Notes under the pieces: model-generated
What the model was told of the DNA's origin: nothing
Databases searched by the model: none
The model's input: only the letters and a program-made list of their open reading frames with translations
Program-made: the position numbers and the translations under genes
In this document: positions 1-32,732 of the stretch, one piece after another
Position numbering within the stretch: position 1 is the first letter of the stretch
How the letters are laid out: every line of letters starts with the position of its first letter
Source: Myxococcales bacterium
GTDB lineage: Bacteria; Myxococcota_A; Polyangia; Polyangiales; Polyangiaceae
Direction of reading: 5' to 3'
Assembly (NCBI GenBank): GCA_947473045.1
Contig: CANJCO010000054.1
Coordinates: 1-32,732, forward strand
DNA length: 32,732 bases

Positions 1-26
1 AGCAGGCCGTTGAAGAACGGCCTGCT
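1..26. repeat. REP-like hairpin, copy 1
   Basis: Perfect 11-bp inverted repeat AGCAGGCCGTT / AACGGCCTGCT with a GAAG loop. The same architecture recurs in opposite orientation at 118-147 (stem AGCAGGGTGTT, loop TTTC). The stems differ by compensating changes while the AGCAGG ends and the GTT-GAAR-AAC core are kept, as expected of a dispersed structured repeat family. The window begins at its first base, so flanking sequence is unknown. Confidence 0.75.
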
Positions 27-38
27 ATCCTTTCATCT

Positions 39-60
39 CGGGGAGGTATGCACCTCCCCG
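39..60. repeat. Palindrome in hairpin cluster
   Basis: CGGGGAGGT and ACCTCCCCG form a perfect 9-bp stem around an ATGC loop. It lies between the two AGCAGG-type hairpins and directly abuts the next palindrome. There is no ORF here. Function unknown; it may be part of a composite repeat unit spanning 1-147. Confidence 0.6.
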
Positions 61-85
61 CCCCGAAAAACGCGGTTTTTCGGGG
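61..85. repeat. Terminator-like stem-loop in hairpin cluster
   Basis: CCCCGAAAAA (61-70) pairs perfectly with TTTTTCGGGG (76-85) around a CGCGG loop. The A/T-rich upper stem on a GC-rich base looks like a bidirectional terminator stem, but no free U-tract follows on either strand. A weaker AATTG/CAATT repeat follows at 100-116. Confidence 0.5.
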
Positions 86-117
86 TCCCCACCCCACGCA
101 ATTGACTTCGCCAATTC

Positions 118-147
118 CTAGCAGGGTGTTTTTCAACACCCTGCTAG
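118..147. repeat. REP-like hairpin, copy 2 (inverted)
   Basis: A 13-bp perfect stem, CTAGCAGGGTGTT / AACACCCTGCTAG, with a TTTC loop. Both outer ends are CTAG. The right-hand CTAG (144-147) is duplicated at 1534-1537 and is the target site of the IS701-family element. Before that insertion the hairpin ended 7 bp from the tonB stop codon, so it may originally have formed the end of the tonB transcript. Confidence 0.75.
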
Positions 148-160
148 CACTACTTTGACA
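148..160. repeat. IS left terminal inverted repeat
   Basis: CACTACTTTGACA, exactly complementary to the right end at 1521-1533. It is preceded by the CTAG target duplication. Confidence 0.9.
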
Positions 161-237
161 CTGTCTAAATGGGCACGAGAGCACGTGCGCCGCAGGAGCG
201 GCATTGGGAAGGCGCAGTCAGCCGGAGTATGAGAGCT

Positions 238-1476
238 CTACGGATCGCCGGCAACGAGACGGCGGGCTGACTGCGCCGAGACTTTATTTTCGCGCAACCG
301 AAGGTGCTGGTGAAATGCAAAGGCCACCATCGTGAGCAGGGCGTGGTGGTGAAGTCCCTGCCAGGAGCGACCCTCGAAGTGATCGAGCCCGAACTCTTCC
401 TTCATTTGCTGGTGCGCCTGCTCACACGACCATCTCGCCTTGATGAGCGATGCGAGCTTCTTCAGCGAGGTGTTGGCCGGGTAATTCGAGAGGTAATATT
501 TTTGCTCGCTCGCTGAGCGGCGCTCGCAAACGAGCCAAGCTTCGCGCCCCGGTGGATGTACTCCTCGGCTTGCGCGAGGACCATCTGCGACACGCACACG
601 CACGGCGGCGAAGTCACCGCGAAGGGTCCCTTTTGTTCCGCGCCGCCAGGCTACGGAGCGAAAAGCTTCCGCTCCGAGTGAAGCTATCGCGTCGCGTGCC
701 GAGCGCGGAACCTCTTCACTGCGAGGATATCTCCTGGGCCGACCTCGCGCCGGCGGCGTGTCATCCAGCTGCACGTCGCGTGAATACACGTTCTGCGTCG
801 ACAGAATGCCGACTACCCACGAGAGCCCGAGCTCATCGAGCCCACGTCGAAACTCTGCGCACATGCCATATCCGGCGTCGGCCAGGACGTCATCAAACAT
901 GTCGTCATCCAGACTCTTCTGAATGCGCTCAATTTCATCGAGCGCGATACGCCACTTTGGACGAAAGCCTAGACCGTCTGGAATGCCTCCGGTGCGCCGT
1001 CTTTCCACCGAATCGACCCACTCTTTTGGCAAGTAAAGCCGAAGCGCGATGGGCGCCGGGACCTCGTCGCGCGCCCACGTCACGCTCACCATGGACTGGC
1101 AATTGGCCTGTTTCCCGAGCGCGCCGCAGTACTGATGGGCAACGCCAACGGACTCAGTCCCCTTCTTCGGAAGCGCCGTGTCATCGACGATGATGTGCGA
1201 TCCGGCCCCGCCGACAAGTCCCGCGACTTTGCCGAGCAAGACCTCCTCGAGCGGCTCGGTGTCCCAGTTAGACGCAGCTACAAAGTGATGAAGTTGCGGA
1301 GCATCGCCCACCGCTACTCGGTCGGCCATAACCGTCACGCTCTTACGCTCGCCCGGCGCGATCAATCCCCGGAGGTAGATCGGCGCCCACTTCCGTCGAA
1401 CCTTGTTTCCGAGCGCCTCGCTGAACGGGGCGAACCATCGGTCCAATTCGTTTTCCCAGACGTCGTCGCGAAGCAC
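238..1476 (-). CDS. IS701-family DDE transposase
   Basis: A 412-aa protein that would cut and paste the surrounding element. The family block DDTALPKKG...HQYCGALGKQANCQ is present and supplies the first catalytic Asp. DVLADAGYG supplies the second, and the C-terminal CEQAHQQMKEEFGLDHFEGR block carries the catalytic Glu. Start: GTG at 1476; an in-frame TAG lies a few codons upstream, so the ORF cannot extend much further. Length is normal for the family and no frameshift is visible. It is transcribed in the same direction as tonB next door, so read-through from tonB is possible. About 90 bp of non-coding sequence separate the stop from the left IS end. Confidence 0.92.
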   Translation of the reverse strand: MLRDDVWENELDRWFAPFSEALGNKVRRKWAPIYLRGLIAPGERKSVTVMADRVAVGDAPQLHHFVAASNWDTEPLEEVLLGKVAGLVGGAGSHIIVDDTALPKKGTESVGVAHQYCGALGKQANCQSMVSVTWARDEVPAPIALRLYLPKEWVDSVERRRTGGIPDGLGFRPKWRIALDEIERIQKSLDDDMFDDVLADAGYGMCAEFRRGLDELGLSWVVGILSTQNVYSRDVQLDDTPPARGRPRRYPRSEEVPRSARDAIASLGAEAFRSVAWRRGTKGTLRGDFAAVRVRVADGPRASRGVHPPGREAWLVCERRSASEQKYYLSNYPANTSLKKLASLIKARWSCEQAHQQMKEEFGLDHFEGRSWQGLHHHALLTMVAFAFHQHLRLRENKVSAQSARRLVAGDP

Positions 1477-1520
1477 GTCTGTCTATGGAGCGCACTTCGC
1501 GGCCGATGGAAAGATAAAAA

Positions 1521-1533
1521 TGTCAAAGTAGTG
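1521..1533. repeat. IS right terminal inverted repeat
   Basis: TGTCAAAGTAGTG, the exact reverse complement of 148-160. It is followed by CTAG (1534-1537), the second copy of the target duplication. Confidence 0.9.
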
Positions 1534-1544
1534 CTAGCCGCGGT

Positions 1545-2255
1545 TCATCGCAGCCGGAACTCTACCGTCCACAGCAGGCGCACGCGCACGAGCTTTCCCT
1601 CGTGACGCGCGGGAGAAAATTTGTAGGACCTCACAGTTGCCTGCGCGGCCTCATCAAACTCCTGACCGGCGCCCGTCGCGACGCGCGCAGTCTCGACGAC
1701 GCCCGAAGTGCCTACGACCAGCTCGAGGGTCACGGCCGCCTCCCGGCCGTCTGCGCGGGCTTGCTCGGGATAGGCGGTTGGCTCGCTCGACAGCAGCCTT
1801 GCAGGCTCGCCGACCCGCTCCTGCGCGAGCGTTTCGGGTGCAGACGCGCCGCGCGGCGACTCCGAGCTCCCGAGGCCATCGCCGCGCGCAGCCGTGGCCG
1901 CGACGCTCAGCGAAAATCGCGGAGGCGCGCCCTCGGTCGCGATCGCAGGTGCCTCGGCCGCCTCGCCCCCGCCCCCCGGCGCCGTAACCGCCGCCTCCGC
2001 GGATGGAGCGGCCTGCGACGGTGCCGGGCTGGCGGCTCTGTGCTCGTGCGCCTCTGCGGCGGCTGGGATCGGGGTGAGAGGCGCCTGCGGCTCGGGGCGG
2101 GCGGGATCGACGACGGGCGCGACCTCCACCTCGACCTCGACGGCAGTCGCCGACCCGCCGCCCTGCCACGCTGAGGTCGCAGCGCCGCCGTGACCGACCA
2201 CGACGGCGATCGCGCCGTGCACCGCGAGCGCGGACCCGACCGCCCAAAATTTCAC
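1545..2255 (-). CDS. tonB: TonB-family energy transducer
   Basis: A 236-aa protein with an N-terminal membrane anchor (about residues 4-28, with His13 inside the segment, as in TonB proteins). A long Pro/Ala/Glu-rich periplasm-spanning region follows. The C-terminal TonB domain is at about 160-236 (AYPEQARADG...VTLELVVG...VRSYKFSPA). Such proteins pass ExbB/ExbD-derived proton-motive energy to outer-membrane receptors. No exbB or exbD lies in the window, so the motor must be elsewhere. Start: GTG at 2255. It is divergent from the receptor at 2361, its likely partner. The IS target site begins 7 bp past its stop codon, leaving the coding region intact but changing its 3' end. Confidence 0.85.
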   Translation of the reverse strand: MKFWAVGSALAVHGAIAVVVGHGGAATSAWQGGGSATAVEVEVEVAPVVDPARPEPQAPLTPIPAAAEAHEHRAASPAPSQAAPSAEAAVTAPGGGGEAAEAPAIATEGAPPRFSLSVAATAARGDGLGSSESPRGASAPETLAQERVGEPARLLSSEPTAYPEQARADGREAAVTLELVVGTSGVVETARVATGAGQEFDEAAQATVRSYKFSPARHEGKLVRVRLLWTVEFRLR

Positions 2256-2360
2256 GACGGTCGCCTCATCACGAGGCGATTCGTAGCACGAATACGCCTA
2301 AAATCGTGCTCGCCTGCTCGTGACACGTTGCTCTCCATCCGTGCTACGGCTCTTCGCGCC
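2256..2360. promoter_or_regulatory. Divergent tonB/receptor control region with two inverted repeats
   Basis: This 105-bp gap separates the divergent starts of tonB and the receptor. It contains TCGCCTC-ATCAC-GAGGCGA (2261-2279) and AGCACGA-N12-TCGTGCT (2285-2310), both perfect 7-bp inverted repeats. The 12-bp spacer of the second is the AT-richest part of the gap. The position suits an operator that co-regulates both genes, as expected for nutrient- or metal-responsive TonB systems. Neither repeat resembles a canonical Fur box, so the regulator is unknown. Confidence 0.5.
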
Positions 2361-4850
2361 ATGCGGTATCGAAGTATTTTCGCGCGCGTCGTTGCTTGCA
2401 GCCTCTCGCTCGCGCAAGTCGCGAGCGCTGCGGAGAGCCCCCCGCCTGCGGCCGTTCTGCCGCCTTCGCTCACGAGCCGCGCCGAGGCCGTTTATCCCGC
2501 CGATGCGCTTCGCGACCGCCTGGAAGCGACCGTCGGGCTCGAGCTGTCGATCGATGCCGCAGGACACGTCGCAGCCGCCCGCGTCACTTCGTCAGGAGGC
2601 CATTCGTTCGACGCCGCGGCGCTCGCGGCGGCAGCGCAGTTCGTCTTTTCGCCCGCGTCGCGTGGAGGCGTCGCGATCGGGTCGACGATCGAGCTCGCCT
2701 ACGACTTCAAGCTGCCGCCCGCTGCGCCTGCCGTACCAGCGCCCGCGCCGGCGCCCACGCCCGAGCCGCTGCAGACCGGGACGGACCAGTCCACCCTCGT
2801 ACTCGCGCAGCGGCCAATCAGCGCCGCGTCGTCGATGTCGGTGCGTGATCGCGATTTTGAGCTGAGGCCGGTAGGCAGCGTCACCGACATTCTGCGCGTG
2901 ACGCCCGGGCTCGTGATGGTGCAGCACTCGGGTGGCGGAAAGGCCAACCAGTATTTCATCCGCGGGTTTGACGCTGACCACGGCAGCGACCTCGCGCTGT
3001 CGATCGACGGCGTGCCGATCAACATGGTCTCCCATGCCCACGGACAGGGCTTTAGCGATACCAACTTTATCATTCCGGAAGTGGTATCCCGCGTGGAGAT
3101 CACCAAAGGTCCCTACTTCGCCAATCAAGGCGATTTCGCCACGGCAGGCGCGGTTAATCTCGTGTCGCGCGACAGCTTCGAGCACTCGTCGTTCGGCTTC
3201 GGCGTGTCGGGCTCTCCTGGCTACGGACAGCCCGGATACCGCGCCCTCGCCATTGCCAGTCCCATGATCGCAGCGGGGGTGCACGCGACCTTCGCGGCCG
3301 AGGTGGGGCGCAGCAACGGGCCGTTCGAGCATCCCGACAAATGGGGAAAATACAAGCTGTTTACCAAGCTGGCCTACGCCACCGGTGATGCGTCGTCGCT
3401 CACGGTCACCCACATGAGCTACGGCGGCGATTGGCACGGATCGGGGCAGGTTCCGGCGCGCGCCATCGAGCAGAATATCGTATCCCGCTTCGGGGCGCTC
3501 GACCCTTCGGAGGGGGGCGCGACCACGCGTCACCAATTGGCGCTGCAATACAAGCTTCGCCCGACCGCAGCGAGCGAGTTCAAGGTGCTGGCCTACGTAG
3601 GCTCGTACGATTTCGACCTGTATTCGAACTTCACGCAGGCGCTGCGTGATCCCGATCGCGGTGACGAGATTCAGCAAATCGACAGGCGATCGTTCTACGG
3701 CGGCAAGGCGAGCTACCGCGCCGTGCACAGCCTCGGCGCGGTGCGCTTCGACACCACCCTTGGCACCGAGCTGCGCGCCGACGCCATTCATCAGGAGCTG
3801 TGGAACACCGCCGCGCGGCAACAGCTGCTGCAGGTGCGCGGCAGCGACGTCGGGCAGACCACCATCGGCGCGTATCTGAGTGAGGAGATCGCGCTGGCGG
3901 CGTGGCTGCGGATCGCCCTCGGAGGCAGGGCCGACCAGCTCTCCTACGCGGTGAACAACACCGTCACGGGCGCCGCCCCGGGCGAGCCGTCAAGCGGCGC
4001 ATCGGCCGCCCGGCAGCTTAGTCCGAAGGCGAGTCTGGTGGTCACGCCCCTGCAAAAAAAGTCGGCTGAGGTCGACGTGTACGTCAACTATGGACACGGC
4101 CTGCATTCCAACGACGTGCGAGGCGCGTTTTCAGCCTCGCCGGTCTCGCCGCTCGCCCGCGCAGTGGGCGAGGAAATCGGGGCGCGCGCGAGGCTTTGGC
4201 AGAAATGGGATATCGCAGCTGCGCTGTGGCAGCTCGACCTCGCGAGCGAGACGGTGTGGAACGGCGACGACGGAACCACCAGCGTGGGCGGCGCGACCAC
4301 TCGCCGGGGCGCTGAGGTCGAGACGCGCTACGAGCTCACCAAGTGGCTCGCGGCCGACCTCGACCTCACATTCACCCAATCCGCATTGACGACCAATGGC
4401 GGCAACGGCAGCGGCCTCGCGCTCGCCCCGAAGCGCACCTGGGCGGGGGGACTGTCAGGCCGCGCTCCGCTTGGCCCGGGCGTGCTGCGGGGGGGCCTTC
4501 GCTTCTTCGGCATCGCCGATCGACCTGCGACCGACGACGGAGCGCTCGTCGCACCGGGTTTCACTGAGGTGGATATGCATGTAGGATACAGGCACCGCCG
4601 GTTCGACGTCGCGCTCGACGTTGAGAACCTCCTCAACTCCGAGTTCCGCTCGGCGCAGTTCGCGACGACGTCACGCCTGCCAGGCGAGCCGCCGATTGGA
4701 TCTGCCGTCCCAGCAGGGTTTTCGTGCGGCTCAGCGGGCCGCCTGGTCGCGGGGCCGGTTGCAGGGCGTTTCTACGGCTGCGAAGACGTCGCCTTTACGC
4801 CCGCGTATCCGCTCACCCTGCGCGTCACCTGGACGGTCTTTCTCGACTGA
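2361..4850 (+). CDS. TonB-dependent outer-membrane receptor with N-terminal TonB-C-like domain
   Basis: An 829-aa outer-membrane receptor. A signal peptide (residues 1 to about 23, ending ASA) is followed by a domain at about 40-118 (AVYPADALRD...VTSSGGHSFDAA...FVFSPA) that resembles the C-terminal domain of TonB itself. Then come a Pro/Ala linker (119-140), a plug domain at about 155-270 (DILRVTPGLVMVQHSGGGK...DGVPINMVSHAHGQG...VEITKGPYFANQGDFATAGA) and a beta-barrel to the end (TWTVFLD). The reading frame is open further upstream, but ATG 2361 begins the signal peptide and is preferred. The ligand cannot be read from sequence; the His-containing plug loops (HSGGG, SHAHG) are notable. It is divergent from tonB and ends 4 bp from glgX (convergent). 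Confidence 0.9.
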   Translation: MRYRSIFARVVACSLSLAQVASAAESPPPAAVLPPSLTSRAEAVYPADALRDRLEATVGLELSIDAAGHVAAARVTSSGGHSFDAAALAAAAQFVFSPASRGGVAIGSTIELAYDFKLPPAAPAVPAPAPAPTPEPLQTGTDQSTLVLAQRPISAASSMSVRDRDFELRPVGSVTDILRVTPGLVMVQHSGGGKANQYFIRGFDADHGSDLALSIDGVPINMVSHAHGQGFSDTNFIIPEVVSRVEITKGPYFANQGDFATAGAVNLVSRDSFEHSSFGFGVSGSPGYGQPGYRALAIASPMIAAGVHATFAAEVGRSNGPFEHPDKWGKYKLFTKLAYATGDASSLTVTHMSYGGDWHGSGQVPARAIEQNIVSRFGALDPSEGGATTRHQLALQYKLRPTAASEFKVLAYVGSYDFDLYSNFTQALRDPDRGDEIQQIDRRSFYGGKASYRAVHSLGAVRFDTTLGTELRADAIHQELWNTAARQQLLQVRGSDVGQTTIGAYLSEEIALAAWLRIALGGRADQLSYAVNNTVTGAAPGEPSSGASAARQLSPKASLVVTPLQKKSAEVDVYVNYGHGLHSNDVRGAFSASPVSPLARAVGEEIGARARLWQKWDIAAALWQLDLASETVWNGDDGTTSVGGATTRRGAEVETRYELTKWLAADLDLTFTQSALTTNGGNGSGLALAPKRTWAGGLSGRAPLGPGVLRGGLRFFGIADRPATDDGALVAPGFTEVDMHVGYRHRRFDVALDVENLLNSEFRSAQFATTSRLPGEPPIGSAVPAGFSCGSAGRLVAGPVAGRFYGCEDVAFTPAYPLTLRVTWTVFLD

Positions 4851-4854
4851 GGGC

Positions 4855-7023
<2,169 letters not shown>

Positions 7024-7050
7024 TGGGGGGCCTAACCGTGAAAGTAGGAA

Positions 7051-7749
7051 CTAAGATATGTCACAACCGGGTCGACGCGCAGGGGACTTGAGCGTCCACA
7101 GGGCCCACCACGGCGTGCGCGGGGACTCGTGATGCTCGCGGTGATAGCCGAAAAAATAGCAGCTCAGCATGGCCCGCGCGTGGCCAGACGGCAGGGTTCG
7201 CGCGCGATGCGGCCCCATCTGCGCGTCGTGGGGGCCGACGTGCGGGCGGTAGGTGCCGAAATAGAAGAGCTGCAGGCTCGCCGCCAGTGACGGTCCGGCC
7301 CAGTAGAGCCACAGCGACGCGTCGTCGTAGCGCAGGTGCAAAATGTTGTAGATTGCAGCCATGGCGACCAGCTGAGTCGCCGTCGTATACCGGGCCATGA
7401 AGCGGAGAAACCACGCTGCGAAGCTGCGCGTGGCCGCGTAGTCGGGGTCGCCGACGGTGGCCGGGCTGGCGTGGTGCAACCGATGATTTCGAACGAGCCG
7501 CGCGTAGCTCATCGCTGCGAACGAAAAGCATGCGACGCGGCCGATGAGCCCGTTGAGCCATGGCGTGCGGCTCACGGAGCCGTGCATCGCGTCGTGCGCG
7601 GTGATGAACAGCCCCGTCGTGAGATAGGCGCGCACCGCGAAGCACGCAGCAATGAGGGCAGGGGCGTCACGATGCACGCCGCGTTCGAGGAGCGCGACAC
7701 CGGACGCGAACCAGAGTCCGACGACGACGAGACCTATGGCTGCGCCCAC
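7051..7749 (-). CDS. crtW: CrtW-like beta-carotene ketolase (membrane di-iron)
   Basis: A 232-aa integral membrane protein of the fatty-acid desaturase/CrtW superfamily. The three histidine clusters that bind the di-iron centre are present: HDAMH (52-56), HRLHH (89-93) followed by the CrtW-like PATVGDPDY, and GYHREHH (201-207) followed by ESPRTPWW. The FGTYRPH block (164-170) also fits ketolases rather than acyl desaturases. Known members oxidise the 4-position of beta-ionone rings. Start: GTG at 7749; an in-frame TAG lies a short way upstream with no ATG between. The gene sits between malQ (51 bp) and glgX (27 bp). No other carotenoid gene is certain nearby, so substrate remains inferred. 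Confidence 0.78.
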   Translation of the reverse strand: MGAAIGLVVVGLWFASGVALLERGVHRDAPALIAACFAVRAYLTTGLFITAHDAMHGSVSRTPWLNGLIGRVACFSFAAMSYARLVRNHRLHHASPATVGDPDYAATRSFAAWFLRFMARYTTATQLVAMAAIYNILHLRYDDASLWLYWAGPSLAASLQLFYFGTYRPHVGPHDAQMGPHRARTLPSGHARAMLSCYFFGYHREHHESPRTPWWALWTLKSPARRPGCDIS

Positions 7750-7800
7750 GATTGGCTCCGATGCTCCGCGCGCCGATGCGGGGGCGCCCGAGGGCCCTCG

Positions 7801-9387
7801 CTACGCCCGCCCTGAGCTGCGTAACAGTCTGGAAAACAAGGCGCTTCGGGCCACCACCGCGCCGCTGTCCCTGAGCGAATCGAGCGGCATCGGCATGCGG
7901 TAGGTCCAGTTGTGCAGCCCCACGGTGCCGGGCGTGTTGATGCGTTTCTTCTCGCCCAAAAGCTCGGTGATGAGCACCAGGGCGAGGTCCGACCCGGCCC
8001 GAAGCAGCAGCTCGAACAGCGCCGCGTCCAGCTGCTCGTGCGTGGCGCTCCGGCCCAGTCCCGTGCGCGCGAGGAGCTCGTCGCGCTCCTTCGGGGCGAG
8101 GTCGTCCCACCACGCGCCGATCGGCTGCGTGTCGTGCGTGCTCCACGTCGCGACGCTCAGCGCGTCAAAGGCCGCGGGGTTGCGCAGGCGCTGGTCGTGG
8201 TTGCGCTCCCACAACAGCACCTTGTAGCCGGGTAGCTTCAACGCGCGCATCGCGTCGCGAACGAAGTCGGGGATGACGCCGAGGTCTTCGGCGATCACTT
8301 CGGCGCCGCCCGCGGACTCGCGCATCATCTGCAGCATCCGCCTGCCGTGAGCGGCCTGCCTGGGTTCTCCGCGCGGGTCGAACTCCCCGAAAAGCGCAGG
8401 GTTTGGCCGCTCCCCGGGCGCGAGCGCCGGCCGGGCGTTCGCGGGTTTTCTCACATATTGGCGAAAATACCCCACGAGGTGATCGACACGAAACGCGTGG
8501 TAGAGGCGCGAGGCGTGCCGGACGCGGGCGCGCAGCCACGCGAAGTCGGTCGCCTCGAGGGCCTCCCAGTTGTACGGAGGCAGACCCCAGTCCTGCCCCT
8601 CGGGAGTGAAGTCGTCGGGCGGCGCCCCCAGCGAGCGTCCCGGCTGAAACAGCTCCGGATGGGCCCAGACGTCGGCGCTCTCGCTGCCTACAACGAATGG
8701 GAGATCTCCCATGAGCTTCATGCCTCGCGCCTCGATCGCGGTGCGGGCCTTGCCCCACTGCTTGGCGAGCTGCCACTGTTCGTACTGGTGGCGCAAGATG
8801 CGCTTCGACAGGCGCGCGCGGGCGAGGTCGAGCGCCGCGGGGTCGCGGTAGCGAAGCGCGTCGGGCCAGCTCTGCCAGCCGTGATCGCGCTGCTCTTCGC
8901 GGATCGCGACGTACAGCGCGAGGTCGTCTTCCCAGGCCTGCTCGGAGGCGATGAACGCCTCGAGCGCGCGGCGGCGCTCGCTGCCCGGGACCCAGTGCTC
9001 GGCATAGAAGAGCTCGAACGCCGCGTCGAGCGCCCGGTTCTTGAGGTCGCGCACTGCGCCGAAATCGACCTCCGGCAAGGCGCGCAGTCGCTGGCGCTCG
9101 CCCTCCGCGTCGGCCCCCAGCGCCGCCGCGCTGTCGCCTCCGCGCCAGTCTTCGAGGTCGGCGACCGAGAGAAAAATCGGATCGAGCCCGAAGGCCGTGC
9201 GCGCTCCGTAGGGCGAGTTCTCGCCACGCGCCAGCTCGTAGACCGGCAGCAGCTGCACCACGCGAAAGCCGATGTCTCCGAGCCATTCGGCGCAGGCGGC
9301 CAGGTCGCCGATTTCACCGATTCCCCAGTCGCGCGCAGAGCGGATCGAAGGCAGCGGAACGGTGACCCCAGCGACGCGGTGACTCAT
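7801..9387 (-). CDS. malQ: 4-alpha-glucanotransferase (amylomaltase)
   Basis: A 528-aa GH77 enzyme that transfers maltodextrin segments between alpha-1,4-glucans and releases glucose. The N-terminal motif is VPLPSIRSARDWGIGEIGDL. The nucleophile Asp302 lies in FRVDHLVGYFRQ, the acid/base Glu367 in EVIAEDLG, and the third carboxylate Asp419 in WSTHDTQPIGAWW. PYGARTAFGLDPIFL is also typical. Length is normal for the short bacterial type. First gene of a co-directional group with crtW and glgX: MalQ lengthens or disproportionates the oligosaccharides that GlgX releases. Confidence 0.95.
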   Translation of the reverse strand: MSHRVAGVTVPLPSIRSARDWGIGEIGDLAACAEWLGDIGFRVVQLLPVYELARGENSPYGARTAFGLDPIFLSVADLEDWRGGDSAAALGADAEGERQRLRALPEVDFGAVRDLKNRALDAAFELFYAEHWVPGSERRRALEAFIASEQAWEDDLALYVAIREEQRDHGWQSWPDALRYRDPAALDLARARLSKRILRHQYEQWQLAKQWGKARTAIEARGMKLMGDLPFVVGSESADVWAHPELFQPGRSLGAPPDDFTPEGQDWGLPPYNWEALEATDFAWLRARVRHASRLYHAFRVDHLVGYFRQYVRKPANARPALAPGERPNPALFGEFDPRGEPRQAAHGRRMLQMMRESAGGAEVIAEDLGVIPDFVRDAMRALKLPGYKVLLWERNHDQRLRNPAAFDALSVATWSTHDTQPIGAWWDDLAPKERDELLARTGLGRSATHEQLDAALFELLLRAGSDLALVLITELLGEKKRINTPGTVGLHNWTYRMPMPLDSLRDSGAVVARSALFSRLLRSSGRA

Positions 9388-9498
9388 GAACCTGCGACTT
9401 ACTCAGCCCGGGCGCAGAATGACAAGCGTCAACGTAACGCAGTCGTGCGTTACGCCTGAAGGCTTGCGCGCCGCGCTGTGGGCTGGGACCCTTAGGCT

Positions 9499-9909
9499 AT
9501 GCGCAGTCTGGCTCTTGTGACGCTCATTTTGGCCGCCTGCGGAGGCGAAATCGCGACGGTCGACGCGGGAGGCGCGGACGCTGGCGGCAAGGACGCACGC
9601 TCGGACGCGACCGCCGACGGCGGAGCGCTTGACTGCAATTCGCTGCGCGCGAACCTCGACGCGCTGACCAATCAGGCCAGGACGTGCTGTCCCATTTGCA
9701 ACACGGCGCAGTGCAGCCACGTGGCGACCGGGCTGTGCTGCCCGGTGAGCATCACGGCGGGCAGCGCGCCCGAGCTCGAAAAGGCAGTCGCGCAATACAC
9801 GCAAAATTGCGGTCCCGTCGCCTGTCCCGCCACGCCCTGCTTCATGGCCCCTTCGAACAAATGCGTGCCGGGCGGCAGCGGCGTGTCGCAGTCGGGCACG
9901 TGTCAGTAG
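9499..9909 (+). CDS. Cysteine-rich lipoprotein, unknown function
   Basis: A 136-aa predicted lipoprotein. The short hydrophobic leader ends in the lipobox LAAC (Cys14). A DAGGADAGG-type Asp/Ala/Gly spacer follows (about 20-42), then a compact domain with 12 further cysteines (CCPIC, CCPV, CGPVAC and others). That pattern suggests a disulfide-stabilised exported domain. No family is recognised. Stand-alone gene starting 111 bp from the divergent malQ start; its last 7 nt overlap the 3' end of the phosphatase gene on the other strand. Confidence 0.8.
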   Translation: MRSLALVTLILAACGGEIATVDAGGADAGGKDARSDATADGGALDCNSLRANLDALTNQARTCCPICNTAQCSHVATGLCCPVSITAGSAPELEKAVAQYTQNCGPVACPATPCFMAPSNKCVPGGSGVSQSGTCQ

Positions 9910-10562
9910 GCCGGCAGTCGGCGCAGGCCATGCACCCGCCAGCCGCCTGACTCTGCGAAGCATTCGCCCAGGAGCATGTCGCTGCGCGCGATGGTCACGA
10001 CGCCGCCGTTTTCCGGGTTGTCGATCGCTTCGAACTGTTCGACCGAAAGGTGCAAAAAACGCATGGCGAAGCACCGGAGCGCCATCCCGTGCGTCACGAT
10101 CAGCACGCGCTCGGCTTTCTTTCGCTCGACCTGACGCATCATGCCCTCGAGAAACCCGCTGGTGCGATCGTAGCAATCCGCCGGGCTCTCGCCTCCCTCG
10201 TAGCGGTAGTAAAACCAGCCGTGCGTGGCGCGTTTGCCGGCCTGCCCCTGAACGTCGCCGTAGCCGTGATCCTGCTCGCGGAGCCTGGGATCCTCGTAGA
10301 CGCCGAGCGGATCGGCCGCAGTCGAGCCGGCCCCCTGAAGCAGCGCCGCGAGCGTCTGGCGCGTGCGAAGGTACGGCGACGCGTACACGAGGGCGCCGCG
10401 GACGAACGCGCCTCCCACCGCCTCGCCGGCCTGGCGCGCCTGCTCGTGGCCGAGGTCGGTCAGGGGGGTTCGGAAGTCGCCCGCGCGCTGGGGATCGACC
10501 GCGTGCACGTTCGCGAGCGACTGGCCGTGTCGTACGAGCTTGATGACGAGTCGGCGTTCCAC
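9903..10562 (-). CDS. Histidine phosphatase (phosphoglycerate-mutase superfamily)
   Basis: A 219-aa protein with the phosphohistidine motif LVRHGQSLAN (Arg11-His12-Gly13) close to the N-terminus. It also has the family segment YASPYLRTRQTL, the acidic LREQDHGYGD region and the second catalytic His in VLIVTHGMALRC. The fold is that of cofactor-dependent mutases and phosphatases (GpmB/CobC/SixA-like). The sequence does not reveal the substrate. No transmembrane segment. Start: GTG at 10562. Convergent with the lipoprotein gene, with stops overlapping by 7 nt, and divergent from yceD. Confidence 0.88.
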   Translation of the reverse strand: MERRLVIKLVRHGQSLANVHAVDPQRAGDFRTPLTDLGHEQARQAGEAVGGAFVRGALVYASPYLRTRQTLAALLQGAGSTAADPLGVYEDPRLREQDHGYGDVQGQAGKRATHGWFYYRYEGGESPADCYDRTSGFLEGMMRQVERKKAERVLIVTHGMALRCFAMRFLHLSVEQFEAIDNPENGGVVTIARSDMLLGECFAESGGWRVHGLRRLPAY

Positions 10563-10574
10563 GGCGTGACAGCG

Positions 10575-10597
10575 TAGCAGGCCGCTGAAAAACCGCG
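10575..10597. repeat. Decayed half-copy of the REP-like hairpin
   Basis: The segment begins TAGCAGGCCGCTGAAAAAC, closely matching the left arm and loop of the hairpin at 1-26, but the complementary right arm is missing. It lies between the divergent phosphatase and yceD genes. It supports a dispersed family in this genome rather than a one-off palindrome. Confidence 0.5.
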
Positions 10598-10661
10598 CTC
10601 GCTCCGGCGGGCCGCTGCCCGTTGCGCGCCGCGTCGATAGGTGCTTTTCTCAGTACCCCCC

Positions 10662-11210
10662 ATGAGCGCCCACGAGTTCGAAATTTCTGTCTCCGAGCTC
10701 GATGCCGGCGGAAAAGATTACCGCTTTCCGCTGCGCACCGAGTGGCTCCGCGAGGCCCTCGAAGGCTCCGATGCCGCTGCGTCCGACAAGGAAGGCGAAG
10801 TCGCGGTCCGCGTGAGCAAAAGCGGCGACGACGTGGTCGTTCACGGCACGCTCGACGCGAGCCTTTTGTCCTCGTGCGCGCGCTGCCTCGGCGAGGCCAA
10901 TATCGTCATTTCGCAGCCCATTACGGGTCTTTTTTCGCCGAAGACGAGCCTCGTGGGCGCCGCCAAAGACGAGTATGAATTCGCCGCCGAGGAGGCCGAA
11001 GTCATGGCCTACGAAGGGGAGACCGTCGTGCTCGACGATCTCATCCGCGATGAGCTTTTGCTTGAGATTCCCATGATTCCCTTGTGTTCAGAGGATTGCC
11101 CGGGTATACGCCCCCCTCCCTCTTTCGAGGCGAGTCCTGCGGCACCTGCCGTCGATCCTCGTCTCGCTCCACTTCTCCAAATCAAACCTTCCCGAAACCT
11201 GAAGGAGTAA
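10662..11210 (+). CDS. yceD: DUF177/YceD family protein upstream of L32
   Basis: A 182-aa protein. Family members are usually encoded directly before rpmF and are linked to ribosome assembly or 23S rRNA; the exact role in this group is not established. Visible features are the N-terminal FEISVSELDAGGKDYRFPL, the CARC pair in the centre (SSCARCLGEA), the acidic DEYEFAAEEAEV segment, and a C-terminal CSEDCPG followed by DPRLAPLLQIK. The frame is open from 10641 (GTG), but ATG 10662 starts the conserved region and is chosen. Its stop codon overlaps the rpmF ribosome-binding site, implying translational coupling. Confidence 0.88.
   Translation: MSAHEFEISVSELDAGGKDYRFPLRTEWLREALEGSDAAASDKEGEVAVRVSKSGDDVVVHGTLDASLLSSCARCLGEANIVISQPITGLFSPKTSLVGAAKDEYEFAAEEAEVMAYEGETVVLDDLIRDELLLEIPMIPLCSEDCPGIRPPPSFEASPAAPAVDPRLAPLLQIKPSRNLKE
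11202..11207 (+). promoter_or_regulatory. rpmF Shine-Dalgarno abutting the yceD stop
   Basis: AAGGAG lies 7 nt before the GTG start of rpmF and immediately precedes the TAA stop (11208-11210) of yceD. This is a strong consensus site and the basis for accepting GTG 11215 as the start. The arrangement suggests terminating ribosomes re-initiate on rpmF. Confidence 0.8.
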
Positions 11211-11214
11211 CTCC

Positions 11215-11403
11215 GTGGCCGTCCCCAAAAGGCGTACAAGCCGCAGCAAGCGCAACATGCGCCGCGCTAACCACGACAAAGTCACCGCTCCGCAGCTCAT
11301 TGCCTGCGCGAACTGCGGCGAACCCTCGGTCCCTCACCGCGCTTGCGCGGCGTGTGGCCACTACAAGGGCAAGGCCGTAAAGACGCTCAAGGCGAAGGTC
11401 TGA
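11215..11403 (+). CDS. rpmF: 50S ribosomal protein L32
   Basis: A 62-aa protein of the large ribosomal subunit. It begins with the standard MAVPKRRTSRSKRNMRRA. It carries a zinc-binding set of two CxxC pairs, CANC and CAAC, so it is the Zn-containing form. Start: GTG at 11215. A strong stem-loop terminator follows 20 bp after its stop, so the yceD-rpmF pair may be a transcription unit separable from the fab genes. Confidence 0.96.
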   Translation: MAVPKRRTSRSKRNMRRANHDKVTAPQLIACANCGEPSVPHRACAACGHYKGKAVKTLKAKV

Positions 11404-11423
11404 GAGGCGCAAACCTCATACAG

Positions 11424-11464
11424 GCCGCGTGGCGCTTCCCTCGCCACGCGGCATTTCGCTTTTT
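11424..11464 (+). terminator. Rho-independent terminator after rpmF
   Basis: GCCGCGTGGCG (11424-11434) pairs perfectly with CGCCACGCGGC (11442-11452) around a 7-nt loop. ATTTCGCTTTTT follows. This is the best terminator-like structure in the window. It lies between rpmF and fabH, so fabH must have its own promoter or rely on read-through (attenuation). Confidence 0.8.
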
Positions 11465-11482
11465 GTGCGCTGATTTTCCCAT

Positions 11483-11508
11483 GTGTGCGCCACACGTGCC
11501 TTGGCACG
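11483..11508. promoter_or_regulatory. Tandem palindromes in the fabH leader
   Basis: GTGTG-CGC-CACAC (11483-11495) runs directly into CGTGCC-TT-GGCACG (11495-11508), 31 bp before the fabH start. Two abutting perfect inverted repeats in a region that must hold the fabH promoter suggest an operator or an RNA leader. They do not match the published FapR or FabR consensus as I know it. Function inferred from position only. Confidence 0.4.
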
Positions 11509-11539
11509 GGGCGCGCGATTTGCGAGCCTGACCGCAGCC

Positions 11540-12529
11540 ATGATCCAACCGCCCAAGAGCCGCATCCTCGGCACCGGACATTTTCTTCCGCCGAACGTGC
11601 GCACCAACGCCGATCTCGAAAAGTTGGTCGAGACGAGCGACCAGTGGATTCGCGAGCGCACGGGCATCGGCGAGCGCAGGGTCGCAGGCGACGGCATGGT
11701 CACGAGTGACATGGCCGCGAACGCCGCGAAAAACGCGCTCGAAGCCGCCGGAACGAGCGCGAGCGAGCTCGACATGATCATCGTGGGGACGGTGACGCCC
11801 GACATGCCCATGCCGGCCACAGCGGTCTTCGTGCAGCAGAAAATCGGTGCGCCCCACTGTCCCGCGTTCGACATCAGCGCCGCCTGCGCCGGGTTCGTGT
11901 TCGGCCTGTCGATCGCCGACAAATTCATCGCGTCGGGAACAGCGAAGCGCATTCTGGTCATCGGGGTCGAGCTCCTGTCGCGGGTCGTCAACTGGGAAGA
12001 CCGCACCACCTGCGTGCTCTTCGGCGATGGCGCCGGCGCTGTGGTGCTCGGCCCGGCCGAGGGCGACCGCGGGCTCCTCTCGACCAACACCCACACCGAC
12101 GGTTCGCTCGGCGAGTCGCTGATGATTCAGGCGGGCGGCAGCGCCATGCCCATCACCGTCGAGGCGCTCGCCAACCGCAAAAACAAGGTCGCGATGCGCG
12201 GGCAGGACATCTTCAAGGCGGCGGTGAAGAACCTCCACTCGGCCAGTCAGATGGCGGTCGATCAGGCCGGCATGAAGAACGAAGACGTCGACTGGGTGGT
12301 TCCCCATCAAGCGAACCTGCGCATCATCGACCAGGTCACGGCGCGCGCCAATTACCCCAAGCACAAGGTGCTCTCGAACATCGAGCGGGTGGGCAACACG
12401 TCGAGCGCTTCGATCCCCATTTTGCTCGACCAAAACGTGCGCGCCGGCGTGATCAAGCCGCGCGACGTGGTGCTGATGTGCGCGCTCGGCGCGGGCGTCT
12501 CGTGGGGCGCTGCTCTCGTGCGCATGTAG
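11540..12529 (+). CDS. fabH: 3-oxoacyl-ACP synthase III (KAS III)
   Basis: A 329-aa condensing enzyme that starts fatty-acid chains from acyl-CoA and malonyl-ACP. The Cys-His-Asn triad is complete: Cys116 in DISAACAGF, His256 in VPHQAN and Asn286 in VGNTSSAS. The GDGAGAVVL block is also present. The frame opens at 11483 (ATG in the leader), but ATG 11540 starts the conserved sequence and fits the family length. In most bacteria plsX precedes fabH; here rpmF and a terminator do. Two envelope-protein genes follow before fabD. Confidence 0.95.
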   Translation: MIQPPKSRILGTGHFLPPNVRTNADLEKLVETSDQWIRERTGIGERRVAGDGMVTSDMAANAAKNALEAAGTSASELDMIIVGTVTPDMPMPATAVFVQQKIGAPHCPAFDISAACAGFVFGLSIADKFIASGTAKRILVIGVELLSRVVNWEDRTTCVLFGDGAGAVVLGPAEGDRGLLSTNTHTDGSLGESLMIQAGGSAMPITVEALANRKNKVAMRGQDIFKAAVKNLHSASQMAVDQAGMKNEDVDWVVPHQANLRIIDQVTARANYPKHKVLSNIERVGNTSSASIPILLDQNVRAGVIKPRDVVLMCALGAGVSWGAALVRM

Positions 12530-12580
12530 CCGGTCGCCGTTTTTTTGGCCCGACGCGCCGATGACAGGCACGATCGCGCC

Positions 12581-13378
12581 ATGAAGACTGTCGCTTTTTG
12601 TGCCTTTGCCACCACACTCGCCCTCTCGGGCTTCGCCTTCGCCGCAACCGGCGACTCCGAAGAGGAAACGCAGCACAAGCGCCCGGCTGCGTCGACCCCG
12701 GCGTCGGCGACAGGCGAGAAGTCGGACCACGAGCAGATGGTCGGCCATTTCGCCGTCGGTTACATGGGCGCTTCGCAGATCCCGATCGCGGTCTTCGCGG
12801 CCGGCCCGGGCGGCGGCGCAGTCACCGCAGACAACGTCACCACGCCGTTCGTCGGAGGCCGCTACTGGCTCTCGGCCGGAATGGGCATCGACCTCGGCCT
12901 TGGCCTCGCGTTTTCAGGCGGCTCCACGACGACCACGACCCCCGCGGCAGGCGCCGTCTCCGTCGATGCACCGAGCCGCACCGGAATCGGCCTTCACGCC
13001 GGCGTTCCCCTCGCGCTCGCCTATACCAAGCACTTCACGTTCGAGCTCGTGCCGGAGCTGACCTTCGGTTACGCCAGCTCGACCATCAAGGCGAACATCG
13101 TCGCCGGGCAGCCCGCTTCGCCCGACATCAGCCAGTCGGGGCTCCGCTTCGACCTCGGCGGTCGCGTCGGCGGCGAGCTGCACTTCGGCTTCATGGGCGT
13201 TCCGCAGCTCTCGCTGCAGGCCACGGTCGGACTCGGCTTCCGCTATTCGTCGGTGAAGGTTTCGCTCAGCGACAACTCGTTTTCGCAGTCGTCGGGCGGA
13301 CCCTCGTTCGGCACCAGCGTGCAGGACGCTCCGTGGGCGATTTTCACGAACAACGTCAGCGCGCTATACTACTTCTGA
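12581..13378 (+). CDS. Outer-membrane beta-barrel-like protein
   Basis: A 265-aa protein with a signal peptide (residues 1 to about 21, KTVAFCAFATTLALSGFAFA). A polar segment follows, then alternating amphipathic strands rich in Gly and aromatic residues (FAVGYMGAS, FVGGRYWLSAG, GIDLGLGLAFSGG, FTFELVPELTFGYASS). It ends in ALYYF, the terminal aromatic typical of barrel insertion signals. No specific family recognised. ATG 12581 is preferred over the longer in-frame opening at 12545 because it starts the signal peptide. It overlaps the next gene in TGATG, so the two are probably co-translated. It lies inside the fab cluster between fabH and fabD. Confidence 0.8.
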   Translation: MKTVAFCAFATTLALSGFAFAATGDSEEETQHKRPAASTPASATGEKSDHEQMVGHFAVGYMGASQIPIAVFAAGPGGGAVTADNVTTPFVGGRYWLSAGMGIDLGLGLAFSGGSTTTTTPAAGAVSVDAPSRTGIGLHAGVPLALAYTKHFTFELVPELTFGYASSTIKANIVAGQPASPDISQSGLRFDLGGRVGGELHFGFMGVPQLSLQATVGLGFRYSSVKVSLSDNSFSQSSGGPSFGTSVQDAPWAIFTNNVSALYYF

Positions 13379-13872
13379 TGAAGACCACTTTCGCCGTCAC
13401 GGCGCTCGCGTTCGTGGGTCTGGTGCTGGCGTGCTCGAGCGGCCCGGGAACGTCGCTCGGCGCGGGCTCCGGCTCCGATCCGGTGCCCGTTTCGGGTGAT
13501 CCCGCAACGTCGTCGAACGATCCTTCGGGCAGCTCGTCCGAAGGAGCGGGCGGAGCCAGCGCCGGAAAATGCATCGCGTGCGCCGGCTCGTTCACCTGCA
13601 CGAAACCGGGCAGCGACAAGACCGACACTGTGACGCTGACGCCGGCGAAAGGCGGCCTCTGCGACGCCGAGGGACTGCCGTTCGATCCGTGCACAGGCAA
13701 GGGGAGCGTCGACGGTCTCAGCGCGACGATAACCGCCGTCGGCACGGGCCTTCACGTGTGCCTGACGGGCAAAGGCAAGACGCAGTGCATCGACTGCGTT
13801 CCCGGCGCCGCCCCGCAGCCAACTCCTGTCGTGCCCGACCCGCAGCCGCCGGCTACCCCCGACGCGGGCTGA
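13378..13872 (+). CDS. Cysteine-rich lipoprotein inside the fab cluster
   Basis: A 164-aa predicted lipoprotein. Its leader MKTTFAVTALAFVGLVLAC has the lipobox VLAC at Cys19. A Ser/Gly/Pro spacer (about 20-62) precedes a small domain with eight cysteines, including KCIAC, and QCIDC near the end, followed by a Pro-rich tail. No family recognised. The ATG overlaps the stop of the barrel gene (TGATG), so the pair is likely translationally coupled and perhaps acts together at the outer membrane. fabD starts 69 bp downstream. Confidence 0.82.
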   Translation: MKTTFAVTALAFVGLVLACSSGPGTSLGAGSGSDPVPVSGDPATSSNDPSGSSSEGAGGASAGKCIACAGSFTCTKPGSDKTDTVTLTPAKGGLCDAEGLPFDPCTGKGSVDGLSATITAVGTGLHVCLTGKGKTQCIDCVPGAAPQPTPVVPDPQPPATPDAG

Positions 13873-13941
13873 CGCGCGCAGTGGCCACGCGCCCGACGCG
13901 CCTTGTTGGCGCGCTCGTGGTCGTCTGATAAAGCCGTGCGC

Positions 13942-14901
13942 ATGGGCAAAATTGCGTGGTTGTTTCCGGGGCAGGGCGCTCAGTCGGTGGGCATGTGCAA
14001 AGACGTGCTCGCCGCCTCCGCGCCGGCGCGTCTGGTCCTCGCTGCGGCCGACGACGCGCTCGGTGAAGCGCTCTCGCGCACCATCGCAGAGGGGCCCGAA
14101 GAGACGCTTACCCTCACGGCCAACACGCAGCCCGCCATAGTAGCCGTCAGCTGCGCGATGCTTGCCGCCGTGCGCGAGCGCTCGCCCGCGCTGCCGCTTC
14201 CCGCGTTCGGCGCGGGTCATTCGCTCGGCGAATATTCGTCGCTCGTCGCCGCGGGAGCGCTCTCGCTCACCGACGCTGTGCGCATCGTTCGCGCGCGCGG
14301 CAGTGCGATGCAGGCGGCGGTTCCCGCGGGCATCGGCGCGATGGCGGCCGTAATGGGGCTCGACCCCGCGAAAGTCGACGAAATTTGCAGAGAAGCGAGC
14401 CTGGGCGAGGTGGTGTCGCCCGCCAACTTCAACGCGCCGGGCCAAATCGTTATCGCCGGTCATGCGGCGGCCGTCGCGCGCGCCAGCGAGCTCGTCGTCG
14501 CGGCGAAGGGCAAGGCCATCGCGCTCAAAGTAAGCGCGCCCTTTCACTGTGCGCTGATGGCGCCCGCTGCGCGCGTGGTCGAGGCCGAGCTCGCGAAGGT
14601 CACCGTGAGCGCTCCGACCTTCCCGATCGTCGCCAACGTCGATGCCGAGCCCAACGTCGATCCTGCCCGCGTCAAGCAGCTGCTCGTGCAGCAGGTCGAC
14701 GGTGCGGTTCGCTGGGAGGAGTCGATCGCGCTCATGCAGCGCGCGGGCGTGACGCACGCGCTCGAACTCGGTCCGGGAAAAGTGCTCGCGGGGCTGGTTC
14801 GCCGCATCGCGCGCGACATCAAAGTGCTGTCGGTTTGCGACCTCGCGGCGCTCGATCAGGTCGAGGCGTTCGTGGCCTCCGCGTCGGCGGCGCCAGAATG
14901 A
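13942..14901 (+). CDS. fabD: Malonyl-CoA:ACP transacylase
   Basis: A 319-aa enzyme that loads malonate onto ACP. It has FPGQGAQSVGM at the N-terminus, the catalytic Ser94 in GHSLGEYSS and His202 in APFHCALM. The NFNAPGQIVIAG segment is conserved. Start: ATG 13942 at MGKIAWLFPGQG; an in-frame GTG two codons upstream is a possible alternative. Head of the contiguous fabD-fabG-acpP-fabF block. Confidence 0.95.
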   Translation: MGKIAWLFPGQGAQSVGMCKDVLAASAPARLVLAAADDALGEALSRTIAEGPEETLTLTANTQPAIVAVSCAMLAAVRERSPALPLPAFGAGHSLGEYSSLVAAGALSLTDAVRIVRARGSAMQAAVPAGIGAMAAVMGLDPAKVDEICREASLGEVVSPANFNAPGQIVIAGHAAAVARASELVVAAKGKAIALKVSAPFHCALMAPAARVVEAELAKVTVSAPTFPIVANVDAEPNVDPARVKQLLVQQVDGAVRWEESIALMQRAGVTHALELGPGKVLAGLVRRIARDIKVLSVCDLAALDQVEAFVASASAAPE

Positions 14902-14953
14902 CGATGCGTTTTCGCTCTGTTCTCGCGCAGAAAAAGGTGCGACAAGGCCCTCG

Positions 14954-15700
14954 ATGTTTCGGCTAACCGGTAAAGTTGCTGTGGTCACCGGCGGCTCGCG
15001 TGGCATCGGCCGCGCCTGCTGCGAAGCCCTCGCCGAGCACGGCGCCCACGTCGTCATCAATTATGTGCGCGGCGAGCAGGCCGCGCGCGAGTGCGCCGAT
15101 GCCATCATCGCGGCCGGCGGCACCGCCGAGCTCGCTGCGTTCGACGTCGCCGACACCGCGGCGACCGAGACGGCGCTCGAGGCGATCATCAAGGCCCACG
15201 GCAAAATCGACATCCTCGTCGCCAACGCGGGCATTTCGATCGACGGGCTGCTGCTTCGGGTCAAAGACGAAGATCTCGACAAGCTGTGGCACACCAACGT
15301 CACCGGCTCGATTACCTGCGCGCGCGTGGCGATGAAGTCGATGATGCGCGCCCGATCGGGTCGCATTATCTTCATGTCGAGCGTCGTCGGCGAGATGGGC
15401 AACGTCGGTCAAACCGCGTACGCCGCTACAAAAGCAGCGGTCATCGGCGCCGCGAAATCGATCGCCCGCGAGTACGCAGCGCGCAACGTGACGGTCAACG
15501 CCATCGCGCCCGGGTTCATCGACACCGACATGACGCACGCGATGAACGATCAGGCCAAAGAGGCCGTCCTCAAGGCTGTGCCGCTTGGCCGCACGGGCAG
15601 CGCGCGCGACATCGCCGCGGCATGCGTCTACCTTGCCAGCGACGAGGCCGGCTACGTCACCGGTCAGGTTCTCCGCGTCAACGGCGGAATGTACGTCTAG
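14954..15700 (+). CDS. fabG: 3-oxoacyl-ACP reductase
   Basis: A 248-aa short-chain dehydrogenase that reduces beta-ketoacyl-ACP with NADPH. It has the dinucleotide-binding motif TGGSRGIG (12-19), NAG (91-93), and the Ser143-Tyr156-Lys160 catalytic set within SSVVGEMGNVGQTAYAATK, which closely matches canonical FabG. The C-terminus YVTGQVLRVNGGMYV is typical. Spacing of 52 bp to fabD and 90 bp to acpP fits one operon. Confidence 0.96.
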   Translation: MFRLTGKVAVVTGGSRGIGRACCEALAEHGAHVVINYVRGEQAARECADAIIAAGGTAELAAFDVADTAATETALEAIIKAHGKIDILVANAGISIDGLLLRVKDEDLDKLWHTNVTGSITCARVAMKSMMRARSGRIIFMSSVVGEMGNVGQTAYAATKAAVIGAAKSIAREYAARNVTVNAIAPGFIDTDMTHAMNDQAKEAVLKAVPLGRTGSARDIAAACVYLASDEAGYVTGQVLRVNGGMYV

Positions 15701-15790
15701 CTTCACGCACCACGGCGACCCGAAGATTCGCGTTTTCAATCGGGCCCGCCTCAGGTATCAATCGCCCGCGTCTCAACGATACGAGGAAAC

Positions 15791-16036
15791 ATGGCTCAGG
15801 ACATCGCCACCGAGGTCAAGCGCATCATCAAAGAGCAGCTCGACGTCGACGAGAAAGACATCAAGCCCGAGTCGTCCTTCATCGACGATCTCGGCGCCGA
15901 CTCGCTTGGCCTCGTCGAGCTCGTGCTCGCATTCGAAGAGGCCTTCGAGATCGACATCCCCGACGAAGACACCGAGAAGATTCGTTCGGTGCAGGATGCG
16001 ATCACGTACATCGAGCAGCACGCCAAAAAGTCCTGA
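15791..16036 (+). CDS. acpP: Acyl carrier protein
   Basis: An 81-aa acidic helical protein that carries acyl chains on a 4'-phosphopantetheine arm. The attachment Ser38 lies in [10 protein letters not shown]. Helix I ([16 protein letters not shown]) and the [16 protein letters not shown] segment are standard. The residue after the DSL motif is Gly and not the common Asp, a small variation. A clear GAGGA ribosome site lies before the ATG. It sits between fabG and fabF as in the classical cluster. Confidence 0.96.
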
Positions 16037-16164
16037 GCGCTGCCGCGCGTCAGGATGCCACGCTCGCGCTTTTCACGAGGCGCGGGCGTGTTGCTTTCTG
16101 TGTCATCCAGTGATGGCCTCGACGTCGTGTCGACGAGGGGCCACTCTCACCTGAGGACTCCGTC

Positions 16165-17403
16165 ATGGAACGCGTCGTCGTCACAGGAATCGGTCTCGTT
16201 ACCCCGCTGGCCATCGGCACGCACGAAACCTGGCAGGGGCTGCTCGCAGGTCAGAGCGCGATCGGCCTCATCTCGCTGTTCGACACGTCTGCGTTTCGCG
16301 TAAAAATCGCGGGCGAAGTGAAGTCGTTCGAGCCTTCTCGTTACATCGAGAAGAAGAAGATCAAGGAAATGGGCCGCTTCTGCCAGTTCGCGGTGGTGGC
16401 CGGGCAACTCGCGATCAAAGACGCGGGGCTCACCCTCACCGACGAAGAAAAAGAGCTCGCAGGGTGCTTCGTGGGCGTGGGTCTGGGCGGGCTTGAGGTC
16501 ATCGAAGAGACCAAGCGTGTGGTCATGGAAAAGGGCCCGCAGCGCGTCAGCCCTTACTCGATCCCGGGTATCATCTCGAACCTGGCCGCGGGCCAGATTT
16601 CGATGGAACACGGCTTGAAAGGGCCTTCGTACTGCACGACGAGCGCCTGCTCGAGCGGCGCTCACGCGCTTGGTGAGGCCGTCGAGTGGATCCGCCGGGG
16701 CCGCGTTGAGGTCATGGTCGCGGGCGGCGCGGAGAGCACCGTCTCACCGGTTGGCGTTGGCGGTTTCGAAGCGATGCTTGCGCTCTCCAAGCGCAACGAC
16801 GATCCCACGCGCGCCAGTCGCCCGTGGGACCGCGGGCGCGACGGCTTCGTGATGGGCGAAGGAGCCGGCATTATGGTGCTCGAGTCGCTCACGCGCGCGA
16901 AAAAGCGTGGGGCGAAGATTTACGCGGAGGTAACCGGATACGGCGCCTCGAGCGACGCGCACCATCTCACGCAGCCCAGCCTCGACGGACCGCAACGATC
17001 CATGCGCATGGCGCTCCGCGACGCGGGCGTGTCTGCCGACGACGTCGACTACGTCAACGCGCACGGCACGTCGACGCCCATCGGCGACCTCAACGAGTCG
17101 CGGGCGATCGCCGCAGTATTCGGCGACAACGCGACCTCGAAGCGGCTCTGGGTCAGCTCGACCAAGTCGATGATCGGCCATCTTCTCGGTGCCGCGGGAG
17201 CCGTCGAGAGCGCGATCTGCGCGCTGGCCATTTCGGAGGGCAGGGTTCCGCCGACCATCAACCTCGACGATCCCGATCCCGAGTGTACGCTCGACTACGT
17301 GCCCAACATTGCGCGCGATCGCGTCATTCGTCACGCCGTGAACAACTCGTTCGGCTTCGGCGGAACAAACGCGAGCCTCGTCTTCTCACGCTTCGACGCC
17401 TGA
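16165..17403 (+). CDS. fabF: 3-oxoacyl-ACP synthase II (KAS II)
   Basis: A 412-aa elongating condensing enzyme. The Cys-His-His triad is present: Cys162 in TTSACSSGAHAL, His300 in NAHGTSTPIGD and His339 in KSMIGHLLGAAG. GGAEST and NSFGFGGTNASL are also conserved. ATG 16165 is preceded by a GAGGA-like site. The 128-bp gap after acpP is the longest inside the fabD-fabF block. nrdR starts 21 bp downstream, so transcription probably continues. Confidence 0.96.
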   Translation: MERVVVTGIGLVTPLAIGTHETWQGLLAGQSAIGLISLFDTSAFRVKIAGEVKSFEPSRYIEKKKIKEMGRFCQFAVVAGQLAIKDAGLTLTDEEKELAGCFVGVGLGGLEVIEETKRVVMEKGPQRVSPYSIPGIISNLAAGQISMEHGLKGPSYCTTSACSSGAHALGEAVEWIRRGRVEVMVAGGAESTVSPVGVGGFEAMLALSKRNDDPTRASRPWDRGRDGFVMGEGAGIMVLESLTRAKKRGAKIYAEVTGYGASSDAHHLTQPSLDGPQRSMRMALRDAGVSADDVDYVNAHGTSTPIGDLNESRAIAAVFGDNATSKRLWVSSTKSMIGHLLGAAGAVESAICALAISEGRVPPTINLDDPDPECTLDYVPNIARDRVIRHAVNNSFGFGGTNASLVFSRFDA

Positions 17404-17424
17404 GCGTCAGCCTCAGGATCCCCT

Positions 17425-17898
17425 GTGAAGTGCCCTTTTTGCGCGCATGTTGAGAGCAAGGTGATCGACTCGCGGGCATCTGCGCCCGGCGACGTGATCC
17501 GCAGACGCCGCGAGTGCGAGAGCTGCGCGCGTCGCTTCACGACCTACGAGCGCCTCGACGACATGGTCCCGGTCATCGTCAAAAAGGACGGTCGTCGTGA
17601 GTCGTTCGATCGCCAGAAGCTGCTGGCCGGTCTGTCGCGGGCCTGCGAAAAGCGACCTGTCTCGCGCGAGGCGCTCGATGCGCTCGTCGACGCGGTGGAG
17701 CGCGGACTCATCGACACCGGCGACAAAGAAGTCTCGGCGCGCCTTATCGGCGAGCGCGTGATGCGCGAGCTGTCGGTGCTCGACGACATCGCCTACGTGC
17801 GCTTCGCCAGCGTCTATCGTTCGTTTCGCGACATCTCCGAGCTGCGCGCCGAGGTCGAACGCATCGACATCGCGCAACGCGAAGGCAGGGTATCGTGA
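17425..17898 (+). CDS. nrdR: Transcriptional repressor NrdR
   Basis: A 157-aa regulator of ribonucleotide reductase genes. The N-terminal zinc ribbon has Cys3/Cys6 (MKCPFC) and Cys31/Cys34 (CESC), followed by RRFTTYERLD. The ATP-cone domain (about 49-139) starts at VIVKKDGRRESFDRQKLLAGL. NrdR binds ATP/dATP and represses nrd promoters. No ribonucleotide reductase gene or recognisable NrdR box was seen in this window, so its targets are elsewhere. Start: GTG 17425. Its 3' end overlaps ribD by 4 nt. Confidence 0.96.
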   Translation: MKCPFCAHVESKVIDSRASAPGDVIRRRRECESCARRFTTYERLDDMVPVIVKKDGRRESFDRQKLLAGLSRACEKRPVSREALDALVDAVERGLIDTGDKEVSARLIGERVMRELSVLDDIAYVRFASVYRSFRDISELRAEVERIDIAQREGRVS

Positions 17899-19022
17899 GC
17901 GCTCTCCACGTGTCTCCCGATCGCTCCGATGACGCGTACTACATGGGGCGCGCGCTCGACCTCGCGCGTCAGGGGCGGCCCTCACCCAATCCGCACGTTG
18001 GCGCGCTCGTCGTCAATGGCGGCATCATCGTGGGAGAGGGCTACCACGCAGCCGCCGGCAGCGATCACGCCGAAGTCGCCGCGTTGCGCGCCGCAGGCGA
18101 CCGTGCGGCGGGCGGCACGCTGTTCGTTACCCTCGAGCCCTGCAACCACTTCGGTCGAACGCCTCCGTGCACCGATGCGCTGCATCGCGCCGGCATCACG
18201 CGCGTCGTCGTCGGCTGCCGCGATCCGAACCCGCACGTCGATGGCGGGGGCCTCGAAAAGCTCGTCGACAGGGGGCTCGAAGTCACGGTTGGCGTGCGCG
18301 AAGCCGACGCGCGGCGATCCATCGCTCCCTGGGTGAAGTTCGTCACCACCGGGCTGCCGCACGTATCGCTCAAGTTGGCGCTGTCGCTCGACGGGCGAAT
18401 CGCGACGCGGACGGGGGCGTCGAAGTGGGTGACCGGCCCCGATGCGCGCGCGCGCGTACACGCCTTGCGGGCTGACCACGACGCGGTGGCCGTCGGCATC
18501 GGCACCGCGCTCAGCGATGATCCGCGCCTCACGGTGCGCGATGCGCCCGGAACGAGCCCAACGCGCGTGGTGTTCGATACGCGGCTGCGCCTCCCCCTCG
18601 AATCGCGGTTGGTCAAATCGGCTGGTGAAGTGCCCCTCATCGTGATCGCAAGCGCCGATTCGCCCGCTGCGAATGAAGAGGCGCTGCTGGCGCGCGGAGC
18701 GCAGGTGATCCGGGCTCCGAGCAGCGCTGAAGGCCGAATCGACGTCGCCGGCGCGCTGCGCCTCCTGGCCGCGCGGGGCGTCGTCACGATGCTCGTCGAA
18801 GGCGGAGCCGAGCTCGCGGGCAGCTTCCTCGCGGCCCGCCTTGCCGACGAGCTCCACGCGTTCATCGCGCCGATCCTGCTCGGTCCGAGGGGTCGCCCGG
18901 GGGCCGTGGACTGGGCCGGTCCGGACGTGCCCGCCCACGCTCCGCGCATCGTGGACCCTTCGTGGGAAGTGTGCGGCGACGACGCGCACGTGTTCGGGCG
19001 AATCGACTACCCCGAGAGCTGA
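17895..19022 (+). CDS. ribD: Bifunctional riboflavin deaminase/reductase
   Basis: A 375-aa protein for steps two and three of riboflavin synthesis. The N-terminal deaminase domain has the zinc motif HAEVAAL (His58, Glu60) and EPCNHFGRTPPC (Cys83, Cys92). The C-terminal reductase domain begins near VSLKLALSLDGRIA and includes GASKWVTGPDAR. The GTG start overlaps the nrdR stop, so translation is probably coupled. No FMN riboswitch is visible upstream, and the other rib genes are not in the window. Confidence 0.95.
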   Translation: MSALHVSPDRSDDAYYMGRALDLARQGRPSPNPHVGALVVNGGIIVGEGYHAAAGSDHAEVAALRAAGDRAAGGTLFVTLEPCNHFGRTPPCTDALHRAGITRVVVGCRDPNPHVDGGGLEKLVDRGLEVTVGVREADARRSIAPWVKFVTTGLPHVSLKLALSLDGRIATRTGASKWVTGPDARARVHALRADHDAVAVGIGTALSDDPRLTVRDAPGTSPTRVVFDTRLRLPLESRLVKSAGEVPLIVIASADSPAANEEALLARGAQVIRAPSSAEGRIDVAGALRLLAARGVVTMLVEGGAELAGSFLAARLADELHAFIAPILLGPRGRPGAVDWAGPDVPAHAPRIVDPSWEVCGDDAHVFGRIDYPES

Positions 19023-19086
19023 CCCTGCTTGTGGCTGAGTCGCTTCGAGGCTCGCCTCCGGCGGCGTACGTCGCTACAATGGGCGC

Positions 19087-19602
19087 ATGGCGATCCGCAC
19101 CATTCTTCACTACCCCGACAAGCGCTTGCGCGAGGTCGGCGCGCGAGTTGAGGCCATCACCCCGGAGATCAGGCAGCTCATCGACGACATGGCCGAGACC
19201 ATGTACGCAGCGCCAGGCGTCGGGCTCGCGGCGACGCAAATTGGCGTCCCGGTTGCGATCTTCGTCGTCGACACCGCGGAGGAGGGACAGCCCAGCCAGC
19301 TGCGCGTGTTCGTCAACCCCGTCATCGTCGAGCGCGAGGGCGAGGTCACGTGGAACGAAGGCTGCCTCAGCTTCCCCGAAGTTCACGAAGAGATCGACCG
19401 CGCCGCGAAGATTCGTGTGCGCGCCCAGGATCGCAACGGAGCCTGGTTCGAGCTCGAAGCCGAAGACCTTCTGGCCGTCGCGATTCAGCACGAGCTCGAG
19501 CACCTCGAGGGCGTGCTCATGATCGACCACATGGGGCCGCTCAAAAAGCGCATCGTGCATCGCAAGCTGCAGAAGCGCGCCGATGAGCACGCTTCTGCAT
19601 AG
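19087..19602 (+). CDS. def: Peptide deformylase
   Basis: A 171-aa metalloenzyme that removes the formyl group from nascent proteins. The three family motifs are intact: GVGLAATQ (44-51), EGCLSF with metal ligand Cys93, and QHELEH with His135, Glu136 and His139. Start: ATG 19087, 64 bp after ribD. Length is typical. Likely the last gene of the plus-strand cluster; the FHA gene converges on it. Confidence 0.96.
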   Translation: MAIRTILHYPDKRLREVGARVEAITPEIRQLIDDMAETMYAAPGVGLAATQIGVPVAIFVVDTAEEGQPSQLRVFVNPVIVEREGEVTWNEGCLSFPEVHEEIDRAAKIRVRAQDRNGAWFELEAEDLLAVAIQHELEHLEGVLMIDHMGPLKKRIVHRKLQKRADEHASA

Positions 19603-19625
19603 GTCGCGCGACCCGTGGCGGGTGG

Positions 19626-21701
19626 CTAGCGGCTGGGCTTTTTGAAGGCGCTCGTATCGACGCGCTGTCCTCGTGCGGCGGACTCGCTGATCACGCGCGG
19701 CGTGATCCCGGTGGCCACGTGCCCTTCGCCGGACTCGTCGGCCACGAAGACGTCGCGGGTCGCGATGCCGGTTGCGCTGTCGGCGGCGAGCTCGGCGATG
19801 CGCCCGACGCGGTAGCGCCCGTCGCTCAGTTGGTGCACCTCAATCGCGATGTCGAAGGCTTCGGCGATGCACGAGCGGGCAGCGTCGGTTGACATACCCG
19901 GACGCGACAGCAGCAGCTGAGAGACGAGTCTCGCGAGGCCCTGTCGAAGGGAGGGCGCGGTAGACGCAGCGAGCACGCCTTCTGCGCCTTGCCCGACGGC
20001 TTCGAGGGTGGAAGTGAGCGCCCCGCTGGCGAGGTTGCTCACGATCCAGCGGTCGGGGCGGGTGCGCGCGGCGGCGTGAAGCAGCTCGTCGCTCCCGATA
20101 CCAGCGCGGAGCCGGAGGGCGTGGACCGGTCCGACGTTGAGCTCCTCTTCTTCACCCGCGACGACCACGCGCTCGCCCGGCGAGCTGCTCGACGCCAGCG
20201 CCGCGACAAACCCGACCGACGCCGATGCGCTCGAACCGCAGACGAGCAGGTTCGTCTTCGCGAACAGGCACGCCTCGAGGAAATTGGCCATCGCGCGGCT
20301 GAGCGCGCCGAGCCGCACGAAATCTTCGAGCGCCATTTCGACGCGGCGGCGCTTGCGAATGATGAGCGCGTGGCTCTGCGATCCCGGCGGCGCGAACGCG
20401 ATCATGTGCGCGCCTCGCGGCAAGTGTCGAACGATGCTCGTCTCGCCGGCTGCCACCGGCTCGCCGGACTGGGCCGCGAGGCGCCCGATCGCGCGACCGA
20501 GGGCCGCGTCGGTCGTGAATCCGGCGTCTGCGAGCGCCAGCCCGGACGACTTCACGAGCAGCACCTGATCGTGCCGCGAGCAGTGAATCTCGGTCGCGTC
20601 GTCGTCGTCGAGCGCGGCGCTCAGCGCCCCCAACCCCACGAGCTCGCGAAGCGCGTCTTTCGAGAGTGAGTCGACCGTGACGCCCTCGGGCAGGCCCTCG
20701 TCGGCAGCCATGGCCTTCGCCTGCTCGAGCGCGAGGCGCTCCAGGCTTGCGCGCGTTCCCTCGCTTACCGGGTGTGCATCGAGCTCGGAGAGATCGGCGA
20801 CGTCGGCGATGCGATCGAGCAGCGTGACGAGGGCGAGTCGGCGTCCGGCCTGCACTGGCGATTCGCGCGGCGGCAGGCGGGACGGCACGGAGGAGGGCAC
20901 GGTGCGCGCCGGCGCGGATGCGGCCACCGACGGCGCTGCAGGCTGAGGCGGCGGAGCTACCGACGGGGAGCGCGGCGCGGGCGCCGGCGCCTGCTGCGCG
21001 GGCGGCGACGCGGGGAGAGCGAGCGTGCTGCGGCCAGGCGCAACATTGGCCATTGACGGCATGCGGGGCGGCGCCGGCACCTTGGCGGCCGGGGCCGGGG
21101 CACCCCTGAGCTCGGCGTCATCGGTCGGCTGATCGGGAGGCGACGTCGGCGCTGCGAGATCGCGCGTCACGGCGGGCGGCTGCGCGCGCGGGGCGGGCGC
21201 TTGAGCCACGGAGGGCAGAGGTGCGCGCGGGGCGGCTACTGCCGGTTGCGGCCGCTGCGGAGCAGCAGGCGCGGGCTGTGGCACGGGGGGCGGAGCCGCG
21301 GGCACAGGCGGGGGCGCGGGGGCTGCAGCCATCGGCGGCGGTGGCGGCGCGAAAGGCGGCGGCATGTGGCCTGCTCCGGTGGCGTCTTCGACGCTCGCCT
21401 CACCTTCGGCGCTGCCGGTGTCGACCCGCAGGATGAAGTCGCCGATGTAGATCTTGTCGCCTTCGCGAACAATCGTCGCCTGCGCGATTTTGCGCCCGTT
21501 GACGTACGTTCCGTTGGTGCTCTTCAGGTCGGTGACGATGAATCGTCCATCGCGGTAGAGCAAACGCGAGTGGTGCTTGGAGACGTTGCCCTTGGGCAAC
21601 ATGAGATCGTTGCCCTGCACGCGGCCGACGTTGATCTCGTTCTTGTCGAACGTCTCCCTGCGCTCTGCGCCGCCCTTCTCGCTGATGATGATCGCGAACA
21701 T
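19626..21701 (-). CDS. FHA domain fused to a CpaF/TadA-like pseudo-ATPase
   Basis: A 691-aa cytoplasmic protein. The FHA phosphopeptide-binding domain (about 1-95) keeps its key residues: Gly26-Arg27, SKHH (41-44) and STNGT (61-65). A Pro/Ala-rich linker runs to about 284. The C-terminal part follows the secretion-ATPase (CpaF/TadA, GspE superfamily) layout, but three catalytic sites are lost. The P-loop reads GSSASAS (489-495) with no GKT, RPDRWIVSN (548-556) lacks the usual Walker-B Glu, and the His box is replaced by STAP. It is probably a scaffold or a regulatory partner, not an ATPase. The ORF is open to 21734, but ATG 21701 has AGAGG 5 nt upstream and starts the FHA domain. It may read signals from Ser/Thr kinases such as the one at 30138-31853. 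Confidence 0.88.
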   Translation of the reverse strand: MFAIIISEKGGAERRETFDKNEINVGRVQGNDLMLPKGNVSKHHSRLLYRDGRFIVTDLKSTNGTYVNGRKIAQATIVREGDKIYIGDFILRVDTGSAEGEASVEDATGAGHMPPPFAPPPPPMAAAPAPPPVPAAPPPVPQPAPAAPQRPQPAVAAPRAPLPSVAQAPAPRAQPPAVTRDLAAPTSPPDQPTDDAELRGAPAPAAKVPAPPRMPSMANVAPGRSTLALPASPPAQQAPAPAPRSPSVAPPPQPAAPSVAASAPARTVPSSVPSRLPPRESPVQAGRRLALVTLLDRIADVADLSELDAHPVSEGTRASLERLALEQAKAMAADEGLPEGVTVDSLSKDALRELVGLGALSAALDDDDATEIHCSRHDQVLLVKSSGLALADAGFTTDAALGRAIGRLAAQSGEPVAAGETSIVRHLPRGAHMIAFAPPGSQSHALIIRKRRRVEMALEDFVRLGALSRAMANFLEACLFAKTNLLVCGSSASASVGFVAALASSSSPGERVVVAGEEEELNVGPVHALRLRAGIGSDELLHAAARTRPDRWIVSNLASGALTSTLEAVGQGAEGVLAASTAPSLRQGLARLVSQLLLSRPGMSTDAARSCIAEAFDIAIEVHQLSDGRYRVGRIAELAADSATGIATRDVFVADESGEGHVATGITPRVISESAARGQRVDTSAFKKPSR

Positions 21702-21828
21702 TCGTACCTCTGGAGGTGCGGGGCCTTTGGCCACGCGGGCGTTTGGTGCTCTCCCGCCCGCAGCGCCGGGAGCGGCTTGGCGGACAGGGTCGCAGAAGCG
21801 CGCCGCGAAAGCGCCGACGCTGGGCCGA

Positions 21829-21858
21829 ATTGTCGGTTTACCGAGCGGCAGATGTCAA
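21829..21858 (-). promoter_or_regulatory. Candidate sigma-70-type promoter for the FHA gene
   Basis: On the minus strand TTGACA (21853-21858) is followed after 18 nt by GACAAT (21829-21834): a perfect -35 and a 4/6 -10. It would give a 5' leader of roughly 120 nt before the FHA start at 21701. This is the clearest promoter-like pair I found. The spacer is 1 nt longer than optimal. Confidence 0.45.
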
Positions 21859-21909
21859 TGATTACGAGCGGCTCGCCCGCGCTTACGGATGAGCGCGCCT
21901 GCCGGGCGC

Positions 21910-22092
21910 TCAGGCTCCCGTGCGCTTCTGCTTCACTTCTGCGGCCACGATGCCGAGCATCTCGCCCGCGAGCGCCATCACGTCGCGCTCGCTGAAGCCT
22001 CCGGCGCGCAGCTCCCGGTAGATCGTCTTGGCAAGAATGCCGACGGTGCGCGGGTCGCGGTTGCCGGTCGATACATCGAAGGGAAGGGCCAT
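21910..22092 (-). CDS. Small conserved-looking protein, 60 aa
   Basis: This 60-aa ORF starts MALPFDVSTG and contains TVGILAKTIYREL and a second helix VMALAGEMLGIVAAEV. It looks like a soluble two- or three-helix protein with heptad-like hydrophobic spacing, and it has a normal, non-repetitive amino-acid composition. It is the tail of a much longer open frame whose upstream part is low-complexity Arg-rich shadow sequence. The ATG at 22092 starts exactly where composition turns protein-like, with a GAG-containing site before it. Such alanine/leucine helical miniproteins often act as partners or regulators; no family name can be assigned. It is upstream of, and co-directional with, the FHA gene. 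Confidence 0.6.
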   Translation of the reverse strand: MALPFDVSTGNRDPRTVGILAKTIYRELRAGGFSERDVMALAGEMLGIVAAEVKQKRTGA

Positions 22093-22314
22093 CTCGCTCT
22101 TTCGTGCAGGGGGACGAAGCGCAATCGAAAAGCCGAAAACCGCTCGCCGCCGGTCACGCGTACAAACCTCGTGCCACGCAAAAATCGGTCGATTCCGGGG
22201 CGATTTCGCGTTTTTGGGTGCGTAGCGGACGTGGCTGTACGCGCTCGTGCGCGAAGCCGGGTTCGCGCTCCTTGGCGTGCCGGGCCCGCGGTTGGCCGTG
22301 TTAGCGTCGCCCGA
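22093..22314. other. Divergent intergenic region
   Basis: This 222-bp gap lies between the 60-aa gene (minus) and the membrane protein (plus). It should hold both promoters. No confident promoter pair, palindrome or RNA gene was recognised here. The sequence has short A/T patches (near 22110-22140 and 22180-22215) in otherwise GC-rich DNA. Confidence 0.4.
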
Positions 22315-23736
22315 ATGTCGGACCGCGACGACGCGACAGACGCAAACGAATCTGCTCCCGAAATTCAGCCGCAGCCCGCGCCGACGCCTGCGCCGGACCC
22401 CGCGCGCCGCAGGCGCCTGCTGCTGGCCCTCGCCGTGTATGCCACGTGCGTGGTGGTGATGGCGATCGTCGCCGGCCCGCAGCGACTTCGCGAGCACTCG
22501 CAGTTCAACCACTACGCGCAGCTCGCCCACGCCTGGCTTCACGGCCACAACGACCTCGCGAGCGGCCCGCCGGCCTACGCCCAGGGCAACGACTTCGCGC
22601 GCTTCGACGGCAAGTGGTTCATCAGCTTCCCGCCGTTTCCCGCGATGCTGATGCTGCCGCTCGTCGCGCTGGCGGGCAGCCCCGAAAATTTTCAGGACGC
22701 GCAGTTCATCGTCTGGCTGAGCGGCATCGCTCCCGCAGCGCTCTTTCTTGCGCTTGAAAAACTGCGCAGTTCGGGGCGCTCCGATCGCACCGAGCGCGAA
22801 AATCTCGCCCTCGCGCTGCTCTTCGCGTTTGGCACCGTTTACTTTTTCACGGCAGTGCAGGGGAGCGTGTGGTTCGCCGCGCACGTCGTCGGTGCCGGTC
22901 TGCTGTCGCTTTATGCCCTCTTCGCGCTCGACGCCGCCTTCCCGCTGATCGCAGGGCTGCTGCTGGGCCTGCTCTTCCTCACGCGCCCGAGCACCCTGCT
23001 GGTCGCGCCGCTGTTCGCGCTCGAGGCGGTGCGTGTATCCTGCAAGGATGGACTGCCTGCCGCGGGGGCCCTCTCCGAGCGACTCGTGACCACGTGGCGG
23101 CGCGTCGACCTCGCGGCGGTGGCGAAGAAATTCGCCCTGTTCGCGCTCCCTGTGCTGGCGTGTCTGGGCTTCGCCGCGGCCTACAATCACGCGCGATTTG
23201 GCACGTGGAGCCCCAACGCGTTTGGTCACGAGCACCTCACCGTCGTGTGGCACGATCGCATGGCAAAATGGGGCCTTTTTGGCTATCATTACCTCGCGAA
23301 AAATCTGGGCGTGGCGCTGACGGTTCTGCCGTGGCTGCCGGCATCGCACGCCGCGCAGGCGCCGAGCTTTCAGATCAACGAGCACGGGCTGGCCCTCTGG
23401 TTTACGACGCCGCTTTATTTGTGGCTGCTGTGGCCGCGCACCCGGGGGTTTCTTCACGCAGCGCTGTGGCTGGCCGCGATCGGCCCCATCGCGATGGACC
23501 TGATGTATCAAAACAGCGGCTGGCGGCAGTTCGGCTACCGCTTCTCGAACGACTACGCCCCGCTGCTATTTCTCCTGCTCGCGATCGGCGGAAGACCGTT
23601 CGGGTGGCTCTTCAAGAGCGCCGCGGCGTGGGCGCTTGCGTGGAACCTCTTTGGTGCGGTGAGCTTCGATCGCGAAGGCTACGATCGCTATTACTGGCGC
23701 GAGGGAACGCAGAAAATTCTCTATCAGGACGACTGA
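22315..23736 (+). CDS. Polytopic membrane protein, GT-C glycosyltransferase-like
   Basis: A 473-aa protein with a Pro/Asp-rich cytoplasmic N-terminus (1-30) and about 11 hydrophobic segments. The first is LLLALAVYATCVVVMAIVAG. The long first loop contains QFNHYAQLAHAWLHG, NDFARFDGKWFISFPPFPA and a further membrane segment. This layout (TM1, loop with acidic residues and an FDGK/FPPFP element, then many TMs) resembles GT-C-type lipid-linked sugar transferases, but no diagnostic motif proves it. Possible role in cell-surface glycan assembly. Start: ATG 22315; the open frame upstream to 21889 is on the opposite strand to the 60-aa gene and looks non-coding. Confidence 0.75.
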   Translation: MSDRDDATDANESAPEIQPQPAPTPAPDPARRRRLLLALAVYATCVVVMAIVAGPQRLREHSQFNHYAQLAHAWLHGHNDLASGPPAYAQGNDFARFDGKWFISFPPFPAMLMLPLVALAGSPENFQDAQFIVWLSGIAPAALFLALEKLRSSGRSDRTERENLALALLFAFGTVYFFTAVQGSVWFAAHVVGAGLLSLYALFALDAAFPLIAGLLLGLLFLTRPSTLLVAPLFALEAVRVSCKDGLPAAGALSERLVTTWRRVDLAAVAKKFALFALPVLACLGFAAAYNHARFGTWSPNAFGHEHLTVVWHDRMAKWGLFGYHYLAKNLGVALTVLPWLPASHAAQAPSFQINEHGLALWFTTPLYLWLLWPRTRGFLHAALWLAAIGPIAMDLMYQNSGWRQFGYRFSNDYAPLLFLLLAIGGRPFGWLFKSAAAWALAWNLFGAVSFDREGYDRYYWREGTQKILYQDD

Positions 23737-23741
23737 CGGGG

Positions 23742-23757
23742 CGCCCGCGATCGGGCG
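23742..23757. other. Stem-loop after the membrane-protein gene
   Basis: CGCCCG-CGAT-CGGGCG begins 5 bp past the stop codon. It is a short GC stem with no U-tract, possibly 3'-end processing or pausing. The rest of 23758-23939 shows nothing I can name. Confidence 0.3.
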
Positions 23758-23939
23758 GCGGACGGGCATTGTCACCGCCTGGCGCGCCCAAAAAAGATGC
23801 AGAATGCAAGCTCGGCATCGCCCGCATTCGCGACGCTCCGGAGCGGCTCCCGCGTTCGCCACGTTGGCCGCCGCGACGGTCTGCGCAGCCCGGCACGTAG
23901 CCCTCCCGCTTGGCTGTATTTTGCGGTAAGAGGCGCAGC

Positions 23940-24716
23940 ATGCGCATTGCCATGATCGCCAGCTCCGCTCTTTATGTCCTCGCTCTTTGCGACTGCAAGT
24001 CCGACGCGCCGCAGGAGCCCGCGGCGATCCACTTCGAGCCGCAGGGCCAGGCCGCAGCTGCTGCGGGCGGCGGCGGCAATGCCATGGGCGGCGGCAGCGG
24101 CAGCGCCATGGGCGGCGGCTCGGGCGATCCGAAGCGGGGCGTGTTTACGCTCGCGGACGCGACCAAAGATCTCCCGGGCGAGGGCCCCCTCACCGCTACG
24201 CTCGACACTTCCAGCGGCTCGCTGAGCTGCAAGCTGTTCGACGACAAGGCGCCCATCGCGGTGGCGAATTTCATCGGCCTCGCGCGCGGCGTGCGTCCTT
24301 GGAAAGACCCGGCCAGCGGCGCGTGGATCACGCGGCCGGCCTACGACGGAACGGTGTTTCACCGCGTCATCAAGGGCTTCATGATTCAGGGCGGCGACGC
24401 GCTCGGCAACGGAACCGGCGAGCCCGGATACGTATTCAAAGACGAGCTGTGGGCCGGCGCGCGTCATGATCGGGCGGGCCTGCTCTGCATGGCCAACCGC
24501 GGTCCGAACACCAACGGCGCGCAGTTTTTCATCACCGACGCGGCGGCCCCGCACCTCGACAGGAGCTACACCATTTTTGGCGAGTGCTCTCCTGAGGCAA
24601 CGGTGCACGCGATCGCCAACGTGCCGGTGCAGGGTGAGCGGCCGCTCGCCAAGGTGTCGATCAACTCGGTCACCATCTCGCGCGGCGCGCCGAAGCCTGC
24701 GCCCGCGGCGAAGTAG
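23940..24716 (+). CDS. Exported cyclophilin-type peptidyl-prolyl isomerase
   Basis: A 258-aa protein. The N-terminal hydrophobic leader (MRIAMIASSALYVLALC) ends in cysteines (CDCK). It looks like a lipoprotein signal, but the residues before Cys are not a canonical lipobox. A Gly/Ala linker with a duplicated AMGGGSGS unit follows (about 35-62). The cyclophilin domain (about 75-250) has FHRVIKGFMIQGGD with the catalytic Arg and Gln, and MANRGPNTNGAQFFI. It probably assists folding of envelope proteins. ATG 23940 is preceded by AAGAGG. Its stop directly abuts that of the DUF192 gene (TAGCTA). Confidence 0.9.
   Translation: MRIAMIASSALYVLALCDCKSDAPQEPAAIHFEPQGQAAAAAGGGGNAMGGGSGSAMGGGSGDPKRGVFTLADATKDLPGEGPLTATLDTSSGSLSCKLFDDKAPIAVANFIGLARGVRPWKDPASGAWITRPAYDGTVFHRVIKGFMIQGGDALGNGTGEPGYVFKDELWAGARHDRAGLLCMANRGPNTNGAQFFITDAAAPHLDRSYTIFGECSPEATVHAIANVPVQGERPLAKVSINSVTISRGAPKPAPAAK
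24081..24119 (+). repeat. In-frame short direct duplication in cyclophilin linker
   Basis: GCCATGGGCGGCGGC occurs at 24081-24095 and again at 24105-24119, an 8-codon periodicity encoding AMGGGSGS-like units. It sits in the flexible linker between leader and isomerase domain, where length variation between strains would be tolerated. Confidence 0.6.
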
Positions 24717-25343
24717 CTACAGGCGCGGCAGCTCCACGCGCTGCCCGGCCTTGATGCCGTGCTGGCGGCACCATCCGGCGTTGGTCTCGATGACGTAGCT
24801 CGAGGCGCAGCCTACGCTTCTCGGATCGTCGTCGAGCGTGGGCACGTTCTCGAGCACACCGACGATGGTGCCGTCGCTTTCGACAAACAACATGTCGAGC
24901 GAGATGCAGGTATTATGCATCCAAAACGCGTGATCTTCGTGGGAGCCCAACGCGAAGAACATTCCGTGATTGTCTGCCATTTTCGTGCGGTACATCAGCC
25001 CGCGGGCGTTTTCTTCGGGCGTTCGCGCCAACTCGACCTCGAGCAGCGGGGTCGCCGGAGCGTCCAGGAAGTGGAGGCTCACGATGGGCGCCTTGGGCGG
25101 GCTCCCTGCGGGATCAGCAGGGCAGCGCAGCGCCGGTGCGGCCAGCGGCGGCGGCGCAGGCGGTGTCGGCAGCAGGCAGCGTGCAGTCGAGCGCGCCGGG
25201 GCCGGGGCGCCCGCCCGGGCGGCAACGTCGGGCTTCGCGACGGGGGGCTGGGCGGCTATCTCGATGACGCGAGCCGGCTCTTCAGGCGCTCGGTTGCAAA
25301 CGGCGACTGACACGAGCAACGAGGCGAGCGCGAGTCGAACCAT
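24717..25343 (-). CDS. Exported DUF192 protein
   Basis: A 208-aa protein with a signal-like N-terminus (MVRLALASLLVSVAVC, possible lipoprotein) and a Pro/Ala-rich spacer (about 25-85). The DUF192 domain (about 90-208) is marked by VELARTPEENARGLMYRTKMADNHGMFF, FWMHNTCISLDMLFV and YVIETNAGW. The domain is a small exported or periplasmic fold of unknown biochemical role. ATG 25343 is chosen over a TTG six codons upstream because it starts the hydrophobic leader directly. Convergent with the cyclophilin gene, stop against stop. Confidence 0.85.
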   Translation of the reverse strand: MVRLALASLLVSVAVCNRAPEEPARVIEIAAQPPVAKPDVAARAGAPAPARSTARCLLPTPPAPPPLAAPALRCPADPAGSPPKAPIVSLHFLDAPATPLLEVELARTPEENARGLMYRTKMADNHGMFFALGSHEDHAFWMHNTCISLDMLFVESDGTIVGVLENVPTLDDDPRSVGCASSYVIETNAGWCRQHGIKAGQRVELPRL

Positions 25344-25389
25344 GCCGTGGACGTCTACCAAGCCAGGCGCATCGCGTCGAACGGAAGCG

Positions 25390-25510
25390 TATCATGCAAA
25401 TACGAAATGCATTTTCAGGCTTTTGTTTCACTTGTGAAATCACGTATTCGGTATTTGCCGAAAAACAGTCAAACGAGCGTTGGTTTGAAATGTGCAAAGC
25501 TTGCACTTGC
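25390..25510. promoter_or_regulatory. AT-rich, palindrome-rich intergenic patch
   Basis: This stretch is strikingly AT-rich beside its neighbours. It contains AAATGCATTT (25405-25414), TTTCAC-TT-GTGAAA (25426-25439), TTCGG-TATTTG-CCGAA (25447-25462) and GTGCAA-AGC-TTGCAC (25492-25506). On the minus strand a TTGACT-N17-GAATAC pair (25444-25472; -35 good, -10 poor) could drive the DUF192 gene. It lies between mvaB and DUF192, both minus. It is probably a promoter/operator region, though a transferred or relic fragment is possible. Confidence 0.45.
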
Positions 25511-25571
25511 GCGCCGTGCCGCGAGGCTACCCCCCCAGTCTTTCCGCGGCGCGCTCTTTTTTTCCGGTTGC

Positions 25572-26495
25572 TCAGGCCCTCAGGCTGCGCACGCCGGCCT
25601 GATGCACTTTGCCGGGCAGCGGCCGGGCGACGACGCTCTCGGCGGCCTTGCCGGCCTCGACGAGGCGCTCGAGGTCGACGCCCGTAGAGACACCCATGCC
25701 GTGCAGCATGTAGACGAGATCTTCGGTGGCGACGTTTCCAGCGGCGCCCGGCGCGTAGGGGCAGCCTCCCAGACCGCCGACAGACGCGTCGAAGTCGCGC
25801 ACGCCGAGCTCGAGCCCGACGACGATGTTGGCGAGCGCAGTGCCGCGCGTGTCGTGCATGTGCAGAGCGAGTTTGTGAGCTGGGATCTCGCGGAGCATGA
25901 GCTGCACAATGTTCTGGGTCTGCGCCGGGGTGCCACACCCGATCGTGTCTCCGAGCGAGATTTGGTAACATCCCATTTCCACAAGACGCGCCGCGATGGT
26001 GACTCCGCTCGCGGGCGCGATCTCGCCCTCGTACGGGCAGCCCCACACGGTCGAGACGTAGCCACGCACGCGCATTCCGGCGGCGATGGCTGGGGCGATC
26101 GTGTCTTCGAACGCGTCGAGGGTCTCGGCGACCGACTTGTTGACGTTCTTGCGGTTGTGCGTCTCGCTCGCGCTGAGAAATACGGCGATTTCGCGTATTC
26201 CGGCGGCCTTTGCCCGTTCGAGGCCTCTTGGATTGGGGCACAGCGCGGAGTAGACGACGCCCTCGCGCGGTGGCCAGGCGGCCACCTCGGCGGCCACGTC
26301 GTCAGCGTCGGCGAGCTGGGGGATCCACTTCGGTGACACGAAGCTCGTGATCTCGACGCGCTTGAGGCCAGCCGTGGTCAGCGCTTCGATGAGCCTGAGC
26401 TTGCCGCGAAGCGGTACGGTCGCGCGCTCGTTCTGCAGGCCGTCGCGCGGCGAGACTTCGTAGATGCTGACCTCGTGCGGCAAATGTTCAAACAT
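25572..26495 (-). CDS. mvaB: Hydroxymethylglutaryl-CoA lyase
   Basis: A 307-aa TIM-barrel enzyme that cleaves HMG-CoA to acetoacetate and acetyl-CoA, the last step of leucine degradation. SPRDGLQNE (15-23) supplies the catalytic Arg/Asp. HMHDTRGTALANI (212-224) supplies metal-binding His212/His214. The signature SVGGLGGCPYAPG holds catalytic Cys245. Length is standard. The usual leucine-catabolism partners (isovaleryl-CoA dehydrogenase, MCC) are not in the window. It follows the FAD monooxygenase gene by 45 bp. Confidence 0.95.
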   Translation of the reverse strand: MFEHLPHEVSIYEVSPRDGLQNERATVPLRGKLRLIEALTTAGLKRVEITSFVSPKWIPQLADADDVAAEVAAWPPREGVVYSALCPNPRGLERAKAAGIREIAVFLSASETHNRKNVNKSVAETLDAFEDTIAPAIAAGMRVRGYVSTVWGCPYEGEIAPASGVTIAARLVEMGCYQISLGDTIGCGTPAQTQNIVQLMLREIPAHKLALHMHDTRGTALANIVVGLELGVRDFDASVGGLGGCPYAPGAAGNVATEDLVYMLHGMGVSTGVDLERLVEAGKAAESVVARPLPGKVHQAGVRSLRA

Positions 26496-26520
26496 GGTGG
26501 ACCCTCGAATGCTTGGAGCA

Positions 26521-26540
26521 GCCTCGCGGATGCGCGAGGC
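26521..26540 (-). terminator. Stem-loop abutting the monooxygenase stop
   Basis: GCCTCGCG-GATG-CGCGAGGC, a perfect 8-bp stem immediately after the stop codon of the minus-strand gene at 26541. No U-tract follows, so it is more likely an mRNA-stabilising or pausing element than an intrinsic terminator. mvaB starts 26 bp further on. Confidence 0.4.
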
Positions 26541-27788
26541 TCACGTCAACGACGTTGGGGCCTCGACCGGCGCCCTGGCGGGCATTTCTGTGCGCATTGA
26601 CCCGCTGAAAATGCCGGTCTTGGTGCCGCACATGCTTCGCACCATCTCGCGCTCGGCGTAAGGCAGCCAGCCTGCGCGCCGCATGAGCGCATCGCGCACC
26701 CACGCGAGCGGCGTGAGATCGGACTGAAAAAACGGCGTCAGCCAGCGCGTCGCCAGCTGATAAAAATCGAGGTGCGCCCTTCGCTCGGCTGAGTAGCGCT
26801 CCAGCGCCTCGCCCACGCTGGCGGAGCTGCGCAAGGCTACCGCGAGCGCGTCGGCGTCGCACAGCGCGAGGTTGCAGCCCTGGCCAAGCTGCGGGCTCGT
26901 GGCGTGTGCGGCGTCGCCTAGAAACACGACGCCCGGCGCGTGCCAACGCGGCATGGTGACATCGAAGTAAGTCGCGAACGTGAGCTGATCGAACGCGTCG
27001 ATCTGCGCGAGGAGCGCCTCGGCCTCGGGGGCGATCGTGCGCACGTGCTGCTTCCATGCGTCTACGCCGCCTGCCCGCCAGCGTTCGAGCTCGTCGCCGC
27101 GAACGCTGAAAAAAAGGCTCGTGTGCCGCACGTCCTGCCCGTCGGGGCCGAGGCCGGTGGGGAGCATGCCGACCATCGCGCGCGTGCCGCGCACTTTTTG
27201 ATGAAGAACGCCCTCGTACTGGCCCTCGCGATCGCTGCCGACAAACCAAAGCGCGCCCCACGGGTAGCGCTCCACGCGTTTTGTGACGTCGTGCATGGCG
27301 TCGCGCACGTGCGACCGCGCGCCGTCGCACACGACGACCAGCTCGAACGGGCCGATTCGCTCTGCGGCCTCGGTGACGAGCACGCGCGTGCTCCCGGGGC
27401 CGAACACCACGCGCGATATGCCGACTCCGCACGCGAGCGTCGCGCTCGACGCGCGCACGGCCGAAAGGAGCGTGTCGAAGAGAACACCGCGGTGCAGACC
27501 AACGCCGTAGAGATCGCTGCCGAGCGCTGCATAGGCCAGGTCGAGCACGCGCGCGCCTGAGGGCGTTTCAGCCAGCAGCCGGTCGACGCGGGCGCCTCGC
27601 GCGAGCACCGGATCGACGCAGCCGAGGGCGCTCAGCACCATCAGGCCCGACGGCTGCATCATGATGCCTGCGCCGACGGGCTTCGGCTCGGCGACGCGCT
27701 CGAAGACCGTGACGTCGTGGCCATCCCGAGACAGCAGCAGCGCACTCGCAGCTCCCGCCGTGCCGCAGCCGATGATCGCGATGCGCAC
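26541..27788 (-). CDS. FAD-dependent monooxygenase (PHBH/UbiH-type fold)
   Basis: A 415-aa group-A flavoprotein hydroxylase. The N-terminal Rossmann motif is IIGCGTAGAAS (Gly7, Gly9, Gly12) with VFER at the end of beta-2. The middle motif VVVCDGARSHVRDAM corresponds to the conserved DG motif, and VFLGDAAHATSPQLGQGCN is the second FAD-binding GD motif. The aromatic or isoprenoid substrate cannot be deduced. Start: GTG 27788; no signal peptide. It begins 14 bp after purF on the same strand, so is probably co-transcribed, although no functional link to purine synthesis is apparent. Confidence 0.88.
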   Translation of the reverse strand: MRIAIIGCGTAGAASALLLSRDGHDVTVFERVAEPKPVGAGIMMQPSGLMVLSALGCVDPVLARGARVDRLLAETPSGARVLDLAYAALGSDLYGVGLHRGVLFDTLLSAVRASSATLACGVGISRVVFGPGSTRVLVTEAAERIGPFELVVVCDGARSHVRDAMHDVTKRVERYPWGALWFVGSDREGQYEGVLHQKVRGTRAMVGMLPTGLGPDGQDVRHTSLFFSVRGDELERWRAGGVDAWKQHVRTIAPEAEALLAQIDAFDQLTFATYFDVTMPRWHAPGVVFLGDAAHATSPQLGQGCNLALCDADALAVALRSSASVGEALERYSAERRAHLDFYQLATRWLTPFFQSDLTPLAWVRDALMRRAGWLPYAEREMVRSMCGTKTGIFSGSMRTEMPARAPVEAPTSLT

Positions 27789-27802
27789 CGTGAATCTTCC
27801 GG

Positions 27803-29281
27803 TCAGAGCCCTACGAGGCGCGTCTGGCGCTTGGTCGACGGCGTGAAGGCGATCGCGTATTTGCCCGAGAAACAGGCGTGGCAGTAATCGCCCGGCGCGC
27901 CGCCCGGTCCTCCGACGGCGCCGAGCATGCCGTCGAGCGAGAGGTAGCCAAGGCTGTCGGCCGTGACGTAGCGCGCGATCTCGTCGTTGCTGTGGCTCGA
28001 GGCGATGAGCTCTCGTCGCGTGGGAGTGTCGATGCCGTAGTAGCAGGGCCACTGCGTAGGGGGGCTCGAGATGCGCAGGTGCACTTCTTTCGCTCCAGCG
28101 TCGCGGATCATCTTCACGATTTTTCGCGAAGTGGTGCCGCGCACGATCGAGTCGTCGATCACCACGACGCGCTTGCCCTTGATGGCCGTGGCCACGGGGT
28201 TGAGCTTCAGCCGCACGCCGAAGTGGCGAATCGACTGCTGTGGTTCGATGAACGTTCGCCCCACATAGTGCGAGCGAATCAGCGCCATCTCGAAGGGGAT
28301 GCCCTGGGTGCGCGCGTAGCCGATGGCCGATGGTACGCCGGAGTCGGGCACAGGGATGACGACGTCGGCGTCGACCGGGTGCTCGCGCGCCAGCGTCTCG
28401 CCCAGCGCCTTGCGGACCTCGTAGACGCTGCGCCCGCCGAGCTGGGAATCGGGTCGTGCAAAGTACACGTATTCGAACACGCAGCTCTGGCGCTCGACGG
28501 TGACAGGGAGCCGGCTCGAGCGCATCCCCGCGTTGTCGATCACGAGCACTTCTCCGGGCTCGAGATCGCGAACGTACTCGGCGCCGATGAGGTCGAAGCT
28601 CGTCGGTTCGCTCGCGAGCACGTGCGCGTCGCGATTTCCGGGAAGAATGCCGAGGCAAAGCGGCCGGATCCCGCGCGGGTCGCGCACGGCCACGATTGTG
28701 TCTTCGGTCATGAACAGCAGCGAGTAGGCGCCCTGAACCCGCGACAGCGCGTCGACGATGCGGTCTTCGATGGAGATTTCCTGGCTCATCGCGACGCGGT
28801 GAACGATGACCTCGGTGTCGCTCGACGACTGAAAGATCGAGCCGCGCGCCTCGAGCTCTTCGCGGAGCTCGTCGGCGTTCGTCAGGTTGCCGTTGTGGCA
28901 TACGGCGAGCGAGCCGCGCGCGTAGTCGACGGCGAGGGGCTGCGCGTTCTTGAGGTGCGAGCCGCCGGCAGTCGAGTAGCGCACGTGGCCGATGGCGAGC
29001 TTGCCTGGCAGCTTCGCGAGGCTCTCCTCGCTGAAGGCGTCCTGCACGAGGCCCATCGCGCGAAAGGCGTAGAGCTGCTGGCCGTCGCTCGTGACAATGC
29101 CGGCGGATTCCTGCCCGCGGTGCTGCAGCGCGTGGAGCCCAAGGTAGGCGAGGTTGGCGGCCTCGGCGTGACCGAAAATGCCGAATACTCCGCACTGATC
29201 GCGAAAGTGATCGTCGTCGTCGTCGTAGCGGTGCGGGACGGGCTGCGCGTGGGGATCGAGGATGGCGAGGCGTCGGCGCAT
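27803..29281 (-). CDS. purF: Amidophosphoribosyltransferase
   Basis: A 492-aa enzyme for the first step of purine synthesis, PRPP plus glutamine to phosphoribosylamine. The N-terminal glutaminase nucleophile is Cys30 (CGVFGIFGH), preceded by a 29-residue propeptide that must be removed. The propeptide is long and carries a run of five Asp. [12 protein letters not shown] and the PRPP motif [14 protein letters not shown] are intact. Cysteines in QSCVFEY, WPCYYG and YCHAC fit the ligands of the Bacillus-type [4Fe-4S] cluster. ATG 29281 is preferred; the frame stays open upstream to 29359 without conserved sequence. Confidence 0.94.
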
Positions 29282-29375
29282 GGTTGGGCTTTTTCTAGCC
29301 GCCGCGAGGCGCAGCGAGCCTCGCCTCCCTATCACGTTTCGGGGCGCTGGCGCGCGCACGCTGCGGGCCGCCGGC

Positions 29376-30110
29376 TCAGGGCTTGGTGGCGGCGGCTGCG
29401 TACGTGGCCAGAATCTCGACGCGGTAGCGCGAGTGCGCGTGGGTCGCGTCTTCGAGCGCGACGGTGGCCAGCGTCTTTCGCACAGCCGCGGCGCAGGCAG
29501 CGGCCGTCCTGGCGCCCTTCAGCGTGCGCCCTTCGCGCGGCAACGACAGCATGATCGGCTGTCTTTTTCGCTGGTAGCTCACGTCGGCCGAATAGGCGAT
29601 CGCGCCGCCCGGTCCCGCGGGGACGCAGCTCGCATTGTCGGCGATGGCCCTGGCGAGCGCGCGCTCGAAGGCGGGGAGGTGATCGCAGTCTCTTGCGGCG
29701 GTGCGCTTCGAGCCCGGATCGTGGCACTCGGTGATGCGCGGTTCGCTCAGTGTCAGCCCCGCGGGCAGGGGCGGGGCGGGCGCGGGCGGCGGGGGCCCGG
29801 CGTCCACTTCGGCAGCGGTGGCCGCTGGAGCGCCCGAGGCGACGGGGGCGGCGAGCTCGACGGCGGCGTCGGCTTCGGTGGCCTGGGAGAATTCTTCTGG
29901 AACCGCGCGCGGCCGGCGCCACAAGTAGAGCGGAATCGCGACCAGCACTCCGAGCAGCGCGAGCACTGCCGCCAGTTGAAGCCGCCCGCCGGCCGCGTCG
30001 GGAGGTGGCGCCCCTCGACCGCGACGCGCGACGGTGCGCGGCGCGGAGGGCGAGCGCGCGAGGTCGTCGTCGTCGCCGCGAGGCGCCTCACTCCGATCAG
30101 CCACGCGCAC
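29376..30110 (-). CDS. Single-pass membrane protein paired with the kinase
   Basis: A 244-aa protein of no recognised family. A basic/acidic cytoplasmic N-terminus (1 to about 44) precedes one membrane helix ([21 protein letters not shown], split here only by its flanks). An Ala/Pro-rich stalk and an exported C-terminal domain of about 120 residues follow, with four cysteines (TECHD, RDCDH, ASCVP, AACAA). The topology suggests a sensor or substrate protein. It begins 28 bp after the kinase gene on the same strand, which suggests it may be the kinase's partner. Start: GTG 30110 (a second in-frame GTG lies two codons later). Confidence 0.7.
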
Positions 30111-30137
30111 CCGAGACCGCCAACATGGCTGTATTCT

Positions 30138-31853
30138 TCACGGATTTTCTACGAGCGATCGCACCGTCGCGCGAGACTCGCATCGCGCGATCGACGCGGT
30201 GAGATCGAGGCCGTCCGGCAGCATGCCCTGAACCTGTCCGACGATTTGCTCGACGAGGTTCCTGGCCTCTTGCGGGCCGGGCCCCGCCATCGCCACGGCG
30301 AACCGCAGCGGCCCCGTGTGGCCAGCCGTGACCGCGATGAGCGACAGCAGGAACATGTCGGTGAGCTCGACCACGCGCGAGGCGGCGCGGCGGAGCGCGA
30401 GCATCTCGAGGATGGTGGGCCGATCGCTTACTACGCGGTTGGGGCCACGAATCTCGTAGCGCGCGATCGATAGCGGGGCATCGACCCACTCCGCGAACGC
30501 GGCCTCTTCGTCGAGCGCCCGGAGCAGGTCTTCCTGCTTGAGGAGCCCGGTGAGTCCGTCCCGGCGCGCGAGGTAGGCGCGAGCGCGCTTGTGCCCCGAG
30601 CTTTCGCGCGCGAACGACACGAGCTTGAAGCGCAGCTCACCGAGCTGAACTTCGCCTCCGTGAAGCAGGCTCACGCTCTTTTTGCGCTCGTAGGTGTGGT
30701 CGGCGTAGGTGCCGTTGGTCGATCCGGCGTCTTCGACAAACCACGAACCGGCCTGCCATTTCACCCGCGCGTGCTGGCCGCTGACGGTGGCCTCGGGCAC
30801 CACGATTTCGTTGTCGCTTCGGCGACCGATCGTGAGCTCGGGCTTGTCGAGGGCGATGAGCTCGCCGACGAAATCGTGCGCGTTGCTGGCGAAGGTCGCG
30901 AGCAGGCTCTGCTGGCCCGGCGCAAACTGATTTTGCGAGCTGCGACCCAGCGGCGCGCCCGGATCGAGGCGCTCGATCGGCAGCTGCACCGGGTTGGTCG
31001 TCAGGGTCACCGGATTGAAAAACCGCAGGTGGCGCGCGGGCAGGCGCTGCGCGGGATCGTCGGCGAGGCAGCGGAAAATCTGCTTGATCTCGTCGACCGA
31101 CAGACCCGCCGGGACGTCGAACATGATCTGCGACTTCATCGACTTCGCGCGGGGCTTGTAGCCCGGCTCGGGCACGCGGCAGGTCCACATTTCCCACAGC
31201 GTGAGCCCCAGCGCGTAGACGTCGTCTTCCGAAGACGCGCCGCCGGACCGGATGCGCTCGGGGGACATGTAGTTCGGCGTTCCGCCATCGGGAGGGGCGC
31301 CGGGCCTGCGGGCGCTGACGCGGGCGCGCTCTTTTGCAAAGCCGAAATCGAGCACCACGGCCTTGCCGACCGAGCCGTCGGCGTTGGTGGTCACCATCAC
31401 GTTGCCGGGCTTGAGGTCGCCGTGGACGAGGCCCTGCGCGTGAATGGCGCCCACGCCGGATGAGATCTCGCTCGCGAGGCGCCGAAACTCGTCGGCCGTA
31501 TAGCCGCCCTGGGCCTTCTTGCGGCGGATGTGCGTGTGGAGCGTCTGCCCCGTCATGTATTCCATGACGAGGATCGGACCGAACAGGGAGGGGGCGAGAT
31601 CGTGGACGCGGCAGACGTTGGGGTGGCTCACCGAGCGGGCGTGGAGCAGCTCCTGCCGCAGCGCTTCGTCGTCGCCGGGCATGCGCGCTTCTTCGCGGAC
31701 CACCTTGAGGGCCACGGCCTGCTGCGTCGATCGATCGTAGGCGAGAAAGACCTCGCCCATGCCGCCCTTGCCGAGGCTCTGACGAATCTCGTAGCGCTCG
31801 TTGACGATGGACCCTGTGGTTATCGGCGGCGCGCTTCGTGTGGCTTCGGACAT
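30138..31853 (-). CDS. Ser/Thr protein kinase with FHA and degenerate GGDEF-like domains
   Basis: A 571-aa soluble protein. The kinase domain (about 21-280) has GKGGMGEV (28-35), the ATP Lys50 in VALK, HGDLKPGN (144-151; Gly in place of Arg before the catalytic Asp146), DFG (169-171) and SPE (197-199). All catalytic residues are present, so activity is expected. The FHA domain (about 330-412) has IGRRSDNEI, SGQHARV and STNGTYAD. The tail (428-571) opens with RRDGLTGLLKQEDLL, like the start of a diguanylate cyclase domain. The signature position reads LTDMF (497-501) and not GGDEF, so it cannot be a normal cyclase. No membrane segment. Likely an operon with the membrane protein downstream. Confidence 0.9.
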   Translation of the reverse strand: MSEATRSAPPITTGSIVNERYEIRQSLGKGGMGEVFLAYDRSTQQAVALKVVREEARMPGDDEALRQELLHARSVSHPNVCRVHDLAPSLFGPILVMEYMTGQTLHTHIRRKKAQGGYTADEFRRLASEISSGVGAIHAQGLVHGDLKPGNVMVTTNADGSVGKAVVLDFGFAKERARVSARRPGAPPDGGTPNYMSPERIRSGGASSEDDVYALGLTLWEMWTCRVPEPGYKPRAKSMKSQIMFDVPAGLSVDEIKQIFRCLADDPAQRLPARHLRFFNPVTLTTNPVQLPIERLDPGAPLGRSSQNQFAPGQQSLLATFASNAHDFVGELIALDKPELTIGRRSDNEIVVPEATVSGQHARVKWQAGSWFVEDAGSTNGTYADHTYERKKSVSLLHGGEVQLGELRFKLVSFARESSGHKRARAYLARRDGLTGLLKQEDLLRALDEEAAFAEWVDAPLSIARYEIRGPNRVVSDRPTILEMLALRRAASRVVELTDMFLLSLIAVTAGHTGPLRFAVAMAGPGPQEARNLVEQIVGQVQGMLPDGLDLTASIARCESRATVRSLVENP

Positions 31854-31871
31854 GTCGTCGGGACTCGAGGC

Positions 31872-31890
31872 TCACGGCGAAGCGCCGTGA
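31872..31890. promoter_or_regulatory. Stem-loop in the kinase leader
   Basis: TCACGGC-GAAGC-GCCGTGA, a perfect 7-bp stem ending 18 bp before the kinase ATG. It lies between the divergent kinase and 84-aa genes. It may be an operator or an RNA structure affecting translation of the kinase; nothing else identifiable was seen in 31854-32006. Confidence 0.35.
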
Positions 31891-32006
31891 AGACCCTGAG
31901 ATTCCCCCATTCGCGGCGCTGACGCAAGTGCCACCCCGCCGCGCGGGCGTGGGGCCGTGACCCTATTGTTGGCCCGGACCCTGCGGCACCCGCTACGATT
32001 GGACCT

Positions 32007-32261
32007 GTGCCGCTAAACGAGGTGTTGAGAGAGCTCGTGGCGCTCGCTGTGCGTGCGGGGCTCGAGGTGCGCTTCGACGCGATGGACCCAAAAGCCAGCT
32101 CGCGGGGCGGCTCATGCACGTTGCGCGGCCGGCGAATCGTCGTGGTCGATCGCGGGGCACCGCTGGCCGATCAAGTCGCCGTGGTCGTGGCGGCGCTGGC
32201 TGAAGTCGAGATGAGCGCGATGTACGTTCCGTCGATCTTGCGCCGCCGCGCCTCTGCCTGA
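32007..32261 (+). CDS. Small protein of unknown function, 84 aa
   Basis: An alpha/beta-looking small protein: helix LNEVLRELVALAVRAGLEVRF, then a Gly/Ser turn (SSRGGSCTL), strand RRIVVVDRG and helix LADQVAVVVAALAEVEM. Composition is normal for a folded protein, unlike the Arg-rich shadow frames around it. Start: GTG 32007. It is divergent from the kinase and convergent with the oxidoreductase (8 bp between stops). I cannot name a family. The absence of an HExxH motif argues against a metallopeptidase. Confidence 0.65.
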   Translation: MPLNEVLRELVALAVRAGLEVRFDAMDPKASSRGGSCTLRGRRIVVVDRGAPLADQVAVVVAALAEVEMSAMYVPSILRRRASA

Positions 32262-32269
32262 GGCGTTTT

Positions 32270-32732
32270 TTAGCCGACTTCCAGCTTGCTCCACATCTCA
32301 CGGCGCATCTTTTCCTTCGCCCGATCGGTGCGCGTGATGGCGCGCGCGGCCGTCCACGCGGCCAGCAGCTGACCTTCCTGTCCGAGCGCGGGAAGCGCCG
32401 AGCGGCCGACGAGATACGCGTGGCGCAGGGGGGTCTTGATCGGCTCGCCGCCCAGCCCGAACAGGGCGCTCGGCGACACCTCGAGCTGCGGCACCATGGG
32501 CTCGGCCTCGACCGAACCACCTCCCGCACGAAGCAACGCGCGCTCGATCGCGACTGGTCTTCCCGACCGGTAGTCGCAGGCCGGAAGGCCGTCGTGGGGC
32601 GAGTCGACGAGCGCGTAGTGCCGCTCGACGAAAGGCAAAAATGACTCGACCGTAGACGCGACCTTCGCGCGGAGCCCGGGCGCCGGCTCCTCGTCGCCGG
32701 TGAGCACCTCGGCCACGAGCACCTCGTGGCCG
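32270..32732 (-). CDS. FAD-dependent oxidoreductase, C-terminal fragment (cut by window end)
   Basis: The last 153 or so codons of a gene whose 5' part lies beyond the window. The frame is open to the final base (the segment reads GHEVLVAEVLTG). Near the end, KTPLRHAYLVGRSALPALGQEGQLLAAWTAA matches the layout of the C-terminal FAD-binding motif of phytoene-desaturase/amine-oxidase-like flavoproteins (YLVG...PA.G.EG...A...A). The N-terminal Rossmann motif needed to confirm this is not visible. The tail KEKMRREMWSKLEVG is polar. Confidence 0.55.
   Translation of the reverse strand, partial: GHEVLVAEVLTGDEEPAPGLRAKVASTVESFLPFVERHYALVDSPHDGLPACDYRSGRPVAIERALLRAGGGSVEAEPMVPQLEVSPSALFGLGGEPIKTPLRHAYLVGRSALPALGQEGQLLAAWTAARAITRTDRAKEKMRREMWSKLEVG

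Follow-up and report, generated by a model that had tools for sequence, protein, structure and literature searches.

An FHA-fused, CpaF-like protein lineage of Myxococcota with lost ATPase sites, possibly repurposed as a phospho-signalling scaffold

The window (the whole stretch of DNA analysed, 32,732 nucleotides from a Myxococcales bacterium) contains a gene, P0001, coding for a 691 amino acid protein on the minus strand, with an ATG at 21701 and a stop codon at 19626-19628; an alternative in-frame start, GTG at 21734, would give a 702 amino acid product. The domain order is FHA domain, Pro/Ala linker, CpaF/TadA domain. The linker (190 residues) is poorly conserved among orthologues, and the last domain is predicted to comprise a three-helix bundle, an NTD and a C-terminal ATPase-like domain. 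The features of the locus are the following:

19626..21701, minus strand: FHA–linker–pseudo-CpaF gene P0001 (open frame, ATG, N-terminus conserved family-wide)
21441..21632, minus strand: FHA domain, residues 24-87 (Pfam PF00498, E = 9.6e-17)
20850..21419, minus strand: Pro/Ala-rich linker, residues 95-284 (composition, 55% P+A)
19629..20849, minus strand: CpaF/TadA-fold domain, residues 285-691 (AlphaFold and structural superposition)
20454..20468, minus strand: loop 8 equivalent SGEPV, CpaF GRRxD platform contact lost (comparison of CpaF platform residues)
20217..20237, minus strand: dead P-loop GSSASAS, residues 489-495 (alignment with 26 orthologues and intact paralogues)
20139..20153, minus strand: Asp-box equivalent EEEEL, E312 equivalent retained (mapping on CpaF)
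20085..20114, minus strand: shortened extended pore loop RLRAGIGSDE, E331 and G334 columns empty (comparison of CpaF platform residues)
20034..20060, minus strand: Walker-B equivalent RPDRWIVSN, residues 548-556, Glu replaced by Asn556 (alignment)
19947..19970, minus strand: His-box equivalent AASTAPSL (STAP = 580-583), His replaced by Thr581 (alignment)
21829..21858, minus strand: sigma-70-like promoter TTGACA-18-GACAAT between P0002 and P0001 (consensus scan, 10/12, which is not evidence of function)
21910..22092, minus strand: conserved small protein P0002 of 60 amino acids, directly upstream of P0001 (position, predicted structure)

T2SSE (PF00437) was not reported for P0001 in the Pfam search. 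NCBIfam models matched it as a TadA-family ATPase (TIGR03819, residues 329-636, E = 6e-29), TrbB (9e-22) and VirB11 (5e-19), all under their curated cut-offs, and a profile search of PDB sequences gave CpaF at 6e-78, VirB11 at 4e-32 and FlaI/GspE at 2e-30. Residues 285-691 (407 amino acids) were modelled with AlphaFold from an input of 55 orthologues from named genomes (mean pLDDT 94.5, pTM 0.88). CpaF chains are the top Foldseek matches of this core model, and in VIA-align it superposes on 8rjf (TadA/CpaF with ADP) with a Z-score of 35.1 and an rmsd of 4.1 over 401 of its 407 residues, against a Z-score of about 27 or less for every family other than CpaF. The active secretion ATPases VirB11, PilT, PilB and FlaI share the fold superfamily (Z about 18-27) and are more distant from P0001 than CpaF is. 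The likeness of the core to CpaF far exceeds chance. The initial annotation had described a secretion-ATPase framework in the C-terminal half; a confident model from residue 285 onwards, related to secretion ATPases and superposing on TadA/CpaF, bears this out. Domain order and fold are those of class III CpaF/TadA, whose architecture is FHA, disordered region, three-helix bundle, NTD and CAD (PMC12019362).

P0001 differs from class III CpaF/TadA in that the catalytic Lys, Glu and His and two arginine fingers are replaced, and in that loop 8 and the extended pore loop, which contact CpaG/CpaH, are lacking. Compared with the intact FHA-CpaF of the same genome, the catalytic Lys column is occupied by S495, the Walker-B Glu by N556 and the His-box His by T581. 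In the numbering of Caulobacter CpaF (PMC12019362), K287 has become Ser, T288 Val and D215 Val, and His has replaced arginine fingers R217 and R223; only the third finger, the R347 equivalent, is retained, as are the E312 equivalent and the first P-loop Gly. The P-loop, which reads GSSASASV, does not fit the Walker A pattern Gx4GK[ST]. The motifs GSSASAS, RPDRWIVSN and STAP stand at the positions and with the letters first reported for them, and the earlier proposal of a pseudo-ATPase is supported, on sequence grounds, by the replacement of three catalytic sites in a retained CpaF fold. P0001 would thus neither bind nor hydrolyse ATP.

These losses are shared by relatives. The P-loop Lys is absent in 26 of 26 orthologues and the Walker-B Glu in all 25 that span the site (the family and one allied family in both cases), and the Lys is also missing from all families examined of the window's order. 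An apparent His-box His in one orthologue (L051) falls in a gapped stretch of the alignment. Replacement residues at the lost sites vary among genera. The degenerate P-loop thus represents a loss conserved across the clade and not a recent point decay. A genome of the same genus (G001, 61% identity) carries the identical degenerate P-loop, CGSSASAS, and sequencing error is therefore excluded.

The FHA domain, which had initially been described as intact, does appear so from its sequence: residues G26, R27, N39, S41, H44, S61, T62, N63, G64 and N68 are identical in 32 of 32 orthologues. In known FHA domains these residues (G-R, S-x-x-H, S-T-N-G and N) make up the phospho-threonine site, and the FHA domain of P0001 would be expected to bind phospho-threonine. 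Among the 30 closest pairs, nearly all of them dead members, dN/dS (Nei-Gojobori) ranges from 0.02 to 0.32 in the core and is at most 0.16, mostly below 0.1, in the FHA region, apart from one outlier of 0.50 that comes from a pair with a badly matched FHA segment. Judged by these ratios, purifying selection acts on the P0001 lineage. That P0001 is a pseudogene, created by recent point decay or sequencing error, is suggested by its degenerate motifs and by nothing more; with CGSSASAS also present in G001, all family orthologues degenerate and purifying selection acting, the orthologues and dN/dS rule this explanation out for practical purposes. Relative to G021, identity is 82% for the FHA domain, 52% for the P0001 core and 78% for the intact plain CpaF; the core and intact CpaF give 46% versus 73% for G005 and 44% versus 75% for G012. 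The core has therefore diverged about twice as much as intact CpaF in these three comparisons. A full-length core and the C-terminal tail RGxxxDxSxFxR are retained in nearly every uncut contig.

The FHA part was found in 105 of 189 Myxococcota genomes (E = 1e-25 or better), at one place in each with two exceptions, a distribution that identifies the gene as a near single-copy lineage across the phylum. Labilithrix, Sorangium, Polyangium, Minicystis and Byssovorax are the taxa named among the contig matches. The ATPase domain is intact in families f13, f19, f22, f25, f28 and f30; these orthologues have the same signature FHA domain and belong to the same gene lineage as P0001 but, unlike it, possess full GGTGSGKTT, GE and HAN motifs and a pore-loop segment of 24 residues. 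In f24 the His alone is lost. Family f23 retains the Lys, often has Asp for Glu and has lost the His; most of f39 retains Lys and Glu, and usually His too; parts of f37 and f41 retain the P-loop Lys. The Lys is changed to Arg in f14, f26, f29, f31, f49 and others, and in the window's order to Val, Thr, Ala, Ser and others, with Arg in f6. When the motif columns are left out of the tree, at least 5-6 changes in the state of the Lys are counted, and a single clade of all Lys-less members is rejected (p-AU = 5e-64). On taxonomy alone, the window's class includes members with the Lys and members that lack it, and both kinds are also found outside that class. From the tree and the taxonomy we conclude that the ATPase sites were lost several times independently; because taxonomy alone mixes the two kinds of member in this way, multiple losses hold whatever their order. 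Slow, intact lineages lie near the root of the tree and long branches may distort the order of losses; since slow and fast lineages are mixed, no order of events is claimed.

The CpaF residues that contact the pilus platform are G204, R205, R206 and D208 of loop 8 and E331 and G334 of the pore loop (PMC12019362). They are complete in the 8 of 8 members that are fully active and lost from the dead ones; E331 is absent in all 38 members whose Lys has given way to any residue but Arg. The pore-loop segment is 24 residues long in active members, compared with a median of 18 or 16 in dead ones. P0001 reads GEPVA at the GRRxD site of loop 8 and lacks these platform contacts. Five members of f39 (L294, L301, L307, L309 and L313) retain Lys, Glu and His and have lost the platform contacts, and therefore platform uncoupling is not simply a consequence of ATPase loss. 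From their sequences, these five orthologues are possibly active ATPases uncoupled from a pilus.

A Tad locus is present elsewhere in this genome, on contig C42. It has two intact ATPases (L037 12382-13524 and 16977-18791, minus strand), a plain CpaF and a KilF-like FHA-CpaF, the latter at 16977-18791; the active FHA-CpaF paralogue whose existence had been proposed as worth a search is thus found. In the tree it falls in an outgroup clade separate from P0001 (SH-aLRT 100); KilF itself is absent from that tree. In Myxococcus xanthus, KilF is the FHA-fused ATPase of a Tad-like system for contact-dependent killing (PMC8460266). P0001, from the same phylum, likewise has an N-terminal FHA fused to a CpaF domain; KilF, however, serves as motor in an assembled apparatus and its gene lies with those of that apparatus, whereas P0001 is, to judge from its motifs, catalytically dead and is encoded elsewhere.

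The plain CpaF of this genome was then used as query in 39 relatives. Intact CpaF is present in 28 of them; the other 11 give no CpaF match at E = 1e-40 and yet have the pseudo-CpaF gene, several of these genomes being 96-100% complete (for example G020, 13.5 Mb in 7 contigs and 99% complete, and G028, 100% complete), with the proviso that absence of CpaF depends on search thresholds and assembly completeness. Likewise, 12 of 40 further genomes retain the pseudo-CpaF gene with no CpaF match at 1e-30. Since the gene is retained where CpaF is not detectable, it is not kept solely to serve a CpaF motor.

In Polyangiaceae the neighbours of the gene are def, ribD, nrdR and fatty-acid (fab) genes, named by reading their sequences, and P0001 is neither encoded with Tad/Kil genes nor consistently co-occurs with them. 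In f19 and f30, two of the intact families, a CpaC-type secretin (assigned by Pfam in f30 and extended to f19 by similarity) directly precedes the gene, and a protein with FHA domains comes after it. Other families still have a double-FHA protein after the gene, and in some of them this protein also carries TPR repeats; FHA-domain proteins in this position are found at:

L338 8005-10101
L339 12862-15069
L327 6522-7886
L333 5860-7374
L346 6971-8395

Neither the secretin nor the double-FHA protein lies beside the gene in Polyangiaceae. The FHA-domain protein is possibly an ancestral partner. For P0001 itself such a partnership was considered and rejected, as this genome has no clear orthologue of the double-FHA protein, FHA-domain matches only.

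We propose, with a probability of roughly 0.5, that P0001 began as a motor of the Tad/Kil type and now serves Ser/Thr-kinase signalling as a scaffold that carries an FHA domain and does not hydrolyse ATP. It would descend from an FHA-bearing class III CpaF such as that of a Kil/Tad apparatus; on the way to this genome, its lineage would have lost the pilus-platform contacts and the ATPase centre and kept the fold and the FHA domain. The CpaF-like domain would then form a rigid, probably oligomeric, non-hydrolysing base, oligomerisation being a guess, from which FHA domains on a flexible Pro/Ala tether would bind the threonine-phosphorylated proteins produced by the numerous Ser/Thr kinases of such bacteria, so that phosphorylated partners might be collected at a single site without dependence on a Tad motor. 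Signalling as the job of the protein is suggested by the survival of the gene in species without the pilus motor, and P0001 is therefore probably a phospho-signalling scaffold now. In this wider sense the phospho-controlled scaffold of the initial annotation is still the best guess; its more specific parts, the joining or capping of a CpaF hexamer and the link between kinases and the pilus, are not supported.

In that more specific form, P0001 would join or cap an active CpaF hexamer and couple kinase signalling to assembly of the Tad/Kil pilus. The CpaF fold of P0001, the intact FHA-CpaF and plain CpaF at the separate Tad locus and the intact CpaF of 28 of the 39 relatives are what such a cap would lead one to expect. 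However, many genomes retain the gene with no detectable intact CpaF (11/39 and 12/40), the platform contacts of loop 8 and the pore loop are lost, and in Polyangiaceae the gene lies away from Tad genes, adjoining def-ribD-nrdR-fab; we consider a cap or partner of the hexamer very improbable. It is also conceivable, albeit unlikely, that the FHA domain alone matters, with the CpaF-like part surviving as a slowly eroding structural relic by which the protein stays soluble or dimeric. Evolution of the core is faster than that of both the FHA domain and intact CpaF, and the core could therefore be a passive FHA carrier only; in addition, catalytic and platform sites were lost many times with varied replacements. 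Yet core dN/dS is clearly below 1 in close pairs, and mere erosion does not sit well with a full-length core and tail in nearly every uncut contig.

Somewhat less likely still is a role as sensor or switch in which P0001 would still bind, and not hydrolyse, a nucleotide or second messenger. In its favour, P0001 retains the first P-loop Gly, the Asp-box Glu and the R347 equivalent, the Lys is conservatively changed to Arg in many related lineages, and binding of cyclic-di-GMP by export ATPases is reported (PMC4591828). But the P-loop of P0001 has neither Lys/Arg nor Thr, two arginine fingers are His, and no conserved replacement site was recognised. As f23, f39 and parts of f37 and f41 retain the P-loop Lys, nucleotide binding may still matter in those families.

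Taking the scaffold reading further, we tentatively suggest, and hold it to be possible though somewhat doubtful, that a Myxococcota motor ATPase was uncoupled from its platform several times independently and became a dead, FHA-displaying ring, a new signalling hub that is selected even without a Tad motor. In the open-access literature searched on secretion or pilus pseudo-ATPases and on FHA with CpaF, only the CpaF structure and Kil papers proved relevant. We know of no described pseudo-ATPase family of the VirB11/CpaF type, and that open-access literature yielded none. Because members of one gene lineage range naturally from fully active to wholly dead, it becomes possible to ask what contacts disappeared and at what stage, and what role an FHA-CpaF has apart from driving a pilus. 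If the scaffold reading is true, the kinase-rich myxobacteria would have a phylum-wide phospho-reader hub, and caution would be due before each gene of the CpaF type is taken for a Tad motor.

The P0001 locus has no consistent link to any kinase or substrate. The window also contains a Ser/Thr kinase with a C-terminal FHA domain (30138-31853, minus strand; Pkinase 5.9e-43, FHA 3.3e-15), 8.4 kb from P0001; it is a candidate for a link to P0001 and not a conserved neighbour. The 60 amino acid protein P0002 (MALPFD...DPRTVGILAKTIYRELRAGGFSERDVMALAGEMLG...) belongs to no Pfam family. Its model is a two-helix hairpin (pLDDT 85.8), with no structural match at E under 7. With a sigma-70-like promoter lying between P0002 and P0001, co-transcription is not implied. 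P0002 is a candidate partner by position only: it lies 208 nt upstream of P0001 in the same direction, and occupies the same place in >45 related loci.

Follow-up and report, generated by a model that had tools for sequence, protein, structure and literature searches.

In the FHA-GGDEF protein DgcB of Bdellovibrio bacteriovorus, a threonine in the tail of the protein is bound by the FHA domain, and this binding gates the GGDEF dimer (PMC6733907). BE21_29150 of Sorangium cellulosum, a protein of 974 amino acids, was described in the same paper as a kinase-tail-FHA-GGDEF protein (PMC6733907), and a kinase-TPR-GGDEF architecture had been listed in 2005 (PMC1262709).

The gene described in this contribution lies near one end of a window, by which we mean the whole analyzed stretch of 32,732 nucleotides of a Myxococcales bacterium contig (CANJCO010000054.1). 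Its product combines a Hanks-type Ser/Thr kinase domain, an FHA domain, and a tail that, judging from profile comparisons and structure prediction, has the fold of a GGDEF domain and has lost the signature of a cyclase. Regulatory pseudo-enzymes are familiar from the kinases; for GGDEF domains in one chain with a kinase, such a role has, to our knowledge, seldom been described.

Domain Order and Distribution

The features of the locus are collected in Table 1. The reading frame and the kinase-FHA order claimed in an earlier note on this DNA were confirmed, the two domains by Pfam matches. All the elements by which Hanks-type Ser/Thr kinases are recognized (the glycine loop, the Lys, the alpha-C Glu, H(R/G)D, and DFG) are present, and the corresponding residues, G28, G30, G31, G33, K50, E68, H144-G145-D146, and D169-F170-G171, are invariant in 75 of 75 aligned rows; the FHA residues G343, R344, S358, H361, N380, and G381 are likewise invariant in the 75 rows. 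A promoter scan revealed no sigma-70-like site. Elsewhere in the window, positions 19626-21734 of the minus strand encode a second FHA protein (702 aa), in which FHA is the only kind of domain that Pfam recognizes, and positions 2190-4850 of the plus strand encode an 886-aa TonB-dependent receptor in which a TonB C-terminal domain precedes the plug domain, an odd combination.

Table 1. Features of the kinase gene and of the gene downstream of it, in window coordinates
Feature	Residues	Position	Strand	Basis or remark
Whole ORF, kinase-FHA-pseudo-GGDEF protein, 571 aa		30138..31853	minus	Relatives full-length at 52-83% identity
Hanks-type kinase domain	21-275	31029..31793	minus	Pfam PF00069, E 5.9e-43
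Linker	276-325	30879..31028	minus	Residues 280-291 of low confidence in the model
Thr285	285	30999..31001	minus	Invariant in 75/75 rows; within the low-pLDDT segment 280-291
FHA domain; GR, SxxH, and NG intact	341-405	30639..30833	minus	Pfam PF00498, E 3.3e-15
Predicted pseudo-GGDEF domain with leading helix	413-571	30141..30617	minus	AlphaFold2 model, fold searches, profile comparison
DGLTGL, DxLT turn of GGDEF proteins	432-437	30543..30560	minus	Conserved in the tail alignment
RYEIRGPNR, replacing the DxDxFK stretch	465-473	30435..30461	minus	Profile and tail alignment
RPTILEMLALRRAA, first part of the long helix; conservation within the tail is highest here	478-491	30381..30422	minus	Tail alignment
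LTDMF, end of the long helix	497-501	30351..30365	minus	Profile alignment and model
GPLRF at the GGDEF hairpin, signature lost	514-518	30300..30314	minus	Model and profile alignment
Partner gene, 244 aa, starting 27 nt after the kinase stop codon		29376..30110	minus	One hydrophobic segment, four-Cys domain

Among 59 related genomes, others of the same GTDB family encode proteins that are 58-83% identical over nearly the whole length, and three genomes of one sister family encode a form with 52-54% identity, the tail of which carries about 15 additional residues close to its end. Since Polyangium, Sorangium cellulosum So ceGT47, and Labilithrix are among the relatives that bear names, the family is Polyangiaceae. 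The tail is matched in 96 of 98 Polyangiaceae genomes, mostly in a single copy, the two genomes with no tail match being G024 and G029. When 235 genomes of the phylum were searched with the tail profile, true relatives were found in 18 of them (17 of the same family and one of the sister family), and no relative was found beyond these two families; at most 16 candidates were scored per genome in this search, so that weak relatives could escape it. The named loci considered below are 80 of 100 confirmed relatives, and in all 74 of those that do not run off a contig the tail is joined to a kinase and an FHA domain. Some large genomes carry second, more diverged kinase-FHA-pseudo-GGDEF copies (L032, L033, and L034). 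The purF gene, which lies nearby in 25 of the 80 loci, was considered as a functional partner and was rejected because the neighborhood is not conserved.

A GGDEF Fold in the Tail

Pfam finds nothing beyond residue 412, and neither Pfam nor NCBIfam offers a credible identity for the tail. The Pfam GGDEF family (PF00990) does not match the tail at E 10, matches none of 37 tails, and does not include this tail among its 15 places in the genome. AlphaFold2, provided with an alignment of 80 tails, returned a tail model with a mean pLDDT of 88.7 and a pTM of 0.84. All 50 matches listed by Foldseek against the PDB are GGDEF-domain proteins, with TM scores of 0.55-0.70 by query length, and VIA comparison gave Z values of up to 15.9 (rmsd 3.1 over 155 residues), with 14.2 for Bdellovibrio DgcB, 6hbz (rmsd 4.1 over 145 residues).

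When the tail profile was compared with 14 GGDEF domains encoded in the same genome, the probability was 95.7% and the score 56.1, against a maximum of 17.4 for 60 column-shuffled profiles and 12.5 for the reversed profile. The DGLTGL region, in which D is conserved in 77, G in 80, L in 79, and T in 75 of 80 tails, supplies most of this score; when the comparison is started after DGLTGL, the score is 20.2 versus a shuffled maximum of 17.3. Among sequences of solved structures, WspR and other diguanylate cyclases came on top, weakly (E 0.24-0.63), and one of the five matches is a designed helical bundle. In the 235 genomes of the phylum, the tail profile also found 11 weak places outside the family (20-29 bits) in 11 genomes, one of which is also among the 18 with true relatives; all 11 ORFs carry a recognizable GGDEF domain, and three of them are, by eye, FHA-GGDEF proteins. 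By model and by profile, the tail is a GGDEF fold: of the marks of the superfamily, the fold and the DxLT turn are present and the Pfam PF00990 cut-off is not reached.

The GGDEF-like tail of the earlier note, which had been proposed from DGLTGL following the FHA domain, has thus held up in fold prediction, structure searches, and profile comparison, and the two points on which that reading had been made to depend came out in its favor, as the predicted fold is that of GGDEF and DGLTGL is conserved among orthologues. A search with GGDEF profiles, as suggested there, gave a divided answer, since the profile of the genome's own GGDEF domains matches the tail but that of Pfam does not. The letters LTDMF are where the note placed them; they are, however, not the signature but the end of the predicted helix 481-502, and both the model and the profile alignment put the hairpin at GPLRF.

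Loss of the Cyclase Signature

The roles of the residues that contact metal and GTP and that form the inhibitory site are known from canonical GGDEF domains. In the profile alignment with those 14 GGDEF domains, GG[DE]EF pairs with G514-P-L-R-F518, and in the full-length model the turn between the predicted strands 510-514 and 517-523 is the GGDEF site. Neither of the two marks of a diguanylate cyclase, GG[DE]EF and the RxxD I-site, occurs in any of the 80 tails (74 distinct): GG is absent at 514-515, an acid is absent at 516 and 517, and RxxD is absent, in 80 of 80. Leu516 and Phe518 are invariant, 79 of 80 tails have Arg or Lys at residue 517, and the position of the DxDxFK stretch reads RYExRGPNR. 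Because the signature residues are lost, catalysis and classical I-site binding of c-di-GMP by the tail are, by sequence, very unlikely. The suggestion that the tail senses c-di-GMP therefore finds no support as far as the I-site is concerned; nucleotide sensing in a remodeled pocket is possible.

GGDEF counts made by profile search overlook such degenerate domains. Of the 15 GGDEF proteins of the source genome, ten were scanned, and four of these combine FHA with GGDEF; the organism may thus make frequent use of phospho-gated cyclases.

Selection on the Tail

Summed dN/dS values for the tail, FHA domain, linker, and kinase are 0.38, 0.47, 0.36, and 0.19, respectively, over 737 pairs, which are not independent, as they share branches, and in which synonymous sites are partly saturated; for the tail, three close pairs among those listed gave 0.009 to 0.051. 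Mean pairwise identities are 64, 63, 66, and 83% for the tail, FHA domain, linker, and kinase, respectively. By these sequence measures, purifying selection acts on the tail, at about the strength seen for the FHA domain.

The Downstream Membrane Protein

Of the 77 named loci that have at least 1000 nt downstream, 65 have an ORF related to the partner gene directly after the kinase (66 of 80 overall), and the other 12 do not. Conversely, 80 of the 93 strongest partner places, found in 91 of 98 genomes in a count that omits weaker matches, lie directly downstream of the kinase on the same strand. The partner adjoins neither the three sister-family genes (L035-L037) nor the second copies L032, L033, and L034, and in three genomes of one genus (G013, G076, and G096) the kinase is present with no partner match. 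A strong partner match with no kinase-tail match was seen in G024 (contig C62:74002-74676, minus strand). The same genomes also hold weaker relatives of the partner at other places; these score about 47-75 bits and lie mostly in ORFs of about 300-400 aa.

In 66 of 67 partners, a strongly hydrophobic segment with a consensus motif at its end lies within the first 120 residues, and the domain that follows it contains four invariant Cys. No credible relative of the partner family was found in Pfam, NCBIfam, or the PDB. By its sequence, the partner is a membrane protein with a single membrane-spanning segment that belongs to none of the known families, and it is likely a signal source or a substrate of the kinase.

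Proposed Function and Alternatives

We consider, with a probability of roughly 0.55, that the protein is a cytosolic kinase-FHA-pseudo-GGDEF switch that works with the downstream membrane protein. The reasons are that no motif of the kinase or the FHA domain is missing, that the sequence marks the cyclase as dead, that the protein lacks a membrane segment, and that the neighboring gene encodes a membrane protein. The tail probably regulates the kinase rather than making c-di-GMP, and it is best read as a dimerization or regulatory module. A signal arriving through the membrane partner would act on the activity of the kinase, which would phosphorylate a threonine, Thr285 of the linker being a candidate, or a partner. 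The FHA domain would then bind the phosphothreonine in cis or across the dimer, and this binding would reposition the pseudo-GGDEF domains, which may serve as a dimerization and docking module that sets the activity of the kinase or its choice of targets. Dimerization, autophosphorylation, and the contact between Thr285 and the FHA domain are proposals that we infer.

Thr285 is put forward as the first candidate autophosphorylation site and FHA ligand by analogy with the gating threonine in the tail of DgcB. It lies, however, about 45 residues before the FHA fold versus about 18 for the DgcB threonine, and this distance speaks against the switch, as do the 12 named loci and the three sister-family loci in which the partner does not adjoin the kinase. 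A further reservation comes from the FHA tree, which is poorly resolved: among its 46 rows, the FHA domain was not grouped with its counterparts in FHA-GGDEF proteins and tended toward other FHA domains. Descent from an FHA-GGDEF enzyme is thus unproven; that the gene arose when such an enzyme was fused to a kinase is plausible but equally unproven.

The main rival of the switch is the possibility, which we regard as rather unlikely, that the remodeled pocket is a sensor that controls the kinase upon binding a ligand, be it a nucleotide, another small molecule, or a phosphorylated one. Segments 465-473, 476-493, and 511-518 correspond to those that line the nucleotide site in cyclases. They are the best-conserved part of the tail, with new residues, among them the conserved Arg 465, 469, 473, and 478: their 35 positions have a mean conservation of 0.90 versus 0.71 for the other 88, and only one of 123 circular shifts of the pocket mask, its own position, reaches as high, although the mask was drawn after the alignment had been seen. 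The same conservation could equally mark a protein interface; in addition, the GTP- and metal-binding residues have given way to others, and the I-site is absent. Degenerate GGDEF receptors, e.g., CdgA, are known (PMC6733907). By extension, the former cyclase pocket could have been rebuilt into an allosteric site for a ligand or phosphopeptide on the kinase and form, with the partner, a signaling unit spread through the Polyangiaceae. We hold this to be a tentative idea; if true, what was once a second-messenger enzyme at the output end of signaling would now feed into a eukaryote-type kinase as an input.

It is more doubtful that the tail mainly docks the membrane partner and holds the kinase at the membrane with no switching role of its own. 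The tight gene neighborhood and the finding that the kinase protein has no transmembrane segment by hydropathy fit this explanation, but the tail is retained in the three genomes with no partner match, and the interaction of kinase and partner is itself putative.

That the tail has kept cyclase activity behind an unusual signature is highly improbable. Position 467, that of the first metal ligand in canonical GGDEF domains, is Glu in 63 of 80 rows, and the predicted fold is that of GGDEF; against this, the hairpin residues Leu516, Arg/Lys517, and Phe518 are fixed or nearly so, the DxDxFK stretch is gone, and the C-terminal helix is short in the model. A decaying remnant with no function, as might be read from the lost signature and the missing Pfam match, is hardly credible for a tail that is joined to the kinase in every uncut locus, is found in nearly all genomes of the family, and has the low dN/dS values given above.

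The preferred reading, a kinase switch with a dead cyclase as its regulatory part, concerns a near-universal, mostly single-copy gene of the Polyangiaceae that comes with a ready operon partner, which makes the role of the dead cyclase inside the kinase testable.

Comparison with Known Systems

DgcB resembles the kinase protein in having an FHA domain with intact phosphothreonine-reading residues, a linker, a DxLT turn, and a GGDEF fold at nearly the same spacing; it differs in having GGEEF and RxxD, in making c-di-GMP, and in having no kinase domain in the chain (PMC6733907). The FHA Asn and the DxLT Asp are 52 residues apart in our protein, 53 in DgcB by the residue numbers given in PMC6733907, and 50-53 in 13 of 15 FHA-GGDEF proteins, the remaining two having been missed by the search pattern.

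BE21_29150, compared by its published description, shares the domain order and the bacterial family with our protein and has 974 versus 571 residues (PMC6733907); it may or may not be related to the 571-aa family. An intact ancestor was sought in 28 loci with GGDEF matches. Eight of these are from Sorangium So ceGT47, and the other 20 were picked out of 80 places in eight further genomes of the family for their frame length or a weak score. No single ORF gives a kinase match, an FHA match, and a GGDEF match together, and the published 974-aa protein was thus not found. The Clostridium thermocellum protein (1826 aa) is like ours in carrying a Ser/Thr kinase and GGDEF in one chain, with TPR repeats in place of FHA (PMC1262709). 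CdgI and CsrD of E. coli have a GGDEF fold lacking the active-site signature and were studied for their interactions; in the portion of that paper used here, neither these nor similar degenerate GGDEF proteins are described as attached to a Ser/Thr kinase (PMC5635695).

Another kinase with a C-terminal degenerate GGDEF domain is encoded in Sorangium genomes (L172:1486-3411 and L186:2508-4814, both on the minus strand). It has also lost the signature (YRRDF in L172), but it has no FHA domain and its GGDEF domain is still recognized by Pfam. The theme of a kinase joined to a degenerate GGDEF domain thus recurs. The literature searched contained no description of the 571-aa family or of its partner. 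The bridge between two signaling languages that the earlier note saw in this protein is not new as an architecture, given the fusions of kinase and GGDEF already reported (PMC1262709, PMC6733907). The pseudo-GGDEF kinase family is a hitherto undescribed variant, as far as that literature goes, of the published kinase-GGDEF and FHA-GGDEF themes, and its downstream membrane-protein partner is likewise new here.
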